This document shows, piece by piece, positions 1 through 64,000 of a stretch of DNA of 64,000 bases. Every line of letters starts with the position of its first letter. The stretch's first letter is position 1. This DNA is from Neocallimastix lanati (nom. inval.) (Eukaryota; Neocallimastigomycota; Neocallimastigomycetes; Neocallimastigales; Neocallimastigaceae). The position numbers and the translations under genes were made by a program. The stretch spans positions 1,335,501 to 1,399,500 of the forward strand of contig JACVTC010000018.1 of assembly GCA_016946835.1 (NCBI GenBank). Reading direction: 5' to 3'. Under the pieces are notes generated by a model. That model was not told where the DNA came from and ran no database searches. It worked only from the letters and a program-made list of their open reading frames with translations.

Positions 1-49
1 TAAATTTAAATTATATTTTTAATAATAATATATTTAAATTATAAAAAAC
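1..49. other. AT-rich junction upstream of truncated Ty3/gypsy element
   Basis: Forty-nine bases of pure A/T-type sequence end abruptly at about position 50, where a good Ty3/gypsy reverse-transcriptase reading frame begins in mid-domain. Gag, protease and the 5' LTR of that element are absent from the window, so the element is either 5'-truncated or interrupted here. Confidence 0.6.
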
Positions 50-2842
50 AGTAAAAGAGCTATCTACCCAACGAGTCCTAGAGAAGAGAAGGCGCTAAAA
101 GAATATATTGATGAAAATTTAGCCAAAAGGTTTATAAGACGCTCAGAATCTCCGGCAGGTTACCCTGTATTGTTCGTGCCCAAGAAGTCTGGTGAGTTAC
201 GACTATTCATGGATTATCGCAAACTGAACCAATGGACCAAACGTAACGCCTATCCTATCCCAAGAATTAGTGCAGTGTTTGAAGCTATAAAAGGAGCATT
301 AGTATTCTCTAAGTTTGACCTCAAATCTGCCTACAAGTTGGTACGAATTCGAAGTGACGAGTATAAGACATCCTTCAACACCAAGTATGGACACTTCGAG
401 CATTTGGTGATGCCTTTTGGTTTAACCAATGCACCAGCGGTGTTCCAAAGCTTCATGAATGATGTCTTCAGCGAGGACATCGGGAAGTACTGTCAAGTCT
501 ACCTCGATGACATTGTGGTATATTCAAAAACCTTAGAGGAACATGTTCAGCATGTTCGAACCATATTAAAAAAGTTGATTAAGCACAAGCTTGTGGAAAA
601 AATGTCTAAATGTGAATTGCACAAGCTTAAGATTTCATTTTTAGGTCATGTGGTCAGAAAAGATGGTGTAGAAACTGACCCAGAAAAGATAAAGGCCGTG
701 GTAAAATGGCAACAACCAGAAAACGTCAAGAAGATGCAAAGCTTCTTAGGCTTTTGCAACTACTATAGAAATTTTATAAGAAACTTTTCAGAAATAGCCA
801 AGCCGCTATTTAAGATGACTTCGAAGAAAGAGAAATTCGAATGGAATGAAGAAGGATTGGCCGCGTTTCACAAGTTGAAGGAAATGCTCACCTCTCCGCC
901 AGTGCTAGCTTACCCTGACCACGAGAAACAATTCTTCGATGAATATGATGCTAGTAATTACGCGATAGGAGGTGTGTTGTCACAAAAAGTAGACGATGGT
1001 AGTCTTCATCCTATATATTATTATTCAAAGACACTCAGCAAGGCTGAAGTGAACTACTCGATTACCGAGAAAAAATTGTTAGCCATTAAGACTGCTTTTA
1101 CAGAATGGCGACACTTGCTTCAAAGTACGAAGCACAAGATTATTGTTTATAGTGACCACAAAAATCTATTGTTCGCTACAAAACCACAACTATTAACTCC
1201 TAGGCAAATCAGATGGCAAGAATTATTCGCCACGTACTGGTTCGAAATAGTATACAGACCTGGGAAAAAGAATGGCAAATCTGATGCCCTCTCCAGAGTT
1301 GAAACAAAGAAAACTGAGGGTAAAGAATTTCCTAAAGATAAGCTATTGAAACCAGATCAATTGGTAAGGTTTGACGATGTAGACGGAGAAGCAAGTTATT
1401 AAGCCTTAGTTACCAATTTCGTGGATGATATTAAGCAGGCCAACAGACAGGACAAAATGGCCAGAGAGATAATAAAAGATTTAGCAGATGACGCCAGAAA
1501 CAATTATAACAAGAAGCTTTGACTGGAAGTAGATGGTCTTCTGGTGAGAAAAGAAAACCCTGAACAAGTATACGTGACCACAACGTTCAGAAAAACAATT
1601 ATTCAATTAAACCATGACTCGGAGTACGCAGGTCACTTAGGAATCGATAAGACTTCGGACCTTGTATCTAGGAATTTCTACTGGCCGAAGATGAGGAAGG
1701 ATATTTCAGGCTAAGTAAAGGCTTGCAAAACCTGCGCTACCAAAAAGGATGATAGACACAAGGAATATAGTACTGCGGTTAGAGTTCCAGTTGCAGAGTT
1801 ATCCAGGCAAGAGGTACAATTAGACTTTATAACGGATCTGCCAGTAAAATGTAGGACAAGAACGGAAGATGTTTATATTTGGGAAACGAAAAGAGCAGGT
1901 TGTATCTTAGTGTGCTGTGACAAATTGACCAAGATGATACACCTGATAGGATTTAAACATGTGTCCAACGCTAACGAGACTGTTGATGCATTCCTGAAGG
2001 AAATTTACAGTTTGCACGGATTCCCTAAGGTGGTTACGACTGACAGAGGTGTTCAGTTTACAAGCCAAGTATGGAAGGAGCTGGAATAGTTCTTCGGAAC
2101 CACTAGTCACCATGAAACAGTAGGTCAAGTCGAAAGGAACAATGCATACGTAGAAACTTATTTTCGGTGCTTTGTGGGAACTTACGAAGATGAAAGCTGG
2201 ATGGATTACTTGTTCTTAGCAGAGTTCTACCAAACAATCTCCTTTCCTTACCTTGTATAACTACCAGGTACACAACTCCCCAAAGACAGCCGACATAGTG
2301 CATTTGTTAGGCGAAACTAAAATGATCGATATCTTTGCTCATAACTTGGGAAACCTAAAGCACATATTGGAAATCGCTCAGACAAGATACCTGGACAACA
2401 TGGATAAGACTCGTATTGATAACTACCCCAGGTATAGACTATTGGACAAGGTATGTCTAAGAAAGCAAGAAAACTACGATGCGTTTCCATTTTATAAATT
2501 AGCAACGAGAAAGTTTGGACCGTTCAAGGTAGTAGGCGTCGACGAAGAAAAGAAAAACTACGGGATAGATATTAGTCATTCGCCGTTTCCAAATATGTAC
2601 CTAGTGTTCCACGTGAGTGAATTGGAACCATACTATAAACTACCAAAGACATTAGTACCAGTTCCTGTAGGAAGACAAAAGATAATTCATATCCTTGGAT
2701 CTAGAAAGCACCAAGGACAGTACCAATATCTGGTTGCGTACCAGAACGATAAATAAGAGAGGGTCAACGCCGACGTGATCGACAACAATCCTCACTATGC
2801 AAAATTGCTGGAGGATTATCAAGATTTTAGCTACTATTGCTA
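50..2842 (+). pseudogene. Ty3/gypsy chromovirus pol relic (RT, RNase H, integrase, chromodomain)
   Basis: Retrotransposon polyprotein remnant. One frame runs from about 50 to 2230. RT comes first, with 'SPAGYPVLFVPKKSGELRLF', 'FDLKSAY', 'MPFGLTNAPA' and the catalytic 'YLDDIVVYS' (about 490-520). RNase H follows ('YDASNYAIGGVLSQ', 'ITEKKLLAI', 'YSDHKNL', 'KSDALSR') to about 1300. The integrase shows its HHCC finger (about 1610-1745) and catalytic D, D, E ('QLDFITDLP', 'TTDRGVQF', 'GQVERNN'). A frameshift lies near 2230-2252, after which the last frame carries a GPY-like region and a chromodomain ('ILGSRKHQGQYQYLVAY'). In-frame stops sit at 1400 (TAA), 1520 (TGA), 1712 (TAA), 2087 (TAG) and 2754 (TAA); each could come from a Gln or Arg codon by C to T. 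No plausible Met start exists; the frame simply enters from the 5' junction. The RT and RNase H catalytic residues remain, but the element cannot make a full Pol protein. Confidence 0.93.
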
Positions 2843-3440
2843 ACGTCATCAACCATTAGTAACTTGCTCCTTGGGAGAGGCCTTGTAATAGATACATGGT
2901 AACTTCAAACCTATCCAATGATAGTTCTTTGGTTACGTAACGTATCTCTAAACAGTTAGCAATTTCGGCTAATCAAATAAAATCTTTTATTAATTTCGTA
3001 CATTAAATTTTATTATTTTTATAGTTAACTATATAGTTAAATATTTAGTTAAATATATTTTATTTAGTGATTAGTAAACTAAGTTAAATTAAATTATTTA
3101 CCAATCATAAAATTATTGACATGTATAAATAACAATTGAACTTGTAACTGTAACGCACTAGCGTTACTATTAACGTAAATTGTTGATAAAAATATTAATA
3201 TTAATAAATAAAATATAATTATTAAATAAAAATATATTACTCAGTATAAGCCCAGTAACTGATAACAGATAGAGTTATAAAGTGTTGCGCTATATTCTAG
3301 TGTAATAGAAGATAATAGTTATAATTATAGTTAATTTAGTGTTTATTATTAACAACTCGAATAGAGAGGTGTTAAGTTATCTTAGCCTTTAAATTTAATT
3401 GTTTTTCGTTATTTTAGTTAATAATAAACTTACATTTTAC
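2843..3440 (+). repeat. 3' noncoding / LTR-like region of the Ty3/gypsy element
   Basis: Sequence just after the pol relic is less A/T-biased than its surroundings. It contains a short palindromic motif, AACGCACTAGCGTTA (about 3152-3166), followed by TTAACGTAAATTGTT. The same arrangement occurs in reverse complement next to the second Ty3/gypsy relic (about 15390-15430), with further similarity around 3240-3300 versus 15280-15330. That supports a shared LTR or 3' UTR. Exact LTR ends were not resolved. Confidence 0.6.
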
Positions 3441-3466
3441 ATATGATTTATACCTGATATTCTTAA

Positions 3467-3490
3467 TCTACAAAAATTAAATTTTGTAGA
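3467..3490. repeat. Perfect short inverted repeat
   Basis: Nine-base perfect arms (TCTACAAAA / TTTTGTAGA) flank a six-base loop, just after the LTR-like region of the first Ty3/gypsy element. It could be a cruciform or an RNA hairpin; function unknown. Confidence 0.7.
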
Positions 3491-4425
3491 AGTGAATAAG
3501 AGGATAAATACTGAATAAAATAGATTTAAGAAATTTAAAAAAAAAATAAATATGTTTTATTATTAAACACAAAAATGTTTTATTAAAAAAAATTTATTTT
3601 TATTTTAATATTAATCTTTATTTATTTAATAATTAATTTTGTTTAAATTAATAAAATAATTGTTAAAACTAATAAAATAATAAAAATGAAATATTTATTA
3701 TTTATACTAATTTATTTTAAATTTTAATAATAAAATTGATTATTAATGACTAATAAAATATCTATAATAATTTATTAAATAATTAATAATCATAAAAATT
3801 GATTATTAAAAACTAATAAAAATATCTATAATAATTTATTAAATAATTAATAATAAAGAATAATTTATAAGAAATATTTACATGTTTTTATATTTTTCTT
3901 TGATTTTAAACTATTTACATTAAAAATAATAAAATTAATAAAAGAGAAATAAAGAATAATTTATTATTAAATTAAACAATATTTACAATTAAAATATTAA
4001 TAAAGATGAGTTTTAAAATGTTATTTTAATTACAATTTGTATATAAAAGTTGAGTTATAAAATAAATAAAATAATCATTATTTTAAATAAAAGTAACTTA
4101 AAAATTATTTAACTATTTAATTTTAATTTTGAGATGTTTATAAGTTTGTTAATTTGTTATTTATAATTTATTAAATTTGTTTATTATTTTGTTTAGTTGT
4201 AGTTTTAGAAAAATATTATTTACTAATTTATTTTAGATTTTAATTAAAATTATTAATGATTAATTAATTTATTATTATTTTATTTTAATTATTTTTATTT
4301 AATTAAATTTTCTTTAATATGGATTTAATTTTTTTTTTAGAATGGATTAATTTTTGGGTTAAGTTAGACAAGAATTTGTTCTTTATTATTTATTTTAATT
4401 TAATAATTTTGTTATTTATCACATA

Positions 4426-4500
4426 TGGTAGACTCGGGGTTAACACGTATAGATTTAAAATCAAGCAGGGGGGACGGGTATTACCCTGCTTTGATTTTAA
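4426..4500 (+). repeat. GC-rich module with strong hairpin, copy A
   Basis: TGGTAGACTCGGGGTTA is followed by a stem whose arms are TTAAAATCAAGCAGGG and CCCTGCTTTGATTTTAA (4455-4500) around a loop of about 13 bases. It is conserved almost base for base in copy B while its surroundings are nearly pure A/T. The leading TGG preceded by ...TTATCACATA resembles an LTR end plus a tRNA primer-binding site, but the implied tRNA would break the usual G53-C61 pair if matched beyond about 14 bases, so that reading is tentative. Confidence 0.6.
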
Positions 4501-4916
4501 ATTATATAAAAAAAAAAATTTCTTTTTACTAAAATTATTTATTATTTATTAATATTAAGATTTATTTTTGAAGTACATACATTTAATTTTTAAGAAATAT
4601 TTACAATATTTATATTTCTTTATAAATTTAAAGTATAATTATTTGTTTATAATTTAAGTAATTTTATAGAATTATTGAATTAATTTTATATCAATATTTC
4701 ATTTTTGTTTTAATTTTTATAAATATAATAATATAATATTCAAATATAATTTAATTAAAAATAATTATAAAATAAATATATAGAAAATAGTTTTTACTAT
4801 TTTCTTTGATATTTTTAAGTTAAATAAATTGTTTTTAAGGATTAATATAATAAATTTAATAATCTTTAATTATTTTAAATAATACTTGTAATTATTTTCA
4901 AAAATAAAATAAAAAA

Positions 4917-5210
4917 TTTTTATAATATTTAATTAATAATTTTAATAGTAAATTTTATAATAATTTTAATAATAATATTTAATTAATAATTTTAATAATT
5001 TTATAATAATATTTAATTAATAGTTTTAATAATTTTATAACAATTTTATAATAATATTTAATTAATAATTTTAATAATTTTATAATAATATTTAATTAAT
5101 AGTTTTAATAATTTTATAATAATTTTATAATAATATTTAATTAATAGTTTTAATAATTTTATAATAATTTTATAATAATATTTAATTAATAAATTTAATA
5201 ATTCAAAATA
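4917..5210. repeat. Tandem AT repeat (copy A)
   Basis: Repeated units alternate ATAATATTTAATTAATA with TTTTAATAATTTTATAA, about seven imperfect repeats. The same array type recurs in copy B. Confidence 0.8.
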
Positions 5211-5399
5211 TCTTAAAAGTATATAATTTTTAATATTTACAATAATACTTTAATATATACATATGTTTAATAATATACAACAAATTAATTAATTAAAATT
5301 GATTTAATATTATTTACAAGTTAAATTTAATTTATATTAAAATAAATTATTTTTACAATGAGGTTTAGGTTATGAAGAATATAGGAAAGAACACTTAAT

Positions 5400-5455
5400 T
5401 AAAGAATAATTAATAATATTTTATAACAAAATAAATGTTATTAATTCATTCTTTA
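5400..5455. repeat. Hairpin with TAAAGAAT/ATTCTTTA ends
   Basis: Arms TAAAGAATAATTAATAA and TTATTAATTCATTCTTTA pair with a single bulge around a ~21-base loop. Similar ends (GTAAAGAA...TTCTTTACC) occur at 7850-7923 and 10675-10715, suggesting one hairpin family. Confidence 0.7.
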
Positions 5456-5758
5456 CCACATTGTAATAATTTAATTATAAAATTAATTATAATTAAATTA
5501 TTAACTACAACTTAATAATAATTAAATAATAATTATTATTAAATTGAGAAAGCAAAAAAGATAAATATACTTATCTTCTATTAGAAAGAGTTTATTATAA
5601 CTAATTATAATAAACTAATAACACAGAATTGTCAAAGAGAAAAGATTATTTTATTTTATTTTATTTTTAAATTTGTTTTATTAAAACTAACTTTATTAAA
5701 ATAGAAATATAAAATATTTATTAATGTTATTATTATATTATAATTGTTATAATAATAA

Positions 5759-5816
5759 CTCTTGATTTCTCAAAGAGAATTCAAGAGCCTTATTTATACT
5801 TTTTTGAAAAATAAGG
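5759..5816. repeat. Two adjacent hairpins
   Basis: CTCTTGATTTCTC-AAA-GAGAATTCAAGAG (5759-5787) has 13-base arms with one mismatch. It is followed directly by CCTTATTT...AAATAAGG (5788-5816). The first looks like a stable stem with a three-base loop. Confidence 0.75.
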
Positions 5817-5855
5817 TTAAATTAAAAAATGTTTTCTAATTTTAACAAATCTCTT

Positions 5856-5978
5856 ATCTAGGAAAATATTAGACAGAAAAACCTAGATAATATTTTTGAT
5901 CGATATTCTATCCATATCGTTCATCGTATCAATTAGGTAAAACCAATTACTTTTAAGAAGTGATTGGGAAAACCCTAA
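5856..5978. repeat. Cluster of stems with A-rich internal loops
   Basis: ATCTAGG...CCTAGAT (5856-5888) and TTAGG/CCCTAA with inner CCAAT.ACTT/AAGTGATTGG (5933-5978) form stems interrupted by AAAA-containing loops. Base composition is more balanced than nearby. It could be a structured RNA or part of an old element; I do not recognise it. Confidence 0.45.
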
Positions 5979-7849
5979 TTAACCGATTCGCTAATCTAAT
6001 CTAATTATCGAAAATAAAAGAATAAAATAATAAAAGATATTTCGATCATAAAATCATAAATTTACAAATAAGGAAAATAACATAATAATGATATTAATAA
6101 ACAAAATACAGAATACATTATTAAAATACATATTAGAATACATAATATATTTGTTTACAATTTAATTAAATAAATAAACTAAGACTAATAAAATTAATAA
6201 TTAAATGTATAATTAAATAAACTATAATTATTTATAAATGTATAAATAATAATTAATTAAATAAATTTTGTTGTATTAAATTAATGAATATTTAATATTG
6301 ATTTAAATAAATTATAATTAATATTTAAATGAATAAATATTATATAATTAAATAAAGTTATAATTATAACTTAACTAAGAAAATATAATTATTTTATTTA
6401 AAAATAATTATAGATTCTTACACACATATGATACAGAACATTTAAAATATTCCATATCTAGCTATTTATTTATTTGGTCGTTTTCTAGGGAATTATGACA
6501 CGATAATATATTCTAATAAATATAAGAAAATAATTTATAATAATAATGTTTTATAATAATATTTTATTCTTTATTTATTTTTATAATTTTATTTTTACAT
6601 ATATAAATATTTATTATTACATTCTCTTAATTTTATATAATTGTTAAAATAATTATTTAATATTATATTTTTTTATTAAACATATCTCTTAAACTATTAA
6701 TTTCCTAATAAGTTTATTTAATAATACATTTTCATAATTAAATAGTATATAATAATCAATATTTAAAAATATATTTCCTAAATAAAATATAATCATCAAT
6801 ATTTATAATATAACTCCTAAAACTATATAATTCTCAAAATAATACTTAAAATATAAAATAAAACTTATTAATAATAATGATGAATTAATTTATTATCATA
6901 ATAATAGAATCATTAGTAATATAATTTATCTATTTTAATTATGATAAAAGAATTAACCATGTTTTTTAAAAATAATTATTTGAATAACTATATATAAATT
7001 ATTTTAATTATTATAACCAATAATATTTATACAATATTTCTAACCTAAATTTCCTACCTAAATCTTATTTTTATGGTGGTATCGTATCACATATGCTATG
7101 GTTCGAGTTTAATTAGAAATTTTATTAATTATTTATTTTTAATATTTTTCTGTCTACATTTTAATTATTGAAAAACTTCACTTATTTATACTTTTTAAAA
7201 AAAATAAATATGTAAAGCCTTTCTACATTTTATTATCATATTTAAAAAAAAATAATTTACTATTACTAATTACTAAAAATTTTATATTAATTTAAATTAA
7301 CTAATTCATAAATATTTTTATTTTAATAAATTTTGTTTATATAATTTTATATTATTTTTCATATACTAAAACTAAATTATTTAATATATACAAAAAGAAA
7401 CAAACAAAATTTAAAAAGATTTCACAGAAATATAAAGTTATTTTAATCAAGACTATTAATATAATATTCTTATATTTTATATAAAATAAATTTAAAAACT
7501 ATAATATATTTAATATTTATTATTAATCAATTAAGATTTGATTTTATTTGTGGGGAATAAAAATATTAAATAACCAATTTAAAAATAAAATAAAATACTA
7601 AAAAGAATACAATTTTAATATTGATACAATATAATAATAATTTAATAATATATTTGAAAAATAAAAATTAAATATTAATATTGATAATAAGCACTTAATA
7701 ATAAAATATTAGGTTAAATTATAGATATTGATATTAATAATAAAAATATAGAATTATTGATAATATTTTAGAAACTTTTAATAAAAATATAAAAAAAAAT
7801 TATATTTATAAAATAATTTAGTATAGAAAATATAGTAAAGTAAAATTAA

Positions 7850-7923
7850 GTAAAGAACAATATAATGGATTCTAAACTAAGTTGAAATTCTAATTAATAA
7901 TCCATTATATGTTCGTTCTTTAC
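7850..7923. repeat. Long hairpin with GTAAAGAAC/GTTCTTTAC ends
   Basis: Arm 7850-7871 (GTAAAGAACAATATAATGGATT) pairs with arm 7899-7923; the second arm carries a short insertion, and the loop is 27 bases. It shares terminal motifs with the hairpins at 5400 and 10675. Confidence 0.8.
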
Positions 7924-8324
7924 CATATAATTGATAAATATTGAAAGTAATCTTAATTTTGATTTAGAATCAAAAAGTGATTATTTTCTTTATCAAAGTA
8001 AAAAAAAATAATAATAAAAATGTTTTATAAAATAAACACAAAAGTTTTATTAGAAAACGCTCTTTTTCTAATATTTATTGTTTAATTTTTATTTATAAAT
8101 TTATTAAATTTTGATTATTAAAAATATAAAATTAAAATTACAAGTTATTAAATATTAATTTCATATATAATAATAATAAAGAAAAATAAGAAAAATATTA
8201 AAGGTATTTATATTTTTCCTTAAACTTAAGCTATTTACAATTTTAAAATAATTACTTAAAGTAAAATAAAACAAATAAATAATATTAATTTTATTAAATT
8301 TAAAAAATTAATTAAGATAACAAT

Positions 8325-8361
<37 letters not shown>

Positions 8362-8568
8362 TATTCAGTTAATTATTATTTAGTTAATTTCATGTCAGAG
8401 TTTGTTTGAATAAGAAAATATTTTCATTTAATTTTGTTGTTAATTAATTAATTTTATTTTGTTTTCTAAAGTAATTTTAACTATAATTAATTATGTTATA
8501 TATATAAGGTTAGTTTATTGTATAATTATATATTAGAAACTATTTTTATAATTTTGTTATTTATCAAT

Positions 8569-8643
8569 TGGTAGACTCGGGGTTGATTCGTATGGATTTA
8601 AAATCAAGCAGGGGGGACGGGTATTACCCTGCTTTGATTTTAA
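8569..8643 (+). repeat. GC-rich module with strong hairpin, copy B
   Basis: TGGTAGACTCGGGGTT followed by the same stem as copy A (arms about 8598-8613 and 8626-8643). Only the spacer between the TGG segment and the stem differs by a few bases. Confidence 0.6.
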
Positions 8644-9049
8644 CAAAAAAATTCTTTTTATTAAAAATTATTTATTATTTATTAATATAAAATTTTATTT
8701 TTGAAGTACACATATTTAATTTTTAAGAAATTGTTACAATATTTATAATTTTTTATAAATTTAAAGTATAATTAGTTGTTTATAATTTAAGTAATTTTAT
8801 AGAATTATTGAATTAATTTTATATCAATATTTCATTTTTGTTTTAATTTTTATAAATATAATAATATAATATTCAAATATAATTTAATTAAAAATAATTA
8901 TAAAATAAATATATAGAAAATAGTTTTTACTATTTTCTTTGATATTTTTAAGTTAAATAAATTGTTTTTAAGGATTAATATAATAAATTTAATAATCTTT
9001 AATTATTTTAAATAATACTTGTAATTATTTTCAAAAATAAAATAAAAAT

Positions 9050-9560
9050 TTTTATAATATTTAATTAATAATTTTAATAGTAAATTTTATAATAATTTTA
9101 ATAATAATATTTAATTAATAATTTTAATAATTTTATAACAATTTTATAATAATATTTAATTAATAATTTTAATAATTTTATAATAATATTTAATTAATAG
9201 TTTTAATAATTTTATAATAATTTTATAATAATATTTAATTAATAGTTTTAATATATATAATAAATTTAATAATCTTTAATTATTTTAAATAATACTTGTA
9301 ATTATTTTCAAAAATAAAATAAAATTTTTATAATATTTAATTAATAAATTTGATAATATTTAAATAATAATTTTTATAATAATTTTTAATAATAATTTTT
9401 AATAATAATTTTTAATAATAATTTTTAATAATAAATTTAATTAATAATCTTAATAATTTTATAATATTAATAGTTTATAATAATTTTTAGAATAATATTT
9501 AATTAATAATTTTAATAATTTTATAATAATTTTTATAATAATATTTAATTAATAGTTTTA
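9050..9560. repeat. Tandem AT repeat (copy B)
   Basis: Same repeat type as 4917-5210, but longer and broken by a stretch of AATAATTTTT repeats at about 9365-9430. Confidence 0.75.
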
Positions 9561-9731
9561 ATAATTTAGTATCTTAAAAGTATAATTTTAATATTTACAA
9601 TTGTATTTTAATATATACATATAACAATAAAGTAATTAATTAAAATTGATTTACATTATTTACAAGTTAAAATTAATTTATATCAAAATAAATTAAATTT
9701 TATTATTAAATTTAGGTTATCAAGAATATAG

Positions 9732-9838
9732 GAAAGTACTGTTAAGGAATGAACAAATAATGTTAATTTTATTATTTTTCATAAAAATAACTTAACCACT
9801 AAAATTAAATTATTTATTTCCTTACTTGGGGAACTTTC
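9732..9838. repeat. Imperfect inverted repeat
   Basis: GAAAGTACTGTTAAGGAA pairs with TTCCTTACTTGGGGAACTTTC across a ~68-base AT loop. It lies at the end of copy B, in the position where copy A has its 5400 hairpin. Confidence 0.55.
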
Positions 9839-10674
9839 TTATGTTCTATTACTGCCAAATTATTACTAATATTAAATTTATTATTATTAATATAAATTCT
9901 TTATTAATATCAATACTTTATTATTAAAATTAATATTATATTATTAATATCAATATTATTATCAATATCTAGTTTTATTAATATGATTTATTCTATCAAT
10001 ATTTTATTATTAAAGAAAATTTTATTTTACAAATATTACTAATACAGATTATTTATTATTAATAAAAATTAATATAATTAATAATGATTTAAAAATATTT
10101 TACTTAAATCCATGATCCTTGTCATTAAAATTAGTAATACTTCCTTCCAAAATACACCCTATTTATAATAAGATTAATAATAGATAATAATCTAAAATAC
10201 TTTTATTTAAAAATAGTATAAAATTAAATAATACTCTATTACTAATAGTTCTGTAAAAGTAATAAAATTATTTTTAAAATATATTATCACTACAATTAAT
10301 AATAAATAGTTTAGAATTTAATAATATGTAATAATTATTTATTATAATAGAATAGATTATGAATTTATAATTTAAATACAATTCAAACATGTAACTCTAA
10401 GATATTCTAAAGAAATGGCTTGACCATTTCTAACGATAAAAAAAATATAAATAGATGAGAAAATTGTATTTTAGAAAAATAATCTGAAGAAAAAAAATAT
10501 AATCTTATTAAAGAAATTAATTTATTTTTAGTTTTTAATTGAATAATTTTTATTAAATAAATAAATAAAATATTTTAAAAAAAAGATATATTTTAATTTT
10601 TAATTTTTTTTTTATTTTAGTGTTTATTTCTATATTTATTATTATTCTGTCCCGAACCTCAACAGTACAATTTA

Positions 10675-10715
10675 GTAAAGAATAATAAAATAAAGGTTAT
10701 TAGTTCATTCTTTAC
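10675..10715. repeat. Hairpin with GTAAAGAA/TTCTTTAC ends
   Basis: GTAAAGAATAATAA pairs with TTATTAGTTCATTCTTTAC with small bulges. It is followed by CACAA, as at the 5400 hairpin. Confidence 0.65.
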
Positions 10716-11321
10716 CACAATTAATAAGTTTAAGGTATTATTTATTTTATTTTCTTAAACTTATTTTATATCGTTTTACCTTGTTTTATTTTAACAAGTT
10801 TTACCGATATTTAATATTTAAATTTACTTAATTATTTTAAAAAAAATGTTTTATTAAAAATTTATATAATATTTAATCTATATATTAAATATTATAATTC
10901 TTTTTATAAATAATTAAAATAGTTAAATACTATAATATAAATAATATAGTTTATAACTTTATATATTTGTTATAATAATAATTTTTATTTAATATTTTTA
11001 TAGTTGATTATACAACGTTGAGAAATATTTTTAATTGTTAAAATTCATTATTTTTCTAAATAAATTCTCTTAATAAATTTCATAATTATTTTATAAATTA
11101 ATTTCTAAAGAACTAATTATTCCATATAAAAAATTTAATATTTATATTATTATTATAGTTGGTGTAACTATATTTTCCAATCAAATGTATATAAATATTA
11201 TTATTAAATAATATTATTATAATAATAAAAATTATTATAATTATTTAATATTATGAACAAGATTATTATTAAGTTATTACTATTTAATTATTTTAATATT
11301 TAAAATATTATTGTTGAAATT

Positions 11322-11353
11322 ATAACTGAATTGAAATCTCAATTTCAGTTATT
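11322..11353. repeat. Short-loop hairpin
   Basis: ATAACTGAATTGA and TCAATTTCAGTTAT pair with one bulge around a very short loop. Confidence 0.7.
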
Positions 11354-11419
11354 TACATTTCAATAGTTAACAAATATTATTTATTTAATTATAAATAATA
11401 TATATATTTAAATAATTAA

Positions 11420-11507
11420 TAATTAATATAAATTCTTATTTAATATTTAAGGAATTATCTTAGGCCTAATAATTCTGAGAATATTAGTAAATAAGATTTA
11501 TATTAAT
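11420..11507. repeat. Large imperfect palindrome centred on TTAGGCCTAA
   Basis: An approximately 88-bp palindrome: TAATATAAATTCTTATTTAA on the left and TTAGTAAATAAGATTTATATTA on the right, with the perfect centre TTAGGCCTAA at about 11460-11469. Confidence 0.7.
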
Positions 11508-11750
11508 AATTTCAATTATCTACATATGACGTCACATGTATTTATTTATATTATGTTTATATATATGTTTACATCATATATATTAACTACTATTTTTAAT
11601 TATTCAAATTAATTATATAATTATAAATTAAATTTATTTAGTTATATTAAATATTTTAAACATATCGATATTGTTATTATCTTAATATTTTATTAATATT
11701 CATATTACTATATTATTAATATCTTATAATTAAATATTATTATTATGTAA

Positions 11751-11804
11751 CTTACAAAGTATAAAAGAAAGATGTAAAAATCTATCTTTTATGTTCTTTG
11801 TAAG
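11751..11804. repeat. Long hairpin CTTACAAAG...CTTTGTAAG
   Basis: Arm 11751-11773 (CTTACAAAGTATAAAAG...) pairs with arm 11780-11804 with two small bulges and a six-base loop. Over 20 paired bases make it one of the most stable hairpins in the window. Confidence 0.8.
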
Positions 11805-12112
11805 GTTATTGTACTTACAATAATTATATACTAATAATTCAATAAATAAATATTTTCATAAATCCTTCAAAGAAATTATTATTTAAAATATTCTTAGATA
11901 TTAAGTGTTTAAATAACTTAACTATTTATCTTATATTATTTTTATATTATTATTAATTAATTATTGTTGGATTATTAATATATAATTCAACATATTAACC
12001 TAGTAACGTTATTAATCATAAAACTATTTTATATCTTAATTTTAACAATTATAAAATCTTTTACTATTTCTTAATATATATTATTATTATTTATCTCAAT
12101 AATCAATGGGAA

Positions 12113-12194
12113 GTCACTTTGGCGAAGTGGTTAACGCGGTGGCCTGCTAAGCCATTTCCCTTTGGGAGCGCAGGTTCGAGTCCTGCAGGTGACG
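12113..12194 (+). tRNA. tRNA-Ser(GCT)
   Basis: All parts of a class II tRNA are visible. The acceptor stem is GTCACTT/AGGTGAC with one G-T pair and discriminator G. The D arm is GCG...CGC. The anticodon stem GTGGC/GCCAT holds the loop CTGCTAA (anticodon GCT, reading AGC/AGU Ser codons). The long variable arm has the stem CCC-TTT-GGG, and the T arm is GCAGG-TTCGAGT-CCTGC. GGTTCGAGTCC serves as the B box. There is no intron and CCA is not encoded. Length (82 nt) and the long variable arm fit serine. Confidence 0.97.
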
Positions 12195-12199
12195 TATAC

Positions 12200-12206
12200 T
12201 TTTTTT
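12200..12206 (+). terminator. Pol III T-run terminator of tRNA-Ser
   Basis: Seven T residues begin six bases after the tRNA discriminator base, a typical RNA polymerase III stop signal. Confidence 0.8.
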
Positions 12207-12359
12207 CTCACATCTATCATTTTAAGGAATAGTTTATTTATATATAAAATTTTTATATCTGTATTTTTTATTTTATTTTTTTATTTATTTATATTTTTAC
12301 TTTTACCTTTATTTTTATTTTTACTTTTTACTTTTTTTTAATTTTAAAATATTATAATT

Positions 12360-14130
12360 AAAAAAAAAATATATATTAAATATAAATAAAATAGGAAAAA
12401 TAAATAATTGAAATTAAAAAAAAAAATAAATTAATAAAATAAAAATTGGATTAAAAAAAAATAATAATAAAAATTTGGAAATAAAAAAAATGAAAAAATA
12501 AAATTTTAAATAAAATAAAATAAAAAATAAAAAAAAAATAAAAAATTGGAAATAAAAAATAAAAATTGAAATCAAAAAAAAAATAAAAAAAATAAAAATT
12601 AGACATAAAAAAAAATAAAAGAAAAAAAAAATAAAAAATAGAATCAAAAATAAAAATAAAAAAATAAAAAATAAAAATAAAATAAATATAGAAGATTACC
12701 AATAGTGCTTCAATATGTTGTTTCTTTAAAACTGTTACTTCTTAAATTAGTATCTTCAAGGGGTTTTGTGTTTCGTGTCGGATTACATCTTATTAAGTTA
12801 TATTTCCTAAGTAGTTCTTTTAAGTATTCCCTCTGATGTAAGATGTAACCATCGTTTACTTTTTCAAATTTTATTTTGATGACGAAATCCACTTCTCCAA
12901 TATCTTTGATTTTATATTTTTCTTGTATTTGATCCTTAACGAATAATACATCTTTGTCTTTACCTATAATCAAGATATCATAAACGTATACAGTGATGAT
13001 ACATATCATTTCCTTTGTTTCGTTTTCCTTTATATAGATACAAGGTTCACTGACAAGTCTCCTGGAATTCATTTCTAGGAGACTATTGTTTAAATCATCG
13101 TTCCATTGGCGGCCTGCTTGTATCAAGCTGTAGAGAGCTCTCTTTAGTTTCCAATAACCTTGGTTTGAACCATTGTTGTATCCCTCAGGTGGTTTCATAT
13201 AAATGTCTTCAGTGAGTTTGGCATTTAGGTACGAGGCATTTATATCGATTTGCAGAATTTTGAAATTTCTTTGAAACGCAATTACTACGATAATATGTAA
13301 GGAATCTAATTTTAGTGTTGGTGAGAATGTGTAGAAGTAGTCGATTCCGAAACGTTGTGAAAATCCTCTGGCAACCAATCTAGCCTTACGTTTTGTGATG
13401 TTGCCGTTTTTGTCATGTTTGTATTTGAATAGCCATGCTCATGATACGATATTTGTGCCTTTGGGTATATGTTCTATTATTTCAAATACGTTTATTTGAT
13501 TCATGTTATTTATTTTTTCCTTTATTGAGTTTAACCAATTAGAAAAAAATAAAATAATAAAAATAAATAAAATAAAATAATAATTTGAATCAAAAATAAA
13601 AAAAAAATAAAATTAATAATTAATTCAAAAAAAAATTAAAAAATAAATAAAAAATTGGAATTAAGAAATAAAAAATAGAATTAAAAAAAAATAAAAAAAA
13701 ATAAAAATTTGACTTAAAAAAAATTAAAAAAAATAAAAATTTGACCTAAAAAAAAATAAAAAAAATAAAAATTTGACTTAAAAAAAAATAAAAAATAAAA
13801 TCTTAGAATCAAAAAAAATTATAAAAAATAAAAAAAAAAATAAAAATAAAAAAAGATAAAAATTAAACATAAAAAAATAAAAAAAAAATAAAAAAATAAA
13901 AATTAGACATAAAAAAAAATTAAAAATAAAAAAAAAATTGGAATTAAGAAATAAAAATTGAAATTAAATAAAAAATTAAAAAAAAAAATTAAAAAAAAAA
14001 ATAAAAAAAAAAAATAAAAATTTGACTTGAAAAAAAAATAAAAAATAAAATAAAAGATAAAAATTGGACATAAAAAAAAATAAAAAAATAAAAAAATAAA
14101 ATTGAAAAAAAATAAAATAAAAATTAGAGT

Positions 14131-14162
<32 letters not shown>

Positions 14163-14760
14163 AATTGGAATCAAAAAAACAAAAAATAATAAAAAATGAA
14201 ATCAAAAAATCAATAAATAATAAAAAATGGAATCAAAAAAAAATAAAAAAAAATAAAAATTTAACATAAAAAAAATAAAAAATAAAAAATTGTAATCAAA
14301 AAATCAAAAAATAATAAAAAATGGAATCAAGAAAAAAAAAAATAAAAAAAAAATTAAAATCAAAAAAAAATAAAAAAAATTGGATATTAAAAAATAAAAA
14401 ATAAAATAAAAAAAATAAAAAATAATAATAAAATCGGATATAAAATAAATTAAAAATAAAATAAAATAAAATTTGGAATCAAAAAAATAAAAAAAAAATT
14501 AAATAATAAAAAAAAAATTAAAAAATTGAAATAAAAAAAAAATAAAAACAAAAAAAAATAAAATTAAAAAATTGGAATAAAAAAATAGAATATTGGACAT
14601 AAAAAAATTTAAAAAAAATAAAAATTGAATCAACAAAATAAAAAAAATAAAAAATTGGAATTAAAAAAAAACAAAAACAAAAAAAAATAAAATTAAGAAC
14701 AAAAAAAAATAATAATAAAAAATTAGAATAAAATAATAACAAAAATTTAATAAAAATAGA
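12360..14760. repeat. A-rich strand-asymmetric low-complexity tract
   Basis: About 2.4 kb in which the plus strand is dominated by A runs broken by single T and by short motifs such as TTGGAATCAAAAAA, TTTGACATAAAA and TTGGAAATAAAA. These recur dozens of times, which suggests a degenerate minisatellite that grew by slippage. The copia fragment at 12680-13538 interrupts it. The long Phe/Tyr/Leu frames on the minus strand (12414-12702, 13903-14205, 14518-14742) are artefacts of this composition. Confidence 0.8.
12680..13538 (-). pseudogene. Ty1/copia reverse transcriptase fragment
   Basis: Minus-strand RT relic. From the upstream side it shows 'EIIEHIPKGTNIVS', an in-frame TGA at 13439-13441, then 'KRKARLVARGFSQRFGIDY', 'FSPTLKLDS', 'IDINASYLNAKLTEDIYMKP', 'ALYSLIQAGRQWND' and 'KYKIKDIGEVDFVIKIKFE'. 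After a TGA at 12710-12712 the frame continues 'STIGNLLYL'. The catalytic YVDD box reads YVYD, so the first Asp is lost by one G to T change. Both TGA codons lie where copia proteins usually have Arg or a similar residue. Gag, protease, integrase, RNase H and LTRs are missing, and both ends run into the A-rich tract. The sequence is related to the copia element at 19528-25809. Confidence 0.92.
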
Positions 14761-15471
14761 TTTAATAAATTTTAAGAAAATTTGTTAGCGTTAACAGTTT
14801 AACAATTTTTTTTTATAACTGAATATTTAAAATAATGATTTAACTAAATAGAAATTATTAAAATTAAAGTTAAATTTACGCATGCTAATGCAGAGGCTTA
14901 ATTAATACAAAGTTTATTATATTGAATAAATTATTATTTTAATTCTGTTAAATGATTTTTTAATTAATATATTTACTTATTCACTAACTTAACCTGAATT
15001 TATTTAAATAATTACTATCTATTCACTTATATACTATATTCTGAATTTTGATTAATTATTATTTTCTTATTTAATTTTATAATTTTAATTAATTCATTAT
15101 AGGATTAATTTAACCGCCATACAAGTATTATGGGTTCTTGAGAGAGTTTTTTAATACGTGACCACTATAAATATGGTATACAGGTATATGATTTAGGTTA
15201 AAAGAAATACTTAAATATTGTTGGTCAGTAATAATATTAATCTTAAAATAATTATCCTATTAAACTTAAATTATTTATATCTCAGCGATAATTCACTCTT
15301 TCTGTGAATAGTTGGCAGAGCTTGTACTTAGGTGTTTATTTATTTTTAAATTATTAATTTTTAATCAATTAATATTAAAATATTTGATATAACAATTTAC
15401 GTTAATTGTTACGCTAATGCGTTAAATACGATATTACATGTTATATTTATAGAATTATCACTTTGTTACCA
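14761..15471 (-). repeat. AT-rich flank and LTR-like 3' region of second Ty3/gypsy relic
   Basis: From about 15170 to 15471, read on the minus strand, this resembles 3130-3440: it has the AACGCATTAGCG palindrome followed by TTAACGTAAATTGTT, then an element around 'CTAAGTACAAGCTCTGCC' matching 'CAGTATAAGCCCAGTAACTG'. It is therefore the LTR/3' region of the relic at 15472-18250. From 14761 to 15170 I see nothing beyond A/T-rich sequence. Confidence 0.55.
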
Positions 15472-18250
15472 GTAGGAGCTAGTACAAGGATTTTGGGTAA
15501 TTTGTAGTAAGGCTCTGTTGGGTAGATTATGTTGTTGTAAGTTATAATTGTAGAACTCTGCTAAAAACAGATAATCCATCCAGCTTTCGACATCGTAGGT
15601 ACCAACAAAGAATTTTAGATAGGTTTCTACCTAGGTATTATTCCTTTCAACTTGGCCTACAATTTCGTGATGACTTGTGGTAGTGTAGTTTATCTTCGTC
15701 CCAAAGAACTCTAGTAGCTCTTTCCATACCTGGCTCATAAATTGGGTTCCTGAATTGGTAGTTACAATCTTAGGGAATCTATGCCACCTATAGATTTCCT
15801 TTAGGAACGCATTAGCAAGACACGTTAGCCTTTGGTAGATGTTTAAATCCTATCATGTGAATCATCTTGGTTAATTTATTATAGCACATCAAAATGTAAC
15901 CTGAAATATTTTTCCTCATTTTTTGGCCAGTTGAAGTTTCTTAATACTCGATCTGATGTTTTTGTTTATAACTAAAATGACCTGCATACTCATTGTTGTG
16001 GTTTAATTGTATAATCGTCTTCCTAAGCAATGTTAGTCCGTAAACTTGTTCAATGTTTTATTTTCTAACCAGAAGACCATCCAGCTTTAACCAATATTTC
16101 TTGTTTTAGTTATTTCTCGTGTCTTCTGCCAAATCCTTAAATATTTCTTAGGTCATCTTGTCTTGTCGGTAGGCATGCTTAATATCATCTACGAAGTTTG
16201 TAACTAAAGCCAAATAGCTTTTTTTGAATTATTTTCTAGACACTCTTTTTTCCGTAGGGTTATTGATAATTTTATTTTTTTTTTACTTGTGGTTTTTAAC
16301 TTCTTGTGATCTTAACCAAATCTTCGCATTTATCGTAATCGAGTAAATAATCCTAGTAATCACCAATATATACTATTCCTCTCTCATAGTAGAATTGCCT
16401 GGTTCATTTCGTAAAAACCGTACCTTCAATGTCCTTGTTATCATTAACCTGATTTATAATTTTTGTTATTCTCACTGAAGGTTCACTTTTCCTTTCTTTC
16501 AGCTTTATCTTCATCCTTTAGTTGTACCAAGTAGATGTTTTTTTTTTACCTTTGCATTCTCCTGGTGAAACTACATTCGGTAGTCCTGGTCTCTCACAAG
16601 CAATTTTGTATATCATAGATTGTTGGTCGTGGACATCTACTTTCCCATATATATGTATATAAGATGTCTGTCCATAAACTTTAAACCCAATAGGATGGTT
16701 CGCGGCATGGCCTCAGCTAGTCTGCCTCTCGTCTTAAAGACATACCATACCATTTGACTTTACCAGTTTTACCTTTATATGGAACTCCTCTGTCACCCTA
16801 GGAATGAACTCTTTACCAGCGGCAGTAGTGAGTATTAAGGGTCGAACATGAATTTGGAAACTCATTTCTTTGAGTAACTATGGATGGATCATGTCCATCC
16901 GTGAACCCATATCATACAGTACTTTTAGGTTTTGGAGACCCTCTCTGATAACCTAAGTTGCTTATCTTATCTTATTGCTCATACTTTTCGTACTCCGGCT
17001 CATCTTAAGTCAATAGCGCAGTCTTAGGGATCGGGTTGTTACCACTCGTCCAGGAGTCCTTTAAAATAATTTTGTTCACTGCTTGGTCTCGTACCGAAAT
17101 CTTTCCTTCCATTATGGGTGTTATTATCTCGTATATCTTTATTATTATTTAATTGCCTTGTAGACTCTCTTCTACTAAAGTCTTTTCTATCGCTTTGACG
17201 ATTATTACTATTCCTAGATCTTCGTGGGTCCATCATTCCTAATAAGGACCATGATGGCATTTTTTTTTTTTTTCGCGTTTATATTCAAAACTTTCAAAGT
17301 ATTTGTCTTTATAATCCACCGGGGGAAGGTATCATTCCTACCTTCTTAAACACGTTAGGTAGATTCTTCCAATGTCTGCTATTCCACAGCTAAGTCATAG
17401 GCAAGCTTCTTGGACGGAAGGTTTTTTACTTGTTGTACCAGTAACAATCTCTCTTAGTTTCATCGGTGAGCTGTAGTATTCCTGCTTAATCGATTGAACT
17501 CGAAGAGGTATTCGTAGGCTTTTCTCCATTCATGATTTAAGTTTTAGCATAGCAGTTTTTAACCTTCCTTCAAAGTTCACTCACTTTTAAATTCCTATAG
17601 AAACCTATCCATTAATCTTTGTGGTTGCGGGTCATCTCTTTGCTTGAGTACTTCATTCATCTGGAACCACTTTTTTAAACCGTTCCTTGTAAGAGGTCCT
17701 CGATGAAGTACGAGGTTTATAGTAAGGCTTGATCTGGTGGTAATTTTTGGTGTCTACCAATGTAAGTACATCGATAAATGATTCCACGTCTCTTGTTTCA
17801 CCATTGAATATTGGTATGGGATGTCTCTTTCGTACTCTGCAGGGGTACGCATTCGTCATTATCACATCATCCATCACGTTCTTAGTAAATATAGGAATAG
17901 GTGGCGTGGATTGATAATTCATTTTTGAAATCTAGGTTCTCTTGTTATCTATGTGTAAATGGAAGATGGTTGACTTGTGGATACTGGAGCCTTCTTCTGA
18001 TTTTCAGAAGCTAACTTTCCCTAAACGTTCGATCCCTTGCGGTTGAGTTTGATGAACGGCCATCAGCTTCTCAATCTTCTCTTGGGACTCTTTGCGGTAT
18101 ATCCTTTCCTATTCTTGGTTCGCATCCAAGTATTCTTTAATCTTGATAATCTTCTGATTTTTTAACGTATAGGTCTTGTTGGAAATTTTTTCCATTTATC
18201 TGGTCCTCATCCAAATCGGTTTCAATCTTCTTAATTTCATTATCCAGAAG
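15472..18250 (-). pseudogene. Ty3/gypsy relic: Gag, protease and integrase, RT deleted
   Basis: Read on the minus strand. A charged, coiled-coil-like Gag N-terminus (about 18250-17923) leads into Gag core ('HPIPIFNGETRDVESFID', 17922-17560) and a basic Arg/Asn-rich Gag C-terminus (17260-17039). A retropepsin-like piece follows (about 16960-16700) with 'YDMGSRMDMIHP' in place of the usual DSG/DTG. Then come linker sequence and integrase (about 16200-15472: 'QLNHNNEYAGH', 'GFKHLPKAN', 'GTQFMSQVWKELLEFFG', 'TTSHHEIVGQVERNN', 'DYLFLAEFYNY'). RT and RNase H are absent between protease and integrase. A ~180-bp piece with the integrase zinc-finger cysteines and first catalytic Asp is also gone. Many stops and frameshifts are present. 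The integrase is clearly of the same family as 1403-2250. Confidence 0.9.
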
Positions 18251-18665
18251 ATAATATTATAAAATGATGATAAATAATTTTTTTTTTTTGTTTTTTAAAA
18301 AAAAAATAAATACATATAAAATAAATAATTTAAATAATTTATTTATAAAAATTTTTTTATTTCATTTCTCATGTCTTTATATATATAAATTTATACAAAA
18401 AATGACTACCAGAATAGCAAAAGCGAATTTTATTTGGATAGAATTTTTTTTTTTTTTTACTTTTTTTTAATTTAATCTTTTATTACTTTCTTTAATTTAT
18501 TAATTTATTTTAATTAATTTATTTTATTAATTATTATTTTCTAATTTGTTTTTATCATAATTATTAGAATTTTATTATTAAATACTTTAATATAAACTAA
18601 TACTATAGTTTTTTATTTGTTATTTATATGCTTAGTAATACACATTATTATTTATTATTATATTA
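18251..18665. other. Intergenic AT-rich sequence
   Basis: Between the Ty3/gypsy relic and the secreted-protein gene I see only A/T-rich sequence with T runs. Short frames here are low complexity. The region includes the probable 3' end of the minus-strand gene that follows. Confidence 0.6.
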
Positions 18666-19352
18666 TTATAATATTAGTAATGAAGATAAAATTGATAAAA
18701 TTAATATAATACTACTTTTTTTAATAGTATCAGCATCACTTGTAATTTGTAAAGATCTACAATCGTCACTTTCTAATTTTTTAACTACATTATTATATGA
18801 ATTTAATTCATGATAGTTAAATGCTCCTTCAGTAACTGATAAATTTTCATAAGTTAATAAATGATCGATTTTAATTTTTTTAGCTACTTTAATAAAAGAA
18901 TCCGTACAAACTTTTGATTTACAAGTATTCTTTATAAAATCATAATCATAATCATCACTTATCACAAATATACCAAGTGGGCATAAATTATCTTCTTCAT
19001 CGGTTAAACAAGTTAAATCTTTAATAATGGCTGTATATTCTATATTAATTGGTTGATAGTATTCTTCAATTGTAGGTTCATTTTTACAGTTTGGAAGATA
19101 ATTTAATGGATTTTTATAAAAATTTTGACATTTTTCAGATTTAAAAGAAGAGCATAATTGTTTAAAATTAGTTTTAGTAACTTCATCCATACATTCAGTA
19201 TATTCTGAATTATTTAGCTCTTCAATACAAGCTTCACTTAATCCTTCATTAAACAAGTCTTCATTAAAAGTTACACCTCTTTTTACATTAATACTGTAAA
19301 CATTACATGAACTAACGATTATTAAATAAAAAAACAAATAAAGAATTTTCAT
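18666..19352 (-). CDS. Secreted cysteine-rich protein, probably GPI-anchored, family unknown
   Basis: A 228-residue intronless frame. The ATG at 19352 is followed by a hydrophobic signal peptide ('MKILYLFFYLIIVSSCNVYS'), with likely cleavage near residue 20. The mature part is acidic and contains ten cysteines (EAC, TEC, QLC, EKC, PNC, LTC, NLC, NTC, KVC, DDC), an even number that would allow five disulfides. The last ~20 residues ('KKSSIILILSILSSLLIL') form a hydrophobic tail after a small-residue region, as in GPI-anchor signals. An uncharacterised wall or surface protein of the fungus is the best reading; I recognise no catalytic motif. It is flanked by a Ty3/gypsy relic and a copia element, so it is a lone host gene in transposon-rich DNA. 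Coding use is A/T-rich like its surroundings, with no sign of transfer. Confidence 0.85.
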   Translation of the reverse strand: MKILYLFFYLIIVSSCNVYSINVKRGVTFNEDLFNEGLSEACIEELNNSEYTECMDEVTKTNFKQLCSSFKSEKCQNFYKNPLNYLPNCKNEPTIEEYYQPINIEYTAIIKDLTCLTDEEDNLCPLGIFVISDDYDYDFIKNTCKSKVCTDSFIKVAKKIKIDHLLTYENLSVTEGAFNYHELNSYNNVVKKLESDDCRSLQITSDADTIKKSSIILILSILSSLLIL

Positions 19353-19522
19353 TTTAATATTTATATAATTTAACTTTAGTAATATATATTATATATTTAT
19401 ATTAATTTTAAATTATATAAACATATTAAATATTTTTTATATAATCTATATTAAACCAAATTAAAAATTAATATTTTTTTTTTTTTTTTTTTTTTTTTGA
19501 ATATTTTTAATTAAATCATCTT
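19353..19522. other. Upstream region of secreted-protein gene
   Basis: A/T-rich sequence with a 26-base T run at about 19473-19498. It probably contains the minus-strand promoter, but no defined motif stands out. Confidence 0.4.
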
Positions 19523-19527
19523 AAATT

Positions 19528-19767
19528 TGTTAGAATATAAAAAAAAATAAATACTTAATAATGACTTTAATATAATTTAGCCAATCAGAATATTATTATA
19601 TTTAAATAAAATTATAAAAGAAATAAAATGTAACCTTGTCAAAAATATACACTTTTGTAATTATAAAAAAATAAAGATAAAATAAAATTAAATATTTAGT
19701 ATTATATATAAAATGCTACACTAAAAATATATCTAATTTTCTCAATATTTTCTTTTGGTATTTAATA
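19528..19767 (+). repeat. 5' LTR of copia element
   Basis: 240 bp, starting TGTTAGAATATAAA and ending TTTTGGTATTTAATA. It matches 25571-25809 almost throughout. The end is not the usual CA but is fixed by where the two LTRs diverge and by the AAATT flanking repeat. Confidence 0.92.
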
Positions 19768-19787
19768 GATTAAGAGTCTCACCCTAC
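19768..19787 (+). other. Primer-binding site complementary to tRNA-Lys(CTT) anticodon arm
   Basis: GATTAAGAGTCTCACCCTAC starts at the first base after the LTR. Its reverse complement contains TGAGACTCTTAATC, which corresponds to the anticodon stem-loop of eukaryotic tRNA-Lys(CTT), plus a GTAG that fits the D-arm side. Drosophila copia and yeast Ty5 are known to prime with a half tRNA cut in the anticodon loop, using initiator Met. Here the primer appears to be a half tRNA-Lys. The match to tRNA-Lys is from general knowledge; no tRNA-Lys gene is in the window. Confidence 0.75.
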
Positions 19788-20110
19788 AACTGAACTTAAC
19801 CATAAGTTAAGTTATAATTTACATAATTAATATATATAAATATATTTATCTTATAAATAAATTGAACTAAAACTTTCTTATTTTTAATATTCAAAATCAT
19901 TTTTATATTTATCAATATAAACGTCTAACTTTGAATTAGCAAAGAAATAATTTAATTAATTATGAATCTATATAATTAATTTTGTCATTTTCGTAATAAT
20001 TGAATCAAAATATATTATCAAAAATATTTTTAAAAATAAATTTATGAGGGATTAATACAATTTAATAATATCATTATTCATTATATATAAAAATATACAT
20101 ATGTATTATA

Positions 20111-20352
20111 GTCAGTCAAATTATTATTCGAACTGAAAAATAGTATAATCAATAAAATTTTATATTGAAATAAAATAAAAAATAATAATAAAAATAAAAT
20201 AATAAAATAGTCAGTCAAATAATTAATTTGAACTGAAAATCATATGGTCAGTCAAATAATTAATTTGAACTGAAAATCATATGGTCAGTCAAATAATTAA
20301 TTTGAACTGAAAATCATATGGTCAGTCAAATAATTAATTTGAACTGAAAATA
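20111..20352 (+). repeat. 37-bp tandem repeats in copia leader
   Basis: Three and a partial fourth near-identical 37-bp units run from 20210 to 20352, each beginning GTCAGTCAAATAATTAATTT and ending CATATG. A diverged unit lies at 20111-20143. Within each, CAGTCAAAT and ATTTGAACTG can pair, so each unit may form a hairpin. Position between primer site and gag suggests a transcription or packaging signal. Confidence 0.9.
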
Positions 20353-20856
20353 TTATTGTCAATTATTAACAATAAAAATAAAAAAATATATATATTTTTA
20401 ATTCCAATATTAATAAATGTAAATCAAGTATAAATACCTTTTTCAAACATAAAAAACCAATAATATAAATGTTTAATTAAATTAATTTCAAATGGCATAA
20501 TGAAAAATATTACATTAAAAATAAGATAAAAATAGAAACCAATCATAATTCTGAAATATATTATTTTATAACCCTTTTTTTATTAAGTAATAAATATAAC
20601 TTAACCAATTATCAAAAAATATAAATTATTAAAGTTTATTATAAATCATCATAGAAATATTAAACAATATTTATTTCAATTTACATTTATTTAATGAAAA
20701 TAGAATAAGATTTTAATCAATATATTGAATATGTATAAATAAACAATCCAGATATACAATATATCACTCATCAATTATTATTTAAAAAATATTTGCATAA
20801 TATAAAATATTAATAAATTATTAAAAAAAAAATAAATTAATTTAAAACTCTCCACA

Positions 20857-21690
20857 ATGGCTAACACAAGAAGAAACAATAGAAATGAAGTAATTACCAT
20901 TGAAGAACCCATTGACATCAGGCCAACAATTAAATTTAACTGCTCTGAAAATTTTAACAGAGCAGTTGAATTAAATACTGAAAACTATAATAGATGGAGA
21001 ACCAAAATCCTTCATCTATTATCAATTAACAATCTAGTTGGTTATATCACCAAAGAAAAGGTTAAGAAGTTAAGGAAAAGAGATATACAAGATGACCTAT
21101 CTGATTATATCGAATATGAATTTGATGACACATTGGTGTATGACAAAAACACCAATGTAGTTGATATCAAAAACGATATTAAAACAAAATGGATCGTCCT
21201 AAACAGTATTGGAGAAAAAACCCAAGACATTGTGCAAAGATTAAATAAAACTGCCTTTGAATTGTGGAAGATTCTAAAAAGATCTTTTACCAAAAACATC
21301 AACACGCGTAAATTAGAACTTAAAAATAAGCTCGATAATTTGAAGTATAACCCAGAAGTGGATATCAATATTTTTATTTCTGGACTACAGAACACTATTG
21401 ATGAACTCGAGAAAATAGATAATGACATTAAATCAAGTGTTAAAGTGGGAATCCTTAACAGAAGTCTCCCAGAAGAACTCCATTGGATTAATGTGTTCCA
21501 ATTTAAAATGATTGGAATAAATGTAGTGAATATGTTAAGGATGTATTGCCTGAAATCATCTCTTCAAACTTAAAAGAATCCTTAACAAATAATCAAAATA
21601 ATCAAATATTTTTTAATAGAAAATAATACTAACATTAATACAAATAAGAAAAACTTACTAAAATAAAAACATTTACTAAAAAGACTAAAA
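20857..21690 (+). pseudogene. copia Gag
   Basis: Starts at the ATG at 20857 ('MANTRRNNRNEVITIEE'). It shows the copia Gag signature 'LNTENYNRWRTKILHLLSIN' near residue 40, then 'KTAFELWKILKRSF' and 'LELKNKLDNLKYNPEVDINI'. The first frame ends at 21573, but homology moves to another frame near 21505 ('NKCSEYVKDVLPEI', 'SSNLKESLTNNQNN'), so there is one frameshift, with clustered TAA codons at about 21622-21650 before the zinc knuckle. The intact N-terminal two thirds would make a 238-residue truncated Gag. Confidence 0.88.
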
Positions 21691-22085
21691 ATGGTAGATG
21701 TAATTACTGTAGTAAATGGGGCCATTTCTTTTATAACTGTAAAATTAGAAGAGATGATAAAAATAATAACAAAAGAAGAAAAATTTTCAAACGGAGAAGA
21801 AATAATTTTAAAAGAAAATATAATAAACGTAGAAATTATGCAAATTTCATGGAAAAAGAAAGGTACGATACAAGCTATGTCTTTGCTTTTACCAAGGATT
21901 ACAATTCTCAAGAAAATCTTGATATTAATTTTGCCGAAATAAATAAACAAAACGAAAATAATAAACAAAAAGAAATGATGTGTTGGATATTGGACTCTGG
22001 CGCATCAATAAATATCACTGGTCATTTAAATAAATTACATAATATTCAAAAGTGTAATGACAAAGTTTATTTAGCTAATAATTAA
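21691..22085 (+). pseudogene. copia CCHC zinc knuckle and protease
   Basis: In the frame of 21693 a CX2CX4HX4C knuckle is visible ('GRCNYCSKWGHFFYNCKIRR', 21693-21752). A basic linker follows, then the aspartic protease active site 'CWILDSGASINITGH' (about 21980-22025) with the catalytic DSG intact. The frame stops at 22083, inside the protease. Protease normally releases Gag and Pol products in the virus-like particle. Confidence 0.88.
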
Positions 22086-23460
22086 GTTATATCAACACAA
22101 TTTAAGGAGATTTCATAGAATACATTAGTAATCATAAAATAACCATTAAGAATGTTTATTACTCACCAAAAATAAATAAAAATTTATTATCAATTGGAAA
22201 TCTTATACAACAAGGATACAAAATAATTTTCAATAATACTAATAATAAATCATACGTATTAATTTTTGACGAACACAATCAAAGAATACTATCAATTAAA
22301 TCAAGCCAATCTAACACATTTAAATTTTGGATTTCAACTCAACCATTAAATTTTCAAAACAACAAACATAATAATAATTTGGTTGAAGTTAATTATGCAC
22401 ATTTGAAATCAATTGATAAACTAAATTTATGGCATCGTCGTTTTGCTTATTTCAATATCAATAGTATCAAAAATAAAATTTTAAAAATCGACATAAACTC
22501 AAAGTGCGCTATTTGTAGTTATTCAAAACTTAAAAATAAGCCTTTCAAATCATCACATAATAGAGCTAAAAATATATTTTAACTCATATACATGGATCTT
22601 ATAGGTCCAATACAAAACTCTCTCTATGACAATAAATATATCTTAAACATTTTGGATGACCATTCAAGATTTGTGTGGACTCTCTTTATGAAGAGTAAAT
22701 CAGAAACTTTTTATCACTTCCATAATTGGTTTAATAAAATTAAAAATCAATTTAACAAAAGAATTCAATATATCCGTACAGTTAATGGCACCGAATTTAA
22801 CAACAAAAATTTTAAACAATTCTGCGTTGACTTTGGAATACAACATCAATTTACTTTTCCCTATCACTCACAACAAAATGGTAGGATTGAACGATTCAAC
22901 GGCACTATAATCAATTCTGCAAAGTCAATGTAAAATGACGCAAAACTGAGCTTACAATTTTGGGAAGACACCGTCTCTACTTCCAACAACATTCATAATC
23001 GAATCCCTCCTAAAGGGATAATTAATAAAATTCCATATGAACTTCTAACCAATAACAAAGTTGATTATTCAAACATACGCGTCTTCGGATTTAAAGTTTT
23101 TTATTACATTCCAAAACTATTCCATACCAAATTTCAAAATAATTCATCTCCTGGCATATTCTTGGGGTATGTTGATAATCCCACAGCATACAAAATTCTT
23201 GATATAACAAAAAATAAAATTATAATTTCACGAAATGTTGAATTCTTTGAATTTACCCCAGGAAATTCACATTTATCTCATTGCGATAATGACATCTCAA
23301 ATTTTATTACCAATTATATAATAAGGAGGAATGATAATACCTACTTTTATGATAACACGTATGATATAAACCAAGCAAAGACTTCAATAATATTAACAAT
23401 AATAATCCGTATTATCAATATAATAACAATAAGTCAAATAATATTCAAATATTAGACAAT
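22086..23460 (+). pseudogene. copia integrase
   Basis: 'LWHRRFAYFNINSIK' and 'CAICSYSKLKNKPF' form the GAG-pre-integrase HHCC finger (about 22420-22550). TAA at 22580 interrupts the lead-in to the catalytic core. The core has the first Asp ('MDLIGPI'), but the expected second Asp is Val ('RTVNGTEFNN' instead of the usual DNG). The Glu is kept ('NGRIERFNG'). TAA at 22931 sits where Leu or Met is usual ('AKSM' then 'NDAKLSLQFWE'). The C-terminal part continues in the same frame through 'GIFLGYVDNPTAYKIL'. The loss of the second catalytic Asp means strand transfer would fail even if the stops were bypassed. Confidence 0.9.
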
Positions 23461-23900
23461 AATACTCAAATTAATGAAAATAATATACTAAGTAAAAACA
23501 ATCAAATTAAAAATAAAAGAACATATAACAAAAAAAGAAACAATAATAATAACAACACCAAATATATTAATAATAATCAAAACAAAGATTATAAAAATAA
23601 TATAGAATCTCAAGATAATAACATTAACAACAACAATAATAATAATAACAATAACACAATCAACAATATAATTAATAACAACAATAATACAAACAGCAAC
23701 AACAACACTACCAACAGCAACAATAACAAAATAAATAATAATATTAATAAAAACGACAATATGATCACTGTCAATAATAAAAACAATCATAGTAATTCAA
23801 ATACAGAAATCTATAACTCAAACAATAATAACGATAACAACAATGAACAACGAATTATTAATAACTTAATGAATAACAAATTATTTAACATAGAATCTTC
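23461..23900 (+). other. Asn-rich low-complexity linker of copia Pol
   Basis: AAC/AAT-rich sequence encoding long Asn runs lies between integrase and RT. This low complexity suits the host genome and likely expanded by slippage. The minus-strand frame 23488-23790 is its shadow. Confidence 0.75.
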
Positions 23901-25518
23901 TATACATTTAGGAAAAAGAAATAAAATTGAAACCTTCATATTAAATTTAAATAACAAAAAACAAAAATTATTAAAAGAATTACGAGAACCAAATAATTAT
24001 GATGATATCTTTAATTTAAATGATAAAAATGAATGGTTAAAATCAGTCGATAATGAACTCAACAATATGAGAAATCTAAGAGTATATGAAACAATTGATA
24101 AAATACCTAATAACGCAAACTTAATATCATCAAGATGGATTTTTAAATTCAAACGAAACTCAAATGGAGAAATAATCAAAAGAAAATCAAGATTAGTAGC
24201 AAAGGGATTTACGCAAGAATACGGCATAGATTATAAAGAAACCTTTACACCTACCTTAAAACAGGATTCAATAAGAATTTTTACAGCAATTGCCATTCAG
24301 AACAATTTTGAAATAAACCAAATAGATATAACTGCCGCCTATTTAAATGCTGAATTAATTGAAGATTTGTATATGAAACCACCCAAAGGACATGAAGATT
24401 ACAATAAGAAATTTTGGAAATTGAAGAATGCAATATATGGACTGAAACAAAGTGGTGCCAAGTGGAATGATAAATTAAATGGCTATCTAATAAAAATTGG
24501 ATATAAAAGACTTATAAGTGAAATTTGTCTGTACGTTAAATTTAATTAAGGAAAACTTTTAAGTATGTTAGCTATATATGTGATTGATATTTTAATATCA
24601 GCATCAAAGAAAACAATAGAAAGTTTAAAATTATAAATTGAGAAAAAGTTCAAAATGAAAGATATAGGTAATGTTGATTATATTATTGGAATAAAATTTA
24701 TAAAACATAAAAATAGTTACTTTTTACATCAACACAGATATATAGATGAATTATTTTCTAAGTTTAATATGAAAAATTGTACACCTATTAGAATTATGAC
24801 TCCAATTGAAAATGAAGGTCTTAGGAAAGTAAAAGTAGATGAAACAAAATATAGAAGCATAATAGGAAATTTATTATATCTCAGTATATGTACAAGACCC
24901 GACATTATCTTCTCTGTATCAAAAGCAGCTAGAAGATCAAAGGAACCAAATATGGAAAACTGGAATAACGTAATGAGAATATTAAGATATTTAAAAGGAA
25001 CTAAAAAATTTGGAATAAATTTTACAAATAATCCAAATGTTAAAGCATATGTCGATTCGTATTACGGAGGTGACTTGGAAACTAAACATTCAACAACAGG
25101 ATTCTTAATAACATTTAGTGGTGCACCAACAAGCTGGTGTTCAAAGTTACAAAAATCAATATCGACTTCAACAGCCGAGTCCGAATATTACAGTCTTAGT
25201 GAATGTGGTAAACAATGTATATGGTACTTAAGTTTAAACGAAGAATTGAACTTAAATATTAAAAATATTAAAGTAAATGTTGACAATAAAGCAGCTATTT
25301 ATAATGCTAAAAATCAAACTATCAACCCAAAAACTAAACATGTAGACATTAGGGTTCATTACATAAGAGAAATAGTCAAAGAAAATAAAATCTATCTTAA
25401 ATATATAAAATCTGAAAACAATCTCACTGATGGGTTTACGAAGTATTTAAATGGGACATTAATGGATAAATTTAGAAATTCTTTATTAACCAAAATTGAT
25501 GATTTATATTTTATTTGA
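23901..25518 (+). pseudogene. copia reverse transcriptase and RNase H
   Basis: RT motifs in order: 'ISSRWIFKFKRNSNGEII', 'SRLVAKGFTQEYGIDYKETF', 'IDITAAYLNAELIEDLYMKP', 'AIYGLKQSGAKWND'. TAA at 24547 falls just before the YVDD box, which reads 'YVIDILISA': the first catalytic Asp is Ile, needing two changes from GAT or GAC. Another TAA at about 24634 precedes 'EKKFKMKDIGNVDYIIGIKF'. From 24655 one frame runs to 25518 through 'YRSIIGNLLYLSICTRPDI' and RNase H ('YVDSYYGGDLETKHSTTGF', 'STAESEYYSLSE', 'VDNKAAIYNAKN', 'KHVDIRVHYIRE', 'NLTDGFTKYL'), where catalytic D, E and D are still visible. Confidence 0.92.
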
Positions 25519-25562
25519 AATAATATAAATAAAAATATGACATTTTATAAAAGTCATATTTT

Positions 25563-25570
25563 AGGAGGAA
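25563..25570 (+). other. Polypurine tract
   Basis: AGGAGGAA lies directly before the 3' LTR, the expected plus-strand primer position in LTR retrotransposons. Confidence 0.85.
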
Positions 25571-25809
25571 TGTTAGAATATAAAAAAAATAAATACTTAA
25601 TAATGACTTTAATATAATTTACCCAACCAGAATATTATTATATTTAAATAAAATTATAAAAGAAATAAAATGTAACCTTGTCAAAAATATACACTTTTGT
25701 AATTATAAAAAAATAAAGATAAAATAAAATTAAATATTAAGTATTATATATAAAATGCTCCGCTAAAAATATATCTAATTTTCTCAATATTTACTTTTGG
25801 TGTTTAATA
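25571..25809 (+). repeat. 3' LTR of copia element
   Basis: 239 bp, same ends as the 5' LTR. Differences are scattered single bases: CCCAACCAG versus GCCAATCAG, CTCCGCTA versus CTACACTA, TTACTTTTGGTG versus TTTCTTTTGGTA. AAATT follows at 25810-25814. Confidence 0.93.
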
Positions 25810-25814
25810 AAATT

Positions 25815-26502
25815 AAAATAAAAAATTTTAAAATTATTATATTATTACAGTTTATATTAAATTTTTTAATATTTAAAAAATTAAATAAATAATTATATAT
25901 TCAATAATTATTTTATTTAATATACTTTAAAAGTATATGATATATTTATAATTATTTATTTCTATTAAAAATATTTTTTAATATTGAATTTTAAAAATAA
26001 AATAAAAATAGAATAAATAAATATACTAATATACTTTTCAAAAAATATAAATTAAAAATCACAGTTCTAGAATAGTTAAATTTAATAAAATATTAATGAT
26101 ATTATATTTCATAATTTAATTAATTTAATAATTTTTTTTTTAAATATTATATATATATAGCTTAAAAGAAAATAAATATTATACTTGATATTATATTAAG
26201 TAATAATAATATTTTATTTATAAATTTTTAAAAAAATAAATTAAAAATATAATTTATTTTTCAATACCATTATTTATAATATTCATATTTAAATTATTTA
26301 AATATTATTATATAGAAATATATATTTTTTTCTTTGTTAATTACAATATAAATTATTTATAAAATAATAGTAAGTTTTATAATGTCTCGGAATATAAATT
26401 ATATATAATTTATATTAAACTAATTTTTTTTTATTATATTTATTTTTATTATTTTTGAAAATGAGTTTTAAAACATTTTCTTTAAAATTTATTTATATAT
26501 TT
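25815..26502. other. Intergenic AT-rich sequence
   Basis: Nothing beyond A/T-rich sequence between the copia element and the pseudogene that follows. Confidence 0.6.
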
Positions 26503-28060
26503 TTATTTTTTACTAGCCGTTTTAATTATTGATTTATTGTGTGATATTCTCAATTCTTTATTATTTTTATTAATATAATTTCTATTAAGATTATAATTAT
26601 GGACTGTATTTAAAGTATTTTGGTTGAATTTTATTTGAGGTAAATTATGATTATTGTTTAATAAAGCAGCATTACTTTTCAAATAATTAGATGCATGAGC
26701 AGTAGTATAACTAAGTTTATTAACAAATGTACTAAAAGTGGTTTGACTTTCACGCCCAGCCATTTTAGCAAGTTTATAAGAAGTAATTTGAATATCAGCT
26801 ACAAACGTATTAGAAGCAATATTTATTTGATTTTTTATTTCATTTGTTAATTTATTATTATTCCTTAAACTTTCTTCATAGTTATTCATTTCATTGAACA
26901 TCTCTTTATAATTCGAAGCTCCTTTATATAATGTATTAATTTTTATTATTATTATTATTATCGTCTTTAGTTGATGATGGCGTTAAATTAGGATTATATT
27001 GAGCTACAACATATAAAGCACTGAAAAATTGAGTACTATGATAAGTATCAATGGATTGTATATTTCTTTGAGCATGATTAAACCCTAATCTATTATAGTT
27101 ATGCTCTAAGTCATTTACATCACTTAGACTTCTACTACCATGTGACTGATAGTTGATATAATTGTATTTAATTTAATAAGATTGTTTTAACATAATATAG
27201 GAAGCACCATCCGCATTTGCTATAAAATTAGAGGTAAATTCATTTTTACTACTAAACGAATTTTTGTCTTTAGCAAATTTCGACAAAAAGGAATTTGATA
27301 CTTCGTATACTGTATTACCTCCCCAATTGTACTTATTACCAGAATTAATTTCAAGATCACTATTGTAAAGTGCAGAGTTATTCATAGCAATATTTAGCAT
27401 AGCCTCATTGTAAGGTTTATTTATGATATAATTTACACTATCATTAAATTCATTATCAAATTCAAGAATATTAATAGGATAATTATTATTTATATCATTA
27501 CTATATATTTTATTATTATAAATGACAATTGTCGCTAAGTCATTATAAGCTGATGACAAAGATACTATATTTGCAGTTGCTAATTCATGACCAATAGGTG
27601 ATGAAAATTGCTTTAATTGCTCAATTTGATTAGTAATATGTGCGTTAATATTGTTTTTTTATACAATTGATTATCTAAATTTTTTTCTTGAGAATTATTT
27701 ATTGCATGTTCCATACCTTTCAAAATATATTTTTTATCCTCACTTGAAATGGAATTATCTTTAATTTTATTTATTAAATCTCTATTTTCTACACGTTCTA
27801 ATCTAGGAACCTTCAAAGAATTATTAGAAGATTTAACATTTTCATCTTATGAATTTTCGATACTAATTTTATTAGTTATGGCATTACATAATTCATGAAC
27901 CATTTCACTATCGGTACTAGTTTTAATTATTATTCAATATCATTAATTGAATATAATTCACTTAAACTATCATAAATATTTATTAATTCATTATATAAAG
28001 ATCTAACCCTGTTAAATATATTTGGAAGTAAAAATATGAATAATAAGAATTGAAATAAAA
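26503..28060 (-). pseudogene. Broken gene, unrecognised product, about 480-500 codons
   Basis: A minus-strand coding relic in several frames that join well. From upstream: 'RVRSLYNELINIYDSLSEL' (about 27935-28015), a frame change near 27935, 'SEMVHELCNAITNKISIENS', TAA at about 27846, then 'KVPRLERVENRDLINKI', a frame change in an A run at about 27654-27660, 'SSPIGHELATANIVSLSSAY' to 'SYIMLKQSY', TAA at 27173, 'SHGSRSLSDVNDLEHNYNRL', a frame change in an AAT repeat at about 26945, and finally 'YKEMFNEMNNYEESLRNNNK' with a helical, possibly coiled-coil C-terminal part ending at 26503. Two breaks fall in homopolymer or trinucleotide runs, so some could be assembly errors. I recognise no family. 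The leading segment has an alpha-helical look and no Met start is clear. Confidence 0.6.
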
Positions 28061-29191
28061 AAAGTTAAAGCTTATATATTTATATAAAATAAAATAAAAT
28101 AAATAATTGAATTTAACAATAAAGTACGATCTGATTTAAAATATATTATATTAAAATAAATATAAAAAAATTCAATATCACTTCATAAATTATTGATCAT
28201 TAAAAAAAAAAATTTGTTATTTATTCATGATGAATAAATTATTTATCTTTAAAAATAAATTTATTATTTATTCATGAATTGTTATTAATCTCTTATTTTA
28301 TTTTATGCTATTAATGTTTTTTTAATTATTATATAGGGTATTCCATTATAATAAAATAAATAAAAAGTATTAAATTTATGTTATTTTTTTTTTAAATATC
28401 TCTTTATATCTACATCTATTCATAAATATTAATATGTAAATAATTATTAAATAATATATATTTATTTATTTATATTTATTTATATATTTATTTTTTGTAT
28501 AAAATTTTTTAAAAAAGACTAAAAACAAATTTAAAAATAAAACTATTTAAAAATAAAACTATTTAAAAATAAAACTATTTAATAATAAAATGAAATAAAA
28601 ATAAAATAAAAATGAAATGAATTAAAATATTAAAACTTATTAAAAAGTCTTTTTTTTGGAATTCTTTATCATTCTAAAAAATTCCTTTAGAATCTTTTAG
28701 AAAATTATTGAATAGATTTATTTTATAATAAAAATAAATAAAATTTATTATAAAAATAAAATAAAATTATCATATAAAATATTATTTTATTTTATATCTA
28801 TTTACATTTAAATATGTAATATAATTATTAAAAAATGTAATACAAAATGTAATACAAAATGTTATCCATGAATTTTGTATTAACCCTAACCCAACAATTA
28901 TCTCAATTTTATTTTTATTCTTATAATTTAAATATCAATTAACTTTAATTATACTAAAAATATTCCACCTGTTCTAAATACCAAAAATAAAAAAGTTAAT
29001 ATCATCTATTAAGATATTACTATTTAAATGAATGTTATTTTTTTTATGTAAATAATAAAAGTTGATTTTATTATTAGCCTGTATAACATAAGAAGCATTC
29101 ATTAATTTTTTTTTTTTTTTTTTTATACATTCAAAAATGGTATTAAAAGTAACAAATTTAATGAAAGAAGATTTAAACAAAAAAAAATTAA

Positions 29192-29232
<41 letters not shown>

Positions 29233-29265
29233 AATTAAAAAAAAAAAAGTGTACTTGGGCCAAAT

Positions 29266-29307
<42 letters not shown>

Positions 29308-29835
29308 TAATAATAATAATAAACAATAATTAATAATAAAAAATTTTATAATAAGAATTTAATAATAATAATAATAAATCATATTAATAATATATAATAT
29401 TAAATAAATTGAAGAAGCTGCGCTTTTAATACATATAAAGGAAAAATTTCTTAAATTAAAAATATTTATAAATAAATATTAAAAAAAAATTTTTTTTAAG
29501 TAAATAAATAAAGTTTTATTTACTTCTATTTTAATTTTAGTTTTTAATTTTTTTTACTTTTATATTTTTTATATATGATAATCATTTTTATAAGAGAATA
29601 ATAAGATAAGAAATACTTTTTTAAAATATGAAAATTCGTTTTTTTTTTTTTTAATATTATTATTTTATAAAAAAAAAAAAATATTTAAACTAAATCATAA
29701 TAAATATAAAATATTAAATAATTATTCCTTCAATAAAAAAAATTTTCTTTTTTTCTTATACTAATAAAAATTTAATAGTTATTATACTGTTTTTTATTTT
29801 TTTGTTATTAAAAAAATAAATAAAAGAGTGTAACT
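28061..29835. other. Gene-free AT-rich sequence with homopolymers
   Basis: No credible gene. It contains a 20-base T run (29105-29124), an (AAAT)n tract (about 29190-29235), an A run of about 33 bases (29268-29300) and an AAT tract (29303-29325). Open frames here are low complexity. Confidence 0.65.
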
Positions 29836-30060
29836 TAATTTCATATGTTTCCACATATTCTAACAATAATCAAGTGTCATATTTAATTAAAAGCATATTA
29901 AATAACTTTTTTGAAGCCTATTTAATGCATGTCAAATATATTAATACATATTGTAATAAATTAAATATATAATCCACAATATAAGCATATAAATACATGT
30001 AAATTCGTATTAGTTTAAATCTTTTAGTTAACGTAATAATATAAGTAACTCAAATAACCC
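29836..30060 (+). repeat. LTR-like or mobile-element relic, related to 43105-43301
   Basis: ATTTCATATGTTTCCACATATTCTAACA is followed by a ~190-bp region matching the minus strand of 43105-43270 ('GTCATATTTA', 'GCATATTAAATAACT', 'TTGTAATAAATTAAATAT', 'CATATAAATACATG', 'TTTAAATCTTTTAGTTA'). Its edge contains TGTTAGAATATG in reverse complement, similar to the copia LTR start. Probably a diverged solo LTR; the far end is uncertain. Confidence 0.5.
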
Positions 30061-30116
30061 TTAAATATAATATATTCATTTAATGAAAATTATCATATAA
30101 ATTCAAATTTTCTAAT

Positions 30117-30321
30117 AATAAATAAATAATAATAAATAATTAATAATAAATAATAAATAATAAATAATAAATAATAAATAATAAATAATAAATAATAAAT
30201 AATAAATAATAAATAATAAATAATAAATAATAAATAATAAATAATAAATAATAAATAATAAATAATAAATAATAAATAATAAATAATAAATAATAAATAA
30301 TAAATAATAAATAATAATAAT
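30117..30321. repeat. (TAATAAA)n microsatellite, about 28 units
   Basis: A nearly pure seven-base repeat covering about 200 bp. Confidence 0.95.
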
Positions 30322-33937
<3,616 letters not shown>

Positions 33938-34560
33938 ATGACATCGAATGAAAAATATGTTATACAATCAAATGATACCGGAGAATATCTTTATGAAGCT
34001 TGTGCAAAAGGTCATGAGGCCATTGAAAAAAAAAAATTAAATGCTTATGGTGCTGACGTCAACCAAGAAGACAAATATAATTGTACACCTTTAATACAGG
34101 CATGTTGTAGGAGAAATTCAAAAAAAAAAAAAAAAAATATCATAAAATATTTAATTGAACAAGGGGCTGACATCAACCACTAGAATAAGTAATTTTGTTT
34201 CCCTTTAAATGGAGCATGTCAGATCTCAAATGCAAAAATGAAGCCGTCATAAAATATTTAGTGGAACATGGATCCGGATATCAATCATACCTATCGATTT
34301 AAATGTTCTCCCTTAATCTATATTTGCCGTTATAAAAACGAATCTCTTCGAAAAATATTTAATGGAAAATGGTGCCGATGTCAACTGTGAAGATTTTAAT
34401 GGTAATACCCTCTTTGTGCTACTTGTGTAAATGAGAAGAAGAATCTGGACTAAATATCATAAACTATTTGGGGCTGAGGTCAAATCCAATAAAATATTAG
34501 AAATTGTTTGTTGGAAATGAAAACATCGATGAAGATTTAATAAAATATTTAGTGGATATT
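33938..34560 (+). pseudogene. Ankyrin-repeat gene relic
   Basis: Starts with an ATG and 'TSNEKYVIQSNDTGEYLYEA'. Ankyrin-like units follow: 'ACAKGHEAI', 'YGADVNQEDKYNCTPLIQAC', 'NIIKYLIEQGADINH'. A TAG then follows, and homology continues in other frames ('EAVIKYLVEHGS', 'INHTYRFKCSPLIYICRYKN', 'NENIDEDLIKYLVD'). Poly-A expansions have replaced parts of two repeats with Lys runs. Ankyrin repeats usually mediate protein binding. Only the first 81 codons are open, so a functional product is unlikely. Confidence 0.85.
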
Positions 34561-34923
34561 TCTTTTCTTATTGGCAATTGGTATAAGAGCTTCCAAAAAA
34601 TTTTTTTTAATTTTGGTAATATTAATGTTATAAATTGTAAAATTTCAAAGGTTCCTAATTCTCTATTTTATAGAGTAATTTATTCATTTTAATTAATTGA
34701 AATTAATTAATAATTATTTAACAATTCATCTGTTACACCTACACCAATTAAAATGGAAAAGAATTTCTTTTTCTATTAAATTTTTATTTTATTAATGATA
34801 AAATGGAAACATTTTTAACAGAAATAAAATAAATAATAAATAATAAATAATAAAAAATAAAAAATAAATAATTAAATAATAAATAATAAATAATATATAA
34901 TAATAAATAAATAAATAAAAAAT

Positions 34924-35045
34924 TGTTAGAATATGTGAAATATATGAAATAAATGTTAAATGTATTTATAATGTATTGACACGTATTGTATTAAATTAAA
35001 AGTATAAGCCACATATTGTTAATATAAATTCATCTAAAATCAAAA
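34924..35045 (+). repeat. LTR-like fragment starting TGTTAGAATATG
   Basis: It begins TGTTAGAATATGTGAAATATATGAAAT, close to the start of the sequences at 29836 and 43301 and to the copia LTR start. Sequence such as 'GTATTGTATTAAATTAAAAG' and 'AAGCCACATATTG' resembles 29950-30000. Probably a solo LTR remnant. Confidence 0.45.
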
Positions 35046-35063
35046 GTTATGTCATTTATATTT

Positions 35064-35131
35064 TATCTTTTTCTATCATAATAGATTTTATTAATATCTT
35101 TAAATAAAATCTATTATGATAGAAAAAGATA
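35064..35131. repeat. Perfect 27-bp inverted repeat with 14-base loop
   Basis: Arm 35064-35090 (TATCTTTTTCTATCATAATA...) and arm 35105-35131 are perfect reverse complements, separated by 35091-35104. A transcript would fold into a 27-bp perfect hairpin. Confidence 0.9.
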
Positions 35132-35263
35132 TAATATTTACCAATTCAATCCTTTTCATTTTAATTTTTTTTTTAAATTTTTCATAGGTATAAATTCTAT
35201 TAATAATTTAATGATTTCGATATTTTTTATAAATAATTGCCAATAAAGCATTGTCATCCTCCA

Positions 35264-35350
35264 ATATCCATATCCATATCCATATCCATATCCATATCCA
35301 TATCCATATCCATATCCATATCCATATCCATATCCATATCCATATCCATA
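35264..35350. repeat. (CCATAT)n microsatellite, about 14 units
   Basis: Near-perfect hexanucleotide repeat. Confidence 0.95.
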
Positions 35351-35929
35351 TTCATTTTTTTTTTTTTATTTTAATTTATTGATTTATTTTACATTTTAAT
35401 TTTGAATTCTCAATCTAATTAAATAAGAACAAAAAAAAAAAAATTCAGTTTAACTTTAAAATTTCATAACTTAAAAATATATATATATATTTTTTTCATC
35501 TAAATTTAAATGAAAAAATATTAATTCGTATTTATTATAATATTTAAATAATAATTAATAAATATTATTTTTTATAAATTATATAATATAAATATATATA
35601 TATATTTTTTTATTTAAATGTTTTATTTTTTAATTGAAAATAAAAATAAAACTTCAAAAATAAAGAATATTATATATATATTTTATGTTATTTTTTTTTT
35701 ATTTTATATTATTCCCAATTTTTAATGATAAATTTATAAATTAAAAAATATATCGAAAAACATCTTTTCACTATCACTCTAAAATTTTTAAAAAATAAAA
35801 AATATTCATGTATATTTATTGAAAGGAAAGAAATTAAATGAAACTATAATAATAAAAAAAAATTTAAAAAATTATTTAATCTTGATATTTAAAGTTAAAA
35901 TTAAATATTTTTAAATTATAAAAAATTAT

Positions 35930-35967
<38 letters not shown>

Positions 35968-36103
35968 TAAATAATAAATAATAAATAATAAATAATAAAC
36001 AATAAATACTATTGTAGTACACTATAAATGACAAAAATAAATATATAAAAAAAAAAAAAGAAAAGTTTTTTTTATAATAATATAAAAATATAAAAGCAAA
36101 TAG

Positions 36104-36141
<38 letters not shown>

Positions 36142-36677
36142 TTAGACTTAGAGAATAACTTGTTTACATTTCATAAAGAGTAAAAACTATTTATTATTTC
36201 ATTTAATCAAAATGAAAAATGTATATACATTTTATAAAGTAAATTATTTATTATTGTTAATAATATTTTATATATATTAATAAAATGGATAATAGATTTT
36301 TTGGTTAAATTATAATAAAATATGTTGTAAATATAGATATTGTTTTTATTTCCTTTCCTTTCTTTTCCTCTTTTCATTTTATTTAAAAATAGAATTAAAA
36401 AAAAAAAAAAAAAGGAAAAGGAAAAAAAAAAAGGAGGATAATAATATTATTATCCACATTAATATTTTATATTTAAAATTTATATATATAATAATTTATA
36501 TAATTTTTTTCCCTTATTTATGTTTTGATTAATAAATATATATATAGATATTGCTCTTTTTTTTTTTTTTTTTTTTTTTTGTATTATTATTATTATTACA
36601 TATATTTAATTATATATATATGTTTGTGGGTGATTTTTTTTTTTTATGTTCAATGTTTTCCATTCAATTAAAATTTT
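35351..36677. other. Gene-free AT-rich sequence, 3' flank of LRR-hevein gene
   Basis: No gene recognised. It contains (AATAATA)n at about 35935-36003, an (AT)n tract at 36108-36137 and an A/T homopolymer cluster. Frames at 36551-36811 and 36646-37215 on the plus strand are shadows of the minus-strand gene. Confidence 0.65.
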
Positions 36678-37601
36678 TTATTTACATTTACCAAAGGCTT
36701 TTTGGCAACCAGCTTTACAGTGCTTATCGGAAGTACCACACCAACCATATTTACTACAGCATTCACCGGATGGACATTTACCATCTTCAGCACCACATTT
36801 ACCATTTGTAGAAATTTTTTCAGCTGTTTTACAGGTTCCATACTTAGCTTGGCAGCCACTATCAACTTTACAGTGCTTATCGGAAGAACCACACCAACCA
36901 TATTTGCTACAGCATTCACCAGATGGACATTTACCATATTCAGCACCACATCTTCCATTGGTAGAAATCTTTTCAGTTGTTTTACAGGTTCCATACTTAG
37001 CTTGGCAGCCACTATCAACTTTACAGTGCTTATCGGAAGAACCACACCAACCATATTTGCTACAGCATTCACCAGATGGACATTTACCATATTCAGCACC
37101 ACATTTACCATTAGTAGAAATTTTATCACTAGATGGAGTATTACCACTACAAGATTTAATTTCATATTCTTCTTTTTCTAAACATTTCATATCTTTTGGT
37201 TTGCAAAGATCATAATTTTTATCATAGTAACACTCTTCAAGTTTATCATTAGTTAAAGTCTTTCCTTTAATCTTTTTATTATCAGCAATGGAACTTTTTT
37301 TTTTTTTATTGTCATTGGTATATTAAAAAAAAAAAACATAAATATAAACATAATAAGAATAAATATATTATTATTTAATAATAATAACATAAATTTAAAA
37401 AATTTAAAATTACACATTAATACTATATAATATATATATAATATTATAATATTATATATAAAAATTATCTTTAAATACTTACAAGACTTTAAGATTTGGA
37501 AGACTATTTAAACTTTCAGGAATTTCGTCGTCAATTAAATTTTCATCCATATAACTATATATAAAATAAGGTAAAGTGATTAATATTTAAAATAAAATAA
37601 A

Positions 37602-37644
<43 letters not shown>

Positions 37645-37954
37645 AAAATTTATTTTATCATTTATAACTTTAATTATAAAATAATTATATATGCTTATAT
37701 TATTATATTAATAATTACAGGTATTCAAGATTTTTAAGATATTCTAAACCTTTTGGGATCTTTGTAAGTAAATTATTTGTGAGAACTCTATAAAATTTAT
37801 CAACAATTAGTAATTATATATAACAAATAATTTATTAATCTATATGTATAAACTTTTATCAAGTAAATATTTACAAAACTTTAAGATTTTTAAGTTTTCC
37901 AATTTCTGATGAAACTTCGGTAACTTGGTTATTTTGGATACCACTATTTCAATT

Positions 37955-37999
<45 letters not shown>

Positions 38000-38538
38000 T
38001 AATATTATTAATATAATATTAAATGTTAGAAATAATGATAATAAATATATAGATAAATAAAAAAAATAATAATTATAATTTATTTATTTACAAATAAATG
38101 ATAATTTTTAAAAAATAAAATGAATAAGTGTATATATTTACAATTCAGTTAGATTTTGAAGATTCTTTATTTGCTTTGGAATACTAGTAATTTTAGCTGA
38201 ACCAGCATCACTATATATAATAAAAAAAATAAAATGTATTAGGAACATTATACAAATATAAAATATTTTGGAAAAAAAAAATTAAATACTAAAGTACATA
38301 CAAAATTTCAAGGCCAGTTAAATTAAATATTACTTCAGGAATATTATTAATCCATTTATTTACATTATTAAAAATAATTTTTTTAAATATATAAAATAAA
38401 TATTTTACAGTTTCTTAAGTTTCTTAAGTTTTGAAAGGCTTTTAGGTAAATCAGTAAGATAATTATCTCCAATATCACTAAAAATATATATACATATAAA
38501 TGAAAAATGTTATCAGTCATTTATATAATTATATATAC

Positions 38539-38570
<32 letters not shown>

Positions 38571-39570
38571 ATATATATATTTCTTTTTATCAGTCATTTA
38601 TATAAATATATATACATATTTTTTTTTTTTTTTTTTTAAATACATATATATATATTTCTTTTTTTATTTATGAATACATAAATATTTTTTAAATTCATAT
38701 ATATATATTTTTTATTTTTTTTTTATTTTTTTTTTAATATATATATATTTACAGAATTTCAAGGTTTTCTAAATCTCCTAATTCATCTGGTAATTCAGTG
38801 ATTTGATTATTTGCATCAAAACTTCTGTAAATTAGAAAATTAAATAAATTTTAAATATATTAATAATTTTATAATTAAAATAATAATATTTTATTATATA
38901 ACATTTAATTATAGAGATTATGATTTTTACAATTTCTTTAAGGTTTTAAGTTTTCCTATTCCCTCAAGAGCAGAAATGGAATGAATACCAGCAAGTGTAC
39001 TATTTTTTTTTTTTTAATTTTTTTAAATTTAAAAATAGATTAATATTTTATAAATAATAATAATATAATATAAAATAAAATAAAAATAAAAAAATATATT
39101 ATAATAAAATAATTTTATATATTTTAACTATATTTACAGATCTTCAAGGTTCTTAAGTTTTTCAAAACCTTTAACATTATCTACAACCTTAATTTTACTA
39201 TTAAAAATATTGAAGAAAATAAAATTAAAAGTATAAAAAAAACATAAAATAAAATTAATATATAATCTTTCAATTTTTTTTTTTATATAGATATTAATAT
39301 TTATTCAAATTATTTCTATTTTTATTATTTCAAAAAAATTATTATTATTCACTATAACTGTTACAATTAATATTAATATTTTAAATATTTTATTTTGTTT
39401 CGTCTTTATTAATGAAAACAATAAAATATGATTAATAATAATAATAAAAATAATACAATATTTAATACTAACAGACGTTTAATTGATTCAACGGAGAGCA
39501 AATATTCTAATTCTGACTTATCTAAATAACCAACAGTTTCTCTATTAAATTATATCAAAAAATGGTATTA

Positions 39571-39621
<51 letters not shown>

Positions 39622-39789
39622 ATATATAAATATAATCATATTTTACAATTCAATGAAATCTCCATTAGTAACACATTCATCAATCTTATTTTTCAATTTT
39701 TTTTCAATTTCTTTACAACCGTCTGCTTGGGCGAAAGCTGCAATTGAAACTAAACCAATTGCGATCTTTATTAAGTTCTTGAATAACAT
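36678..39789 (-). CDS. Secreted leucine-rich-repeat protein with three hevein-like (CBM18) chitin-binding domains; 12 exons
   Basis: Predicted 481-residue protein. Exons (minus): 39647-39789, 39473-39541, 39138-39197, 38931-38999, 38753-38824, 38409-38477, 38302-38370, 38142-38210, 37875-37943, 37719-37787, 37483-37554, 36678-37293. Exon 1 encodes a signal peptide ('MLFKNLIKIAIGLVSIAAFA'). The following 60-72-bp exons each give one repeat, e.g. 'NNQITELPDELGDLENLEIL' and 'NNLLTKIPKGLEYLKNLEYL'. All introns are phase 2 and split a Leu or Phe codon; donors are GTAA/GTTA/GTAT, acceptors AG except before exon 7. Exon 12 adds a Cys-containing linker and three eight-cysteine hevein folds at about residues 341-380, 392-431 and 443-480 ('CGAEYGKCPSGECCSKYGWC'). 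It likely binds chitin at the cell surface or wall. Exon 12 was joined using an acceptor preceded by an A run. Confidence 0.9.
36836..37141 (-). repeat. 153-bp tandem duplication encoding hevein-like domains 1 and 2
   Basis: 36836-36988 and 36989-37141 are nearly identical in DNA, differing at a few bases. A third, more diverged unit precedes them at lower coordinates. This points to recent domain duplication inside exon 12. Confidence 0.85.
38371..38408 (-). other. Intron 6 without a 3' AG
   Basis: Minus-strand sequence from the GTAAAA donor at 38408 to the expected start of exon 7 at 38370 is only 38 bases, against 87-275 bases for the other introns, and has no AG. Without splicing, translation meets CTG-TAA at once. 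Skipping exon 7 (donor 38408 to acceptor 38211-38212) keeps the frame, because every exon is a multiple of three. Confidence 0.75.
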
Positions 39790-40512
39790 TTTCCTTTTTG
39801 TACTACCTTTTTGTATTCCCTTTAAATAACCAAATATTCTTTATAAAAAAATTTTTTTTATGTATCTCCTTAATAACAAAGGGAATAAAAAAAAGAAATT
39901 CATTTGATTTATATAGAAAAATTAAAAAAAAAAAAAAAAAAAAAAAATTTATCATGACATATCAAATTATTATGTATTGTATCATATATTTTTTATATTA
40001 TTTTTTCTATTATTTATATATTACTTATATATATGTATATATTATTTTTATTAAAATGTTAGAATGTGATTTTATTTTTTTTATTAAAAATATGATTTTT
40101 TTTTTTTTTTTTATTTTATCTGATAATATTATTCTCTTTATTAAATATATATTATATTAAATTCAATAAATATATTATAATATAATATTTCATTTTTTAA
40201 AATTAAAATTTAATATAGGACAATAGTATTGATAAAACGAATCATCTTTTTGTATAGAAAGAATTTCTTTTATTGTTCATCCAATTCATCCAATAATATG
40301 TATATTAAATAAATAAAAAAGGAAAAAAGAATTATTATTTACACTATATTACAGAATAATCATGACATTTTATATTATTTTATATTATGGTGTATATTAT
40401 AGTATATTTGTATTTTAAAACTTTTAAACTTTTTAATCAAATAGCCAAAAAAAAAAAATTTTAAATTAAAAATTTTAATATATTTATTCTATTTACTAAA
40501 TATAATTATAAT
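39790..40512. other. Upstream region of LRR-hevein gene
   Basis: A/T-rich, with an A run at about 39927-39947. The frame at 39798-40160 is low complexity. Promoter motifs cannot be assigned. Confidence 0.5.
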
Positions 40513-40751
40513 TATATTCTATTCTATTCTATTCTATTATATTCTATTCTATTATATTATATTATATTATATTATATTATATTATATTATATTATATTAT
40601 ATTATATTATATTATATTATATTATATTATATTATATTATATTATATTATATTATATTATATTATATTATATTATATTATATTATATTATATTATATTAT
40701 ATTATATTATATTATATTATATTATATTATATTATATTATATTATATTATA
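40513..40751. repeat. (TTCTA)n then (TTATA)n microsatellite
   Basis: About eight TTCTA/TTATA mixed units are followed by roughly 40 TTATA units. Confidence 0.95.
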
Positions 40752-40984
40752 CAACATAATAACACCAAAAAAAAGTTAAAAATTTTATTATGAAGTTTAT
40801 TGTATGGTATATATTAAACATTAAAAGTTTTATTTTAATATTACCTCTTCACAAGAATATTATTATAAATAATCCTTCTATAATTTAAGGATATTTTGGA
40901 TTTGTATTGGTATTGGTAGAAGAAAAAGAACCTCTTTTTTTTTTTATTTTTTCTTTAATTAAATTCCATTCACAATTTATATAC

Positions 40985-41375
40985 AATTTTCAATGGGCGA
41001 AAGAATTTCTTGTGGCAGGGACATGTATTTCACTACTTTCAATTGTCATTGTCCTGTAGCGTTCTTCATCGTTTTAAATCCGTATTCATTATTTGAATTA
41101 ATTTTTGGTATTCTTTTTTAAATGTTTCTTTCTGATTCCATTTTCTAGAATCAATTGTATCATATTGAAGCACAGATGAGTTTGCTCTATTTATGTTATA
41201 AAAGGATCGTTTAAATTCTTATTCAACTGTCCAATGTTCATTGAAAGGCATTTTTTCCAACACATTATATAATTGAGCACCTGTTCTTTTATGGGATTTG
41301 TTTCCACAATCGACTGATTTCTGATCATAGTAAAAGTTTCTCTACAGAGCATCAGAACTACTGCAATACATAATA
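40985..41375 (-). pseudogene. Relic of an unrecognised gene, paralogue of 43893-44440
   Basis: In one minus-strand frame, with three or more stops, it reads 'NFYYDQKSVDCGNKSHKRTG', 'AQLYNVLEKMPFNEHWTVE', 'EFKRSFYNINRANSSVLQYD', 'TIDSRKWNQKETFKKEYQKL'. It then passes into a short ankyrin-like piece ('KVVKYM') in another frame. The beginning (CSSSD..., 'FYYDQKS', 'GNKSHK') matches the relic at 44220-44430 (CSSTD..., 'FYDERKL', 'GTKSHKK'). Family unknown; the ankyrin tail suggests an N-terminal module joined to ankyrin repeats. Confidence 0.6.
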
Positions 41376-41757
41376 AATGATAAAAATAAAAAAAATTAAA
41401 TTATTTTCATAATAAACCTAATAATAATACTTATTTTTTTTTTTTTTTTAGATATTTCTGTCATATTTTTTCTTCATTATTCACTAAAAATAAATTTAAA
41501 AATTAAACTTGCTTTTATTGTTATTATTTCACCTTTAATGTTTGGTATAAGTATTTAACTATAAATAATCAGTCAATTGATTAAACTTGTGTAAATTATT
41601 CTAAAATAAAATTTTGTTTGCATTACTGATATTACCAGAAATTAATAATAATTATTATAATTTTATTGTTATTATTATTTTTATTTAAAAAATATTAATA
41701 ATATTCTAATTGGAAATAGAAATAAATTAAAGTTACAAAATGAAATCATTCTTTTTC

Positions 41758-41788
<31 letters not shown>

Positions 41789-42204
41789 TTTTACTTACAG
41801 ACTTAACCATTGAGAAGATAAGTAAAGTATATTATTAAAATGAATAATACATTTATATATATTTAAATCATTCACATAAAAAAATAGTTTATATTAAGTA
41901 GGATTGGTATAGAAGAAACGCTCTCTTAATTAATTTCTGTGACTTTTTCTTGATCATGAATAAATACTACTATCCAATAATGTCATGTTGTGTTCCTTTT
42001 AAAATTATAATTACAAATGATATTTTATTAAAATAATTTTTAAAGTATTTCAATTTCTTTAGACAATTATTTTTAAAATTTTTTTTTTGTTTTTATTACA
42101 ACAATTTATATAACTATCTTTTTTCAATAGCTATGTTTATTTTTAAATTAATTTTAAAATATATTCATATATTTTATTAATGATTTTGTTACAATAAAAA
42201 ATAT
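41376..42204. other. Gene-free AT-rich sequence
   Basis: Nothing recognised apart from T runs (41430-41449, 41755-41783). Confidence 0.55.
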
Positions 42205-42390
42205 TGGTTTGCTATTTTCCTTTAATTTTGTTCCAGGTTCAACTAAAAACTTTATTATGACTTCATTTCCACTTTCAAAGGCATCAAATAATATTATTTC
42301 ATCATACCTATCTTCTTTATTTATATCAGATACATGTTCAACTAAACAATTTTATTATTGATTTATTTCCACTTCAACAGGCATAAAATA
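42205..42390 (-). pseudogene. Ankyrin-repeat relic
   Basis: Minus-strand frame: 'EHVSDINKEDRYDEIILFDA' continues into 'FESGNEVIIKFLVEPGTKL'. This is one full ankyrin unit, preceded in another frame by part of a second ('GNKSIIKLF'). No start; stops on both sides. Confidence 0.75.
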
Positions 42391-43104
42391 ATTTTTTTTA
42401 TTTCGTCATTCTAAATAGGAATAAAACCACAAGTCTTTTTTTTTTGTCTTGTTATGTTTTGTTTTGTTTCATTTTTCATTATTTATAAAGTATTTATTTC
42501 TTTATTTTTTTTACAATATTTATACAACTAATAGAAAAAGTAAATGCTTAATTTTTTTTTTAAAGAACTTATAGTACTTTGTAAATTTGTTTATTTTCAT
42601 TTATATAAATAATAATAAAATTTTGGTTACATGCTTGATATAACTTGAAAATTATAATGATAATAATAATAAATAAGTAAATAATGTAAAAAATAAATAG
42701 AAAATAAAATGTTAGTTGAATTTTTTTTAAATCAATAATTCAATCATACGTTTAATATTATTTATTTCCATTCATTAACATTTTAATTATATTCAAAATT
42801 TTTTTCTTTTTTTAAATTTATTATAATTAATTATTATAAATATATTGCTAGAATTATTTGATTTTTTTAGAAAAAAACTTAATTTCTTCAATTTCACAAA
42901 AGGTTTATGATAATAAAAAAAGAATACTATATTTTCATATTTACATTTTCCTTTCCCAATATATTTCTTTTAAATTAGGCTTTGAAGGATGACTTTTCTT
43001 AAAAATTTAAATAATTCAAAATTCAAACCCAACATTAATTATTGAAATATATATATATATATATGTTAAGAGTCAGGAATTTGTGATATATAATTATGTC
43101 AATT
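42391..43104. other. Gene-free AT-rich sequence
   Basis: Nothing I can identify. Confidence 0.5.
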
Positions 43105-43301
43105 TTTGTTATATTTTACAATAAAGAGTAACTAAAGATTTAAATTAATAGGTATTTGCATGTATTTATATGGTTACATTGTGTCTTGTACATTTAACTT
43201 ATTACAATATATATTTGACATATTTTTAGTATGCTTCAATGAGTAATTTAATATGATTTTAATAAATATGACTAATTTCATATGTTTTACATATACTAAC
43301 A
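43105..43301 (-). repeat. LTR-like relic starting TGTTAGTATATG
   Basis: Minus strand from 43301: TGTTAGTATATGTAAAACAT, then sequence matching 29870-30060. A diverged member of the same LTR-like family as 29836 and 34924; no coding sequence nearby. Confidence 0.5.
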
Positions 43302-43614
43302 ATATATATATATTTGTTTATTTATTTAATAAAAAGTAACTCATGGCGGAAATTCATTATAAAAAAAATTTTGTTTTTTCTTTTTATTTAAATTTTTTGA
43401 ATTCCTTTTAAAACTTTAATTTTCAAACATTGATTTTTTCAGTAAAAAAAAAGAAATAGTTAAAAAGTTGTTTCATTTTTTTTTTTTTGTTTTAATTTTG
43501 GTTATTTATTAGTAATTATATTTCTATATAACTTTATATAATATTCTTGTGACGCTTACTATTAAAAAAATTAAATGTTTAATATTTATAAAGAATTTAC
43601 CATACTTTTGTAAA

Positions 43615-43617
<3 letters not shown>

Positions 43618-43662
<45 letters not shown>

Positions 43663-43693
43663 TATTATTACTATTATTATTATTATTATTATT
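43618..43693. repeat. (TTA)n microsatellite
   Basis: About 25 units with two TAC interruptions. Confidence 0.9.
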
Positions 43694-43892
43694 AATATTA
43701 CTATTATTTCTTTTTAATATTTTTTTTATTTATTTTTTTTTTTTGATTTTGAAATAGGTCCCTCTTTCCTTTTTTTTTTTTTTTTCTATTGATATTTGAT
43801 TAGACTCAAAACTTGAAATACGACCTTTTTCAGGTTTGGTAATAACTACTTTATAAGTAATAAATTCAAAAGGATGGTTATTGAGTTTCGTG

Positions 43893-44440
43893 ATTGATTA
43901 AAAATGATTTAATAACGCAATGTCTGTGTTCAATAGTATTTCTTAAAGTGTTATTATACATGTCATGGATTCAACACCCTTTTCCACCAGGTATTCTCCA
44001 CTTCCAAATGTCCATTTTTAATAGCATATTTCAAAAAGTATTCATCAAAATAGATGTAAGCTCCGTTTTATATCAGATATTTCACCAATTCCAAACATCC
44101 GTATTTGGTAACATTTTCATTGTATTGATTCCTTAATTATTATTTTCATCCAATATTGGCCATACTTTCGTAAATGCTTCTAATTAATCCCATTTTTCGA
44201 AATCAGTAGTATAATACAATAGCATAAAGATGAGTTTGTCCGACCCTTCCCCCTTTTCTCTGATCTTTAAAGATTATTTTCAAATTCTTATTCAATTGTC
44301 GAACATTCATAAAAGTACAGGTTTTTCCATCACATAATAAAATACATATATTTTTTTTTGTGGGATTTGGTTCCATAATTGATTAATTTCCGTTCATCAT
44401 AAAAGTTTCTCTACACAACATCAGTACTACTACAATATCC
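43893..44440 (-). pseudogene. Ankyrin-repeat gene relic with unknown N-terminal module
   Basis: Upstream part (44440-44220, minus) matches the relic at 40985-41375 (CSSTD, 'FYDERKL', 'GTKSHKK'). The downstream part has ankyrin units: 'NVTKYGCLELVKYL', a TAA, then 'NGAYIYFDEYFLKYAIKNGH' and 'LEV', then a frame change into 'LVEKGVESM'. There are several stops and frame changes, so no product is expected. The plus-strand frame at 43894-44136 is a shadow. Confidence 0.7.
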
Positions 44441-45549
44441 CAAAATTTTTATTATTAAAAAATAATATATAAATTTATTTCTATTCATTTCTTTTTTATT
44501 GCAAATTATAATAAATGACATCTTGTAAAAATAACTTAATTTTAGTCATTTCAAATCAATTTATTAATTATCAAATAAAAAAAAAAATTTTTTTAACTGG
44601 ATATAGAAAATAATTTATATTATTTTTATTTTTATTTTATCTTGTTTTAATTTTTATTAATACTTTATTCTTTTTTATATTATTTAACTAATTATTTTAT
44701 TTTTATTTTTATTATTATTTTTATTTTTATTTTAATTTATTTATATTTTTCTTACATAATTATTTAAAATGGTATTAAATTAAAAAATATTAATTTTTAT
44801 GGGAAAAAATCTTTTTTAATACGTATTATTTATAAAAATATTAAATTACATTTTTTATCAATTATAATTAGACTAATTTTATAAACTATTTAAAATGTAT
44901 TAAATAAAAAAATTTATATTATATTCATAGTATAATTACTTCTATTATTTTTTAAAATTTTTATTTTATTTGTTTTATTTTATATTCATTAATTTTGAAT
45001 TATTACATTAAGTATTATGTCATATTCAAATGTAAAATTTAATAATATTTAGTTTTAGTTATAAAAAATTATTTCATTCTAAATTTATTAAATAATTTTA
45101 TTTATTTTTTTTAAAAAAAAAAAATATACCTGATAAATTTCTCTCTGAACATACTAGTTTAAAGAAAAATTTATATAAACAAGACCACTTTATTACTTTT
45201 TAAAGTATTTGTAAAGTGACCTTTATTATTTATATTTACCCTTTAAATATAAATAATAGTTTTAATATATTTAATGTAAACTACAAATAAAAATAAAATA
45301 ATTTTATAAATAACACTAATAATTAATAAACACGTATTATTAATTATACTAGTTAATTTTATATATTTTATTTATTAATATTAATATTTTTTTATTAAAT
45401 TTCCTCTTTCTTTTCTTTTGTTTACTTTTCTTCTCCTCTTCAAAATAAACAAAAGACATGTTATTTATTTTATTATAATTATTAAAGAACAAAGTTTTAA
45501 ATTATTAATATATTTTTAATATATTTTAATTTCTTAATTAACTTAAATT
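44441..45549. other. AT-rich sequence before the tandem array
   Basis: No gene. Two inverted repeats are visible: CCACTTTAttACTTT...AAAGTatttgTAAAGTG at about 45185-45220, and CTTTTGTTTA...TAAACAAAAG at about 45415-45457. Confidence 0.55.
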
Positions 45550-46014
45550 ATTGATAAATTTATATTTATATTTCATGAGAATACAATTCATATACATCAA
45601 AATATTTTATTTTATTATTAAATTAGTTATTTTCTTATCAATACCTTTTAAATAAATATTTAGTAATGTTATTTATTGAATTTTTTAATAATAACTTTAA
45701 TTATATTATATTAATCATTAAACTAAAAACATTAAAAACGTATTATATAATAATTAAATTATTTTAATTACTATATAAAGTTGAAAACTTTTAAGTATTT
45801 AAAACATCTTTATAATTAGAATTTTTCCAAAATTTTTTAAAAAAGATAATCTATAATAATATTATTAAACTTTAATTTATATACAATATTTAATAATTCT
45901 GTGAATAATTATTAATACATATTATTACTATTACATAATTTTGTAATTATGTAATTATTATATAAAACAACGGAAGTTATTTTATATATAATATTCTTAT
46001 TCAATAAGTTCAAT

Positions 46015-46161
46015 TTATTGAATAGTACATATGGCAGCATGATATCCGATATCAGTTACATTTTTAATTATTCTTGAAGATTTCTTCTTTATAGTCTTAG
46101 AACCAGTAAAAGAAGTATTTTTAACAATATTTGAGTTATTAACAACTATTTGACCTTTCAT
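46015..46161 (-). CDS. Candidate prenylated (CaaX) pheromone-like peptide precursor, copy 1
   Basis: 48 codons, intronless, ATG at 46161 in context GAGAAAAATGA. N-terminus 'MKGQIVVNNSNIVKNTSFTG' is Asn/Ser/Thr-rich and polar. The centre is 'SKTIKKKSSR'. The C-terminus is 'IIKNVTDIGYHAAICTIQ', ending in Cys45-Thr-Ile-Gln, a CaaX box predicted to be farnesylated. Known fungal a-factor-type precursors (S. cerevisiae MFA, S. pombe mfm, basidiomycete pheromones) are 35-60 residues, polar, multi-copy, and end in CaaX; the basic centre here could mark N-terminal processing. That function is inference. No signal peptide is present, as expected for Ste6-type export. AATAAA overlaps the stop codon, and a perfect 9-bp hairpin (ATTCAATAA/TTATTGAAT) spans it. 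Copy 1 is the most divergent at residues 5-7. Confidence 0.75.
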   Translation of the reverse strand: MKGQIVVNNSNIVKNTSFTGSKTIKKKSSRIIKNVTDIGYHAAICTIQ

Positions 46162-46385
46162 TTTTCTCTTTAACTTAACAAAATATATTTATATTTATAA
46201 TTTTTTTTTTAAATATTTAAATTTGATACTAAAAGTATTAATAGTTAATTTTTCAGTAACAAAGTAAATTTACTCTTTATATATATATTTTTACTAATAT
46301 TAATGAATAATAGAAATTTATAATACAATATATATTTTTAATAATTAGGGATTATAATGGAAAATAAAGGAGTGTTCAGTTTAAA

Positions 46386-46413
46386 TTATTTTATCATTAT
46401 TCTTATTGTATGA
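46386..46413 (-). promoter_or_regulatory. 28-bp element upstream of copy 1
   Basis: The block containing TCATTATTCTTATTGTATGA (plus strand) is identical over 28 bp in all six units and lies 225 bp upstream of this ATG. It is a candidate regulator-binding site. A TATA-like run (about 46275-46290) lies between it and the ORF. Confidence 0.6.
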
Positions 46414-48269
46414 CTTCTTATAGTATATAATATAAAGGAGTTCTTGAAAATTAAATAATCATTAAAACAAAGCTATAGTATTAATATTTCAATTTAAGAA
46501 TAAATATTATATAATATTAAAGTTCTATTTTATAGTATAATTTAATATGTAATAAATTTTATTATTAATTATATGTATCATTCTTAAAAAATATTAAATA
46601 AAATTAAACATTTTTCAATATTGAGTAGTATATTAAAAATTTATTTTAATGTTTGAATACATAATATGTTCAAAAAATATTATTAATATTAAAGTAATAC
46701 ACCATCTTATATATTAAATAATAATATTATAGTTAATTGCTAATAAAACATAATATTAAACTTTTAGAATATAAAATCATCAAATAATATTTAAAGGAAT
46801 AATATTTTATATCATCATATGATATTTTTTTTATTATTATTATAAATGTAAAATAATAAAAAATATATATTATAAGATAATAAATTAAAATCAAATAATA
46901 TCCAGATAAATAAACAACAACTTTAAAAAAATAAAAGAATAATAATAAAAAATTAATAAAAAAAATTACCTATATTATTAATCTATAATTTTACAAATAA
47001 TATATTAATACAAGAAGTTATTACTAATAATATTTACAAACAATAGTTTGATATTTTTATTGTTTTAAATAATTATTTTATCTGTTTTAATTATTAAAAA
47101 AATGATCTTTTTATTAATAAAATATTAATATTACTTCTAAATAAAAAATTAATACATTTTATAATTAATAATATTATAATCATTCATAATAATTAAAAAT
47201 TATATTAAATGTTTAAAATTTAAAAAAAAGTTAAATAAATATTATTTTAAATAAACAATTATTAAATTAATATGGATAATTAAAATGATATTAATATATT
47301 TAAAGATAAATAAATATTATTTTTTTAAAAAAAAAATAAAGATAAATTATGATAAATAAAAATTTATAATATTATCAAGAAAAACAGATTGAAAAAATTA
47401 TTATTAAAATGATTATTTCTATTAGAAAAATATTTAATGTATTAACTATTCCTATTTTATTAAATATTTAGAGATAGTTAATTAATAAATTTTTTATTTT
47501 ATTAATTACTTAATAATCTCTATTTAAAAAAATAGAAGATTATATAATATATATATAATAATTACTGAAAAATTTTTAATAATGTTATATCATAGTAATT
47601 TTTTTACAATTTATTAATTAATTCTTTGGATGAAAATTACTATTTAATAATAAATGTTAATTTTAACAGGTTAAAAATTATTTTTAATTTATTCTTTTGG
47701 TTTAGATATTATATAAAATATATATAACGTTCACTAAGACTGTTGTAATATGATTCTATAGTAAGGATTATAATAATAACATATAATAAAATTGAACACT
47801 AGCAAATAAGTACCTTTATATGCAAATCTATAACTTATTTATAGAATTGTAAGGTTAAAGATAACTTATATAATATATATTAAAATATATTATTTTTATT
47901 AAATAATTTAAGATATTTATCACTCATATTATTGTATATATGCCAATATTTAACAATAAAATATATTAAATTTAAAAATAGAAACATTCAATTGTATATT
48001 TTTAATTTCTTTATAAGTTTAATAAAGTTTTTTAAATTTTAGTAATTATATAATATTAATTCTATCATTAAAATATTTATTGAAAATAATTTCTATATTA
48101 AATAATAAATATTATTCATTTAACCGATTAATTTTATATTTTATTAAAATAAATTTATAATATAAATATTTTATTAGTTTATCATATCATATAAAATTTT
48201 TAATACTCACAATCATTTTATAAGCAATATTTTAATAAAAATAATTGAAAAGAAATATAAAAGTTAAAA

Positions 48270-48563
48270 TTAAAATATTAATATTTTGTTAAAAAAAATA
48301 AAATTTATAAAAAAAATTAAAATTTAAAAATGCATAATAATATAGATTTAATCTATTCATTTTCAAAAAAAAAATGCTTTATTATAATATAAAGTTTATT
48401 ATATTTATAAATGAATCATTCATTTCTCTTATTTTTATTTTAATTAAAATTAATTTAATTAAATAAATTAAAACTTATTATCTGGATGATTAATTTAAAT
48501 TAATTAAATCCAAATTTTAATTGGTGACTTTTATTCAGGAAAAAAAATAATAAAGAAAATATT
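48270..48563 (+). repeat. Left arm of ~293-bp inverted repeat
   Basis: Near-identical reverse complement of 48821-49114, with a ~257-bp spacer. It includes 'GCATAATAATATAGATTTAA' and 'TTATCTGGATGATTAATTTA'. Single direct copies of parts of this arm occur in the other units (about 51930-52080, 56870-57110, 59960-60127 plus 60693-60860). Confidence 0.85.
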
Positions 48564-48820
48564 TAAAAATAGATTTTTTTTTGAAATTTAAAATTTAATA
48601 ATTAAATATTTATAAATTATTTTTATTAGTATATTGAAATAAAAATAAATAATATATATAATATTTATAAAAATATTTAATATCATTTTTATTAATTCGA
48701 AATAGAAAAATTTTAAAAAATATGTATAAAAAGTTTATATATAAATTAAAATTAAAATTTTTATTGAATTCATAGTATAAAAGAATATATATTATTTTAT
48801 ATTAATATATTATTTTATAT

Positions 48821-49114
48821 TAATATTTTCTTTATTATTTTTTTTCCTGAATAAAAGTCACCAATTAAAATTTGGTTTTAATTAATTTAAATTAATCATC
48901 CAGATAATAAAATTTAATTTATTTAATTAATTAATTTTAATTAAAATAAAAATAAGAGAAATGAATGATTCATTTATAAATATAATAAACTTTATATTAT
49001 AATAAATCAATTTTTTTTTTGAAAATGAATAGATTAAATCTATATTATTATGCATTTTTAAATTTTAATTTTTTTTATAAATTTTATTTTTTTTAACAAA
49101 ATATTAATATTTTA
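48821..49114 (-). repeat. Right arm of ~293-bp inverted repeat
   Basis: Inverted copy of 48270-48563. It is found only in the interval between ORF copies 1 and 2, so it looks like a local inverted duplication. Confidence 0.85.
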
Positions 49115-49636
49115 AGTTTATTTGTTTTATTTTATATTTCTTTATATAAAATTAAATTAAGAATTATAATACAATTTAATGTAGTATTTAGAAATACATA
49201 ATTATGAATAATTATTTCTTTTTAAATTTATTCAATAATATTTATTATTTTTATAAATAAAATAATATACATTTAAAATATATATTTAATAATGTTATTT
49301 TTGAATAATATTGATGATAACTTTTATTATATTATATAAATTTTTATAATTAAGATATTAACAATATACTATATAAAAATTAAATAAATTTAATTACTAC
49401 ACAAAATTGAAAACTTTTAAGTATTTAAAACATTTTTAATTAAAATTTTTACAAAAATTATTTAAAAAAAATCTATATTTTTATAATTTAATTTTAATTT
49501 ATATATTATATTTTTTAATTCTTTAAATGATTAGTAGTATATATTATTACTATTACATAATTTTGTAATTATGTAATTATTATATAAAACAACAGTAGTT
49601 ATTTTATATATAATATTCTTATTCAATAAGTTCTAT

Positions 49637-49784
49637 TTATTGAATAGTACATATGGCAGCGTGATATCCAATATCAGTTACATTTTTAATTATCCTTGAA
49701 GATTTCTTCTTTAAAGTTTTAGAACCAGTAAAAGAAGTATTTTTAACAATGTTTGAGTTATTAATAACAGTTTGAACCTTTCAT
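49637..49784 (-). pseudogene. CaaX-peptide precursor, copy 2, frameshifted
   Basis: 148 bp instead of 147: an extra base in codon 3-4 (GAACC at 49774-49778 where others have GACC) gives 'MKGSNCY' then stop. The remaining 45 codons are intact in the other frame, with 'IIKNVTDIGYHAAICTIQ' at the end. Sequence is almost the same as copy 3. Either recently inactivated or a sequencing error. Confidence 0.8.
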
Positions 49785-50007
49785 TTTTCTCTTTGCCTTA
49801 ACAAAATATATATATATATTTATATTTTTTTTTATAAATATTAAATTTGATACTAAAAATAATAATAATTTTTTTTAGTAATAAAGTAAATTTTCTCTAT
49901 ATATATATCTTTTTATTTATATTAATAAATAATTGAAATTTATGATACAGTAAATATTTTTAATAATTAAGGATTATGATAGAAAATAAAGGAGTATTCA
50001 ATATATA

Positions 50008-50035
50008 TTATTTTATCATTATTCTTATTGTATGA
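50008..50035 (-). promoter_or_regulatory. 28-bp element upstream of copy 2
   Basis: Identical to the element at 46386-46413; 224 bp upstream of the copy 2 ATG. Confidence 0.6.
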
Positions 50036-52823
50036 TCCTTTATCAAATATTATATAAAGGAGTTTTCGAAAATCAAATAATTAAAACAAAGCTATAATAT
50101 TAATATTTTCAATTTAAGAATAAATATCGTATAATATTAAAGTTATATTTTATTGTATAATTTAATATTTAATAATTTTTATTATTAATTATATGTATTA
50201 TTCTCAAAAAATATTAAATAAAATTAAACATTTTTCAATATTAATTAGTATATTAAATTTATTTTAATAATTGAATACATAATATGTTCAAAAATAATAT
50301 TAATATAAATATATTACACCATCCTATATATTAAATAATAATATTATTATTAATTGATAATAAGATATAATATTAAACTTTTAAAATATAAAATCATCAA
50401 ATAACATTTAAAGGAAAAATACTTTACATTATCAGATGATATATTTTTTTATTATTATTAATGTGAATTAAACAATAAATATTATAAAATTATAAATTAA
50501 ATATCAAATAATATCCAGAATAATATTTATTGTTTGGATAATTATTTTATATAATTTAGTTATTAAAAAAAATTTTTTTTAATAAAATATTAATATTAAT
50601 TCAAAATAAAAAAAATAAAATTAATACTTTTTATAATAAATATATTTATTATTAATCATATAAAAATTATAGTCAATTTCTAAAGTTTAAAAAAGTTAAA
50701 TAGATATTATTTTAAATAAACTATAATTAAATTAATATGGATAATTAAAATAATACTAATGTATTAAATGATAAATAAATATTTTTTTTTAAAAAAAAAG
50801 TTAAGAGTAAATTATAATAAATAAAATATTTATAATATTGATACAAATAAAATGAAACAATCATTTAATAATTTGAATATTCCTATTAGAAAACAATTTA
50901 CTTTATAAATTATTCTTGTTTTATTGAATATTTAATATAGTTAATTGATATATTTTTTAGTTTTATTAAATATTTAAAACTCTAAATATATAAGAATATT
51001 ATATTATAAACAATTTATATATATAATAATTTTGAAATATGAATTTCCAATAATTTTATATTATAGTATATTTTTTTAAAATTAATTAATTAATTCATTG
51101 CATTGTAAATTAATATTTTATTGTCAGTTAAAGTTTTAATATATTTATTATTATATTTTAATTCATTCTTTTATTTTATGTTTTAAAAAAAAATATTTAT
51201 AACATTAACAAAGGCTGAAATAATAGGATTCCGTAGTAAATATTGTAATATCATATTATAAATTTAAACACAAACAAATAAGTATGTGTATATGCTAATT
51301 TACAACCTATTTATATCATTAAGAAGATAAAGAAACATTACAAGTAGATAAGGTTTATGTAATGTTGTTAAATTAATTTCAAAGCTTATATAAAACCCGA
51401 AACATAAATTACGAATCCTAAAGTTTATTTTCCTCATTTCTAAATCAAAAAATTGATCTTTAAAAGAAAAACTTTAATATAGGAATATTTAATAATATAT
51501 TTATTACAAAAAAATAAATTTAAATAACTTATATAATATATATTAAAATATATTTTTTTTATTAAAAAATTTAAGATATTTATCACTCATATTATTGTAT
51601 ATATGCCAATATTATATAATATTAACTCTATCACAGAAATATTACTAAAAAATAACTTTTATGTAAAAAAATATATATATTATTAATTTATCTAATTAAC
51701 TTTATATTTTATTAAAATAAATTCATAAAATTAATATTATATTAGTTTATTATATCATATAAAAATTTTAATATTTACTATCAATTTATTAACATTATTT
51801 TAATAAATATAATTTAAAATAAATAAAAAAGTTAAAATTCAAATATTATATTTTGATAAAAAACATAAAACCTATAATAATAATTAATTTTTTTTGGTAT
51901 ATAATTAATTAATTTTATTATATTCATTATGAATTATTCACTTTTTTTTATTTTCATTTTAAATAAAATTAATTTTAAGAATTTAAATTAAATTTTATTA
52001 TCTGGATGATTAATTTAAATTAATTAAAAATAAATTTCAATTGGTGACTTTATTCAGGAAAAAAAATAATAAAGAAAATATTTAAAAATAGATTTTTTTT
52101 TGAAATTTAAAGTTTAATAATTAAATATTTATAAATTATTTTCATTAGTATATTGAAATAAAAATAAATAATATATTATTTATAAAAATATTTAAGATCT
52201 TTTTTATTAATTCTAATTGGAAAAATTTTAAAAAATATGTAAAAAAAGTATATAAATTAAAATTAAAATTTATATTGTATTAATAGTATATATTATTTTT
52301 AAAATTTAAAGTTTATTTGTTTTATTTTATATTTCTTTATATAAAATTAAATCAAGAATTATATTACAATTTAATGTAGTATTTAGAAATACATAATTAT
52401 GAATAATTATTTCTTTCTAAATTTATTCACTAGTATTATTTATTTTTATAAATAAAATAATATACAATTAAAATATATATTTAATAATGTTATTTTTGAA
52501 ACATATTGATGATAACTTTTATTATATTATATAAATTTTTATAATTAAGACATTAACAATATACTATATAAAAATTAAATAAATTTATTACTATACTAAA
52601 ATGAAAACTTTTAAATATTTAAAACATTTTATAATTAAAATTTTTACAAAAATTATTTAAAATAAATCTATATTTTTATAATTTAATTTTAATTTATATA
52701 TTATATTTTTTAATTCTTTAAATTATTAGTAGTATATATTATTACTATTACATAATTATGTAATTATTATATAAAACAACAGTAGTTATTTTATATATAA
52801 TATTCTTATTCAATAAGTTCAAT

Positions 52824-52970
52824 TTATTGAATAGTACATATGGCAGCGTGATATCCAATATCAGTTACATTTTTAATTATCCTTGAAGATTTCTTCTTTA
52901 AAATTTTAAAACCAGTAAAAGAAGTATTTTTAACAATGTTTGAGTTATTAATAGCAGTTTGACCTTTCAT
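52824..52970 (-). CDS. Candidate CaaX pheromone-like peptide precursor, copy 3
   Basis: Intact 48-codon ORF. N-terminus 'MKGQTAINNSNIVKNTSFTG', centre 'FKILKKKSSR' (Phe21 and Ile23 where most copies have Ser and Thr), C-terminus 'IIKNVTDIGYHAAICTIQ'. His41 uses CAC rather than CAT, a silent change. Probable role and caveats are as for copy 1. Confidence 0.75.
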   Translation of the reverse strand: MKGQTAINNSNIVKNTSFTGFKILKKKSSRIIKNVTDIGYHAAICTIQ

Positions 52971-53193
52971 TTTTCTCTTTGCCTTAACAAAATATATATA
53001 TATATTTATATTTTTTTTTATAAATATTAAATTTGATACTAAAAATAATAATAATTTTTTTTAGTAACAAAGTAAATTTTCTCTATATATATATCTTTTT
53101 ATTTATATTAATAAATAATTGAAATTTATGATACAGTAAATATTTTTAATAATTAAGGATTATGATAGAAAATAAAGGAGTATTCAATATATA

Positions 53194-53221
53194 TTATTTT
53201 ATCATTATTCTTATTGTATGA
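53194..53221 (-). promoter_or_regulatory. 28-bp element upstream of copy 3
   Basis: Identical to the other five; 224 bp upstream of the ATG. Confidence 0.6.
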
Positions 53222-55249
53222 TCCTTTATCAAATATTATATAAAGGAGTTTTCGAAAATCAAATAATTAAAACAAAGCTATAATATTAATATTTTCAATT
53301 TAAGAATAAATATCGTATAATATTAAAGTTATATTTTATTGTATAATTTAATATTTAATAATTTTTATTATTAATTATATGTATTATTCTCAAAAAATAT
53401 TAAATAAAATTAAACATTTTTCAATATTAATTAGTATATTAAATTTATTTTAATAATTGAATACATAATATGTTCAAAAATAATATTAATATAAATATAT
53501 TACACCATCCTATATATTAAATAATAATATTATTATTAATTGATAATAAGATATAATATTAAACTTTTAAAATATAAAATCATCAAATAACATTTAAAGG
53601 AAAAATACTTTACATTATCAGATGATATATTTTTTTATTATTATTAATGTGAATTAAACAATAAATATTATAAAATAATAAATTAAATATCAAATAATAT
53701 TCAGAATAATTTTTATTGTTTGGATAATTATTTTATCTAATTTAGTTAATTAAAAAATTTTTTTTTTTTAATAAAATATTATTAATAATTCAAAATAAAA
53801 AAAATAAAATTAATACTTTTTGTAATAAATATATTTATTATTAATCATATAAAAATTATAGTCAATTTCTAAAGTTTAAAAAAGTTAAATAGATATTATT
53901 TTAAATAAACTATAATTAAATTAATATGGATAATTAAAATAATACTAATGTATTAAATGATAAATAAATATTTTTTTTTAAAATAAAAGTTAAGAGTAAA
54001 TTGTAATAAATAAAAAATTATAATATTATTGACACAAACAAAATGAAACAATCATTTAATAATTTGAATATTCCTATTAGAAAATTAGAAAACAATTTAC
54101 TTTATTAATTATTCTTGTTTTATTGAATATTTAATATAGTTAATTGATATATTTTTTAGTATTATTAAATATTTAAAACTTTAAATATATAAGAATATTA
54201 TATTATAAATAATTTATTTATATAATAATTTTGAAATATGAATTTCCTATTATATTATAGTATATTTTTTTAAAATTTATTAATTAATTCATTGCATTGT
54301 AAATTAATATTTTATTGTCAGTTAAAATTTTAATATATTTATTATTATATTTTAATTCATTCTATTATTTTATGTTTTAAAAAAAAATGTTTATAGTATT
54401 AACAAAGGCTGAAGTAATAGGATTCCGTAGTAAATATTGCAATAATATATTATAAATTTAAACACTAACAAATAAGTATGTGTATATGCTAATTTACAAC
54501 CTATTTATATCATTAAGAAGATAAAGACACATAATAAGTAGCAAAGGTTTATGTAATGTTGTTAAATTAATTTCAAAGCTTATATAAAACCCGAAACATA
54601 AATTACGAATCCTAAAGTTTATTTTCCTAATTTCTAAATCAAAAAATTAATCTTTAAAAGAAAAACTTTAATATAAGAATACTTAATAATGTATTTATTA
54701 CAAAGAAATAAATTTAAATAACATATTATATATTAAAATATATTTTTTTCATTAAATAATTTAAGATATTTATCACTCATATTATTGTATATATGCCAAT
54801 ATTTAACAATAAAAAATATTAAATTTAAAAATGGAACCATTCAGTTTTATATTTTTAATTTCTTTACAAGTAAATTAAAGTTTTTTTATTATTAGTAATT
54901 ATATAATAATATTGTTTATGAAATTTTTTTAATTATTACTTAAATTATAATTATATTAATCATTATAAAAAGTTATAAACAACATACTCTATAATAATTA
55001 AATTCATTTAATTATTATATAAAATTGAAAATATTAAAACATTTTAAATATTTTTATTATTAGAATTTTTAAAAAATTTTTTTAAAAAAGTAATCTATAT
55101 TTATATTATTTAACTATAATTTATATTTTATATTTAATAATTATTTATATAATTATAATATATATTATTATTAATGTACAGTTATGTAATTATTATATAA
55201 AACAGTAGAAATTATTTAATATATAATATTCTAATTTAATAAATTTTAT

Positions 55250-55396
55250 TTATTGAATAGAACAGATGGCAGCATGATATCCAATATCAGTTACATTTTT
55301 AATTATCCTTGAAGATTTCTTCTTTAAAGTTTTAGAACCAGTAAAAGAAGTATTTTTAACAGTGTTTGAGTTATTAATAGCAGTTTGACCTTTCAT
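55250..55396 (-). CDS. Candidate CaaX pheromone-like peptide precursor, copy 4
   Basis: Intact 48-codon ORF. Residue 12 is Thr and the CaaX box is Cys-Ser-Ile-Gln. The segment before it, 'IIKNVTDIGYHAAIC', is unchanged, with Ile44 written ATC rather than ATA. The Ser/Thr variation falls only at the first 'a' of CaaX, which is removed after prenylation, so the predicted mature peptide would be the same as in copies 1, 3 and 6. Confidence 0.75.
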   Translation of the reverse strand: MKGQTAINNSNTVKNTSFTGSKTLKKKSSRIIKNVTDIGYHAAICSIQ

Positions 55397-55618
55397 TTTT
55401 CTCTTTAACTTTACAAAATATATATATTTTTATTTTTTTGTTATAAATATTAAAATTTGATACTAAAAATAATATTAATTTTTTTTAGTTACGAAGTAAT
55501 TTTTCTTTTTTATATATACCTTTTTATTATTAATAATAAATAATAGAAATTCATTTTACAATTAATATTTTTAATAATTAAGGATTATAACATAAAATAA
55601 AGGAGTATTCAGTTTATA

Positions 55619-55646
55619 TTATTTTATCATTATTCTTATTGTATGA
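55619..55646 (-). promoter_or_regulatory. 28-bp element upstream of copy 4
   Basis: Identical to the other five; 223 bp upstream of the ATG. Confidence 0.6.
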
Positions 55647-57854
55647 CTTCTTGTAGTATATTATTTAAAAGGGTTCTTGAAAATTAAATAAATTATTAAA
55701 ACAAAACTATAATTTTAATATTTTCAATTTAAGAATAAATAACATATAATATTAAAGTTATATTTTATAGTATAATTTAATATGTAATAATTTTTATTAT
55801 TAATTATATGTATCATTCTTAAAAAATATTAAATAAAATTAAACATTTTTCAATATTGAATTGTATATTAAATTTATTTTAATATTTGAATACATAATAT
55901 GTTTAAAAATAATATTAATATTAATATATTACACCATCTTATATATTAATCAAAATTTTTTTTATTGTTTATGAATGGTTAATTAATAAATTTTTAATTT
56001 TATTAAATATTTAAAATTCCAAATATTAAAGAAGATTATATTATAAACATTTATACATATAATAATTACTGAAATATAAATTTAAAATAATTTTTATTTT
56101 ATAGTATAATTTTTAATATATATTAATTCCTTGCATTATAATTCACTATTTTAATGTCTTTTTTTTTCAATAGATTTATTTTAATATTTTTATTCGGTTT
56201 AATTGTTTAAATAGAATATAAAATTTTTATAGCATTCACTAAGGCTATAGTAATCAAATTCTCTAGTAATGAATGTAATAACATATTATAAATTTAAACA
56301 CTAATTAATAAGTACCTCTATATGCAAATCATCAACTTATTTATAGCATCATAAGATTAAAGATATATAATAAATTAATAAATGTAAAGAATGCATTTAA
56401 TATAAATCACAAAGAAATAATTTTAAGTAATTTATATAATATAAATTAATATATACCATTTTTTTTTTGTAATTTAATATATTTATTACTCATTTTATTG
56501 TATATATGCCAATATTTAAAAAGAAAATATATTAAATTTAAAAATAGAAACATTCAATTGTATATTTTTAATTTCTTTACAAGTTTATTAATGTTTTTTA
56601 AGTATTAATAATTATATTATAAAATAATACTAAATCTATCACAAAAATATTACTAAAAAATAATTTCTATAAAAAAAAATATATATTATTAATTTAACCG
56701 ATTAACTTTATATTTTATTAAAATAAATTTATAATATTAATATTATATTAGTTTATCATTTCATATGAAATTATTAATACTCACAATCATTTTATAAATA
56801 ATATTTGAATAAATATAATTGAAAAAAAATAAAAAAGATAAAATTCAAATATTATATTTTGTTAATAAACAACACAGATTTAATCTATTCATTTTCAAAA
56901 AAAAATGTTTTATTATAATATAAAGTTTATTACATTTATAAATGAATCATTCATTTCTCTTATTTTTATTTTAATTAAAATTAATTTAATTAAATAAATT
57001 AAAACTTATTATCTGGATGATTAATTTAAATTAATTAAAACCAGATTTTAATTGGTGACTTTATTCAGGAAAAAAAATAATAAAGAAAATATTTAAAAAT
57101 AGATTTTTTTTTGAATTTAAAGTTTAATATTTAATATTCATTAAATTTTTTTTTATTATTTTAAATAAAAATAAATAATACATATTATTTATAAAAATAT
57201 TTAAGATTATTTTTTTTAATTCGAAATATAAAAATTTTAAAAAATATTTAATAAATATATATATAAATTTTAATTAAAATTTTTATTGAATTCATAGTAT
57301 ATAAGAATGTATATTTTTTTTAAAATTTTAAGTTTATTTGTTTTATTTTATATTTCTTTATATAAAATTAAATTAAGAATTATAATACAATTTAATGTAG
57401 TATTTAGAAATATATAATAATGAATAATTATTTATCTCTATATTTATTCAATAGTATTATTTATTTTTATTAAAAAAAATAATATACATTTAAAATATAT
57501 ATTTAATAATGTTATTTTTGAAATATATTGACAATAACTTTTATTATATTATATAAATTTTTATAATTAAGATATTAACAATATACTATATAAAAATTAA
57601 TAAATTTAATAACTATACAAAATTGAAAACTTTTAAGTATTTAAAACATTTTATAATTAAAATTTTTACAAAAATTATTTAAAAAAAAATCTATATTTTT
57701 ATAATTTAATTTTAATTTATATATTATATTTTTTAATTCTTTAAATGATTAGTAGTATATATTATTACTATTACATAATTATGTAATTATGTAATTATTA
57801 TATAAAACAACAGTAGTTATTTTATATATAATATTCTTATTCAATAATTTCTAT

Positions 57855-58001
57855 TTATTGAATAGTACATATGGCAGCATGATATTCAATATCAGTTACA
57901 TTTTTAATTATCCTTGAAGATTTCTTCTTTAAAGTTTTAGAACCAGTAAAAGAAGTATTTTTAACAATGTTTGAGTTATTAATAGCAGTTTGACCTTTCA
58001 T
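57855..58001 (-). CDS. Candidate CaaX pheromone-like peptide precursor, copy 5
   Basis: Intact 48-codon ORF ending 'IIKNVTDIEYHAAICTIQ'. Gly39 is replaced by Glu (GGA to GAA), the only amino-acid change seen in residues 25-45 of any copy. It could encode a variant peptide or be starting to decay. The rest matches copy 3 apart from Ser21 and Thr23. Confidence 0.72.
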   Translation of the reverse strand: MKGQTAINNSNIVKNTSFTGSKTLKKKSSRIIKNVTDIEYHAAICTIQ

Positions 58002-58221
58002 TTTTCTCTTTGCCTTAACAAAATATATATATATTTATACTTTTTTTATAAATTTTAAATTTGATACTAAAAATAATAGTATTTTTTTTTAGTAACAAAG
58101 AAAATTTTCTCTATATATATATCTTTTTATTTATATTAATAAATAATTGAAATTTATGATACGGTAAATATTTTTAATGATTAAGGATTATGATAGAAAA
58201 TAAAGGAGTATTCAATATATA

Positions 58222-58249
58222 TTATTTTATCATTATTCTTATTGTATGA
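58222..58249 (-). promoter_or_regulatory. 28-bp element upstream of copy 5
   Basis: Identical to the other five; 221 bp upstream of the ATG. Confidence 0.6.
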
Positions 58250-60127
58250 CTTCTTGTAGTATATTATATGAAAGAGTTCTTGAAAATTAAATAAATAATT
58301 ATGACAAATCGATAATATTAATATTTCAATTTAAGAATAAATATCATATAATAATAAGGTTATATATTATAGTATAATTTAATAATTTTTATTATTAATT
58401 ATATGTATTATTCTTAAAAAATATAAAATAAAATTAAACATTTTTCAATATTAATTAGTATATTAAATTTATTTTAATAATTGAATATATAATATGTTCA
58501 AAAATAATATTAATGTTAATATATTACACCATCCTATATATTAAATATTAATATTATTGTTAATTGATAATAAGATATAATATTAAGCTTTTAGAATATA
58601 AAATCATCAAATAACATTTAAAGGAAAAAATACTTTACATTATCAGATGATATATTTTTTTTTATTATTATTATTATTAATGTGAATTAAAAAATAAATA
58701 TTTTAAGATAATAATTTAAATATCAAATAATATTCAGAATAATTTTTATTGTTTGAATAATTATTTTATCTAATTTAATTATTAAAAAAAATTTTTTTTA
58801 ATAAAATATTAATATTAATTCAAAATAAAAAAAATAAAATTAATACTTTTAATAATAAATATATTTATTATTAATCATATAAAAATTATAGTCAATTTCT
58901 AAAGTTTAAAAAAGTTAAATAGATATTATTTTAAATAAACTATAATTAAATTAATATGGATAATTAAAATAATACTAATATATTAAATGATAAATAAATA
59001 TTTTTTTTAAAAAAAAGTTAAGAGTAAATTATAATAAATAAAATATTATAATATTATTGACACAAACAGATTGAAACAATCATTTAATAATTTGAATATT
59101 CCTATTAGAAAACAATTTACTTTATTAATTATTCTTGTTTTATTGAATATTTAGAGATAGTTAATTAGTAAATTTTTTATTTGATTAATTACTTAATAAT
59201 CTCTATATTAAAAGAATATTAGATTTTATATAATATATATATATACTAATTACTAAAATATGAATTTTTAATAATGTTAATATCATAATAAATTTTTTAA
59301 AATTTATTAATTCTTTGAGTTGAAAATTACTATTTTATTAGAAATGTTAATTTCAATAGGTAAAAAATTATTTTTAATTTATTCTATTAATTTCAGATAT
59401 TACATAAAATGTATATAATGTGATAATATGATTCTATGATAAGGATTAACTTTTAATAAATTTGAACACTAACAAATAAGTACCTTTATATGCAAATCTA
59501 TAACTTATTTATACCATTATAAGGTTAAAGATGTATAATAAGATTATATAATAAGTTACTAAGATGTAATGTATACAGTTAATATAAATTCATAGTTACT
59601 AGGGTATCCGAAATACATTAAATTTCCTAAATTTTATTTTCCTCATTTTTAATTATTAAAATTGATCGTAATGACAAAAACTTTAATATCTGAATATTTA
59701 ATAATATATTTATTCCAAAGAAATAAATTAAATAACTTATATAATATATATTAAAATATATTATTTTTATTAAATAATTTAAGATATTTATTATTTATCA
59801 CTCATAATATTGTATATATAAAAAAATATATATATATATATAATTCATTTAACCGATTAACTTTATATTTTATTAAAATAAATTTATAATATTAATATTT
59901 TATTAGTTTATCATATCATATAAAATTTTAAATACTCACAATCATTATATAAACAATATTTGAATAAAAATAATTGAAAAGAAATATAAAAGTTAAAATT
60001 AAAATATTAATATTTTGTTAAAAAAAATAAAATTTATAAAAAAAATTAAAATTTAAAAATGCATAATAATATAGATTTAATCTATTCATTTTCAAAAAAA
60101 AAAATGCTTTATTATAATATAAAGTTT

Positions 60128-60688
60128 TGATATACAACTCAAAAGTTCGATGTACTTTTGTTGGGATTTATTTATTAAATTTATTAATTTATTATTTATT
60201 TATTTATTTATTTAATTTTATATAAAAACTACATATATTTAAAAAAGACTATTTAACAACTTTCTTATTCTTTTAATTACAAACTAACTTAACATAATAT
60301 AACTTTTACACAACAACGACGACTACAGCCCAAAGCAGCTTCTCTTAAATTCAGAGAAATGCTTTTATTTTTATGTTATTTAGTTATAATTAACTATTTA
60401 ATTAATTGTTCTTGTGATTAGAATAAACTATTAATAATTATTATTTAAGGAAATATTTAATAACTATATAAATATAAATATAAAATAATAAGAATATAAT
60501 TAAAACATTGATTTATGCTATAAAATTTATTATTAATTATAAATATAATTAATTTATAGAAATCAAGCCATATATTGAAATTGTTGTAAAATCATTAAAT
60601 TTAAATTTGATTTATGACATTAATTTATGTTTGAATAATAAAAACTAATTTTATATTAATTAAGGTTTGAATATTTCATTTTATATCA
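60128..60688 (+). mobile_element. Solo LTR (561 bp) inserted in array unit 6
   Basis: Begins TGATATAC and ends TTATATCA, so TG...CA with 7-bp inverted ends. It is flanked by GTTT on both sides (60124-60127, 60689-60692). The uninterrupted target is visible in other units as AAAGTTTATTA (about 48390 and 56931). It has no ORF; the only less A/T-biased part is around 60300-60360. It does not resemble the copia LTRs or the Ty3/gypsy LTR-like regions here, so it belongs to another family. Orientation is undetermined; plus is arbitrary. Confidence 0.85.
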
Positions 60689-61217
60689 GTTTATTATATT
60701 TATAAATGAATCATTCATTTCTCTTATTTTTATTTTAATTAAAATTAATTTAATTAAATAAATTAAAACTTATTATCTGGATGATTAATTTAAATTAATT
60801 AAAACCAAATTTTAATTGGTGACTTTATTCAGGAAAAAAAATAATAAAGTTAATATTTAAAATAAGTATTTTATTTTGTTATTTATGTAATTTTTTGATA
60901 TTAACTTTAGTTATATAATATTAATCATAATATATTTATTAATAGCATTTCATATAATTACAATAGTATAATTACTACTAATTACTATATAGAAGTTTTT
61001 ACTTCTATGGATTTAAAACATATTTATAATTAGAATCTTTACAAAAATTTTTTTTTAAAAAAAAATAATCTATATTTATAATATTTAACTTAAATTTATA
61101 TATTACAATTTTTTATATAATTATAATATATATTATTATTAATGTATAGTTATGTAATTATTATATAAAACAGTAGAAATTATTTAATATATAATATTTT
61201 AATTCAATAAATTTTAT

Positions 61218-61364
61218 TTATTGAATAGAACAGATGGCAGCATGATATCCTATATCAGTTACATTTTTAATTATCCTTGAAGATTTCTTCTTTATAGTCT
61301 TCGAACCAGTAAAAGAAGTATTTTTAACAGAGTTTGAGTTATTAACAGCAGTTTGGCCTCTCAT
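61218..61364 (-). CDS. Candidate CaaX pheromone-like peptide precursor, copy 6
   Basis: Intact 48-codon ORF. N-terminus 'MRGQTAVNNSNSVKNTSFTG' differs from the others at residues 2, 7 and 12. The centre 'SKTIKKKSSR' and 'IIKNVTDIGYHAAICSIQ' keep the conserved core, with Ile38 written ATA where copy 1 has ATC and copies 2-5 ATT. Three different Ile codons at one site is strong evidence for selection on the protein. Confidence 0.75.
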   Translation of the reverse strand: MRGQTAVNNSNSVKNTSFTGSKTIKKKSSRIIKNVTDIGYHAAICSIQ

Positions 61365-61592
61365 TTTTCTCTTTAATTTTATGATATAAATATTATTACA
61401 ATATTTTTTATTTTGTTTTTGAATATAAAAATTTAATATTAAAAATGATAGTGATTAATTTTTAAGTAAAAAGTAAATTTGCTCTTTATATATTTTTTTG
61501 ATTTATAATAATAAATAAAAGAATTATATAATAAAAAAAATTTTTTAATGATAAAAGATTATGATAGAAAATATAGGAGTGTTCATTTTATA

Positions 61593-61620
61593 TTATTTTA
61601 TCATTATTCTTATTGTATGA
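61593..61620 (-). promoter_or_regulatory. 28-bp element upstream of copy 6
   Basis: Identical to the other five; 229 bp upstream of the ATG. Confidence 0.6.
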
Positions 61621-62694
61621 CCTCTTATAGTATATTATATAAAGGAGTTTTAAAAAATTATATTAATTCTTAAAACAAAACTATAATGTTAATTTTTTCA
61701 ATTTAAGAATAAATTACATGTAATATTAAAGTTCTAAAATATAATATAATTTAATAAGCAATCTTTTTTATTAATAATTATATGTATTGTTATTAAATGA
61801 TAATAAATAAAATTACATTTTTTCCTATAGCGCATATTATATTTAATTTATTTTATACTGTTTGAATACAAAATGTATTCTTAAATAATATTAATTTTTA
61901 GTATATTTCACAATCGGATATATTAAATAATAATAATATTATGAATTACGATTATTAATAATTTATACAAAACAGATAAATGATAAAAACATTAAATAAT
62001 ATATAAAGGAAAAATACTTACATTATCAGAAGATATTTTTTTTCATAATTATAATTAATATGAAATAATAAAATATATATTAAAAAATAATAAATTAAAT
62101 ATCAAATGATAACAATAATAAATAAATAAATAAATAAATAACTTTATAATAATTGAAGAATTATAATATAGAATTAAAAAAAAAAAAAATACCCAATTGT
62201 AAATTTAATTTTTAATTATAAATAATATATTAATAAAATGAGATATTACTAATAATATTTGAAATCAATAATCATCATGATTATTTTTATTGTTTTAAAT
62301 ATTATTTTATCTTATTTGAAAAATGAAAATTATTATTTCTATTTTAATAAATTATTAATATTATTTCAAAATAAAAAAAAAATTTAAAAATAATAGTTTT
62401 TATAATCAATAAAATTATTTTTGGTAAAAAATAGATATATTGACAGCCTCTTAACAAAAAAAAAAAGGATTACTTAAATATAGAATCATGCAACAATACT
62501 TCTGGCAGAATAAATTAGTTTTTGATTGAAGTAATTTTTTTTTTCAAGTTTTATAGTTTTTCATATGGAAATGATGAAATGATGATTGATATCATAACCA
62601 AGAAATTTCTTTGAATTTTTTTTTTTTAAATTAAAGAGAATTTTAAAGATATTAAACATTGAAATGTGATCTTCCCTTTTGAAGCTTTAATCTT

Positions 62695-63305
62695 CTAACT
62701 TTTCTTTTTAATGTTTACTTTTGTTCTTTTATCACTTGGATAATATATTCCAAATTCATTTATTTTCAAAACAATATTATTTTTATTTGCATAATCCATT
62801 AATAATTTAACTATTTCAATATTATCTTTTCTAGTAGCCTCGAGAAGTGGATAATTTACATATTTATAACCCTTTTCATTTATTTTTAAAACAATACTAT
62901 TTTTATTGGCATAAACCATTAATAATTTAATTATTTCAATAATATTACGATAAGTTGCCTGGAGAAGCAGATAATTCCTATCTTTATCCTTTTCATTTAT
63001 ATTCAAAACAAAATCAATTTTATTTGAATAATAATTATTAAATTAATTATATCTATATTATTATTAGTAACGGTCCAGAGAAGTGGATAACTTCCATTAT
63101 TAATCTGTAAATTTATTATTAATTCAATATTATTTTTATTGGCATATTCAATTGGTAATTTTACTATATTAATATTATTATTATAAGTGGCTCGAGAAAC
63201 GGATAATCCCCAGTGTATAATTATTTCTATATCAATATTATTTTTATTAGCATAATGAAATAGTAATTTGACTATTTCAATATTATTCTTTAACCTAAAA
63301 AACAT
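62695..63305 (-). pseudogene. Ankyrin-repeat protein gene, frameshifted or partial
   Basis: Minus strand. Frame 63305-63003 has 'RLKNNIEIVKLLFHYANKNN' and 'NNNINIVKLPIEYANKNNIE'. A frame change near 63030 leads to 63000-62695 with 'INEKDKDRNYLLLQATYRNI', 'EIIKLLMVYANKNSIVLKIN' and 'RKDNIEIVKLLMDYANKNNI', ending in a basic tail. There are about five ankyrin units of ~35-40 residues in the style typical of anaerobic-fungal ankyrin proteins. No clear upstream start or signal; the first unit begins mid-repeat, so it is 5'-truncated as well as shifted. The single shift could be a sequencing error. Confidence 0.8.
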
Positions 63306-63352
63306 AAAATGAACGTTTTAAATGTCAATTTTTAGAAGACCACATTATAAAA

Positions 63353-63580
63353 ATTAAATCGAGAAGAATACATTAAAGACGGAGATAACATCAGAAAAAT
63401 TATTAAGAAAAATAAAGACAAACTTCAACAAATAAATGAAGCACATTCAAATTGGACACGAAAGATTTTGTAGTACTTATGAAACACTAAAGAAAGCTTG
63501 TTATTGGAAAGATATTACTATTGATATTAGAAGATATATTCAAAATTGTGCTACTTATCAAATAGGTAAAAAAAAAAAAA
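63353..63580 (+). pseudogene. Integrase HHCC zinc-finger remnant (retroelement)
   Basis: 'EEYIKDGDNIRKIIKKNKDK' and 'LQQINEAHSN' lead, after a one-base frame change near 63450, into 'IGHERFCSTYETLKKACYWK' and 'DITIDIRRYIQNCATYQIGK'. This is the H..H..C..C finger of an integrase (H2C2 type). The second Cys is Tyr (TAT for TGT). A run of A residues follows and homology ends. No catalytic core is present. It differs from the two Ty3/gypsy integrases above, so it derives from another retroelement lineage. Confidence 0.75.
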
Positions 63581-63659
63581 AAAAAAAAATTCTAACCCTA
63601 CATAGAAATATACAGCAAAATAATTTAAAGTATATTTCATTAAAAAATAAAATATAACT

Positions 63660-64000
63660 TTTATTTATTAATTAATTAATTAATTAGTCTTTGTAACTTT
63701 TCTCTAACATAAAAGTTAACTTTTCTTTATTTACATTATTTCATTTCTGGATATTTAATTAATTTCATTGATTTTTTTTTTTTTTTTAGAATAATAAAGT
63801 TTTTAATAATAATATATTTTTAGAAATATAATATATTTTTATATATTATATATTATATTGTAATATAAAAAATATTATTATAATTTTAATTTGTTTAACG
63901 TAAATATTTATTGTATATAACTCATGGTTATATTTAATTATTATAGTAAGTTATTATATAAATCTATTTCACACTAGATTTTTTAATATTGTGTTATTAT
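63660..64000. other. AT-rich sequence, nothing recognised
   Basis: Short TTAATTAA repeats and a T run at 63772-63787; no gene seen. Confidence 0.5.

Follow-up and report, generated by a model that had tools for sequence, protein, structure and literature searches.

The 64,000-nucleotide stretch of Neocallimastix lanati DNA analyzed here (the window) carries on its minus strand an array of six copies of one open reading frame (ORF), five intact and one frameshifted. The original prediction had placed six same-strand copies, five of them intact, in this array, and rereading of the sequence bore this out; the positions it gave, which are the low ends of the ORFs, hold, and the strand, which it left unnamed, is minus for all six. 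Copies 1 (46015 to 46161), 3 (52824 to 52970), 4 (55250 to 55396), 5 (57855 to 58001), and 6 (61218 to 61364; one of the most diverged) are each 147 bp long and encode 48 amino acids. Copy 2 (49637 to 49784) has an extra T at codon 3 that shifts the frame, which is open beyond that point to the C terminus. The ORFs are not isolated: each sits within a tandemly repeated unit of 2.4 to 3.6 kb, and the alignment of the six units spans 45315 to 63864 (minus strand), with unit cut points that were our choice and an arbitrary upstream end of the last unit that reaches into ankyrin-like ORFs. A second short ORF of the units (47880 to 47987 and its kin) was rejected as coding; it is intact at three of the five places read, has lost its upstream half near 51540 and its start near 59750, and has a GC content of 10 to 13%. 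The proposed gut-fungus host was supported by the dockerin family PF02013, which we take to be a marker of gut fungi and which was matched by all 150 candidates scored from 1440 in a first look.

The peptide begins with the polar sequence MKGQTAINNSN and, judged by reading, has no hydrophobic start or signal peptide and no internal repeat, in agreement with the short precursor that had been proposed. Residues 1 to 24 of the consensus include seven Ser/Thr residues. A polybasic stretch, KKKSSRIIK, lies 12 to 20 residues before the CaaX Cys, and G39-Y40, its Tyr separated from that Cys by four residues, is present in four of the five intact copies, copy 5 carrying G39E. The claimed C-terminal CaaX box was found in all six copies (in copy 2, behind the frameshift), the ends being ICTIQ in copies 1, 2, 3, and 5 and ICSIQ in copies 4 and 6. 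The C-[TS]-I-Q end fits a farnesylation box. Variation inside the box is limited to a1, which is T or S in the array and N in two decayed copies elsewhere in the genome; Cys45, Ile47, and Gln48 do not vary across the eight alignment rows, a decayed copy's fragment included. The predicted structure (mean pLDDT, 58) shows a single helix at residues 20 to 47 and is of low confidence.

Among the nine blocks compared across the six aligned units, the ORF ranked first in both identity and GC content. Its mean pairwise identity was 94.2% versus 67 to 89% in eight neighboring 150-bp blocks (87 to 89% over the 600 bp upstream), and its GC content was 26.5% versus 8.7 to 16.5%; both values fall past the stop codon. 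Gap columns per pair numbered 0.3 in the ORF and 5 to 21 in seven of the blocks, the block 150 to 300 bp upstream being as gap-free as the ORF. Codons 25 to 48 showed five synonymous and two amino acid changes (P = 0.006 to 0.015 under neutrality), and codons 2 to 24 showed 5 and 11, respectively (P = 0.3 to 0.5), the codon 3 change of copy 2, a product of the frameshift, being entered as an amino acid change. With few substitutions to count, codons 2 to 48 together gave P values of 0.02 to 0.07 and the contrast between the halves gave a Fisher P value of 0.17; the tail alone departs from neutrality. The dN/dS ratio was 0.17 to 0.40 in nine pairs that included copy 1 or copy 6 and 0.54 to 0.85 among copies 2 to 5, where five pairs could be measured; the latter values, together with the one broken copy of six, fit relaxed constraint. 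Taken together, the ORF family is very likely protein coding, and we regard it as a genuine family of orphan CaaX peptides. The last 24 codons appear to be constrained and codons 2 to 24 appear not to be, a pattern suggestive of a disposable pro-region followed by a constrained tail.

One 29-mer is identical upstream of all six copies on the minus strand, 219 to 227 bp before the ATG: at 46385 to 46413 (copy 1; 223 bp), 50007 to 50035 (copy 2; 222 bp), 53193 to 53221 (copy 3; 222 bp), 55618 to 55646 (copy 4; 221 bp), 58221 to 58249 (copy 5; 219 bp), and 61592 to 61620 (copy 6; 227 bp). The idea that it is an element shared with other genes was rejected. It occurs exactly at seven places (six in the array and one at the C14 decayed copy), and among the 31 places listed with three or fewer mismatches, one is the decayed copy on C90 and 23 belong to a single repeated sequence of the TAA type; the reversed 29-mer, used as a control, gave four matches. 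At the other end of the ORF, a palindrome covers the codons for I-Q-stop. The hairpin arms are 9-bp perfect in copies 1, 2, 3, and 5, reach 11 bp in copy 6 and in the decayed copy on C90, have one mismatch in copy 4, and are broken in the C14 decayed copy. Folding relative to shuffled sequences was modest (z from 0.09 to −1.85), and we therefore claim no function for the hairpin; since it overlies these codons, the protein may not be the only reason why their letters are constant. A structured RNA was also considered and rejected, as no Rfam family reached its gathering score in the window, one tRNA excepted.

All eight candidates scored in a genome-wide search were either array copies (six) or degenerate copies elsewhere (two, both without an ATG), and copy 6 as the query (E ≤ 10) recovered the same eight places; no further paralogue was found in the whole genome. 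A DNA search of the genome gave 54 matches, nine rows of which are the eight known places, and the 45 others, which are weak, were taken as AT-rich similarity and not examined individually. Public protein data contain P0002 to P0004, near-identical unnamed 48-residue proteins that all have a CaaX end; P0004 is copy 6, and the data include two further intact variants beyond the array, both CaaX ended. The protein search, which needs shared exact 5-residue words, returned only such near-identical proteins (3 of 3 and 3 of 4 candidates) and no relative among known pheromone precursors. The 48-residue protein had no Pfam domain above cutoffs and no convincing PDB relative; weak matches to FAM25 (E = 0.056; three of five members) and Zuotin (E = 0.23) were taken as chance. 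IMG/VR and prokaryote genome contigs yielded 165 and 235 pattern-matching stretches, respectively, none confirmed as relatives.

The locus had been predicted to encode a pheromone or signaling peptide. The CaaX end, the multiple copies, and the tail constraint speak for this prediction; the lack of an STE3 match and of a pheromone relative speaks against it. Our leading reading, which we hold tentatively, is a secreted lipopeptide signal like a-factor, and from the sequence anatomy and conservation that we observed we infer all of its biochemical steps. A lineage-restricted, tandemly amplified gene would code for a short cytosolic precursor; the Cys of C-[TS]-I-Q would be farnesylated, the three terminal residues would be cleaved, and the Cys would then be methylated. 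The apparently unconstrained Asn/Ser/Thr-rich N-terminal half would be trimmed away, and the C-terminal peptide (...NVTDIGYHAAIC) would be exported as an a-factor-like lipopeptide signal, with a receptor outside the STE3 family. Prenylation of the peptide is moderately likely; that it is a mating pheromone specifically is unlikely. We counted the 29-mer at its fixed distance and the conserved upstream region in favor of a lipopeptide gene and the loss of the G of the GY motif in copy 5 against a lipopeptide signal.

The best-known precursors of the a-factor type are those of MFA1/2 of Saccharomyces cerevisiae, mfm1-3 of Schizosaccharomyces pombe, and the basidiomycete pheromone genes. Like these, the gut-fungus peptide is short, lacks a hydrophobic start, has a Ser/Thr-rich N terminus and a CaaX end, and is multicopy, with what may be a variable N-terminal half and a constrained C-terminal half. 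The IIKxV of its tail is also found in yeast a-factor, a weak likeness given that IIKxV was present in 0.65% of shuffled 20-residue tails. Unlike a-factor-type systems, it shows no detectable sequence relationship to them, belongs to a non-Dikarya phylum, and is accompanied by no STE3 receptor that we could find. The predicted Ste3-type receptor failed to appear in the PF02076 search (two candidates scored, no matches), but the control genomes gave no match either, so that the negative does not prove absence, and introns could hide such a gene; by the same method, class C 7TM receptors (7tm_3) gave 131 matches among 150 scored. In the 144 kb surrounding the array, reading through the listed frames of at least 75 codons and scanning ten frames of the window against Pfam revealed no recognizable receptor or mating gene. 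Four families of the expected processing set were found in the genome (PPTA alpha-subunit repeats, 10 matches, 8 above the cutoff; Rce1-like, 23; M48_N, 3; ICMT, 6), but this evidence is weak and discriminates little because CaaX-processing enzymes are nearly universal in eukaryotes.

Among the titles listed from an open-licence library, none dealt with mating or pheromones in gut fungi. A report on putative Leotiomycete a-factors describes Ser/Thr-rich N termini, Gly-Tyr near the C terminus in 87 of them, and ends that include CTVM, CTIL, and CSIM, and it states that known a-factors likewise escaped BLAST (PMC10569646); beside these features we set the seven Ser/Thr residues of the consensus and the G39-Y40 of four of the five intact copies. 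Other reports describe an STE3 and an STE6 orthologue but no peptide pheromone gene in arbuscular mycorrhizal fungi (PMC3834313) and STE3 receptors predominantly from Ascomycota and Basidiomycota (PMC12842992). Kex2-processed repeat peptides (KEPs) are described from Neocallimastix and Piromyces (PMC7329392); these too are candidate ribosomal peptides of gut fungi, but they are Kex2-cut repeat precursors, unlike the ORF described here.

The alternative that survives best, though we consider it rather unlikely, is a small intracellular prenylated protein, a regulator or scaffold tethered to the membrane by a farnesyl group and KKKSSRIIK. Polybasic CaaX tails occur in Ras/Rho-type GTPases and G-gamma subunits, which the gut-fungus tail resembles in that basic residues precede a box of the farnesylation type; the lack of a hydrophobic start, the conserved C-terminal half, and the missing STE3 receptor also fit. 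Unlike those proteins, however, this one is 48 residues in all and has no GTPase or G-gamma domain, nor any other over Pfam cutoffs; its model is of low confidence, and its N-terminal half looks unconstrained, as in a pro-region (a disordered linker would also fit). Fairly unlikely is a real coding orphan peptide, e.g., a basic antimicrobial or nucleic-acid-binding one, that is unprenylated and ends in CxIQ by coincidence. The peptide is lysine rich, its only relatives are near-identical, and the palindrome alone could fix the final codons, but a canonical box (C-x-[ILVM]-[SQAMCT]) at the exact C terminus has a chance of ~6e-4 (0.06%), a rough figure from the residue frequencies of five long neighboring frames (5472 letters; by reading, mostly retroelement and ankyrin), and the three box residues are invariant in every row.

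Retroelement-like fragments and ankyrin ORFs surround the array, a setting that would suit a nonfunctional locus, i.e., an intergenic or regulatory stretch that was amplified in tandem, or else a gene family in decay, the ORF being a remnant. The well-conserved 600 bp and the gap-free block upstream, the frameshifted copy, the two ectopic copies without an ATG, and the higher dN/dS values among copies 2 to 5 point the same way. Against this, the ORF exceeds its surroundings in GC content and identity, changes in the last 24 codons are mainly synonymous, and intact 48-residue variants exist elsewhere in public data; we consider a remnant improbable. That the ORF forms one exon of a longer, spliced gene, its CaaX box not a true protein end, is extremely improbable: introns are possible in the region and the frame is open for 78 codons from stop to stop in copies 3 and 6, but it is shorter in the other copies, the start context AAAGAGAAAAATG and the stop position are common to all six, and GC content and identity drop after the stop.

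The lipopeptide signal named as our leading reading has a wider form, which we regard as improbable: anaerobic gut fungi would signal from cell to cell, possibly in mating, by means of a farnesylated peptide with a non-STE3 receptor, e.g., one of their many class C 7TM proteins. The defined 48-residue CaaX precursor, with its predicted mature end, offers a chemical handle, as the lipopeptide can be synthesized. If the reading is true, CaaX lipopeptide signaling would exist outside the Dikarya, with an origin either independent or very ancient.

Six copies of a 48-codon ORF, all on the minus strand, lie in the window, which corresponds to positions 1335501 to 1399500 of contig C90 in the Neocallimastix lanati genome (199 Mb, 762 contigs). 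Copies 1 (46015-46161), 3 (52824-52970), 4 (55250-55396), 5 (57855-58001), and 6 (61218-61364) are intact, and copy 2 (49637-49784) is not, having one extra T at codon 3; the six same-strand copies, five of them intact, of the original prediction were thus recovered. Start-to-start spacing of 2.4 to 3.6 kb and long homology in the flanks indicate that whole units were amplified in tandem, and identical stretches of 300 and 253 bp in units 2 and 3 indicate that duplication or exchange was recent.

In an alignment of the six units, the ORF showed a mean pairwise identity of 94.2%, a GC content of 26.5%, and 0.3 gap columns per pair. The eight neighboring 150-bp blocks showed 67 to 89% identity and 8.7 to 16.5% GC; the one 150 to 300 bp upstream equaled the ORF at 0.3 gap columns per pair, and the other seven had 5 to 21. 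The dN/dS ratio was 0.17 to 0.40 in the nine pairs (of 15) that include copy 1 or 6; among copies 2 to 5, it was 0.54 to 0.85 in five of six pairs, with dS at most 0.067, and dS was 0 in the remaining pair. Codons 25 to 48 carry five synonymous and two nonsynonymous changes (P = 0.006 to 0.015, depending on transition bias), and codons 2 to 24 carry 5 and 11, the expectation without constraint; contrasting the halves was not significant alone (Fisher P = 0.17). These comparisons, in which few changes are involved, make it likely that the ORF is coding. Public data back this reading with two more intact variants of the protein (P0002 and P0003; P0004 is identical to copy 6), which would be consistent with an origin in this species or a close relative.

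Over the 600 bp before the ATG, the copies are 87 to 89% identical, below the ORF and above most of the downstream region. A 29-mer located 219 to 227 bp before the ATG is identical in all six and has the appearance of a promoter element common to the copies; the only other exact match found in the genome is at a decayed copy on contig C14. Two such copies, each comprising the gene and its upstream region, lie outside the array, in C90:541500-551499 (at 545 kb of the array-bearing contig) and C14:484500-494499. The C14 copy is 73 to 77% identical to array units across 1.1 to 1.8 kb, and the C90 copy matches them in two pieces (69 to 77%). Compared with one another, the decayed copies reach 92% identity over a 1.2-kb stretch spanning the ORF. 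Neither retains the ATG, each having a different sequence in its place, and in both codon 4 is TAA. Retroelement frames flank the C14 copy, and the frames by the C90 copy were judged by reading to be transposon-like.

The C-terminal CaaX box that had been proposed is present as C-[TS]-I-Q, which we take to be of the farnesylation type by the usual rules; from local residue frequencies, about 0.06% of proteins would end this way by chance. A basic stretch and a tail under constraint, behind an N-terminal half that is rich in Asn, Ser, and Thr and free of constraint, would fit a precursor from which the tail is released as the product. CaaX-processing enzyme families were found in the genome, but they would be expected in nearly any eukaryote. 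The 23 Rce1-like (PF02517) matches, several of them clustered (C13, C42, C21, and C312), seem more than CaaX processing alone needs and are possibly bacterial-type CPBP proteases. Separately, an A/T palindrome of 9 to 11 bp covers the I-Q-stop codons around each stop (e.g., 61181-61243, minus strand). Its arms are a perfect 11 bp in copy 6 and the C90 decayed copy, with differing inner-arm letters, and its folding energy is modest.

The expectation of an STE3-type receptor in the same genome was not borne out, which speaks against a classical mating pheromone: PF02076 had no match there. Because none of 14 control genomes matched either, this result does not show absence, and an intron-split gene could escape. 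The search was not blind to 7TM genes, because class C receptors (7tm_3) gave at least 131 matches (131 of 150 scored, from 303 candidates), many in uninterrupted frames of at least 500 codons. Several are clustered on one contig, and together they form a large receptor set. PMC5168858 describes class C receptors from gut fungi; PMC12842992 reports STE3 predominantly from Ascomycota and Basidiomycota, and PMC3834313 also from Rhizophagus. Membership of the a-factor/STE3 system cannot be claimed, because the defining receptor was not recovered. The identity of the genome as that of a gut fungus was confirmed by the class C matches together with at least 150 matches (150 of 150 scored, from 1,440 candidates) to CBM_10 dockerins, presumably a marker of anaerobic gut fungi.

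No receptor or mating gene was recognized among the frames listed for the window and 80 kb around it, ten of which were Pfam scanned; those that were recognized are retroelement-like pieces, ankyrin-repeat ORFs, and one chitin-binding protein. The last (36681-37322, minus strand) matched with three Chitin_bind_1 stretches, and opposite-strand frames are open there too; a Chitin_bind_1-associated Kex2-repeat type is listed for Neocallimastix and Piromyces in PMC7329392. AT-rich ankyrin-like repeat ORFs (one Pfam scanned) adjoin the array at 62698-63317 (minus strand), and similar ORFs were recognized by reading in the 50 kb that lie outside the window. A 240-codon frame at 18669-19388 (minus strand), whose start resembles a signal peptide by reading (MKILYLFFYLIIVSSCNVYS), matched no family in a Pfam scan.

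We conclude that the feature is real. Most likely, it is a small gene, restricted to its lineage and amplified in tandem, that encodes a CaaX peptide. Among single readings of its function, an a-factor-like mode of action ranks first, but only tentatively.
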